A stretch of DNA of 36,117 nucleotides from Candidatus Jettenia ecosi (GCA_005524015.1 SULG01000030.1:1-36117); one strand, 5' to 3'. Counted from the first letter of the stretch, positions 1-36,117 are shown. The notes: a model not told the origin generated them from the letters alone. A program made the numbers and translations.

Positions 1-474
1 AAAAAATTTTATATATCATCAAAATATGACAATATTATTACAGAAGTCGAAACTTTCCTCCCCGGAAAGACCCATATTGTTCATGACTTCCTTGCCTATC
101 TTGCCAAGCAGATGATTGAGATGAATAAAAAGAAGAACGAGGAAACCAAAGGTTTTCTAAAATGGCTCGAACATGAAATCGGCTTAGAAATAGATGAACT
201 TTCAAATAAGACTGCTATAAAGGAATACCATGAACATGACTTTAATCAGCTCATTGAAATCTTAAAGAGGAATAGAAGTAAGCTGCCAATAGATCCATCA
301 GACCGGAAGACACAAGAAAAACTTGAAGATCAATTTGCTCAAAGTATCTCAATCCTTGAACCACTAAAAACCAAAATTAAAGCCACAGATAATTTGATAG
401 ATGGAACAGTTTATAAGCTGTACGGATTAACCGAAGAAGAGATTAAGATTGTTAAAGGTGAAGTATCTACTTAA
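1..474 (+). CDS. C-terminal fragment of Eco57I/TaqI-like DNA methyltransferase (type II R-M enzyme)
   Basis: The reading frame is open from base 1, so the gene begins upstream of the window and only about 157 C-terminal residues are present; the first ATG (112) is internal. The visible tail is charged and helical, with FLAYLAKQMIEMNKKK followed by a KTxIKxYHE stretch, and it ends in LYGLTEEEIKIVKGE. From memory, this is the typical end of large class I SAM-dependent adenine methyltransferases with a TaqI-like C-terminal specificity domain, including fused type IIG and BREX-like enzymes. No catalytic motif is in view, so whether the whole gene is an R-M enzyme, a solitary methylase or broken cannot be told. 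It is followed by a long repeat-filled non-coding stretch, so it is probably the last gene of its unit. Confidence 0.6.
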   Translation, partial: KKFYISSKYDNIITEVETFLPGKTHIVHDFLAYLAKQMIEMNKKKNEETKGFLKWLEHEIGLEIDELSNKTAIKEYHEHDFNQLIEILKRNRSKLPIDPSDRKTQEKLEDQFAQSISILEPLKTKIKATDNLIDGTVYKLYGLTEEEIKIVKGEVST

Positions 475-672
475 AACGATTGTGTAATTATAGAACAGGA
501 AAAATCGGAAAACTCCTTATGAGAACTTAAAATAATATTTTTATTATACAGGAAGATCTCCGATAACTATAGTATTCAAGGGATGAAAACAAACATATCG
601 CGTGTCTTAAAACATACGGGGAAGACTTGGTTTCCAGCGAAGATAATCGATTTTAGCCGTTGATTATGATAA

Positions 673-830
673 TTCAACCCCGAAGGGGTGAAATGATTGT
701 AGATAAGAAATTACCCGTACATCAAATCCCGAAGGGATGACACCAGAATACCAGTTTGTCATGTCACCCCTTCGGGGTTGAAAATCTTTTTTCTGTTTGT
801 GCTATCATCATGACATCCCTTCGGGATTGA
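673..830. repeat. Four-copy palindromic repeat cluster (CCCGAAGGG type)
   Basis: Four related short units lie at about 673-702, 721-746, 759-787 and 803-830. Units 1 and 2 read AACCCCGAAGGGGTGA or AATCCCGAAGGGATGA on the plus strand. Units 3 and 4 are the same sequence on the minus strand. Each core is itself a palindrome, and the two orientations can fold onto each other. The two base variants (CCCC..GGGG and TCCC..GGGA) keep complementarity, which suggests selection on pairing or copying from two subfamilies. Confidence 0.75.
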
Positions 831-1145
831 GAAAGAAAAAAATACCTTTTGCCTTAATCGTAATATCCCTTATTGTTCGGTTTCAATCGTTGATCACTAT
901 AGCAACCGTTTGCACACTGAAAGTGACAATGAAAGGGCAAAAAGCGATCTGTCGGAAGTTATCTCAACCACAAGAACAATCGCAGAAATTATCAAAAGCA
1001 TTACAGATAACATCATCAGGTGTTTTTCCTGACATCCCTGCGTGTTTTCTCTTATTCCCCTGTCTCATTTGTCATTCCCATCCTCCATTTGTCATTCCCG
1101 AATGCCTTTATCGGAAATCCAGCGCCTTTCCAGTTTCTTTCCTAT

Positions 1146-1204
1146 ACTGGATTCCCGATAAACTTGTCCTCATGAAAATGGGGAATGGAGAGTGGGAATC
1201 CAGT
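1146..1204. repeat. Inverted repeat with ACTGGATTCCC arms
   Basis: ACTGGATTCCC at 1146-1156 is exactly complementary to GGGAATCCAGT at 1194-1204, with a 37-base spacer. Related GTCATTCCC and GGAAATCCAG fragments lie just upstream (1073-1120). It looks like a dispersed REP-type intergenic repeat. Confidence 0.6.
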
Positions 1205-1319
1205 CCGGTCTCCTTTGCTATTTTCTTCCGCTGTTAAAAAACAGTTCTTCTGCTCAGCTTAAAAGAAACCCTCCCGAATGTCAGATTTTCCATTTCAACA
1301 ACTCTTTAACGAAAAAAAA

Positions 1320-1348
1320 TTGTTTTATAGTTGAAATAAATATATAAT
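1320..1348 (+). promoter_or_regulatory. Putative sigma-70 promoter for the VWA gene
   Basis: TTGTTT (1320-1325) and TATAAT (1343-1348) are separated by 17 bases, and the ATG of the VWA gene follows 65 bases downstream. The -10 box is a perfect consensus and the -35 box is partial. The region is AT-rich, so a chance match is possible. Confidence 0.45.
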
Positions 1349-1413
1349 CTTTCTGGTTATGTTCCAACTAAATGATTGTTTTTAGCAAACTATACAAATT
1401 TGGAGCCTGAAAA

Positions 1414-3558
1414 ATGTCATTTAAGGATAAGAATTTACCCGAAAATACTGGTAAAAACGTAAATAAAGAAACAGACCAGAGCAAAAAGGCTGGTAATGTT
1501 CCGGAAAAGAAGAAAAAGAAGGGAAAAATTATAATTCCTCTTATTCTCATATTTATAACGATATTAATTATTCTTCTTTTGCGCAGAGATGCCTCGCCAA
1601 TCCTTGAAATATCTCCATCAAGTTTGAACTTTGGAAATAAAGAGACGGAAATGGAGTTTACTATTAATAATGTAGCAAAGGCTGAAGGATTTTTCAGACC
1701 AGGCGTTAAACATTTAGAGTTTAATATTGATACCAGAAGCCTCCCAAACTGGATTATAGTTGAGCCTACCACAGGCTCTGTATTAGAAAAACCTTCAAAA
1801 ATTAGCGTAAAAGTTGATAGGGGTATCCTGTCTTACGGCAGTACGGTGCAAGAACTAAAGATTTTTACTAATGCAGAAAGTGGCGCTGTCCCAATATTAG
1901 TGCAAAAAGATGCGGAGAAATTGACTCTTATATCTCCATCGGCGGGAACGTCAATTTTTGTTGGCGACCCAAAGACTATAGAATGGACGGCAACTGCCGG
2001 AGTCAGTGAAAATGTAAACATTTTTCTCTATTCGAATGAAGTAAACATCGGAATGATTGCGGAAAACTATAATTTCAAGAAAGAAGGAGCTGCTCAAGGC
2101 TCATTTAACTGGAAAGTGGATGATTTTATCAGGGAGGGCAATAACTATGCTGTTAGGATTGAGGATGCGAACAATCCTAAATTATTTGACGTGGCAGGCC
2201 CAATAAAGATCATCCGGCCACTTCGTGGAATTACGGCGTTAAATCAGACAACAGACCACCAGTTTCCCAGCACCATTCAATTTGTATTTTCTTTAAGAGA
2301 TCAGAATAATCACGCTATTTTATTTGATTCTAATCAGGTTGGCTGGAAAAACATAAAAATTTGGGAGAATAAGGCCGAGATTGATTATTTGGAAAGTCAT
2401 GCGCTTCTCTATACGCAGGATGATTTCCAGTTACAGGTAATGATTGTGTTAGATTTTTCAGCGTCAATGTATGAGACGAACGAAGATATTAATATGGTGA
2501 CATTGAGCGTTAAAGATTTAATTGACAGTCTTAACGAAACCCATCAGATTGGGGTGGTAGAATTCCATCGTCCAGATGAGCCGCCAGGACTTTTACATGC
2601 GTTTACTACGTATAAAAATATGGTAAAAAAGGCTATTGACAACTTTAGTTACGGCAAGATTTACCGCGATTTTTCAAACTGCTGGGATGCCATACAAACG
2701 GGTTTAAAACAATTTCCAGAAAAGCCTGACCCTAATATTTTCAAAACACTTGTATTCCTGTCAGATGGATTTGATAATAGCAGTTTTAGTACTCCGGATG
2801 ATGTTATTGCTTTGGCAAAAGAAAGGAATGTACACATATACGTTATGGGAATATGGCCTGGCAGCGAAGAAAAAGTGTTGGAGACCATTGCTCTTGAAAC
2901 AGGAGGCACATATGTTTTTTCAGAAAATATACATGTCTTACATGAGAGGTTTAAGCAGATAATCAAAGACATAAGAGGTCAGTATAAGATAAAGTACATT
3001 ACTCCAAAAAAACCAGAGGACGGACGCTTCGTCGTGGAAAGCGAGACTACGTATAAGGGCGTTACCGCCACACCATTATTGCACGACGAAATAGACCCGT
3101 CTTCTATTTTCAGGAAAACTATTGAAGGTATGATACGATTTTCTGTCCCTTCTGTAATCGAAGACCATGAGGCTGAAATATTTATGTGGTGCGAACATGC
3201 GCCAAGATATATTAATAAACTTCGTTTTTGGATAGGCACCGATAAACCTTACAACGTGGTGCTTACTTCATCTTACGACGGAGGGCTTTGCAAGGATTGG
3301 ACGTTAAACAAAGAAACTGATGGCTGGTATAGCCTGACATCTCCCGATACAAAGAATACCCGCTACAACCTCGCATTTGGAGCTTTTGGAACTATTTGCA
3401 AGATAGTCGTTACGAACATTCATGAGGAGGGATTTAAAATTCCTTTTAAATTCGACAACTCAATTTACGACATTGGGCAAGCATTTTACGAAGAGGGAAA
3501 TACGTCTCAGACGCCAGATTGGTCAACCGATATTATCGTCGGGAACATTGCAAGATGA
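1414..3558 (+). CDS. Membrane-anchored von Willebrand factor A domain protein
   Basis: The protein has 714 aa. It starts with a Lys-rich cytoplasmic tail, then one transmembrane segment (about residues 39-57), so the bulk is probably exposed outside the membrane. Residues about 60-160 resemble an Ig-like/BACON-type beta domain (ISPSSLNFGNKE). Residues about 170-265 resemble a Ser-Thr-rich, Kre9-like domain (LISPSAGTSIFVGDPKTIEWTA). A VWA domain covers about 340-525 with the metal-binding DFSAS motif at D347 and a later FLSDGFD stretch. The C-terminal 180 residues form another beta-rich region of unknown type. TGGAG at 1401-1405, eight bases before the ATG, supports the start. VWA domains usually bind proteins through a bound divalent metal; the partner is unknown. 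It stands alone and converges with the DUF362 gene. Confidence 0.85.
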   Translation: MSFKDKNLPENTGKNVNKETDQSKKAGNVPEKKKKKGKIIIPLILIFITILIILLLRRDASPILEISPSSLNFGNKETEMEFTINNVAKAEGFFRPGVKHLEFNIDTRSLPNWIIVEPTTGSVLEKPSKISVKVDRGILSYGSTVQELKIFTNAESGAVPILVQKDAEKLTLISPSAGTSIFVGDPKTIEWTATAGVSENVNIFLYSNEVNIGMIAENYNFKKEGAAQGSFNWKVDDFIREGNNYAVRIEDANNPKLFDVAGPIKIIRPLRGITALNQTTDHQFPSTIQFVFSLRDQNNHAILFDSNQVGWKNIKIWENKAEIDYLESHALLYTQDDFQLQVMIVLDFSASMYETNEDINMVTLSVKDLIDSLNETHQIGVVEFHRPDEPPGLLHAFTTYKNMVKKAIDNFSYGKIYRDFSNCWDAIQTGLKQFPEKPDPNIFKTLVFLSDGFDNSSFSTPDDVIALAKERNVHIYVMGIWPGSEEKVLETIALETGGTYVFSENIHVLHERFKQIIKDIRGQYKIKYITPKKPEDGRFVVESETTYKGVTATPLLHDEIDPSSIFRKTIEGMIRFSVPSVIEDHEAEIFMWCEHAPRYINKLRFWIGTDKPYNVVLTSSYDGGLCKDWTLNKETDGWYSLTSPDTKNTRYNLAFGAFGTICKIVVTNIHEEGFKIPFKFDNSIYDIGQAFYEEGNTSQTPDWSTDIIVGNIAR

Positions 3559-3574
3559 GGGAATATATCATTAT

Positions 3575-4648
3575 TTATCTATAAACTACCAGCTCGTACT
3601 CCATACTTCCCAATCCTATCTCCTGTGCATAGCGAATTTGAATGGTATAATCAATATCAGGCCAGGCATCTTTGAAAAAATCCGTTCCAATGCGTTCCTG
3701 AATAATATCCGTTGTTGCCTTTTCAATAGCAACAGGGTCACGGGATGCCATGATACCGATATCTGCAATCTCGGGCCCATAGGCTGTATCCATACAGTCG
3801 CAATGCCGGGTAATATGTGTCAGGAAATTGAAAAAGACTGTTTTCCCTGTCTTTCCCTTGAGAATGGCCAAACAGTATTCAGCTACTTTTTTTTGTAGAT
3901 TCACCGTACTCTCATCCCAGGAAATCTCCACAGCATCAAACTGACATACGGCCAGACACTCACCGCAGCCAACACATATCTTTGGATCGATGATGGCATA
4001 GCGCTCACCCATTTTTATTGCCCCCACAGGACACCACCTGCCACATACACCACAGGTACTACACCGTTTTTTAAGAATTTGAGGAATAACACCGGAATGT
4101 TGCGCCAATTTTCCGCCACGCGATGAGAGCCCCATCCCAATATTCTTCAGCGTAGCTCCCATACCTGCCATCACATGCCCTGTTACGTGAGCAATTGAGA
4201 TGATGACATTAGCTGCCCTGGCTATCCCCGCAACATAGGCATATTTGCATAATTTCTGATTAATCTCCACTTGTACATCATGCTCACCCCAAAGCCCATC
4301 TCCAATAAGAATGGGAGCGCCAATATTCTCGTAACGGAAGCCATGCTCATATGCATGAGAAATATGATCAACAGCATTAGTACGGCTGCCGGTATACAAT
4401 GTGTTTGTTTCTATTAAAAAGGGCTTTCCACGATACTCTTTTACTTTATCTACAACAGCCTTCACAACAGGCGGCTTAAGGTGGCCAATATTCCCTTTTT
4501 CTCCAAAACTCGTTTTTACCGCTACCATATCATTTTTATCAATTGCATCTTTAAATCCTGCAAAATCAAATAACCGGCTCACCTTTTGTGCATGAGAGGA
4601 AACGTCCTCACCATGCTCTGTTTTCATAAAATAAACCTTACTCTTCAT
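3575..4648 (-). CDS. DUF362 domain protein with two 4Fe-4S clusters
   Basis: The protein has 357 aa. The N-terminal two thirds matches the DUF362 family (VAVKTSFGEKGNIGHLKPP near residues 43-60; MGATLKNIGMGLSSRGGK at 163-180). A bacterial-ferredoxin insert carries two C-x2-C-x2-C-x3-C motifs: Cys196, 199, 202, 206 and Cys225, 228, 231, 235. A further DUF362 segment follows (SRDPVAIEKATTDII). There is no signal peptide, so it is likely a cytoplasmic electron carrier or oxidoreductase subunit; the family has no settled substrate. GGAGAG just upstream of the ATG supports the start. It is transcribed toward the VWA gene (16-bp gap) and is divergent from recG across the MITE-like element. Confidence 0.88.
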   Translation of the reverse strand: MKSKVYFMKTEHGEDVSSHAQKVSRLFDFAGFKDAIDKNDMVAVKTSFGEKGNIGHLKPPVVKAVVDKVKEYRGKPFLIETNTLYTGSRTNAVDHISHAYEHGFRYENIGAPILIGDGLWGEHDVQVEINQKLCKYAYVAGIARAANVIISIAHVTGHVMAGMGATLKNIGMGLSSRGGKLAQHSGVIPQILKKRCSTCGVCGRWCPVGAIKMGERYAIIDPKICVGCGECLAVCQFDAVEISWDESTVNLQKKVAEYCLAILKGKTGKTVFFNFLTHITRHCDCMDTAYGPEIADIGIMASRDPVAIEKATTDIIQERIGTDFFKDAWPDIDYTIQIRYAQEIGLGSMEYELVVYR

Positions 4649-4675
4649 ACTTTCTCTCCATAAGACAACAAGAAT

Positions 4676-4815
4676 GGTAACAATTTAGTAGTGGCGAAGC
4701 ATTTGCTAGTTTGGGTATGAATGCATGTATGCCAAATTATAGCAAATGCTTCGCCACTACATTGCGCGGCAAACATCGCTATTATTGGAATTTTTCAAAA
4801 AACTAAATTGTTACC
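4676..4815. mobile_element. 140-bp MITE-like element with 13-bp terminal inverted repeats and 6-bp target duplication
   Basis: The ends are perfect 13-bp inverted repeats, GGTAACAATTTAG (4676-4688) and CTAAATTGTTACC (4803-4815). They are flanked by an identical direct repeat, AAGAAT, at 4670-4675 and 4816-4821, as expected for a transposition target duplication. Inside is a second perfect inverted repeat, 20 bp with arms at 4688-4707 and 4741-4760 (core GTGGCGAAGCATTTGCT). There is no coding capacity. It would need a transposase from a full-length element elsewhere. It sits between the divergent DUF362 and recG genes. Confidence 0.8.
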
Positions 4816-4871
4816 AAGAATTCAAATTTGAAAGGTATCTTATTATAGGGTAAAGTATCAAAATATTCAAT

Positions 4872-4900
4872 TTGACAAACAATACTTAGCATTCTAATAT
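4872..4900 (+). promoter_or_regulatory. Putative sigma-70 promoter of recG
   Basis: TTGACA (4872-4877, perfect consensus) and TAATAT (4895-4900) are spaced by 17 bases. The predicted start of transcription lies about 25 bases before the recG start codon. The promoter lies about 57 bases outside the right end of the MITE-like element, so the insertion did not split it. Confidence 0.55.
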
Positions 4901-4932
4901 TTAGGCTAAATTTCCATATTCTTATCGATATT

Positions 4933-7044
4933 GTGAATCTTCAAATGTTAGTTACAAAATCTCTTATCAAGACAACCTCACAGTCTCCATTAAACCAAAC
5001 AATACAATACCTGAAAGGTGTTGGACCAAAACGAGGTGGAATCCTCGAACGGCTGGGGATACGCACCATTCGTGATGTACTTTACTATTTCCCGCGTGAT
5101 TATAAGGACCACACGAAAATCCAAAAAATATCCAGGGCAAAGATAGGCGCAAAGATTTCTATTCAGGGCAAGGTACTCGGTGTACATGCCAGGATATCAA
5201 GAAACAGAAAACATATTGTTGAAGTCTTTGTTGGGGATGGAACAGGCACGATAGCAGCAACCTGGTTTAATCAACCTTTCCTTACCGATAAATTCCATGT
5301 TGAAGATACCGTATTTTTACATGGAAAGGTAGGCGCATACAAATATCTGCAGTTATTAAGTCCGGAATATGAGATCGTTCAGAACGAAGATATCAGCGAG
5401 AGGGAAGGGAATATTATCCCCATGTATCCACTCACTGAACACATGAGTCAAACCCACTTTCGGAAGATTGTGGAAGAGGCAGTGCGTCATTTTACCGGTC
5501 ATGTTGAAGAGATAGTACCCACAGAACTCATGGAAAAAAATCGATTAATACCTATCCAGGACGCTCTAAGAGATATCCATTTTCCCAAAACATTTGAGCA
5601 TTTGGAACGTGCAAAATCCAAACTTATCTACGATGAATTATTTATCCTTGAAATAGCTATGGCGCTCAGAAGGTGGAGTATAAAAGAAGAAACGGGTATC
5701 CCATTCAAAGCAGGACCTAATGTCGACACCCATATCAGAAACCTCATACCTTTCACGTTAACAAACGCACAAGAACGGGTAATCCATGAGATTAAGAATG
5801 ATATGCGCAGCAGTAAACCGATGAACCGATTACTTCAGGGAGATGTAGGCTCGGGCAAGACTGTTGTGGCAATCCATGCAATCCTTATCGCCATTGCCAA
5901 CGGTTACCAGGCCGCATTTATGGCCCCTACTGAAATACTGGCTGAACAGCATTTTCATACCCTCAAAAAATACCTTATGTGTTCACATGTCAGGATACGA
6001 TTATTGACAGGAGAATCGCATGCCAGGTGTAAAAAGAGCGATCTTGAGCAGATCAAAACCGGGCAGGTCGATTTAGTTATTGGAACTCACGCCCTTATTG
6101 AAGAAACTGTCCAATTCAGAAAGCTAGGCCTCATAGTAATAGACGAGCAGCATAAATTTGGTGTGGTACAACGCTTGAAACTCAAGGAAAAGGGGTCTTG
6201 CCCCGATGTACTCATCATGACAGCAACCCCCATCCCTCGCACCCTTTCCCTCACTTTATTCGGTGATCTGGACATTTCAATACTGGACGAAATCCCACCA
6301 GGACGTTCTCCTGTTAAGACCTTGTGGATACTCAATGGTAAAGAAAAAAATGCCTATGACCTGATCCGGAGCGAGGTTGCTAAAGGCAGGCAGGTTTTTG
6401 TTGTTTATCCCCTCGTTGAGGAATCAGAGGTTCTTCATCTGAAAGCCGCTGTAACAGAGGCAAAAAGACTGCAACATGATATATTTCCAGATCTCAGGAT
6501 AGGCTTGCTTCACGGGCAAATGAAATCCGGAGAAAAAGATAAGGTTATGACAGATTTCAAAGAAAAAAGGTACGACATACTCGTCTCTACAATAATCATC
6601 GAAGTCGGTATCGACATACCGAATGCAACCATAATGGTTATAGAACATGCTGAACGATTTGGACTTGCTCAGCTTCATCAACTCAGGGGACGCATAGGCA
6701 GGGGCAATGACCAGTCATATTGCCTGCTTTTTGGATATCCCAAAACACCGATATCACATGAGCGGCTGAAGATTATGACAAAAACCTGCGACGGGTTCAA
6801 AATCGCAGAGATGGATTTCAGGCTCAGGGGACCAGGGGAATTCTTTGGTACCCGCCAGCATGGGTTGCCTGAACTCAGGATAAGCGACCTCATAAGAGAT
6901 TTTCCCATACTCGTGCAGGCCCGTAAAGATGCCTTTGAAATCATTTCCAAAGATCCACATCTTGCTTCAGAGACACATCAAAAGATGAGACAAAAAGTCC
7001 TGGAGACTTTCCGGGACAGATTAGAACTTATTCATATAGGATAG
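4933..7044 (+). CDS. recG: ATP-dependent DNA helicase RecG
   Basis: The protein has 703 aa, normal for RecG, which remodels stalled replication forks and branches Holliday junctions. The N-terminal wedge/OB domain starts with YLKGVGPKRGGILERLGI and continues through VFVGDGTGTIAATWFNQPF. The helicase core has Walker A GDVGSGKT (303-310), DEQH box (404-407), motif III TATPIPRTL and motif VI QLRGRIGRG. The family C-terminal wedge follows (LRGPGEFFGTRQHGLPE). The start is uncertain: GTG at 4933 or ATG at 4945 (four codons later). Neither has a clear Shine-Dalgarno sequence. It is transcribed alone. Confidence 0.97.
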   Translation: MNLQMLVTKSLIKTTSQSPLNQTIQYLKGVGPKRGGILERLGIRTIRDVLYYFPRDYKDHTKIQKISRAKIGAKISIQGKVLGVHARISRNRKHIVEVFVGDGTGTIAATWFNQPFLTDKFHVEDTVFLHGKVGAYKYLQLLSPEYEIVQNEDISEREGNIIPMYPLTEHMSQTHFRKIVEEAVRHFTGHVEEIVPTELMEKNRLIPIQDALRDIHFPKTFEHLERAKSKLIYDELFILEIAMALRRWSIKEETGIPFKAGPNVDTHIRNLIPFTLTNAQERVIHEIKNDMRSSKPMNRLLQGDVGSGKTVVAIHAILIAIANGYQAAFMAPTEILAEQHFHTLKKYLMCSHVRIRLLTGESHARCKKSDLEQIKTGQVDLVIGTHALIEETVQFRKLGLIVIDEQHKFGVVQRLKLKEKGSCPDVLIMTATPIPRTLSLTLFGDLDISILDEIPPGRSPVKTLWILNGKEKNAYDLIRSEVAKGRQVFVVYPLVEESEVLHLKAAVTEAKRLQHDIFPDLRIGLLHGQMKSGEKDKVMTDFKEKRYDILVSTIIIEVGIDIPNATIMVIEHAERFGLAQLHQLRGRIGRGNDQSYCLLFGYPKTPISHERLKIMTKTCDGFKIAEMDFRLRGPGEFFGTRQHGLPELRISDLIRDFPILVQARKDAFEIISKDPHLASETHQKMRQKVLETFRDRLELIHIG

Positions 7045-7311
7045 CTGTTCTCAAGCGCCTGATAATCTTAATCCAAATCTCTTCTGTTCCACCACTTCAT
7101 GAGGAAAAAGAGAAAACAATCATTAACCCTGTGAAAGTAAAAACATACGTAATCCTGGCCTGAGAAATATGCCATGATACAGAGGTGTGCTGGCACAAGA
7201 GCGTGTTATGGCACGCGATGATAAACTCATAATAACATAACGCTTTATTCTCTTACCATTCTATCGCTAGAAATATAGTAACATGCATTAAGCCTTCGGC
7301 AATTTTAAGAT

Positions 7312-7345
7312 GCAGGGAAGCAAGGCTTTAGCCTTGCTTCCCTGC
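7312..7345. repeat. Perfect 15-bp hairpin (GCAGGGAAGCAAGGC arms)
   Basis: GCAGGGAAGCAAGGC at 7312-7326 is exactly complementary to 7331-7345, around a TTTA loop. There is no T-run on either side, so it is not a classic terminator. It is more likely a dispersed palindromic repeat. Confidence 0.75.
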
Positions 7346-7421
7346 CAGAATTACATGAGCCGGAACTTTTTGAATAACATATTTCTCAAAGGTATTCATT
7401 TTGCTTACAAGTACATGCATG

Positions 7422-7513
7422 ATCGTTCGGCTTTTGGAGACGTGATGAACGGCTACGGTTACCCGGTCGTTCATCGGGAAAAGCTACATGCCGACCTCTC
7501 CTAGCCGAGCGAT
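7422..7513 (+). other. Imperfect 92-bp foldback upstream of hsp20
   Basis: Outer arms ATCGTTCGGCTTTTGGAG (7422-7439) and CTCCTAGCCGAGCGAT (7498-7513) pair with few mismatches. An inner pair, GATGAACG (7444-7451) with CGTTCATC (7468-7475), lies between them. It ends 44 bases before the hsp20 ATG. It could be a structured leader or simply a decayed palindromic repeat; no known RNA family was recognised. Confidence 0.45.
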
Positions 7514-7557
7514 TAAGTTTTTCATATTTTGTTCTTAATTTTGAAAGGGGGCACATC

Positions 7558-8013
7558 ATGGCAAGAGAAATTACAAAATGGTCACGCTTACCATCTATTA
7601 CTTCACTACAGAATGAAATGAATCGGATGTTTGACCGGTTTTTTGGTGGTTGGGATTCAACCGAACCTTTGATGGAAACCAGTATGTTGGCTCCGGCTGT
7701 TGATCTATCGGAAACAACAGATAAAATTATCATAAAAGCAGAGGTGCCAGGAGTTAACCCAAATGAAATAAATATTGCAATACAACATAATACCCTTTTA
7801 ATTAAAGGTGAAAAAAAAGAAGAGAAGGAGGAAAAGGGAAAAAGTTTCTATCGTATGGAAAGACGCTATGGAAATTTCGCACGTACCATTGAACTTCCCA
7901 CTTCTGTAGACCCGGATAAAATAACGGCAGAGTACAAAAATGGTGTGCTTGAGATTACCATGGAAAAGAAAGAAGCGGCAAAACCAAAACAGATTTCAGT
8001 AAAGGTTGGCTAA
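7558..8013 (+). CDS. Small heat-shock protein, Hsp20/alpha-crystallin family
   Basis: The protein has 151 aa, typical for bacterial Hsp20. It is an ATP-independent holdase that binds unfolding proteins in the cytoplasm as an oligomer. The N-terminal arm (SLQNEMNRMFDRFFGGW) is followed by the alpha-crystallin domain from about residue 45 to 140 (APAVDLSETTDKIIIKAEVPGV to YKNGVLEITMEKKE). The tail carries the I-x-V oligomerisation motif in KQISVKV. A good Shine-Dalgarno sequence (AAAGGGGG) precedes the ATG. The upstream leader can fold (7422-7513). Its stop codon overlaps the converging rsmE gene by 4 bases. Confidence 0.96.
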   Translation: MAREITKWSRLPSITSLQNEMNRMFDRFFGGWDSTEPLMETSMLAPAVDLSETTDKIIIKAEVPGVNPNEINIAIQHNTLLIKGEKKEEKEEKGKSFYRMERRYGNFARTIELPTSVDPDKITAEYKNGVLEITMEKKEAAKPKQISVKVG

Positions 8014-8741
8014 GCATAAAAGCAAAGAAGCATAGAAGTAATTGCAATGGCAGCGGTCTCAATCCTCAAGGTGGAAGTACCTATACTGATGGGCACAAAA
8101 CCTGCTTCTTTTGCCATTTCAATTTCATTATTGGTGAAACCACCTTCAGGGCCTATGAGACAAATAATCTTTTTCAGAGAAGGATACTCATTCAATACAC
8201 CCTTTAATGTTTTGGTGTGGGTTTCTGTGCATGCGATGAGTGAAAGATCGTAATTACCAGCAGCCTTTATTAAGCTATCCAGAGGCATTACATCTTTTAT
8301 TTTTGTAATAGAATTTCGTTTACATTGTTTCGATGCCTCAATAACTATTTTGTCCCATTTTTCTATCTTTGTTTCTGACCTGTCCCGGATATCGACAACA
8401 CTCCGCTCACAGTGGATTGGAATCAAAGTCCTTACCCCTAACTCTGCACATTTTTGGATTAAAAAGGTTACGAGTTTTCCTTTAGGAATAGAAAAAGCAA
8501 GAGTGATATCGACAGGCGCCTCCCTGTCAACAGCATTCGATTGTTCAATACATACTTTCAATGTATCATGGAATATTTCCGTAATACGGGCAAGATATTC
8601 AAATCCTTCTCCATCAAAGAGGGTTATTTTAGCTCCTAACTTTGCCCGTTTGACGTGTAAGATATGATGTGCTTCCCTGCCATCAAGCCAAATTTCATTC
8701 GTTGCGGGAGCGTTTGGTATGTAAAAACGATCTTGATGCAT
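8010..8741 (-). CDS. rsmE: 16S rRNA m3U1498 methyltransferase RsmE
   Basis: The protein has 243 aa, the usual size. RsmE methylates N3 of U1498 in 16S rRNA using SAM. It is a SPOUT (trefoil-knot) enzyme: an N-terminal PUA-like domain (HHILHVKRAKLGAKITLFDGEG) is followed by the methyltransferase domain. The SAM-binding knot is seen as IGPEGGF at 196-202 and ISIGTSTLRIETAAI near the C-terminus. It is the last gene of a minus-strand run after rnfB, 19 bases downstream of it, so the two are probably co-transcribed. Its end overlaps hsp20 by 4 bases tail to tail. Confidence 0.95.
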   Translation of the reverse strand: MHQDRFYIPNAPATNEIWLDGREAHHILHVKRAKLGAKITLFDGEGFEYLARITEIFHDTLKVCIEQSNAVDREAPVDITLAFSIPKGKLVTFLIQKCAELGVRTLIPIHCERSVVDIRDRSETKIEKWDKIVIEASKQCKRNSITKIKDVMPLDSLIKAAGNYDLSLIACTETHTKTLKGVLNEYPSLKKIICLIGPEGGFTNNEIEMAKEAGFVPISIGTSTLRIETAAIAITSMLLCFYA

Positions 8742-8760
8742 CTTTATCAGGAAAGAATTT

Positions 8761-9588
8761 CTAAACTAACGCTGCTGTATGCGCAGCAAGGCTTTGCTCT
8801 CTCGCAAAGTTGATTATGGTATGATTAGGACACACCGCCACACATTTTCCGCATGAAGTACATTTATTATAATCGATTACGGCAAGGTTATTCTGGACAT
8901 GGATAGCATCGTATGGACAAATCTTTTCACATTGCTTACAAGCAATACAAGAATCCTGACAGATCTTTCTAGCAACAGCCCCCTTATCGAGGGATTTGCA
9001 TCGTACGTGTACCATCTTTGATTCAGGCACTATGCTGATGATCTTTCTTGGGCAAACTGCCGCACACTTTCCACAACCCGTACAACGCTCCTTTATCACC
9101 TGAGGAAGACCATCCTTGCCCATATACATTGCTTCGAATTTGCAGGCTTCTACACACGTGCCAAGACCAAGACAGCCATAATCACACCCGAGAAATCCGC
9201 CTCCTACAATATGCGCAGCACGGCAATCCTGAATCCCATCATAAGCAAATTTATCTTTAACACCCCTTGCATGGCACATCACAACGGAGATAACACGTTC
9301 TCTGTTTTCGAATTTTACCCCCATGATATTTGCCATGAGTTTTGCCACAGCAGCCTGCCCTACCGTACAGCCACTTACGGGAGCTTTACCTTCCACAACA
9401 GACTGGGCAAAACCACCACAACCAGGCTGACCACATGCCCCGCAGTTTGCCCCAGGGAGTATTTCGTTAATACTATCAATGCGCGGATCGACTTTCACCG
9501 CAAATTTATCTGATGCAATGGCCAACCCTATCCCAAAGACCATGCCTAATATACTTAATGTTATCGCAGCGCCTAATATTAAATCCAT
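8761..9588 (-). CDS. rnfB: RnfB-type polyferredoxin, electron transport complex subunit B
   Basis: With the ATG at 9588 the protein has 275 aa. An upstream in-frame ATG at 9603 would add five residues, but GTGGGA lies suitably spaced for 9588. An N-terminal membrane helix (about residues 4-25) is followed by the RnfB 4Fe-4S domain with Cys49, 52, 57, 74. A further Cys-rich region and three C-x2-C-x2-C-x3-CP clusters follow (CTGCGKCAAVCP, CIACKQCEKICP, CTSCGKCVAVCP). In the Rnf complex, RnfB takes electrons from ferredoxin. No rnfA, C, D, E or G gene is adjacent: a Uma2 gene lies upstream and rsmE downstream. It may serve an Rnf complex encoded elsewhere or another membrane redox module. Confidence 0.92.
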   Translation of the reverse strand: MDLILGAAITLSILGMVFGIGLAIASDKFAVKVDPRIDSINEILPGANCGACGQPGCGGFAQSVVEGKAPVSGCTVGQAAVAKLMANIMGVKFENRERVISVVMCHARGVKDKFAYDGIQDCRAAHIVGGGFLGCDYGCLGLGTCVEACKFEAMYMGKDGLPQVIKERCTGCGKCAAVCPRKIISIVPESKMVHVRCKSLDKGAVARKICQDSCIACKQCEKICPYDAIHVQNNLAVIDYNKCTSCGKCVAVCPNHTIINFAREQSLAAHTAALV

Positions 9589-9608
9589 TTTGTTTTCCCA
9601 CAAATGAG

Positions 9609-10160
9609 TTATTCAAAAATATCTTTTAAATCTATTTCTAATCCCTCTATTATCCTGGATTTCACTATTCCTTCTTTTTTAGATCTGCAGAACTCCGAAT
9701 ACGATCCCTTCTCTAAAGTCAATATTTCAATAGCTTTTTCATCAGGAAATACCAGCCAATATTCCTTTACGCCATATTTTCTATAGATTTCTTTCTTTTC
9801 TACAGTATCATAAAAAGAAGAAGATGGAGATATTATTTCAACAATAAGGTCAGGCGTCCCCTGTATCGCATTTCTACCAATGATACTTTTATTTTCATTT
9901 CTAATAAAAAGGATATCTGGTTGAAATATTTCATCATCATCAAAAATTACATCCGTTGGAGCATTAAAAACCCTTCCGAGTCTTTTTCCCTTTACCCAGC
10001 TCCATAGTAAAGATCCTAAATTCATGGACACACTTTGATGATCTGGTGACGGTGCTGGAACCATGCGCAATTCCCCATGAAAAATCTCGTAGCGATTGTT
10101 ATCATCTATCTTTAGATAGTCAGCGTATGTTATTTTTCTTTTATCAGTTATGGATGCCAT
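9609..10160 (-). CDS. Uma2 family endonuclease (DUF820, PD-(D/E)XK fold)
   Basis: The protein has 183 aa from the ATG at 10160. An in-frame ATG at 10175 exists, but it encodes the AAGGAAGAA that would be the ribosome site for 10160, so 10160 is preferred. The Uma2 pattern is clear: TYADYLKIDDNNRYEIFHGELRMVPAPS at the N-terminus, then FQPDILFI and DLIVEIISPSS, which carry the acidic nuclease residues, and KYGVKEYWLV. These proteins are abundant in planctomycetes and cyanobacteria; their biological role is unknown. It lies 20 bases upstream of rnfB on the same strand and may be read together with it, although a functional link is not obvious. Confidence 0.9.
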   Translation of the reverse strand: MASITDKRKITYADYLKIDDNNRYEIFHGELRMVPAPSPDHQSVSMNLGSLLWSWVKGKRLGRVFNAPTDVIFDDDEIFQPDILFIRNENKSIIGRNAIQGTPDLIVEIISPSSSFYDTVEKKEIYRKYGVKEYWLVFPDEKAIEILTLEKGSYSEFCRSKKEGIVKSRIIEGLEIDLKDIFE

Positions 10161-10259
10161 CGCTTCTTCCTTCATTTACTTACGTATGATACACTGCAGA
10201 CTTGGGATCCTACAGATATCGCCATCTGTAAAAACACAGAACATAGACAATTAGTTCCA

Positions 10260-11933
10260 TTAAGCCATAGTCCCAATCATTCTATGGATTGCTTGCCCCG
10301 CAGGCACCATTGGGAAGACATTTTCACTTGGATCTATCCTAAAATCCATAATAACAGGACCATGAAGAGAAAATGCTTTTTCTATCGTCGGCCGGACATC
10401 TTCCTTCTTTTCAACCAGGAACCCTTTTGCGCCATATGCCTCTGCTAACTTAACGAAATCCGGATTGCCGTCCAAATTAACACCAGAATAACGCTTGTTA
10501 TAAAATAATTCCTGCCATTGCCGTACCATTCCAAGATATCCGTTATTCAATATAGCTATTTTCACAGGAATATTTAAACGAACGACAGTACTGAGTTCCT
10601 GAATATTCATTTGAATACTACCGTCTCCTGCAATATCTACCACAATTTTATCGGGACACCCTAATTGAGCCCCTATAGCAGCAGGGAAACCATAACCCAT
10701 AGTACCAAGCCCGCCAGACGAGAGAAAAGTACGCGGTTTTGTAAACGTAAAAAATTGAGCCGCCCACATCTGATTTTGCCCTACTTCTGTCGTAATAATA
10801 GCGTTGCCTCTGGCTACATCACAGATTTGTTCAATCACATATTGGGGTTTGATTACATTTCCATTATTATTGTAAGATAATGGGCTTTTTTCTTTCCAAT
10901 GCTTAATTTTATCAAACCACTCTCTTCTCTCAACAAAATGGATATATTTTTTCAACTCTTTCAAAATATTTTTTGCATCACCGACAACCGGAATATCTAC
11001 CTCGATGCTCTTACTAATGGATGACGGATCAATATCAATATGAATAATTTTCGCATCGGGGGCAAATTCATCAATTTTCCCTGTAATACGGTCATCAAAC
11101 CTTGCCCCAATCGCTATCAGGACGTCGGATTCGGTTACAGCAAAATTTGCGTAAGCAGTACCGTGCATTCCTAACATCCCTAAAGACAAATGATGGTCTT
11201 CTGGAAAGCCTCCGAGACCCATAAGAGTCGTGGTTACCGGAAGGTTTCCTTTTTCTGAGAACTCAAGCAATTCTTTTGAACAATCGGAGGCAATAATGCC
11301 TCCACCTGTGTAGACAACAGGTCGTTTAGAATTATTGATAACTTCAGCAGCAATCTTGATTTGGCGAATATTTCCTTCATATTTAGGCTTATAGCCTGGT
11401 AAATTAACCTCTGCTGGTATTATCTCCTCGCACTTCTCCATAGTGATATCCACGGGCAAATCAATCAGTACGGGACCCCGGCGCCCTGTATTCGCTATAT
11501 AAAACGATTCCTTTACAATCCTTGCAAGGTCTTTAATATCTTTTACGAGATAACTGTGCTTCGTTATAGGGCGGGTAATACCGATGATATCAGCTTCCTG
11601 AAAGGCATCATTCCCGATAAGAAATGTTTTTACCTGTCCTGTTATAGCCACGACAGGAATAGAATCCATGTAAGCCGTAGCAATAGCAGTAGCCAGATTT
11701 GTAGCGCCAGGCCCTGATGTGGCAAGACAAACACCTACTTTACCGGTAGCTCTGGCATATCCGTCTGCTGCATGACCAGCGCCCTGTTCATGTCTGGTTA
11801 AAATAAATTTTATGGGAGATTCAAATAATACATCAAATAACGGCAAAACTGCGCCACCAGGGATTCCAAAGACATACTCAACCCCTTCCCGTATTAAAGC
11901 ATCTACTAAAATTTGTGAACCTGTCTTAATCAT
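10260..11933 (-). CDS. ilvB: Acetolactate synthase, catalytic (large) subunit
   Basis: The protein has 557 aa. It makes acetolactate or acetohydroxybutyrate from pyruvate, the first common step of branched-chain amino acid synthesis, and needs thiamine diphosphate (ThDP), FAD and Mg. The ThDP-activating glutamate is E49 in TRHEQGAGHAADGYARATG. The cofactor motif starts at GDGS (436-439) and runs to NNGYLGMVRQW. The FAD region (GARFDDRITGK) is present. The end (MVPAGQAIHRMIG) matches the family. The small regulatory subunit gene (ilvN/ilvH) is not adjacent, so it must lie elsewhere. No leader peptide or attenuator is evident in the 242 bases upstream. Confidence 0.96.
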   Translation of the reverse strand: MIKTGSQILVDALIREGVEYVFGIPGGAVLPLFDVLFESPIKFILTRHEQGAGHAADGYARATGKVGVCLATSGPGATNLATAIATAYMDSIPVVAITGQVKTFLIGNDAFQEADIIGITRPITKHSYLVKDIKDLARIVKESFYIANTGRRGPVLIDLPVDITMEKCEEIIPAEVNLPGYKPKYEGNIRQIKIAAEVINNSKRPVVYTGGGIIASDCSKELLEFSEKGNLPVTTTLMGLGGFPEDHHLSLGMLGMHGTAYANFAVTESDVLIAIGARFDDRITGKIDEFAPDAKIIHIDIDPSSISKSIEVDIPVVGDAKNILKELKKYIHFVERREWFDKIKHWKEKSPLSYNNNGNVIKPQYVIEQICDVARGNAIITTEVGQNQMWAAQFFTFTKPRTFLSSGGLGTMGYGFPAAIGAQLGCPDKIVVDIAGDGSIQMNIQELSTVVRLNIPVKIAILNNGYLGMVRQWQELFYNKRYSGVNLDGNPDFVKLAEAYGAKGFLVEKKEDVRPTIEKAFSLHGPVIMDFRIDPSENVFPMVPAGQAIHRMIGTMA

Positions 11934-12175
11934 TACTTTTCTATATTTATGAATTATAAAAAATTATGGAAATATTCATTTAAAATATAAAACATAATAA
12001 ACGTTAACTCTATTACAAGAAAAAGCAATTGCAGCATCCATCGCTTTCAGGATATGTTTCAATAGGAGAGCGCAAATTTGGTTAAACAAGTAGGAACCTA
12101 TTTACAAATTTATAATCTGGCATGAATTTTGGCTGTTGACAGGATCAATTCAGCATAAAACTGATACACCTTTAC

Positions 12176-12640
12176 CTAATCAGTTTTTTCCTGTTCCATG
12201 TCCTCGTCCAAATCTACATAATCTAAGTCATCTATATCCTCGTACTTTGGTGGCTTATATCCGGGTTTTTTAGACTTTTCAACCTCCTCGTTATAAGCTT
12301 TAAGGACTTTTTCCTGAATCTCTTCCCTGCATTTTGAATTTATTGGATGTGCCGTATCCGCATGCAATTTTAATCTGCCCGCACCTTTAGATGCACGTTT
12401 TTCATCAAGTTTTGAACCGCAATCGTTACAATGTTGTGCCATTAAATGGTTTTTTCCACCACATTTAGGGCATCTATCCGTAAGCTTTCTGCTCGGCATA
12501 GCCACAAACGCCCCCTTGTGTCCTTCGATAACCTTTAGATCCCTTACGACAAAATCATTATCTATCGTAATGCTACAAAATGCCTGCAATCTATTTCTCT
12601 TCGCTTCTGTTAACTTTACTCTGACTTCAGTAATATTCAC
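12176..12640 (-). CDS. spoVG: SpoVG family protein with an inserted zinc ribbon
   Basis: The protein has 154 aa, against roughly 90-100 aa for Firmicutes SpoVG, a small nucleic-acid-binding regulator. The SpoVG core is split. Residues 1-52 ([32 protein letters not shown]) and residues from about 95 ([22 protein letters not shown]) flank an insert with Cys57, 60, 71 and 74 (CPKCGG...CNDCG), a probable zinc ribbon. An acidic tail ends the protein. The start is GTG at 12640 with GGGGGAAG upstream. It overlaps the end of ispE by 4 bases, so the two are translationally coupled. The ispE-spoVG neighbourhood is also seen in Firmicutes. Confidence 0.88.
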
Positions 12641-13548
12641 AATCTTCCCCCTTCCCGCTCCTTAACAGTGTCATCGAAATCGCTGGTTACCACAAACACA
12701 TCACCGATATTAAGCATCTTTATTTTCTGTTCAATCTCCTTTTGGTCACATCCTCCTTTACATAAACCATATAAGGCCGAGCCGCTTCCTGATAAGAGTG
12801 TACCACAAAAATCAATCTCTGCTAAAGTCTTTTTTATCTTCTCAATCCCCGGATAAAGTCTAAAAACTACTTCTTCTAAACGATTATGTAAATAAGCGCC
12901 TAATTTTTCCGGATTCCCTAATAGTAGTGTCTGCAAGAAAAAATTAACATCTTTTAAATTTTTTGTCAAGTTAATTTTAAAATTTTCATAAACCGTTGTG
13001 GTGCTTATCTCAAACTTTGGATAAATTATTACATAATTGTATTTTACATGCAATGGATAAGGGATAATTATCTCTCCTCTACCTTTACATACCGCTGTAT
13101 TTCCAATAACAAAAAAGGGCGTATCAGACCCTAATTTTCCGGCTAGCGATATAAGTTTTTTTTCATCATATCCAAGCTGCCATAAGTTGTTTAGTCCAAC
13201 CAAAGTAGCTACAGCATCACTGCTTCCACCGCCAAGACCTGCACCGACCGGTATTTTTTTATCTAAATATATTTTTACACCTTGGGAAATCCCAGATTCT
13301 TTTTGAAGTAAACGCACCGCTTTTAAAACAAGATTATCTTCACCGGTAGTGAGCCTGGGATTTGAACAAGAGAATTCTATACCCTTTTCATGATTCTCCA
13401 GAGAAATGTAATCAAACAAACTAACTTCTTGCATAACCGTTTCGATTTCATGATAACCGTCTGGTCGTTTACCCAATATTTCAAGAAACAGATTAATCTT
13501 TGCAGGCGCAGCAACCTTTATTTTCCCTTGTTCTTTCCATATTCTCAT
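12637..13548 (-). CDS. ispE: 4-diphosphocytidyl-2-C-methyl-D-erythritol kinase IspE
   Basis: The protein has 303 aa. It is a GHMP-family kinase of the MEP isoprenoid pathway that phosphorylates CDP-methylerythritol. The opening [28 protein letters not shown] pattern and the ATP loop [13 protein letters not shown] (100-112) are diagnostic. The C-terminal GSGSALYGL motif is also present. AAGG lies upstream of the ATG. It is followed, with 4 bases of overlap, by spoVG and is preceded by rsmD (49-base gap), forming a probable rsmD-ispE-spoVG unit. Confidence 0.96.
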
Positions 13549-13597
13549 TTATATTACCTTTTCTCTTTGTGTCTTAGCGTCTGACTGGTTAACAATA

Positions 13598-14170
13598 CTA
13601 TACTTTAAAAAACGAAAGTTGCGTATCACCATAAACCCGGGTATCGAATAGTTCTAAACAAGAAGCTTCTGGCGGTATGGTAAATTCCATGGTTCTATGC
13701 TGTAATATTATGAGACCTTCAGGTTGTATGATACGTTTATTACATAAAGATGAAAACACGATGAGGAGTTTATTCATGTAGGGGATTTTTTCGATAAGTG
13801 GATATGGCGGGCTGGCAAGGACGAGGTCAACTTCCCTCTTATTTTCCTCAAGATATTGAAAAACTTCAAGCACATCGTATTGTAAGACCTGTGCCTTATC
13901 TTGAAGCTTAGTTGTCTCAAGATTTTTCTTAATAACCTGAATTGCTGATTTCTCTTTTTCTACAAAAATACAAAACTTTGCTCCACGGCTCAATGCCTCT
14001 ATTCCAATTGCTCCTGTGCCCGCATACAGATCAATAATTCTGCTGCCCGGAATAACATGTGAAAGTATATTAAAAAGAGAGCCTTTCACCCTATCCAGTA
14101 TAGGTCTCGTCTTATCCCCCTTTACAGAACAAAGGGGCATACCCTTCGCGCTGCCCGCAATTACCCGCAC
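13598..14170 (-). CDS. rsmD: 16S rRNA m2G966 methyltransferase RsmD
   Basis: The protein has 190 aa, normal for RsmD, which methylates N2 of G966 in 16S rRNA. It has the N-terminal RVIAGSAKGMPL, TRPILDRVKGSLFNIL and the SAM-binding DLYAGTGAIGIEALSRGA (47-64). The catalytic motif IV reads ASPPYP (119-124); the family normally has Asp or Asn before PPY, so the Ser here is unusual. The start is GTG at 14170. It is divergent from prfB, with 215 bases between. Confidence 0.92.
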   Translation of the reverse strand: MRVIAGSAKGMPLCSVKGDKTRPILDRVKGSLFNILSHVIPGSRIIDLYAGTGAIGIEALSRGAKFCIFVEKEKSAIQVIKKNLETTKLQDKAQVLQYDVLEVFQYLEENKREVDLVLASPPYPLIEKIPYMNKLLIVFSSLCNKRIIQPEGLIILQHRTMEFTIPPEASCLELFDTRVYGDTQLSFFKV

Positions 14171-14288
14171 AATATACTAACTCTATAAGTAATTAAACAA
14201 ATAACCTTTTCCCGTGAATACTATATTATCTGGTCTCATAAAAACATGATAAGTATATTTTTCAATTAAGTCAATTCTAAATTCGGTA

Positions 14289-14316
14289 TTGACATATACA
14301 AGATATAATTTATAAT
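14289..14316 (+). promoter_or_regulatory. Consensus sigma-70 promoter of prfB
   Basis: TTGACA (14289-14294) and TATAAT (14311-14316) are both perfect consensus boxes separated by 16 bases, 69 bases before the prfB ATG. This is one of the two best promoter matches in the window. Confidence 0.75.
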
Positions 14317-14385
14317 TTTATGTCTTACATTAAATCCTGAAGCTATTCCGAATAATAGCAATTTTAATCAAGGTACTCTATAATT

Positions 14386-15492
14386 ATGATTGGTAATTTA
14401 GAAAAAGAATTAGCTCCTCTTCGGGAACGTTTACTTCATCTCGGAGATTCTCTTTGACTTAGAGAATAAAAAAAAAGAACTGTTCACCTTAGAAGAACAA
14501 CTCTCTTCTCCCCACTTTTGGGAAAACAAAGATAAGGCTCAACAAACTATTCGGAGGTTAAAATCTCTTAAGGGAATTCTCTTGCCTCTTCACGAATTGC
14601 AAAAGACATTAGATGACATAGAATGCTTATCCATTCTTGCAGAGGAAGAACAAGACGAGCAGGCAGAAGCTGAAGTTATTGGTGATATTAAGTCATTTAC
14701 CCAAAAGCTTGAGAAGTTCGAATTGCGTACTATGCTTGGCGAGCCCCGCGACCATTGCAATGCGTATTTAAGCATTTATGCAGGGGCCGGAGGAACAGAG
14801 GCTTGTGATTGGGTGTCTATGTTATTCCGGATGTATAGCCGCTGGATTGAAAAAAACGGATATACATTCTCTCTTATCGATGTATTACCAGGCGAGGAAG
14901 CTGGAATCAAAAGAATCACCGTCCTTATAAAAGGTGATTATGTTTATGGATATTTAAAGTCTGAAATTGGGGTGCATCGTTTAGTACGAATTTCTCCCTT
15001 TGATGCAAATGCCAGAAGGCATACATCTTTTGCCGCAGTCGATGTACTACCGGAAATTGAAGAAGAGGAAGAGATTGAGATTAATGAAAATGACTTACGG
15101 ATAGATACCTATCGGGCATCCGGAGCGGGCGGTCAACATGTCAATAAAACATCATCTGCTGTCCGTCTTACTCATATATCTACTGGTATTATCGTACAAT
15201 GCCAGAGTGAACGCTCGCAGCATCAGAATCGAAGGATGGCTTTAAACATGTTGAAAGCAAAATTGTATCAAATAAAAGAAAAAGAAAAGAAAAAGAACTT
15301 TCTATGGCTTATGATGAGAAAGGAGAAATTGCATGGGGCCATCAAATCCGCTCATATGTATTACAACCTTATTCTCTTGTTAAAGATTTGCGTACCAATA
15401 AGGAAACAGGAAATACCCAAGCCGTATTGGATGGAGAAATCGATGAATTTATGGAAGCATATTTAAAGTGGAAAATGCTAAAAATCAGTTGA
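14386..15492 (+). CDS. prfB: Peptide chain release factor 2 with programmed +1 frameshift, plus a second frame change
   Basis: RF2 releases peptides at UGA and UAA. The frame starting at ATG 14386 ends at an in-frame TGA, codon 24 (14455-14457), within CTTTGAC. A +1 shift continues as [15 protein letters not shown], the standard RF2 autoregulatory frameshift. The second frame carries the UGA-reading SPF motif ([16 protein letters not shown]) and the catalytic GGQ ([14 protein letters not shown]). It then breaks. Near 15270-15300 the family sequence moves to another frame ([23 protein letters not shown]) that ends at 15492 in [17 protein letters not shown]. The combined length, about 368 aa, is normal. 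The second shift (-1 or equivalent) lies in a run of AAAG repeats. It may be a base-calling or assembly indel, a real mutation or slippage. RF2 is normally essential, which favours an error. Confidence 0.93.
14443..14458 (+). promoter_or_regulatory. RF2 programmed frameshift site
   Basis: The slippery CTT TGA C (14452-14458) is preceded by a GGAG Shine-Dalgarno-like element at 14443-14446, five bases before the CTT codon. This arrangement is known to drive +1 slippage when RF2 is scarce. The spacing is slightly longer than in E. coli. Confidence 0.85.
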
Positions 15493-15521
15493 ATATATTT
15501 TAAGGGAAATTAGAGAAAATT

Positions 15522-16787
15522 ATGATTACATTAAAAAACGATGATCCAGAAGTTTGGCGCGCTATACAAGACGAAATAGAAAGGCAAAAAAATACCATTG
15601 ATTTAATTGCATCAGAAAATACCTGCAGTATCGCGGTACAAGAAGCACAGGGGTCATCAATGACCAATAAATACGCCGAAGGGTATGCAGGAAGGCGATG
15701 GTATGCTGGATGTGAAAATGTGGACACTGTAGAACGTTTAGCAATTGAGAGAGCAAAACAAATTTTTGGAGCTGAACATGCTAACGTACAACCTCATGCA
15801 GGTTCACAAGCTAACATGGCTGTTTGTTTCTCGGTACTAAAGCCAGGCGACCGTATGTTGGGAATGGATTTATCTCATGGCGGACACCTCACTCACGGAT
15901 TTAAAAAGAACTTCTCAGGGATGATGTATGAGATAACCCATTACGGCGTAAAAAAGGACACGGGCTACATCGACTATGATGAGTTACGAAACATTGCCCT
16001 TAAAACGAAACCTCACATAATCATTGCCGGCGCAAGCGCATATCCAAGAATACTCGACTTCCCAAGATTCAGAAAAATTGCGGATGAAGTTGGAGCCTAC
16101 TTTATGGCAGATATTGCCCATATTGCCGGGCTTATCGCCGGAGGCGCTCATCCCAGTCCGGTTCCTTATGCAGATTTTGTTACCACAACAACCCATAAAA
16201 CACTTCGGGGACCACGAGGCGGTTTGATCTTATGTAAATCAAAATATGCGAAAAAGATCGATTCTGTAGTTTTCCCTGGAATTCAAGGTGGACCATTCAT
16301 GCATGTTATTGCAGCAAAAGCAGTTGCATTTAAAGAGGCAATGACCGAAGAGTTTAAACAATGCCAACACCAAACGGTAAAGAATGCAAGGGCAATGGCG
16401 CAGGAATTTGTAAAAAGAGGATACAATCTTGTATCGGGCGGAACGGATAGTCATCTCTTTCTGATCGATCTCCGAAACAAGGGTATTACGGGAAAAGAAG
16501 CTCAGTTATCATTAGAAGCAGCCGATATTATCCTGAATAGAAATACGATTCCCTTTGATGAAATGGGCGCAAGTGCAAATGAACCGAACGGTATCCGTAT
16601 TGGAACACCTACGATAACTTCAAGAGGCATGAAAGAAGCTGATGCCGTGAAAATAGCGGACTGTATTGATAAAATCCTCTCACAACCCCATGATATGAAA
16701 ACGAACGAAGATGTTCGAAAAACCATTAGAGATCTTTGTTCACTATATCCATTATACAAGGAAAATGCCTGCCAGAGTTCGAAATAG
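15522..16787 (+). CDS. glyA: Serine hydroxymethyltransferase
   Basis: The protein has 421 aa. It interconverts serine and glycine with tetrahydrofolate as one-carbon carrier, using pyridoxal phosphate. Family motifs run throughout: [43 protein letters not shown], and the cofactor-binding lysine K226 in [14 protein letters not shown]. The C-terminus has [15 protein letters not shown]. It starts 29 bases after prfB on the same strand and may share its promoter. A strong intrinsic terminator follows the stop codon. Confidence 0.97.
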
Positions 16788-16818
16788 CAATTCTTTAGTA
16801 AAGTTGAGTGCTTTAAAA

Positions 16819-16846
16819 GGGCTGGAGTAATCCAGCCCAATTTTTT
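16819..16846 (+). terminator. Intrinsic terminator after glyA
   Basis: GGGCTGGA (16819-16826) pairs perfectly with TCCAGCCC (16831-16838) around a GTAA loop and is followed by AATTTTTT. It closes the prfB-glyA unit only 12 bases before the gpsA start codon, so gpsA expression depends on read-through or a promoter overlapping this site. Confidence 0.9.
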
Positions 16847-16858
16847 ATAGTTATCAAA

Positions 16859-17878
16859 ATGACTTCGAGATCGCCACGAAAAATAACTGTTATTGGCAAC
16901 GGTGGATGGGGAACTACTCTTTCAATCCTGCTCCATAAAAAGGGTTATGAGGTTACCCTGTGGGGCGCTGATGCATCATATGTAAATTATCTGAAAGAGA
17001 AAAGAGAAAATGTTAAATTTTTAAAAGGCATTCCCATCCCTTCCGGAATCTGCATCACTTCTGATATCTCAAAAAAGTTACTCGATGCAGAACTCATCAT
17101 ATCTGCAACACCAACTCCCTACCTGCGTTCTGTACTTATGAAATTTAAAGACATACTTGTTTACCATGTACCTATTGTTAGCGTTACAAAGGGAATTGAA
17201 AATGATACCCTTCTGAGACCGAGCCAGATCATCACTGATGTTGTTGGAAAACAATCTGTTTCTTTACTTCTCGGCCCCAGCCATGCAGAAGAAGTAGCGC
17301 GTGAATTGCCCACAACGACTGTCGCATCTTCACAGGATGCGGGTTTAGCACAACTTGTTCAAGAGGTTTTTACCACAGATAGGTTTAGAGTTTACACCAA
17401 TCCCGATATGATCGGTGTCGAGTTAGGCGCAGCGATGAAAAATGTGATTGCTATCGCATCTGGTATTTGTGATGGCTTGAAATTTGGCGATAATTCTAAG
17501 GCAGCCCTTATTACGCGCGGATTAGCAGAAATTAGCCGTCTGGGTATCGTTATGGGAGCACAGAGAAGCACCTTCGCAGGACTTACCGGATTAGGCGACT
17601 TAATAACGACCTGTATTAGCCCGTACGGACGAAACCGATGGGTTGGAGAACAAATCGGAAAAGGAAGAAAATTGTCTGAAATCCTAAAGAGTATGGAAAA
17701 AATTGCAGAAGGTGTTTGGACGACAAAATCTGTTACAGCGCTTTCAAACAGATGGAACGTAGAAATGCCAATCACAAAAGAGATCTACAATGTACTTTTC
17801 ACCGATAAAAGTCCGCTCGATGCGGTAAGCAATCTCATGATGCGCACTCCAAAATCTGAAGTGGAAGAATTAATCTGA
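16859..17878 (+). CDS. gpsA: Glycerol-3-phosphate dehydrogenase (NAD(P)+)
   Basis: The protein has 339 aa. It reduces dihydroxyacetone phosphate to sn-glycerol-3-phosphate for phospholipid synthesis. The N-terminal nucleotide-binding glycine motif IGNGGWGTTLS (12-22) is followed by LLGPSHAEEVARELPTT, the catalytic lysine region GAAMKNVIAIASGICDGL, and LTGLGDLITTC near the C-terminal substrate site. No Shine-Dalgarno sequence is visible before the ATG, which lies almost directly behind the glyA terminator; leaderless or weak translation is possible. Confidence 0.96.
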   Translation: MTSRSPRKITVIGNGGWGTTLSILLHKKGYEVTLWGADASYVNYLKEKRENVKFLKGIPIPSGICITSDISKKLLDAELIISATPTPYLRSVLMKFKDILVYHVPIVSVTKGIENDTLLRPSQIITDVVGKQSVSLLLGPSHAEEVARELPTTTVASSQDAGLAQLVQEVFTTDRFRVYTNPDMIGVELGAAMKNVIAIASGICDGLKFGDNSKAALITRGLAEISRLGIVMGAQRSTFAGLTGLGDLITTCISPYGRNRWVGEQIGKGRKLSEILKSMEKIAEGVWTTKSVTALSNRWNVEMPITKEIYNVLFTDKSPLDAVSNLMMRTPKSEVEELI

Positions 17879-18411
17879 ACATAGTCTTTGATCTTCCGTT
17901 TTCTCAGTTTACCATTTTTTACATCTCTTCAATCATTACCTCCTATTATTAAGCTTTCATTCCTTAACCCTATGATAATGTATGCAATCATATACAGAGA
18001 GTATTTTTTTATAACGATCATGAGATACTATGTAAATATTTATGATACATCTACTTAAAAATAAATATATAAGATCTATGTATGTATATGCCTACATGAA
18101 GACTAGAGTGTTCCCTCCAAATAAAAAAGAAATACTATTAGAATATCTTATATGATTATCATAAGTATATATTGTTAAGTTATTTATATAAAAAATTTAT
18201 ATATTTTCTTAAATTTTTCTGTAAAAGAATATTTTTGGCAAATGTATTGCGCTATCAGGGCAAAGAAGAATTATTCCACTCCAGACATCACCGGAATTAA
18301 TAAGTCCTACAGAAATAATTCAAAAAATAAAACGAGAAAAATTCTCATCGAGATCTTATTTTTCGGAACACTTATTATGGTAGAATAACAAAACATAAGG
18401 TAACATTATTT
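17879..18411. other. 533-bp AT-rich intergenic region upstream of the polysaccharide locus
   Basis: No gene is seen. The stretch is very AT-rich in its middle (about 18000-18230) and contains a strong sigma-54-type promoter match at 18235-18250. Nothing else was recognised. Confidence 0.6.
18235..18250 (+). promoter_or_regulatory. Putative sigma-54 (RpoN) promoter
   Basis: TTGGCAAATGTATTGC has GG and GC exactly 10 bases apart and keeps the conserved TTGGCA and TTGC blocks of the -24/-12 promoter class. Transcription would begin near 18262, giving a leader of about 150 bases for the deacetylase gene at 18412. Such promoters require an AAA+ activator; its binding site was not identified. In PEP-CTERM/exosortase bacteria, polysaccharide genes are often under RpoN control, which fits the neighbours. 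Confidence 0.55.
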
Positions 18412-19467
18412 ATGATAATAAGCAGAATAAATAAATTACTACAGACTGCCCGGCGGCTTAAGAGGATATTTGATCGAAAGATACTTATTCTGCATTATCA
18501 TCGTATAACTGAAGAACATTCAGATCCCTATTCTTTATGTATAACACCCCAAAATTTCTCTGATCACCTGGAGATTTTGCAAAAGTACGCCCGGCCAATA
18601 CAGCTACAGCAATTGATTAAAGCGTTCCATAATAAAAACCTCCCGCATAAATCGGTAGCAATTACCTTCGATGATGATTATGCTGATAATCTTCATAATG
18701 CCAAACTATTGCTGGAATGCCACGATATCCCGGCAACGATGTTCCTTACCACTGGATACATTGGAAAGATGTGTGATTTCTGGTGGGAGGAACTGGATAA
18801 TCTATTGCTACAGCCAGATATGTTATCAGGGACGCTTCGCTTAAGTATGAATAACAATATTAACCAATGGGAATCGAGTAAAGCAGTTCAGAGCTATCAT
18901 GAGGACTATTGGCCCTATCGCCGCTGGATGGATTGGGAAAAAGACGATCCTTGTGCTCGCCATGTCATTTATCTCTCCCTTTATGAACTGTTACACCATT
19001 TGCCAGAAGAAGAACAACAAGAGGTAATTGACAAACTATTACTGTGGGTTAATGTCAGATCAACTGATACTGATCAACAAACACCTGACTCTCTCTCGTT
19101 TGAGGATGTATATGCCCTGGCACAAGGAAAACTTATTGAGATTGGTGCGCATACCGTAACACATCCAATACTTTCCACACTCCCACTGGCTACGCAGCGG
19201 AAAGAAATACTTCAAAGTAAAGCGTATCTTGAGGAGATACTGAGTCGTCCAATAACAAGTTTTGCATATCCGTATGGCAGAGAGTGCGATTATACGGAAG
19301 AAACAGTCACTCTTGTGCAAGAAGCCGGATTTCATTGTGCTTGTACGAATGCTTCTGGTATTATTGGAAGAGGCACGAACTGTTTTCAATTGCCTCGCAT
19401 CCAGATATATAATTGGAATGGAGAAGAGTTTTCTCAGCAATTATCAAGATGGTTTAACTCCCAATAA
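18412..19467 (+). CDS. Polysaccharide deacetylase (NodB homology, CE4)
   Basis: The protein has 351 aa. It belongs to the metal-dependent carbohydrate esterase 4 family, which removes N- or O-acetyl groups from polysaccharides. The first catalytic motif is TFDDDYADN (85-93, D87/D88) and the metal-binding H-x3-H is GAHTVTHP (H247, H251). A later AYPYGRE segment matches the family. An insert of about 100 residues between the motifs (residues 130-230) is longer than in a minimal NodB domain. There is no clear signal peptide, so it may be cytoplasmic. It stands first in the polysaccharide locus behind a putative sigma-54 promoter. Confidence 0.9.
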   Translation: MIISRINKLLQTARRLKRIFDRKILILHYHRITEEHSDPYSLCITPQNFSDHLEILQKYARPIQLQQLIKAFHNKNLPHKSVAITFDDDYADNLHNAKLLLECHDIPATMFLTTGYIGKMCDFWWEELDNLLLQPDMLSGTLRLSMNNNINQWESSKAVQSYHEDYWPYRRWMDWEKDDPCARHVIYLSLYELLHHLPEEEQQEVIDKLLLWVNVRSTDTDQQTPDSLSFEDVYALAQGKLIEIGAHTVTHPILSTLPLATQRKEILQSKAYLEEILSRPITSFAYPYGRECDYTEETVTLVQEAGFHCACTNASGIIGRGTNCFQLPRIQIYNWNGEEFSQQLSRWFNSQ

Positions 19468-19481
19468 TACTATATTTTTAT

Positions 19482-19511
19482 TTGACATAAAACGCTATAC
19501 TTGAATATAAT
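19482..19511 (+). promoter_or_regulatory. Consensus sigma-70 promoter of the polysaccharide export operon
   Basis: TTGACA (19482-19487) and TATAAT (19506-19511) are both perfect, separated by 18 bases. The expected transcript starts near 19518 and carries the riboswitch and terminator described below before the glycosyltransferase gene at 19856. Confidence 0.7.
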
Positions 19512-19604
19512 TAATAAACTATATATAATTTGTTATTCCACGCAAACAAGTTGCACTTAAAGTTTTGCAAGAAGAAGTGGAATAAGATATACATAGTCAA
19601 AATA

Positions 19605-19735
19605 CAAAACGATAAAGGCAAACCCTGAGTGATCAGGGGACGCAAAGTAAAGGATCTTTAATATTCATGGTAGAGACGCATCATGATGCGTCTCTACCAT
19701 GAATATTAAAGATAGCCCTACTACCGAACATGATA
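19605..19735 (+). promoter_or_regulatory. Cyclic di-GMP-I (GEMM) riboswitch aptamer
   Basis: The conserved GGCAAA (19617-19622) is followed by a hairpin CCCTGA-GTGA-TCAGGG (19623-19638) with a GNRA tetraloop, then the invariant GACGCAAAG (19639-19647). A second arm begins with AAAGGATCTTTAA (tetraloop-receptor side) and returns as AAAGAT-AGCC (19708-19717), whose GCC can pair with the first GGC; CTACTACCG follows. This order and spacing matches the GEMM-I class that binds c-di-GMP. The second arm is greatly extended by a 60-bp palindrome (19654-19713). An intrinsic terminator lies 26 bases downstream, so control is probably at transcription elongation of the glycosyltransferase/ABC exporter operon. 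The outer P1 stem was not resolved by eye. Confidence 0.82.
19654..19713. repeat. Perfect 60-bp palindrome inside the riboswitch arm
   Basis: Positions 19654-19683 are exactly complementary to 19684-19713 with no spacer (centre CATCATGATG). The inner part, CATGGTAGAGACG..., recurs in degraded form at 34649-34677 in a non-riboswitch context, so it belongs to a dispersed palindromic family. As RNA it would form one long hairpin extending the variable arm without breaking conserved aptamer positions. Confidence 0.9.
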
Positions 19736-19760
19736 AATACAGTCGAAACACATCAGAGAA

Positions 19761-19808
19761 CCTTACTCTGAGAACATTGACTTAATCTTCTCAGAGTAAG
19801 GTTTTTTT
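19761..19808 (+). terminator. Riboswitch-linked intrinsic terminator
   Basis: CCTTACTCTGAGA (19761-19773) pairs perfectly with TCTCAGAGTAAGG (19789-19801), followed by seven Ts (19802-19808). It lies between the c-di-GMP aptamer and the first structural gene. TCAGAG at 19753-19758, just 5' of it, can pair with CTCTGA in the first arm, a possible antiterminator. Confidence 0.9.
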
Positions 19809-19855
19809 GTTTTAAGAGTGCGTGCAGGAACAACATCAAAACAAATCTTAATTGA

Positions 19856-20800
19856 ATGGAATATACTAAGATGCCACAAGTTAGCGTAATTATTCCTACG
19901 TATAATCGTGCTAAGTTTCTCCACTTAGCAATTACCAGTGTATTAAATCAAACATTTCAAGATTTTGAGATAGTTGTAATAGATGATGGTTCACAAGATA
20001 ATACGCAGGAGGTTGTGAAGAATTTTCATGATGCGAGAATACATTACATATGCCATAAAGAAAATAAAGGAGAAGCCGGAGCACGAAATACCGGAATAAT
20101 AAATTCACATGCCAAATATATAGCATTTTTAGATGATGATGATGAATGGTTACCAGAAAAGCTCCGGCTACAAGTCGATTTATTCCAAAACAGCAAACCC
20201 AAGGTTGGATGTATATACACAGGCTATCTGGTAGTAGATACAACGAAGGGAAAAATATTACGTCGGAGGGTTCCCATAAAACGAGGAGATATTTATCATG
20301 ATATATTTGTAAGAAATTATATTGGAGTGCCGTCTACGGTTATTCTGAAAAGGGAATGCTTTCAAAAGGTAAATTTATTTGACGAGAATATAGCCTTCGG
20401 AACCGATTATGATATGTGGATTCGAATCGCAAAAGAATTTCATTTTGATTATATTGAAAAACCTCTGGTTAAGTATTGTATTCATAAAAATAGACTTTCC
20501 ACTAATCTGGAAATACAAATTAAAGGATTTGAAACAATTCATAAAAAATACGATCAATTTTACACCTTAAATAATAAAATCTACTGTCACCATTATATTT
20601 ATCTTGGATTACTGTATTGCTGTGTTGGAAATTTTAAAAAAGGAAGAGAAATATTTATAAAAACAATACGATTACGTCCGTTTGGAATAAAAAGCTACCT
20701 GAGTCTTGTACTTTCCTTTTTCAGTACAGGTAATTTTAGGAGAGTAAGAAATTTAATAGAAAAGTTTCTCTTGTATCGCAAAAACCAAGATACATTTTAA
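19856..20800 (+). CDS. Family 2 glycosyltransferase
   Basis: The protein has 314 aa. It has the GT-A fold of GT2 enzymes, which move a sugar from a nucleotide donor to an acceptor. It opens with VSVIIPTYNRAKFLHLAITSVLNQTFQDFE, has the donor-binding VVIDDGSQDNT, GEAGARNTGI and the acidic FLDDDDEWLP metal site (DXD equivalent), and FGTDYDMWIRIA further on. ATG 19856 is used; an in-frame ATG at 19871 begins directly at MPQVSVIIP and is also possible, neither having a strong Shine-Dalgarno. It is the first gene after the c-di-GMP riboswitch. Acceptor and sugar are unknown. Confidence 0.9.
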   Translation: MEYTKMPQVSVIIPTYNRAKFLHLAITSVLNQTFQDFEIVVIDDGSQDNTQEVVKNFHDARIHYICHKENKGEAGARNTGIINSHAKYIAFLDDDDEWLPEKLRLQVDLFQNSKPKVGCIYTGYLVVDTTKGKILRRRVPIKRGDIYHDIFVRNYIGVPSTVILKRECFQKVNLFDENIAFGTDYDMWIRIAKEFHFDYIEKPLVKYCIHKNRLSTNLEIQIKGFETIHKKYDQFYTLNNKIYCHHYIYLGLLYCCVGNFKKGREIFIKTIRLRPFGIKSYLSLVLSFFSTGNFRRVRNLIEKFLLYRKNQDTF

Positions 20801-20869
20801 CTTGATAACGAAATATATCTTTGATATATATTAAGTTGCAATATTTTATAGAATCGTGTATTTTTACCC

Positions 20870-21697
20870 ATGTTAGATCTCCCTTATTCTTCTGAAAAAA
20901 GTATTTCTCCCTTATATAAGAAGCCGCGCCATACGAGTTCATTGGTCTACCACCTTGACTTACTATGCCACCTAGTACGTCGTGATTTTACTTTACGCTA
21001 TAAACAATCGGTACTTGGTGTCCTTTGGTCACTCGTGCTCCCCTTAGCTCAACTTATCGTACTCGTCTTCCTCTTTGATATCGTTGTCCCTCTGAAGATT
21101 GATGCCTATCCTGCTTTTGTTTTCAGCGCTTTACTGCCATGGACCTGGTTCAGCACATGTCTTGGTTCAGCGGGTAATCTCTTTATTCACAACCGGGATC
21201 TAGTTCGACGGCCTCATTTTACACCGGTTATTCTTATTATTGTTAATACCCTGTCAAACTTACTGAACTATGGAATAGCCATGCCAATACTTTTTGGCAT
21301 GTTAATCTTTTACGGCAAAACTCTGACATGGGCTTTATTAACCCTTCCCCTGCTTATCCTCATCCAGGGCATTTTGATTGTTAGCCTTGGTTTAATGATT
21401 GCAACCCTGAACGTCTTTTATCGTGACATACAGCATATGATGAGCATGATGCTTATGCTTCTGTTCTACCTGACCCCTGTTTTTTATCGTTCCCAATTGG
21501 CTGCTGAAAATTATCGTATATTGTACACGTACAGCCCGCTTGCAATATTAATCCAGAACTATCGGGCAATCTTTCTCTACGGCACACTTCCCGAATGGAA
21601 TTCGTTGCTCATTGCCGGCATTATAAGCGTTGTTCTCTGCTGCTTCAGTTACCTTATATATTGTCGTTACCTTCACGATGTTATCGATACCATTTAG
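20870..21697 (+). CDS. ABC-2 type polysaccharide exporter, permease (Wzm-like)
   Basis: The protein has 275 aa with about six membrane helices. It begins with a cytoplasmic N-terminus carrying LVRRDFTLRYKQSVLGVLWSL, the hallmark of O-antigen/teichoic acid exporter permeases of the Wzm/TagG type. Later segments (FSALLPWTWFS, NRDLVRRPHF, FYRDIQHMMSMMLMLLFYLTPVFY) also match. It pairs with the ATP-binding gene 26 bases downstream. Together they would flip a lipid-linked polysaccharide across the inner membrane. Confidence 0.92.
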   Translation: MLDLPYSSEKSISPLYKKPRHTSSLVYHLDLLCHLVRRDFTLRYKQSVLGVLWSLVLPLAQLIVLVFLFDIVVPLKIDAYPAFVFSALLPWTWFSTCLGSAGNLFIHNRDLVRRPHFTPVILIIVNTLSNLLNYGIAMPILFGMLIFYGKTLTWALLTLPLLILIQGILIVSLGLMIATLNVFYRDIQHMMSMMLMLLFYLTPVFYRSQLAAENYRILYTYSPLAILIQNYRAIFLYGTLPEWNSLLIAGIISVVLCCFSYLIYCRYLHDVIDTI

Positions 21698-21723
21698 TTA
21701 AGCAATTATTCGAGGAGTATGAG

Positions 21724-23007
21724 GTGTCTGCCGTTCTCACTGTAGAATCTGTCTCAAAGCAATTTAAAATCCACCGTAATCGCCCTGTTTCCATTAAAGA
21801 ATCAATAATCTGGAGGCTTCACGGTCGCCATAATGCCGGAAATAATAAATTTTGGGCGCTCCGCGATGTTAGTTTTTCATTAGAACAAGGTAAAGTGCTT
21901 GGCATTATTGGCCATAACGGCGCAGGAAAAAGTACTTTACTGCGTTTATTATGTGGACTGGGAAGGCCAACTACCGGACATATTCAGCGTATAGGTCATG
22001 TAAGTGGATTGCTTGAATTGGGAAGTGGATTCCATCCTGACATGACCGGCCGTGAGAATCTCATGACGGGAGGAATCCTGAGCGGCCTGACCAGACGCGA
22101 GGTACAGGCAAGGCAGCAGGAGATCGTAGCCTTTGCCGAATTGGAAGAATTCATCGATCAGCCAGTAAGAACCTACTCCAACGGTATGTATTTACGGCTT
22201 GCATTCGCAGCAGCTATCCATTTTGACCCCGATGTACTCATTATCGATGAAGTATTAGCAGTTGGAGATGCGCGTTTTCAGAAGAGGTGTATCGAACGGT
22301 TGACAGCCTTTCGTGTATCGGGCAAAGCCTTAATTCTGACATCGCACGACTCTGAACAGATCAAAAGCTTGTGTGATGAAGTCCTGGTATTAGAGGAAGG
22401 CCATATCGTGATGCAGGGCGACCCGGCAAGCGCTATAAGGTGTTATAACGATCTGATGCGCCAGAGGACAGAAAAACGGGCTGCACAACTTTTCAATGGA
22501 GTAGTTCAGCCAAGTCTGACAGTTGAACGTGGCAACCGTATGGGGACACAGGAAGCATCGATCTGTGCTGTCCATTTGTATGATAAGCAAGGAAATATGA
22601 ATGATACCCTGCATAGCGGAGATGGCTTGACAATCGAACTTAAATACAATCTTACTGCGTCCCTGTCCGACATGGCTCTTCTCCTGGGTATCTATAGCGA
22701 GACTAATGTTAAGTGTTTTGAGACCTATATCCCATCGGTAAATGCAACCTTTGGTCCCCTAACCAAACAAGGCAGCTTCAGTTGTCACTTCCAGGAATTA
22801 CCCTTGCTCCCTGGATTATATTATATTACCGTAGGTCTCTATCCCGTTGATTGGAGCTATGTTTACGATTATCATTGGCAGATGCATCCCCTACACGTTC
22901 TAAAAAGCGGAATACACTCTGCGGTTTCCGGTATAATTTCTCTTTGTCCGGTCTGGTCTATTCCACAAGAAAATTCAGGACAAGCTGAAACGAAGATACG
23001 AACCTAA
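21724..23007 (+). CDS. ABC-2 type polysaccharide exporter, ATPase with Wzt C-terminal domain
   Basis: The protein has 427 aa from GTG 21724, chosen because GAGGAG lies at 21712-21717 with six bases of spacing. The frame is open further upstream to 21595 but there overlaps the permease gene. Residues 1-240 form the ATPase: Walker A GHNGAGKST (63-71), signature YSNGMYLRLAFA, Walker B VLIIDEVLAVGD. The remaining residues, about 270-405, form the beta-sandwich Wzt_C domain (ICAVHLYDKQGN, GDGLTIELKYN, GLYYITVGLYPVD). In E. coli O8/O9a this domain binds the non-reducing end of the finished chain. This suggests export of a chain with a specific terminal modification. Confidence 0.92.
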   Translation: MSAVLTVESVSKQFKIHRNRPVSIKESIIWRLHGRHNAGNNKFWALRDVSFSLEQGKVLGIIGHNGAGKSTLLRLLCGLGRPTTGHIQRIGHVSGLLELGSGFHPDMTGRENLMTGGILSGLTRREVQARQQEIVAFAELEEFIDQPVRTYSNGMYLRLAFAAAIHFDPDVLIIDEVLAVGDARFQKRCIERLTAFRVSGKALILTSHDSEQIKSLCDEVLVLEEGHIVMQGDPASAIRCYNDLMRQRTEKRAAQLFNGVVQPSLTVERGNRMGTQEASICAVHLYDKQGNMNDTLHSGDGLTIELKYNLTASLSDMALLLGIYSETNVKCFETYIPSVNATFGPLTKQGSFSCHFQELPLLPGLYYITVGLYPVDWSYVYDYHWQMHPLHVLKSGIHSAVSGIISLCPVWSIPQENSGQAETKIRT

Positions 23008-23170
23008 TTAAGCACAGTCACATATTACATGCAAAACCAATAAAAGATCATCACCGTTGATTTTTCGCTCGATCGAGTCCGTTAAAGATCGTAAAAGCAA
23101 AGAGGTTTATCATAAACTGGTTCTAAACTTGCTGTAAAACACTATACAATTGGGAAATCAAAAAGGATCA

Positions 23171-24421
23171 ATGTATATGGAATCGAAAAAGTATGTGATT
23201 CAAACTGACCGAATCAAAAGTCCTTTGATAAGCATTATTGTCACGAATTTCAACTATGCAAGATATATCGAAACTTGCCTGCAATCGATAGCTGATCAAA
23301 CGTATACAAAATTTGAGTGCGTTATTGTGGACGACGTTTCTCAGGATAATTCCGTAAAGATTATTGAACGCTTTATTGATAGCAACCAGTCATCGGAACG
23401 ATTTCGTTTAATACAGCACGGGGAGAACCAGGGTCAAATGGCGGCGTTCCAGACGGGCCTTGCACACACAAGCGGCCGATTTGTGGTATTTGTTGATGCT
23501 GACGATCTTTTGCTGCCGGATTTCATTGAAACCCATCTCAAGGCACATTTGAATTCTTCTTACGAGGCAGCTTTAAGTAACTCGGATCAGTTTCAAATCG
23601 GGCCCGATGGACAGATTCTCAGTGGTACCCACATCGTCATGTACAAAAACCGTGGTAATACAAGATCAATCGCCAGGGAACTTAAGAATGGTCAATGTGA
23701 GTGGAACTTTTCGCCAGGGAAGCTAATGACCTTTCAGCAACCAGACTTACCCCTGGAATACTATCATGCATGGGAGGTTCCGGAGTGGGGTTGGATGTGG
23801 AGCACGACCAGCGCAGCGATGTTTCGACGCGACGTTCTCGCTATGATTATGTCCGAGGAATGCCAGTGCCTCAGGGTGTGCGCGGATAGCTATTTATTTC
23901 ATTTCTCCCATGCGCTTGGCGGTACGTTGATCATCCCTGCCGTCCATGGGTGCTATCGACGCCATGGCAGCAACGCATTCTCCAACAATCCCATTATTGG
24001 CGGCTTTAATAGCCCCGGTGACGTTCGGAGAGACCCTAAAACACTTTCCAGGGAGCTTAGTTTTCGCCATGCTATTAAACACTTCGACTATTTTCATGCT
24101 GTAATCGGCAGAGATCGTATGATTTGGCTCTTAAAGTATTTTGGTTCCGGCAGGAAATTTATAAAACTCACACTATCACTCAAAACTTTCCCCGAAAACA
24201 TGTTCATACCAAGCGTGCGCATAACCCCGGAAAACATATTTTACCCGAAGATTTTTAGGTCTCCGATTGCACCACATAAAATAATGACCCGCATAATCGG
24301 GAGGTTCTATTTGAGGTTTGTTCGATACATGTATCTGGTAATTAGATTCTTTAGAAATCCTAGAGTTGACCGGATCAGGTTTTCTCTAGAATCTTGCTCC
24401 AAAGAGACCGATGGCGTGTGA
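23171..24421 (+). CDS. Family 2 glycosyltransferase
   Basis: The protein has 416 aa from ATG 23171; a TTG at 23150 and an ATG at 23177 are alternatives, with AAAGGA at 23162-23167 favouring the ATG codons. The GT-A domain lies in the first 200 residues: LISIIVTNFNYARYIETCLQSIADQTY, VIVDDVSQDNS, NQGQMAAFQTGL, FVDADDLLLPDF (metal-binding acidic motif). The C-terminal half (EWGWMWSTTSAAMFRRD, basic C-terminus) is less familiar and may bind the acceptor or membrane. It follows the exporter genes after 163 non-coding bases. Confidence 0.88.
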   Translation: MYMESKKYVIQTDRIKSPLISIIVTNFNYARYIETCLQSIADQTYTKFECVIVDDVSQDNSVKIIERFIDSNQSSERFRLIQHGENQGQMAAFQTGLAHTSGRFVVFVDADDLLLPDFIETHLKAHLNSSYEAALSNSDQFQIGPDGQILSGTHIVMYKNRGNTRSIARELKNGQCEWNFSPGKLMTFQQPDLPLEYYHAWEVPEWGWMWSTTSAAMFRRDVLAMIMSEECQCLRVCADSYLFHFSHALGGTLIIPAVHGCYRRHGSNAFSNNPIIGGFNSPGDVRRDPKTLSRELSFRHAIKHFDYFHAVIGRDRMIWLLKYFGSGRKFIKLTLSLKTFPENMFIPSVRITPENIFYPKIFRSPIAPHKIMTRIIGRFYLRFVRYMYLVIRFFRNPRVDRIRFSLESCSKETDGV

Positions 24422-24482
24422 GCAGTAAAATTCATCAAATCAGCAAGCCAAATAATCATTTATTAAAGTAAGGGTTATAGCA

Positions 24483-25742
24483 ATGAAAATGGAAAAATCT
24501 CTTAAAGAATACTTGATAGACTTCTATCTTCACAAATCTGATGTTTTTTGCATCATGCCATGGGTGCATATGCATAGCTGGCCTGATGGCAGAATACTAC
24601 CATGCTGTTATGCGAAATGCGATCAACCCATCGGATATTTGAATAACGGTTTAAAAGTCGTTTGGAATAACGATGCTTATAAGATCTTTCGGCAAAAAAT
24701 GCTTAAAAATATTCCGATCCCCGAGTACTGCTATAAATGCTATGACTACGATAAGTCTGGAAACTTTTCTTATCGAAGGTATGCAAATAAAAAATTCGGG
24801 AAACATCTCTATGAGGCTTTAGACAAAACGGACGCAGATGGAACCTATAACGAGTTTACGCTTCGCTATTTGGATTTCCGGTTTTCAAACCTATGCAACC
24901 ATCGCTGTAGATCATGCGGTCATGGACTTTCAAGTAACTGGTATGATGAGCATGTGAAGATACATGGCGATCCCGGCCTTCCAAAGGTAATCAATTCAAA
25001 CAATCAAGCGTATCTTAAAGAGGTATTGGAAATACTTCCATCTGTAGAAGCTGTATATTTCGCAGGTGGCGAACCATTGATACAAGAGGAGCATTATCTT
25101 ATACTTAGCAAGCTTAGGGAAATAGGAAAAACCGATGTTGATCTTTCGTACAACACAAACTTATCTAGTCTCGGTATAAAGAATTATGATGTTTTTGATT
25201 TATGGCGTGGATTCAAAAGTCTCAGAATTGGCGCTAGTTTAGATGGTTCCGAAGGTCGTGGTGAGCTGCTAAGAAAAGGACAAAGTTGGGAAGTTATTGT
25301 GAGGAACAGGAAAAAATTAATGGAGAGCCCACCAGAGGTAGGATATTTTGAATTTGGAGTTTCAGCTACAGTTGGAGCCATGAATGTTCTTCACATTCCG
25401 GATTTCCACCGTGAATGGATTGATGCGGGTCTTATTCCTCCAAATGCTTTCCTAATCAACCCTATTATGGATCCAAATTTTTTACGGGTGAATATACTAC
25501 CGAGGGAATATAAAGATCAAGTAGAGAAAAAATATAAAACATTTATGAGAGAATGTCTATCGGGATATACGGAAACATACCAAGAATACGAAGCCTTTCT
25601 TAGGTTAATGTGGGAACATGATTTACAGGAGTATCTGCCTACTTATTTTTGGTGGATGAAGACACTGGACGAGAGTCGTGATGAAAACTTTGTGCAAGTT
25701 TTCCCAGAATGGAAAGAGCTTTTTCTAAAGTACGATAAATGA
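24483..25742 (+). CDS. Twitch-domain radical SAM protein
   Basis: The protein has 419 aa. An N-terminal Cys-rich region resembling a SPASM/twitch auxiliary cluster comes first (CIMPWVHMHSWPDGRILPCC at 23-42, C46, and CYKCYD at 83-88). The radical SAM core follows with the C-x3-C-x2-C motif at C138, C142, C145 (NLCNHRCRSC) and the AGGEPL glycine motif. This unusual order, auxiliary cluster before the core, is typical of the twitch-domain radical SAM family found in polysaccharide loci. The reaction is unknown; sugar or lipid-carrier modification is likely from its position between glycosyltransferases. Confidence 0.88.
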   Translation: MKMEKSLKEYLIDFYLHKSDVFCIMPWVHMHSWPDGRILPCCYAKCDQPIGYLNNGLKVVWNNDAYKIFRQKMLKNIPIPEYCYKCYDYDKSGNFSYRRYANKKFGKHLYEALDKTDADGTYNEFTLRYLDFRFSNLCNHRCRSCGHGLSSNWYDEHVKIHGDPGLPKVINSNNQAYLKEVLEILPSVEAVYFAGGEPLIQEEHYLILSKLREIGKTDVDLSYNTNLSSLGIKNYDVFDLWRGFKSLRIGASLDGSEGRGELLRKGQSWEVIVRNRKKLMESPPEVGYFEFGVSATVGAMNVLHIPDFHREWIDAGLIPPNAFLINPIMDPNFLRVNILPREYKDQVEKKYKTFMRECLSGYTETYQEYEAFLRLMWEHDLQEYLPTYFWWMKTLDESRDENFVQVFPEWKELFLKYDK

Positions 25743-25867
25743 GTAAAAATGAGATATAGGTAAAACTTTGTTCTACGCCCTTCCCTGCGGTATTATCTTG
25801 CTGAATAGTAGTTCTCGGTACAATTAAATATAACTTTTATCCATTTCGGATACGTACAAAAACAGCT

Positions 25868-27013
25868 ATGAGATGTAATCATCAGCTTATGGAAGGAAAA
25901 ATGATCCTGGAACCAGATCAATTTACTTCAGGCCAGCCTTTGGTGTCGGTCATTATCCCTGCATACAATGCGGAAGCTTTTATTCTGCATACATTAAATT
26001 CTGTGATTTCTCAAACTTACAAAAATATTGAGGTTATTGTAGTTGATGACGGCTCACATGATAAAACTGCAGAAATTGTAGAATCAATTATGCAGCGTGA
26101 TGACCGCGTGATACTTCTGCAACAGCCAAATTCGGGGGTCTCATCGGCACGTAACAAGGCAATTGAAAAATCCCGGGGTGAGTATATAGCACCTATTGAT
26201 GCTGATGACATTTGGTATCCTCAAAGCATCGAGAAACAAGTACAGTGTATGTTACACGCAGGACCAAGCACGGGAGTCGTCTATGCCTGGTCAGTGCATA
26301 TTGATGAAAAAGGCTTACTAACAGGCGGGCACAATGCTTTCGATTTAGAGGGTGATGTTTTTGAGGCATTAATGTTTAGTAACTTTATTGGCAATGGGAG
26401 CGCATCTTTGATTCGTCGCATATGTTTTAATCGAATTGGAGGGTATAACGCACAAGTTGAGCCTTGTGAGGATCTTGATTTATATCTCCGGATTGCAGAA
26501 CTTTATCAGTTTCACGTAGTAAAAGAGTTCCTGGTCGGGTACCGTAAAACTACCAACAGTAGGTCTTTTAATTGCAGAGGCATGGAAACTTCCCTGCGTA
26601 TAATACTAAGGAATAGAAAACAGCAATATCCTGATATTCCCTTGTTCTTTTATCGCTGGTCATGGGGTCATTATTATTTATATCTCAGTAGCCAAAGCAG
26701 GGTATCCGGCAACTACTGGATGAGCATTCACTACCTGTATAAAGCAGCACGGGCAGATCTTATTTTGCTCTTATATCCGGAATTTTACCGGTACCTGTGC
26801 AGATGCGGTTTGCGATTGGTGAAAAAAACGGTTATTTTTGCTGCCCGGATACTACATTGTCCTTCAGCAACTATTTTTAGAAAGGTAGGTACTACTCATA
26901 AAAAATTTACGATTTCTGACATCGAAATACGAAGTAGTCGCCGGCTACCGTACAGTTTGAATAAATTGCATCGAACCCGACTGCAACGTATTCATCGTTT
27001 ATTTGCAAAGTGA
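25868..27013 (+). CDS. Family 2 glycosyltransferase
   Basis: The protein has 381 aa from ATG 25868; an in-frame ATG at 25901 preceded by GGAAGGA is an alternative that removes 11 residues. GT-A features are PLVSVIIPAYNAEAFILHTLNSVISQTYKN, VIVVDDGSHDKTAE, NSGVSSARNKAI and the metal site APIDADDIWYP. CEDLDLYLRIAE, seen also in the other GT2 proteins, follows. The C-terminal third is basic and aromatic and could lie against the membrane. It is the third glycosyltransferase in the locus and precedes the decayed MFS gene. Confidence 0.9.
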   Translation: MRCNHQLMEGKMILEPDQFTSGQPLVSVIIPAYNAEAFILHTLNSVISQTYKNIEVIVVDDGSHDKTAEIVESIMQRDDRVILLQQPNSGVSSARNKAIEKSRGEYIAPIDADDIWYPQSIEKQVQCMLHAGPSTGVVYAWSVHIDEKGLLTGGHNAFDLEGDVFEALMFSNFIGNGSASLIRRICFNRIGGYNAQVEPCEDLDLYLRIAELYQFHVVKEFLVGYRKTTNSRSFNCRGMETSLRIILRNRKQQYPDIPLFFYRWSWGHYYLYLSSQSRVSGNYWMSIHYLYKAARADLILLLYPEFYRYLCRCGLRLVKKTVIFAARILHCPSATIFRKVGTTHKKFTISDIEIRSSRRLPYSLNKLHRTRLQRIHRLFAK

Positions 27014-27053
27014 AATCTGTTATGTGCAAGACTCCATCAGGCTCTCTTTCGCT

Positions 27054-27524
27054 ATGGCCAGAATAAAGACTCGTATTGAAAAAAGACACAAAAACAATAA
27101 ACTTTTCTATGGCTGGTGGATTGTTGTAGCGGCATCGGTCGGGCTTTTCATGAGCTATCCTCCCATCATGGTTTATAGCTTCAGTGTTTCTTAAAGCGCT
27201 AAACCAGGAGTTCAATTTGAGCCGTGCCGAGATCTCTTTTGCATTTTCCCTCGCTTCATTGTCAGCAATCCTCTGTGCTCCATTCGTTGGCCGATTCTTC
27301 GACCGCTTTGGCGCATGTAAGATAATTACCTATTCGATGCTGATTTTTAGCCTGTGTTTCATATCTCTTTATTTTCTTTTGCCAAACCTCCGGCACTTAT
27401 ATATCCTGTATTTTATCCTTGGGGCGCCGGCACGGGAACAACATCAATACCATACTCAAATGGAATATCTCACTGGTTCAAAATGAAGGCTTTCGTAGCC
27501 TTTTTATTTCTTACTTTGGGGTGA
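27054..27524 (+). pseudogene. Decayed major facilitator superfamily transporter
   Basis: An MFS N-terminus is readable only in pieces. ATG 27054 starts MARIKTRIEKRHKNNKLFYGWWIVVAASVGLFMSYPP and reaches a stop after YSFSVS at about 27194. The frame moves near 27184 to VFLKALNQEFNLSRAEISFAFSLASL...VGRFFDRFGACK (up to about 27425). It moves again to GTGTTSIPYSNGISHWFKMKAFVAFLFLTLG, ending at TGA 27522-27524. Only the first four or so helices of twelve remain. Two frame changes and a missing C-terminus mark a pseudogene; sequencing error alone would not explain the truncation. It may once have transported a building block. Confidence 0.8.
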
Positions 27525-27871
27525 ACATCTGATACAACGCCGTATTCATTTGATATGTTTCTTTCGGTATGGTTTTGGCAATACCAAATCCCGTATCCAG
27601 AGCGATAAGTTATAGGCCGGAGTTGTACACACAACAGATATACCCGTTTGCAAAAAATACTCCCATTGGAAGATGGCTCAGAAACTCATTCGCAAACTGG
27701 CAAATCCTTTTTTCTCACCCTTTCCACGCTTCGCATGAGTCTTCATAAGCTCCTAGACATTACCCTTACGATTGGGGTTACTACCACATAGTAAGAATAG
27801 GCTGCCGACTGAAAGAGTGAACGTTGACCTGCTTTGTTCTTCTAACGGTGTTTAGAAAAATGGAGACAGAT
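27525..27871. other. 347-bp stretch without a recognised gene
   Basis: It lies between the MFS pseudogene and the end of the RiPP cluster. Short open pieces exist on the minus strand (for example LDTGFGIAKTIPKETYQ near 27540-27600), but no family was recognised. It may be decayed coding or insertion sequence DNA. Confidence 0.5.
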
Positions 27872-28381
27872 TTAATAATCAGCCTCCGGAATTTGCTCCA
27901 TCTTATCAGGAAAACAATACGTTAACTTATAGGTTTTCGTTGCTTCTGTATTTCTTTCCAGGAAAATATCCCCATGGTAAAGAAGCCATGCATGACCCTC
28001 CAATTTCTTTTTTATCTCTCTCTCAAATACCTTATCATATTTCACTCCAAAACATACATGTACATCCATCCCCCATTTCCTCAAAAAATGATAGAGAACT
28101 AAAGTGCGCTTGAGGCAGATATTTTTGCTTTTCAAGGAATTACGACTCAGGATATAGTTCGTAAACTTCACTGCTTTACCTTTTAAATTCTTCAGTTCCA
28201 GGTTCTGGTAAACCTTCAAATCCCGTGGTGTTAACACTCTCATAAGCCTGGGAATGGAGAAGAGTCTTAGCATGACAGGCAACAAAATAATCATGAAAAA
28301 AATTTGAATAAAAAGCAAAAGATCCTCAAAGGAACGAAAATTTGCCCTAAACTTTTTTAGCATGCTAGTCTGACCACCCAT
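27872..28381 (-). CDS. Lasso-peptide B2-type leader peptidase (transglutaminase-like fold)
   Basis: The protein has 169 aa from ATG 28381 (AAAGG six bases upstream); TTG 28387 and ATG 28363 are alternatives. The pattern SKNICLKRTLVLYHFLRKWGMDVHVCFGV...LEGHAWLLYHGD is that of the B2 proteins of lasso-peptide clusters (Transglut_core3). The catalytic triad candidates are C89, H130 and D138. B2 is a cysteine protease that cuts the leader two residues after a conserved Thr, guided by the B1 element. A hydrophobic N-terminal segment (about residues 20-40) may anchor it to the membrane. Its start overlaps the end of the PqqD-like gene by 17 bases, so translation is coupled. Confidence 0.88.
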   Translation of the reverse strand: MGGQTSMLKKFRANFRSFEDLLLFIQIFFMIILLPVMLRLFSIPRLMRVLTPRDLKVYQNLELKNLKGKAVKFTNYILSRNSLKSKNICLKRTLVLYHFLRKWGMDVHVCFGVKYDKVFEREIKKKLEGHAWLLYHGDIFLERNTEATKTYKLTYCFPDKMEQIPEADY

Positions 28382-28667
28382 CTGCAACCTTTACTAATTT
28401 TTCCGTAATAAGTTCATCAATGAGATTAAGAATACTTTCTTTGGCTTTTTCAGGTGAAATATCAAATTCTTTTAAAAACTGCTCGCTTATCTCTTCAGGC
28501 GTAAGACCGCTATTTAGCATTTGCCAGATCCGCAGTCCAGTTTCATTTAAAGTAAAGTACATCTTTGTGCCTAGATGCAGAAGAACTGCCTCCTTGCCCT
28601 CTAAGCCCTCTAACTCCGTAACAACAACCTCAGGGTCAGGTGTTGCATGCTGGTTTAACTGGATCAT
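28365..28667 (-). CDS. PqqD-family RiPP recognition element (lasso B1-like)
   Basis: The protein has 100 aa. It matches the PqqD winged-helix fold that binds RiPP leader peptides and presents them to the modifying enzymes: VVVTELEGLEGKEAVLLHLGTKMYFTLNETGLRIWQMLNSGLTPEEI, then a helical SPEKAKESILNLIDELITEKLVK. GGGAGGT lies five bases before the ATG. It is coupled to the B2 gene and is separated from the radical SAM gene by a 277-bp repeat-bearing gap, so it may have its own promoter. Confidence 0.9.
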   Translation of the reverse strand: MIQLNQHATPDPEVVVTELEGLEGKEAVLLHLGTKMYFTLNETGLRIWQMLNSGLTPEEISEQFLKEFDISPEKAKESILNLIDELITEKLVKVADGWSD

Positions 28668-28813
28668 CGATACCTCCCGCTCATTTATTTAATGTACAAT
28701 AAATTTCAAACTCTTGTGATTCCCCTCTAAAAAGAGGCATACACTCCTTACTCCCCTTTCGGGCGGGGAAAGGATGTGTGGTTTTGCCGCAGCACACCCC
28801 CCGGCTACTATGG

Positions 28814-28868
28814 TAGGTCAAGCGTCTTCGCCTGACATCATGGTGACAAGCGGAGACGCTTGTCCTAT
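28814..28868. repeat. Imperfect 55-bp inverted repeat splitting the RiPP cluster
   Basis: Arms TAGGTCAAGCGTCTTCGCC and its near-complement GCGGAGACGCTTGTCCTA (28851-28868) fold back around CATCATGG. A second perfect short hairpin, AATGTACAG/CTGTACATT, lies at about 28912-28939. Both are in the only sizeable gap of the cluster (28668-28944) and look like inserted dispersed palindromes. Confidence 0.65.
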
Positions 28869-28944
28869 CAATGAGGGAAGCTTAAAAGTCGCTACCGAAG
28901 GCAGCCTAATGTACAGTTCACGATCTGTACATTACAACTCATAT

Positions 28945-29946
28945 TTATTTCGTCCAGACAAGGCTTGACCATGGATTTTCGGGGTAGTAGCTGAGCCAAT
29001 CTACTTTCCTGAAATAATTTAAGCAATACCAGCATGGAAAGTAGTCTGAATCTTTAAACTTTCCATTGTTATATAGTGTATGTTTATCTTTTTGAAACTT
29101 CCTGTTAGCCTGAACCAAACGCCCATAAGCCTCAGAAAAACGCATCTCATGCAAATTGCCTATTATATCATCATTTCCCACATCTTCTCCATGTCCGGAT
29201 AAATTACAGCACGCGGTAATATTACCCCTCCAATTGACACTAATTTCCTGCATTTTTAAAGGGGCACAGGGAAAGAGGTCTGTCGTATAGTATCCAGAAG
29301 CCATAACAATAGGCATATGCAAAGTATTTTGGAGTTGCCAAATGATAGCCTCAGTCTCCTTTCGCTCAGCAGGCGAAAGGCCCAGGTATTCCGTCTCAGT
29401 TCTCGGATGAGAAATAAGATGACCGAATCTCAGTCCTCGGCTTCCCAATTTAGCGGCAAGCCCAGCCATCTCTTTTAATTCGCCACGATTGTAGGATGTA
29501 ATGACTGTATTGAAGGTAAAGGGAACATCCTTTACCACACAAATGCTTACGGCCTGCATCATCCTCCGGTATGAGTCCCTTCCACGAAGCCTGTCATGTG
29601 TCTCTTCCCTGGCACCATCCAGGCTAAAGGTAATTCCTGTAAGCTTATTACTGTGAGGGAGCAACTTCTCATAAATTCTGGTAAAATTCCAACCGTTCGT
29701 AACAAAGCCAAAGTTATATCCGGCTTCGGATACCATCGTGAGCATCTCTGTAAATCCGGGATGCAACGTTGGCTCTCCACCGGTAAAGGAGATGTAATCA
29801 AAACCATGCTTCCTGGCATTTTGGAGAATCCTTTCGAAAATTTCTATTTTCAGGTCTCCATCACCACTATGCCTCCTATCAAGACAGTGATGACAGCTTA
29901 AATTACAGCGATTAGTAAGTTCTATTAACATCCCTCTATGGTTCAT
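28945..29946 (-). CDS. Radical SAM/SPASM peptide-modifying enzyme
   Basis: The protein has 333 aa. The radical SAM cluster motif is ELTNRCNLSCHHC (C14, C18, C21), followed by the glycine motif SFTGGEPTLHPGF. The C-terminal region has SPASM-like cysteines for auxiliary iron-sulfur clusters (FPCAPLKMQEISVNWRGNITACCNL and YFPCWYCLNYF). Such enzymes install C-C, C-S or C-O crosslinks or epimerise residues in RiPP precursors. It overlaps the kinase-like gene by 4 bases and lies in the same unit as the precursor peptide, which is its likely substrate. Confidence 0.9.
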   Translation of the reverse strand: MNHRGMLIELTNRCNLSCHHCLDRRHSGDGDLKIEIFERILQNARKHGFDYISFTGGEPTLHPGFTEMLTMVSEAGYNFGFVTNGWNFTRIYEKLLPHSNKLTGITFSLDGAREETHDRLRGRDSYRRMMQAVSICVVKDVPFTFNTVITSYNRGELKEMAGLAAKLGSRGLRFGHLISHPRTETEYLGLSPAERKETEAIIWQLQNTLHMPIVMASGYYTTDLFPCAPLKMQEISVNWRGNITACCNLSGHGEDVGNDDIIGNLHEMRFSEAYGRLVQANRKFQKDKHTLYNNGKFKDSDYFPCWYCLNYFRKVDWLSYYPENPWSSLVWTK

Positions 29947-30953
29947 TCTTGTTTTGTCTTCATAAAGATTTTGATATTGTTCAACAGAAAATCTGAAATC
30001 TTCTCAGGCTCTTCATAGAAGTCTCGCCCTGCAAGGAGTTCATAGCTATATGATTGAGATACAAGCCGCCTAAGGGTCTCTAAATGTACATTGACCCCCT
30101 GACGTTTAAAAAATAGTGATGCACTTTGTCTCATTAATTTGATTAAGGCAGATGTTTGATCTATGTGTATCAGCTTACTCTCAGGTTGAGAAACTATTTG
30201 GGTGTAAATCAATACTCTGGGAAAACAGTTTGACCAAAATTTATTGGGATATACCAGTTCCATATCTAAAAATCGCTTGGCACTCTCCTCATATATCGGT
30301 TCCTCAAGATAAGGCGCTATTTCAGGGTAGTGGCGGACCAAGGTAGTATCGAGATAAAAATGCTTCCGAAAGGCAAAGACCTCAACCCCAACCGCCGATG
30401 GTCTAAGAAAAAGAGTATCGTCTGAGATATATTGCCAGCCTTGATGAACCAAACTGAGAGCGGTACTTGATTTGCCGCTGCCTGACTTCCCTAAAAACAG
30501 ATACCCGATGCCTTCCCTTAACAGTGCGGCAGCATGAAGGTCATAGAAACCCAGAGGAGCAAGAAGATGGATAAGACCGATAAGAAAGAAGTTATACTTG
30601 GATAAAAGTGGTTTTTCCTTAAAAGAGCGATGGAGGGTTACGAACCCGGTTCCCGCTTGAGGCTGGAGCTGAAAAATGGATAATCCGTCAGTAAGGTAAA
30701 CACAGCCACCGGCCTCAAAGACCGATAAATCATAGCAGCAAAAAGGCCCTGATACCGAATGTGGGATATCCAGGGATGCATCAGTCGTGGTAAATTTCAA
30801 CTCAATATGAACGGAATTAGCTATACCGCTTAGTTTAACAAAGGGAAGGGGAGAGATGAATTGCTCAACTTCCACCTCGATCCCTTCCCCTTCCCATCGG
30901 ACCTCAACGGTTATTTCGTAGAAAGAGTAGAAAGAAACCCCTGCTTCAATCAT
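29943..30953 (-). CDS. HPr-kinase-like serine kinase/ATPase of a RiPP cluster
   Basis: The protein has 336 aa from ATG 30953 (GGGAAG upstream); the frame extends to a TTG at 30998. The C-terminal half has LHAAALLREGIGYLFLGKSGSGKSSTALSLV, with Walker A GKSGSGKS (155-162), and YISDDTLFLRP (about 177), both typical of HPr kinase/phosphorylase homologues. The N-terminal half is a beta-rich domain of no known family. Relatives occur in lasso clusters, where one phosphorylates the C-terminal serine of the peptide, and in SynChlorMet cassettes. Here the target could be the precursor's Ser53, the single core serine, but this is speculative. Confidence 0.8.
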   Translation of the reverse strand: MIEAGVSFYSFYEITVEVRWEGEGIEVEVEQFISPLPFVKLSGIANSVHIELKFTTTDASLDIPHSVSGPFCCYDLSVFEAGGCVYLTDGLSIFQLQPQAGTGFVTLHRSFKEKPLLSKYNFFLIGLIHLLAPLGFYDLHAAALLREGIGYLFLGKSGSGKSSTALSLVHQGWQYISDDTLFLRPSAVGVEVFAFRKHFYLDTTLVRHYPEIAPYLEEPIYEESAKRFLDMELVYPNKFWSNCFPRVLIYTQIVSQPESKLIHIDQTSALIKLMRQSASLFFKRQGVNVHLETLRRLVSQSYSYELLAGRDFYEEPEKISDFLLNNIKIFMKTKQE

Positions 30954-31047
30954 CTCAACTTCCCATTTTATTCGCTTGTTATAACTAAATAAAAGCAAAC
31001 AATATAATTTACCATATAAGTTGCTTTTATTTATCCTGAGGGAAACG

Positions 31048-31072
31048 AAAGATCTTTCAGAAAAGATCCTTT
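31048..31072. repeat. Short hairpin between precursor and kinase genes
   Basis: AAAGATCTTTCAGAAAAGATCCTTT folds as two near-complementary arms (AAAGATCTTT and AAAGATCCTTT). The flanking CGTTTCCCTCAGGATAA on the minus strand resembles a dispersed repeat. It may attenuate read-through from the precursor gene into the enzyme genes, but there is no strong T-run. Confidence 0.4.
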
Positions 31073-31126
31073 ACGTTGTCCAGAATAAATGAAACCCTTA
31101 CGTTATGAAAAAATATTTCTTTATTT

Positions 31127-31306
31127 TCATTCATATGGCGCAAAAGAACCAAAGAACCCACCGGTAATCTCAGTTGCATCCCCATGTTTCGTAAGCTTTG
31201 GCTCAATGAATGTTAATTTGGGCTCGGTAAAAGACTTTCTGGTTTGAGAATCACCTACCCCCTTAACTTCCTGATCTATATATCCTGCTGAAATTTTTCC
31301 TGACAT
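31127..31306 (-). CDS. RiPP precursor peptide with a lasso-type leader
   Basis: The peptide has 59 aa from ATG 31306; the AGGAGGTGAT site just upstream is a near-perfect Shine-Dalgarno sequence and decides against the GTG at 31315. The leader motif Y/F-x2-P-x-L-x3-G-x5-T-x is matched exactly: F33, P36, L38, G42, T48, G49. A copy of its first part sits just upstream (FTEPKLT 26-32, FIEPKLT 33-39). Cutting two residues after T48 would free a 10-residue core, GFFGSFAPYE. That core has only one acidic residue, the last, so a classic lasso ring (residue 7-9 acceptor plus tail) is unlikely. It is first in a unit with kinase-like, radical SAM, PqqD-like and B2 genes. Confidence 0.8.
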   Translation of the reverse strand: MSGKISAGYIDQEVKGVGDSQTRKSFTEPKLTFIEPKLTKHGDATEITGGFFGSFAPYE

Positions 31307-31458
31307 TTTTATCACCTCCTTTTTATATGCTATATCTTACCATGTTTTATTGGTATTCTCACCGATATTTATTGCCCTTTTCCCCTTAATTCAATGACGG
31401 GGAAGTCTTCCAGAGGGCAGGTGCGGCTGCGGTCCTTACGAACATGCTTACCCAGGAG

Positions 31459-33810
31459 CTATGGACTAGGGACGTCGATTGTCGCTTGCATCTCTAGGCC
31501 TGCGGCCGAGATCGAGCGCAGGTTGAAGCCGCTTGGCGTGCCGTCCGCCCAACGCAGCTTAGCATGGGAAGGATCTGGATCCTCGGAGAGGAGATCGTAA
31601 TCTGTCCCAGGCTGTGCCCCATCCCACAGGGCCTGACTGTTATCAAAAAAAGCTGTCATGGGCCGGATCATCCGGATAGCGCGCCTACTCCAGGCGTCCG
31701 GAGGTAGCGTGTCCCAATCTTCTTGTTCGACGCCAGGCGGCGGGGGTACAGTCCCGTAAACGGCTGGGTCCTCCATGATGTGCCAGACCGCTAGTCCACC
31801 ATTGTCGTCAATCTCTCTATCATAGGAGTTCCCGCGCCAACGGTTCTCGACGATGAAATACTCCTTGGCCCCGTGCGTAGGGTTGAGGAGAACCCAGACA
31901 TCATGATGTTCCTCCACGTTGGGGAGTCTGTACTGTCCATCACGAAAGATGATCTTGGGCCGCACCCAGCCAAGCTTGAGCTTGTGGAAAGGATCCAGAT
32001 GGGGGGCTTCGATGTGCTGGTCCATCAGCGAATAGCCGCCTGCAGCAGAGGGGTTGTCAAATACATTGAGGCATTCTTTTTCGGGATCATCATCTCTATG
32101 CTTTAGGCAGTAGCCAAAGTACATGTCTTTCGCCCCAAGGAGTAGGTGGCTTAGCTCATGGGCAACAAGACCAATATTTGGCGGGTTGCCGATATAAAAC
32201 TCAGCCATGACATTCACTTGCACGCCGTCTACTATTAGCGGTTCCTTGGTAGGATATTCACGGCCAACAACGCCATTAACAGTACCAAAAGGATTATCCT
32301 GAGGAATAATAATCGAAATCCCCAGTTCATCAGGACTAAGCACCTTGTCACCATTGCTGTCATAGGCTGCGAAATCGAAATCAACATCGGCCTTGCGAAT
32401 CGCCTCGGCCCACTTCTCAGCGTGGCCATTTAACCAACCATCCTTGTCCTTATCGATTGGATCGTTCTTCTCGTTTTCATTTGCGTAATGATCAAAGGGC
32501 TTGTCAGCGTCATACCAGCCAAACACGCCTGCATTCTCAATAGTGAAGTAGCCATTACTGTTCTCCAGGAAGTAATCACGTACGCTGTTTGTTACTCCAA
32601 AGAGCGCGTCTTCGATTACGGATCGGTCTAGCCTCGGATCACTATCCCAATCCCAGAGTATGGCGATAATATTGCGGGGTGTCCTGACCCGCTTGAGCGA
32701 CTGAAATGGATTACCCAGACCATCGGTCAAAAGCCGAGGTTTGGAATACCCCCAAAAGACCAAGAGGTGTCCGTTTTGATCCGGTGCCGCGAAGTGCTCG
32801 ACCACACTATCACCATCGGTGGTAAGCCAACTTGCTGGATCAGCAGAGATCGTGCGACCGGTGATCTCTGACAGGTTCACAGCCTGCCAATCGCGTGATG
32901 GCTTCCACCAATACAGGAGTAAGGATCCCGATGGGCTGCGAGTACCCAGTAGCTCCACGTTCTCGTTACCGTCTGCAAGCTGGTAGACCGTCGGTACGCC
33001 GTTGGCTACCTTTCCGTCTGCTACGTGTGATGTAACGTTGACGAATTGCCAATCAGCACGGGGCGACCAGTAGAACACCAGCAGATCCCCGTTTTGACTC
33101 TGCCCGGCAAGGTGTTCGACCGTATAGCGGCCGTCTCTCGTCTGCCAACTGGTTACTGGTCCAACAATCTTCTGACCAGTCTTCTCGGTAACGTTGACGA
33201 ATTGCCAATCAGCACGGGGCGACCAGTAGAACACCAGCAGATCCCCGTTTTGACTCTGCCCGGCAAGGTGTTCGACCGTATAGCGGCCGTCTGGCGTCTG
33301 CCAACTGGTTACTGGTCCGGCAATCTTCTGGCCAGTAATTGCTGTCACATCAACAGGGTCGGGCATTCCACCAACCCGAACGACTGTGCCCAACGCATCC
33401 ACATGAAAGGTAAACTTGCTTGGGGAAGCAAGGCCTATGATAAAATCAACTTTAAAATTTTCTTCCGGGCTGAGTGCCCCATCGAAATAATTTCCTGTAA
33501 AAGGCACGGTTAATGTGCTCCCAATACCTCCTGCATGCCCATCTGCATTTAGGAGCAGATTCCCGCCAGTTAGTTGTATTACTTGAAAAGCTAGTTTAGT
33601 TAGATTATCTTTAGAAGCATTCTTAAATGTTGCTGTGATAGTAAACGTTCCCCAAGCCCCACCATCAACAGGCGTTGGATTAAAGCTTGTCTTTGTCCCG
33701 ATCAGTGAAAGACGGTTGTTTATAAGTTCTTGTTCTTGGGCAAAAGATTTAGGAAGGAACCAACTGCTGACAACGGAAATAATAACGGTAATTATACAAA
33801 TGCATCTCAT
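31459..33810 (-). CDS. Secreted M6-like zinc metalloprotease with repeat domain
   Basis: The protein has 783 aa from ATG 33810, eight bases after AGGAGG; ATGs further upstream are in frame but less well placed. A signal peptide (MRCICIITVIISVVSSWFLPKSFAQ) sends it out of the cytoplasm. A beta domain follows, then four repeats of about 50 residues with the pattern GDLLVFYWSPRADWQFVNV; the first two are almost identical. The catalytic domain holds the zinc motif HELSH (H551, E552, H555) and EF-hand-like loops (DKDKDGWLNG, DSNGDKVLSPDEL), typical of immune inhibitor A-type (M6) proteases. It is visibly GC-richer than its neighbours, suggesting transfer. It is likely a degradative or surface enzyme; its target is unknown. 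Confidence 0.8.
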   Translation of the reverse strand: MRCICIITVIISVVSSWFLPKSFAQEQELINNRLSLIGTKTSFNPTPVDGGAWGTFTITATFKNASKDNLTKLAFQVIQLTGGNLLLNADGHAGGIGSTLTVPFTGNYFDGALSPEENFKVDFIIGLASPSKFTFHVDALGTVVRVGGMPDPVDVTAITGQKIAGPVTSWQTPDGRYTVEHLAGQSQNGDLLVFYWSPRADWQFVNVTEKTGQKIVGPVTSWQTRDGRYTVEHLAGQSQNGDLLVFYWSPRADWQFVNVTSHVADGKVANGVPTVYQLADGNENVELLGTRSPSGSLLLYWWKPSRDWQAVNLSEITGRTISADPASWLTTDGDSVVEHFAAPDQNGHLLVFWGYSKPRLLTDGLGNPFQSLKRVRTPRNIIAILWDWDSDPRLDRSVIEDALFGVTNSVRDYFLENSNGYFTIENAGVFGWYDADKPFDHYANENEKNDPIDKDKDGWLNGHAEKWAEAIRKADVDFDFAAYDSNGDKVLSPDELGISIIIPQDNPFGTVNGVVGREYPTKEPLIVDGVQVNVMAEFYIGNPPNIGLVAHELSHLLLGAKDMYFGYCLKHRDDDPEKECLNVFDNPSAAGGYSLMDQHIEAPHLDPFHKLKLGWVRPKIIFRDGQYRLPNVEEHHDVWVLLNPTHGAKEYFIVENRWRGNSYDREIDDNGGLAVWHIMEDPAVYGTVPPPPGVEQEDWDTLPPDAWSRRAIRMIRPMTAFFDNSQALWDGAQPGTDYDLLSEDPDPSHAKLRWADGTPSGFNLRSISAAGLEMQATIDVPSP
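33034..33345. repeat. Near-identical 156-bp tandem duplication in the protease gene
   Basis: Unit 33034-33189 is repeated at 33190-33345 with only a handful of differences (for example TCTCGTC versus TGGCGTC and ACAATCTTCTGACC versus GCAATCTTCTGGCC). It encodes 52 residues, the repeat TGQKIxGPVTSWQTxDGRYT onward. The high identity shows a recent in-frame duplication. Confidence 0.9.
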
Positions 33811-33885
33811 TGCCATATCCTCCTTGTTTTTTAATTTAGGTGTCACAAAAATCACTTGCAGAATTTGGGTTATAATCAATCTACA

Positions 33886-34410
33886 CTACTGCTCCTTTTC
33901 AAACTCCGAAGGATCGAACTCAAATTTAAATGGCTCTGATCGTGTAGGCTTTTCTTTGATAGTTTCTTCTGATGCTGGCGATGGTAACTCCTGTCTTGCA
34001 ACTACTTCTCTTAATTTGCCTTCTGGTAGGATAGTTATTTTCATTACCCTTCCTTTCTCCTTCCCCGACTCCTTTATAAATGCGTAGTTTTTGCTTAAGC
34101 TCTTTATGGCATCTTCCAGGGGAAGCTTGTTAAATGCCAGCGTAATCCTCTCATCGGGGATATTGGCAACCATTTCGATCTTCATCCTCCGGCCTATCGC
34201 TTCTAAGATTTCTTTTACTGAAGCATCCCTTGCCCTGAGAGAGAGAAGGCTGTCGTTTGTCGTGAGAATAAATTTAGATTTACGCACCGATTCTCCTTCG
34301 GTCTTTCTATCAGTCTCCCCTCCAAACAGACCCGCCGTGATTATTAGTAAAGGTAAAAGCAAGATAATAACCCCAGAACACCTTTCCATCCCTCTCCTTA
34401 CGTTGCACAT
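33886..34410 (-). CDS. Small STN/secretin N-domain-like protein
   Basis: The protein has 174 aa. A hydrophobic segment (about residues 13-31, GVIILLLPLLIITAGLFGG) is a signal peptide or anchor. Residues about 50-110 match the short secretin/TonB (STN) domain: LLSLRARDASVKEILEAIGRRMKIEMV, then ERITLAFNKLPLEDAIKSLSKNY. The C-terminal tail is charged and low in complexity. AAGGAGG lies about ten bases before ATG 34410; a later ATG at 34389 also has a ribosome site. It may act in the periplasm with a secretin or as a periplasmic adaptor. It lies 75 bases upstream of the metalloprotease gene on the same strand and may be co-transcribed with it. Confidence 0.7.
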   Translation of the reverse strand: MCNVRRGMERCSGVIILLLPLLIITAGLFGGETDRKTEGESVRKSKFILTTNDSLLSLRARDASVKEILEAIGRRMKIEMVANIPDERITLAFNKLPLEDAIKSLSKNYAFIKESGKEKGRVMKITILPEGKLREVVARQELPSPASEETIKEKPTRSEPFKFEFDPSEFEKEQ

Positions 34411-34653
34411 ATACCTTTTCCTCCTTAAAAAATCATATTTTTTTGTTTCGGCGAGAGGACTTGCCGAAACATCTGAAATATTTTCAGGGTTTTCACACCC
34501 AACGAAGTAAACTTGAACTATTAGAACTTATAACCACCAGTTATTTGCCATATTGGTTATGGTCACAAAACCCGCATAAATAAAAACCCTATGCTATTAA
34601 GATACTTAACAGAAGAAAAGAGGATGGTAAGAAGGCTGTCTTTTATTCATGGT

Positions 34654-34677
34654 AGAGACGTATTGCAATACGTCTCT
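34654..34677. repeat. 24-bp perfect palindrome related to the riboswitch palindrome
   Basis: AGAGACGTATTG at 34654-34665 is exactly complementary to 34666-34677. Together with the preceding ATTCATGGT it shares ATTCATGGTAGAGACG with the 60-bp palindrome at 19654, marking both as copies of one dispersed family; here the outer arms have decayed. Confidence 0.8.
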
Positions 34678-34963
34678 CCTGTTTCCATCACGCTTAAAGA
34701 TCCTACAATTTGAGTCCTCTCATCGTGAAGGATTTGCCTTTATCGTTGTTTTGGAATAAAGGAAAAATAGATAAGCGGTGAAAAAAGAGGCGTTCAAACT
34801 ATATGCCAGTTGATATAAAAATCTTACAGCAGTTTTCAATCCATTAATTATGGGTTACTGTAAATTAAAAAGTAAAAATAGTTTAACGGTAATTTGACAG
34901 CAAAAATAAATTTAATAATATGGCGAAGTAAAGAGAAAAGACATGTAAGCTAAACAAGAAAAA

Positions 34964-35012
34964 GTGCGCCACGACACACTGTATATTCGACACATAGTGT
35001 GTCATGGCACAC
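34964..35012. repeat. Inverted repeat with GTGYGCCAYGACACACT arms
   Basis: Arms 34964-34980 and 34996-35012 are 17 bp and complementary except for two positions that still allow G-T pairing. The loop is 15 bases. No T-run follows, so it is a repeat rather than a terminator. Confidence 0.75.
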
Positions 35013-35241
35013 CGGGATATAATTGAAAAGGTGACTGGATAGGACTAAAGATCGAACTTGTCAATGTATCTATGCATCTATTCTGTTTGAAGTGTCAGAT
35101 ACAGGTATAGGTTGTTTCAAAAGAACACATTCCGTGTATCTTTGAGAGGTTTTACCGGGCCGATTCGGCTCGTTCCCAGGAAATGGGTGGAAATGATAGG
35201 AAATTGCTTATTTATTTAGCTTATGGAGATAGCAAGCTTTT

Positions 35242-35660
35242 TTACAAGCTTATTTTTAATTTTTCAGCAAAATTAAAAATAAGGGAAAGAGAAGTAAAAA
35301 GTATTCTAAAAGGACAGGTAATGTGTTGCACATTATCCGATTTTCCAACCGTATTACCTGTTTGTCGGTAATGAAGCTGACGATCTTCATCTCCCCACCG
35401 CAGTTTGGACAAACCCCATAGATTTTTCTGATACACTGTTTTTTGTGTAATCATCGAGATTTGTTTGAATACCATTTGAAATGATTTTTCAGGGATGTGC
35501 TGGGTAACGGCAGCGATAAACTCCTTCGCCGTGTAGATTCTGAAAGGTTTTCTTATTTTTGCCGTGATACATTTGGGAACGGTAGATAACCGTACCCGTT
35601 CCATCAAGACAGGTTATTTTCTCAAGAGAAAAGGTATTGCGGATAATACCAGCAATTCCC
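35242..35660 (-). pseudogene. Decayed IS91-type (Y2) transposase fragment
   Basis: Fragments in changing frames read GTGTVIYRSQMYHGKNKKTFQ, then YTAKEFIAAVTQHIPEKSFQMV, then IYGVCPNCGGEMKIVSFI. This order (fold segment, HIP-x-K stretch, zinc-ribbon CPxCGG) matches the C-terminal part of IS91-like Y2 transposases and their 'putative transposase' relatives, where KSFQMVRYYGWYSN is expected next but is garbled here. At least two frame changes make it non-functional. A perfect 15-bp AT-rich hairpin lies at its end (35249-35283). Confidence 0.65.
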
Positions 35661-35671
35661 TCCCCTTCTCA

Positions 35672-36117
35672 TCATCTCTTTTTTACTTCTTTTACCAAAG
35701 TATTATATTTTTGGCTCATACACTTCTTATGAGTTAGTTGAGATGCTGCTAAAATGGAATAGCATTTCTCTATTCCCGTTGTTTGTTTCATGCCTCGATG
35801 AAATTCTTCTATTCCCCAATAATGTTCGAGGGCAAGTTTCCGCCTCTGATGGAAGTGCTCAGTAAACTTATCGTAATCGGTTAAAGTTAAATCATTGGTT
35901 GCCAGATAGAGAATGTCTCCGTTCCGTGATCACAGTCGAGAGCAAGTGGTATTGACTATTTTACAGACTAAGATAAACTCATATTCCTTCGGCCAGACTT
36001 TTCTTACTGGTTTTTCAGCAAGATCTCAATCAGCTATCGGAATATAAATTCCCTGGCTCACACTAACTTGTCGATTTTGTTTTAAAATAAGCCTTCGGCG
36101 ATTTTATTTGTCATCCA
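35672..36117 (-). pseudogene. Decayed IS701/IS4-type DDE transposase fragment, cut by the window end
   Basis: Read on the minus strand from the right edge, one frame gives QNRQVSVSQGIYIPIAD, VRKVWPKEYEFILVCKIV, then GDILYLATNDLTLTDYDKF and ALEHYWGIEEFHRGMKQTTG, ending at a TGA at 35672. The W-x-IEEFHRGxKQxTGIEKCYS pattern is that of the last DDE glutamate region of IS701-like transposases. Two in-frame TGA codons break the frame (after PIAD and after CSRL), so the copy is dead unless TGA is read through. The 5' part is outside the window. Confidence 0.65.

Follow-up and report, generated by a model that had tools for sequence, protein, structure and literature searches.

What does a gene cluster make when it carries the leader, the leader-binding protein and the leader peptidase of a lasso peptide pathway together with a radical SAM enzyme and a kinase, but no lasso cyclase? 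Such a cluster lies on the minus strand at positions 27872-31306 of a 36,117-nucleotide stretch of DNA from Candidatus Jettenia ecosi (GCA_005524015.1 SULG01000030.1:1-36117), hereafter the window. The five genes that a first-pass annotation had listed there were all located at those coordinates, and in the order of transcription they encode the precursor, the kinase, the radical SAM enzyme, a PqqD/B1-like protein and a B2-like protein (Table 1); the kinase and radical SAM genes overlap by 4 nt, and the B2 gene overlaps the B1 gene. We propose that the operon probably specifies a cyclase-less, radical-SAM-modified and likely phosphorylated RiPP with a lasso-type leader, linked to a family of surface proteins. 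A peptide exporter is absent from the cluster. Disrupted transporter-like fragments are found 3′ of the B2 gene in the window. An N-terminal twitch radical SAM gene with a strong NF033640 match, at 24483-25742, was excluded as an operon member, being located on the opposite strand amid glycan genes. The nearest relatives of the window that carry an operon gene are anammox Planctomycetes of the order Brocadiales, among them Candidatus Loosdrechtia, Brocadia, Scalindua and Anammoxibacter.

Table 1. Features of the operon and of the genes upstream of it, with positions counted from the first letter of the window
Feature	Position	Strand	Basis
RiPP precursor, 59 aa (leader aa 1-49, core GFFGSFAPYE aa 50-59)	31127..31306	(-)	ORF, Shine-Dalgarno, 21 homologues aligned
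FIEPKL, predicted PqqD/B1-binding leader motif, -17 to -12	31193..31210	(-)	Lasso-leader spacing; kept across the precursor family
Core peptide GFFGSFAPYE, family consensus FFG(S/T)FxP	31130..31159	(-)	Alignment of 21 precursors
HprK/PadeK-like kinase	29943..30953	(-)	Profile matches; invariant His, Walker-A Lys, Asp-Asp
Radical SAM maturase	28945..29946	(-)	CNLSCHHC; C227, C246, C305, C308 as possible single auxiliary cluster; extra invariant C136, C247
PqqD-like protein (lasso B1/RRE)	28365..28667	(-)	PF05402; best NCBIfam matches are lasso PqqD families
B2-type transglutaminase-fold leader peptidase	27872..28381	(-)	NF033537, PF13471, invariant catalytic Cys and His
Large secreted protein, gene adjacent to the precursor on its 5′ side; contains Ig-like domain, repeats and M6-like metalloprotease	31459..33879	(-)	
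Conserved Ig-like domain, ~106 aa, no named family	33388..33696	(-)	Co-occurs with the operon
Small secreted protein, weak secretin-like (PilQ) match, conserved C-terminus PFKFEFDPSEF	33886..34410	(-)	Also present next to the operon at other loci

The precursor starts at the ATG at 31306, preceded by AGGAGGTG, and its 59-residue product reads MSGKISAGYIDQEVKGVGDSQTRKSFTEPKLTFIEPKLTKHGDATEITGGFFGSFAPYE. Lasso leaders carry YxxPxL at -17 to -12 and Thr at -2 (PMC10368454). The lasso spacing previously ascribed to this leader was confirmed, with F33-I-E-P-K-L38 at -17 to -12 (Phe substituting for Tyr at the first position), T48 at -2 and the core beginning at G50. A second FxEPKL element, a duplication, is placed immediately upstream of the leader motif. 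The NCBIfam lasso-leader models gave sub-threshold scores on the precursor (NF033528, 20.5 bits for a cut-off of 33; NF033521, 16.7 bits for a cut-off of 19). Comparison of 21 leader codons between the window and five relatives revealed 5-12 synonymous and 1-4 nonsynonymous codon differences, and from these codon counts the leader is judged to evolve under purifying selection.

When 21 precursors were aligned, their cores shared the pattern F-F-G-x-F-x-P, located after a spacer of variable length that follows Thr(-2); GFFGTFVP, GFFGSFTP, GFFGPFSP, AFFGSFRP, NGLFGTFTP and NNGFFSIFKP are examples. Ser or Thr is present in every core and Cys in none, and most cores have neither Cys nor Trp nor Tyr. 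The first two properties are compatible with a kinase target and exclude thioether chemistry; hence, assignment to the sactipeptides or ranthipeptides was ruled out. At core position 4 several members have Pro, Gly, Ala, Val or Ile, which means that the universal target cannot be one particular residue at that site. Core composition alone does not reveal which reaction the radical SAM enzyme performs. The acid of a lasso macrolactam ring, Asp or Glu, is usually found at core position 7-9. None of the 21 precursors has an acid there: 18 cores contain no Asp or Glu at all, and the remaining three contain it at position 10 (window), 1 (L083) or 14 (L084). The earlier view that the core is a poor lasso substrate, with its acidic residue only at the end, holds for the family as to unfitness for ring formation, but the terminal acid is found in this species only and is not a general trait.

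The proteins encoded downstream of the precursor differ in how closely they match known families. The B2-like protein exceeds the NF033537 cut-off (40.9 bits against 33), its Cys and His are invariant in 13/13 homologues, and it is the sole PF13471 match in the window's genome. The B1-like protein passes PF05402 with 63 bits and scores 46-47 bits with the lasso PqqD models, under their cut-offs of 70-80. The kinase, whose start at ATG 30953 was set by comparison with homologues in a frame open to TTG 30998, is HPr-kinase-like, though weakly so: its best NCBIfam matches, the HprK-related kinases A and B (HprK_rel_A/B; TIGR04352, TIGR04355), reach only ~32 bits for a cut-off of 200, and PF07475 gives 30 bits for a cut-off of 33. 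The His, the Lys of the Walker-A GxSGSGKS and the Asp-Asp pair are nevertheless invariant in 13/13 homologues. In the lasso kinase ThcoK the His-Lys-Asp-Asp residues are reported to be essential (PMC9266682). The identifications of B1-like, B2-like and HPr-kinase-like proteins made at first pass are upheld by these matches. The radical SAM/SPASM assignment held in part: the radical SAM domain is matched unambiguously, with 78 bits for PF04055, whereas SPASM is marginal (Pfam, 19.9 bits; cut-off 21.5). C227, C246, C305 and C308, and also C136 and C247, are invariant in 17/17 homologues, and the SPASM region would accommodate one auxiliary cluster at best. Comparison by sequence or fold places SkfB, PqqE, SuiB, YydG and BlsE among its nearest solved structures; in structural alignments the identity to SkfB, PqqE and SuiB is ~14-23%. 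Since the nearest NCBIfam families lie far under their cut-offs, the chemistry of the enzymes is not transferable by homology.

The complete operon was found at 14 loci (the window, L028, L030, L031, L032, L034, L035, L037, L038, L039, L043, L044, L045 and L083) and a partial one at five more (L029, L033, L036, L040 and L084), several loci coming from fragmented assemblies. The hosts are anammox Planctomycetes, Nitrospira, a Thermodesulfovibrionia bacterium and a Deltaproteobacterium, and the partial locus L036 belongs to a Bryobacteraceae bacterium, an Acidobacterium. Other Acidobacteria have a distant version of the operon, in which the radical SAM proteins show 33-38% identity and ...FVEPELKAFDHLEKQIQGLRVLEAFSASFLAP is an example of the precursors. 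In many copies a PF14907 (NTP_transf_5) nucleotidyltransferase gene follows B2 or B1, and five copies contain a GNAT acetyltransferase gene; the window has no nucleotidyltransferase gene. In the anammox genome G036 (L033) the precursor, radical SAM, PqqD and GNAT genes are present and no neighbouring kinase or B2 gene was detected, so kinase and B2 are not strictly needed locally. The combination of lasso leader processing, radical SAM enzyme and kinase, which had been put forward as a possible distinct type, is therefore a conserved gene family with 14 complete copies. Its range covers several phyla, with anammox bacteria and Nitrospira among the hosts, and cyclase-based lasso finders could miss its members.

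In most loci the precursor gene is preceded, on its own strand, by a gene whose product is large and secreted. These proteins have different bodies, among them SBBP or NHL-like propellers and M6 protease, and common to them is the ~106-residue domain, which no Pfam or NCBIfam model matches. AlphaFold predicts for it a confident beta-sandwich (pLDDT 96), and the structure search returned generic beta-sandwich matches only, none of them with E < 0.001. Among 59 Brocadiales genomes the domain is present in 10, the radical SAM gene in 10 and both in nine; that is, 9/10 operon-bearing genomes contain the domain versus 1/49 of the others (Fisher p = 8e-9, uncorrected for kinship). In G030, which has the domain and no radical SAM match, a precursor lies beside the domain gene at a contig end, and in G024 the operon is present without an Ig-domain partner. 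Outside the Planctomycetes, strong domain matches occur in 7/10 genomes with a close version of the operon versus 0/61 sampled operon-less genomes (p = 9e-8, likewise uncorrected for kinship). Some genomes contain up to 21 copies of the domain, mostly distant from the operon. The operon and the Ig-domain proteins thus show an association, not a mechanism. Neither this link with upstream secreted proteins nor the nucleotidyltransferase of the relatives nor the spread across phyla had been part of the first-pass annotation.

The secreted proteins and the precursor also have a sequence in common. In Brocadiaceae, these large secreted proteins terminate in FFGRFRP, FFGRFYP or FFRRFHP, which is the core motif. 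When the 59 genomes were searched for FFGxFxP directly before a stop codon, the pattern ended long ORFs in operon-bearing genomes only (six ORFs from five genomes; by genome, p = 5e-5); its remaining matches were precursors or short frames. In some cases the likeness between tail and precursor extends further towards the N-terminus (EPKLTKHGDATKITGNGLFGTFTP versus EPNRAKFKKRSKVTRKGFFGRFRP). When the precursor HMM was applied to 12 tails, which are mutually related and do not constitute independent evidence, and to 200 shuffled linkers, three tails beat all shuffles, four were equalled by at most 6/200 and five were indistinguishable. Scalindua, Nitrospira and others keep the Ig-like domain without the tail, which is confined to Brocadiaceae; in the window itself the protein encoded upstream is also tailless and carries the domain close to its N-terminus. 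Several relations between the peptide and the Ig-domain proteins are conceivable: joint action, mimicry of the tail or shared enzymes. The motif common to a RiPP core and to secreted proteins, together with the near-exclusive pairing of operon and domain, provides a specific, testable link between peptide and surface proteins.

Taking the genes and their invariant residues together, we infer the following pathway. The PqqD/B1-like protein would bind the FxEPKL leader, and the kinase would place phosphate on a core Ser/Thr, most probably while the leader is still attached, like PadeK and BsfK. The radical SAM enzyme would act on the Phe-Phe-Gly-X-Phe core; a carbon-carbon crosslink at a Phe side chain is our first guess for its reaction, with backbone epimerisation as the main alternative. 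Where present, the nucleotidyltransferase and, in some lineages, the GNAT acetyltransferase might add further decoration. Cleavage by B2 behind Thr(-2)-Xaa(-1) would then set free a peptide of ~7-14 residues, either linear or crosslinked. The mature peptide would function alongside the co-encoded large secreted Ig-domain proteins, some of them bearing the same C-terminal motif.

In favour of a true lasso pathway with its cyclase encoded elsewhere in the genome is the lasso-type character of leader, B1, B2, kinase and nucleotidyltransferase alike. As had been reported for the cluster, no AsnB-like gene was seen in the window, nor was one found in the neighbourhoods of the relatives' operons. 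Genome-wide searches, which were capped, show that the window's genome does contain five AsnB-like genes outside the operon, two of them encoding proteins of 611-632 aa without Cys2; yet the four proteins that were scanned with the lasso cyclase model (L001, L003, L004 and L005) scored 80-236 bits for a cut-off of 525, and that genome has no second B2. The closed genome G012, a single contig with the full operon, has no asparagine-synthetase-like cyclase, its one PF00733 match being LarE-like (271-277 aa), and in G028 PF00733 is likewise matched only by a small LarE-like protein of ~300 aa. Taking into account that: (i) no core has a ring acid at positions 7-9, and (ii) no cyclase is encoded in G012, an ordinary lasso product is very unlikely, and we regard a distant cyclase as highly improbable. 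The transporter-like fragments past B2 and the missing nucleotidyltransferase gene of the window might suggest that unrelated genes have come together by chance or are left over from decay. However, the same operon in many genomes of several phyla is not chance, catalytic residues are intact and the leader appears to be under purifying selection; this reading is refuted by conservation, and its probability is negligible.

The two readings that compete more closely with the proposed pathway concern the radical SAM reaction and the role of the small ORF. The enzyme could be a YydG-like peptide epimerase and not a crosslinker, the product being a short linear phosphopeptide containing D-amino acids. 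YydG is among the solved structures matched by sequence, although more weakly than SkfB or PqqE (46 versus 69-77 bits). There is one possible set of auxiliary-cluster cysteines, and the invariant C136 or C247 could donate hydrogen. The residues favoured by many crosslinkers, Cys, Trp and Tyr, are missing from most cores; the strict Phe pattern, on the contrary, suggests a role for the aromatic side chains. Epimerisation is in our judgement a possibility of some weight, if clearly the lesser one. The other reading makes the small ORF a substrate, chaperone or regulator for the building or sorting of the neighbouring secreted proteins, its FFGxFxP end mimicking their tail, with no peptide natural product. 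The position of a secreted Ig-domain protein gene just ahead of the precursor in most loci, the co-occurrence of operon and domain, the dispersed domain copies (up to 21) and the restriction of FFGRFRP-tailed large ORFs to operon-bearing genomes all point in that direction. Against it, the tail is limited to Brocadiaceae among the domain-bearing lineages, and the leader and the enzyme set are those of a RiPP; we consider it unlikely. Equally doubtful is a variant that joins it to the RiPP pathway, in which one set of radical SAM, B1 and B2 proteins, or a receptor common to both, would serve the leader-guided peptide as well as the FFGRFRP-tailed surface proteins, the pathway doubling as protein-tail modification or sorting.

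The modified, cyclase-less lasso-leader RiPP that we favour resembles several known systems without coinciding with any of them. The SynChlorMet cassettes (ScmC/D/E/F; NCBIfam) also bring together a PqqD-like protein, an HprK-like protein and radical SAM enzymes, but they have two of the latter, whereas here there is one, plus the B2 peptidase and the lasso leader. Membership was rejected on scores of 17 bits for ScmC (cut-off 125), 29 for ScmD (100) and 68-75 for ScmE/F (400), in agreement with the initial impression of likeness without match. SkfB, PqqE, SuiB and YydG have, as here, a radical SAM core followed by a C-terminal Cys motif, but the partner RRE of the present enzyme is a lasso-type B1. 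Those passages of the RRE-Finder report that concern such pairs class ~300 proteins found with the lasso RRE model beside radical SAM enzymes as false positives, and describe no such precursor, core motif or operon (PMC7470986). The open-access literature yielded no description of such a cluster, precursor family, core motif or tail. The phosphorylated lasso clusters of paeninodin, pseudomycoidin and bsf have in common with this operon the leader motif and spacing, the PqqD-type B1, the B2 and the HprK-like kinase with His-Lys-Asp-Asp, and the relatives' operons encode a nucleotidyltransferase of the kind of PsmN, the psmN product of the pseudomycoidin cluster. In contrast to those clusters, the operon has no lasso cyclase, no ABC exporter and no ring acid in the core, and it has in addition the radical SAM enzyme and the FFGxFxP core end. 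Hence, the module of lasso leader, B1, B2 and kinase is not tied to the lasso fold, and evolution has coupled it here to a radical SAM enzyme.

The secreted Ig-domain protein and the precursor occur as second pairs that sit either next to the operon or apart from it. Such copies are found in locus L029 (9.5-11.8 kb), where the pair has a kinase copy of its own, and at G055:C10:106109 (L116). Another neighbour of the Ig-domain proteins, adjoining them in several phyla, is a small secreted protein whose C-terminal end is conserved (PFKFEFDPSEF / PFQFTFDPSQH); this protein is present in the window and also in L031, L032, L033, L034, L037, L038 and L039.

Features of the window around the operon
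Feature	Window position	Strand	Details
N-terminal twitch radical SAM protein	24483-25742	+	NF033640, 371 bits
Transporter-like fragments	27003-27800		major facilitator-like, split between reading frames
Inverted repeat, radical SAM-PqqD gap	28811-28870		30-nt arms, 80% complementary, no spacer
Inverted repeat, radical SAM-PqqD gap	28907-28934		13-nt arms, 92% complementary
Small secreted protein	33886-34410		weak secretin-like (PilQ) match

For the two inverted repeats, a small mobile element is one possible identity and an attenuator another. Downstream of the operon, the transporter-like fragments, probably a pseudogene, occupy the site of a nucleotidyltransferase gene in relatives. The gene for the twitch radical SAM protein lies on the + strand among genes for glycosyltransferases and polysaccharide export and, as far as seen, its product has no relation to the operon.

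In the Acidobacteria (L036, L089, L090, L091) the precursor cores are variable, with LLGPFTP or an end of the EAFxxSF type, and several of these precursors carry Ile at leader position -2, a feature shared with the phosphorylated lasso peptides of Acidobacteria, for which Ile at -2 has been reported (PMC10368454).
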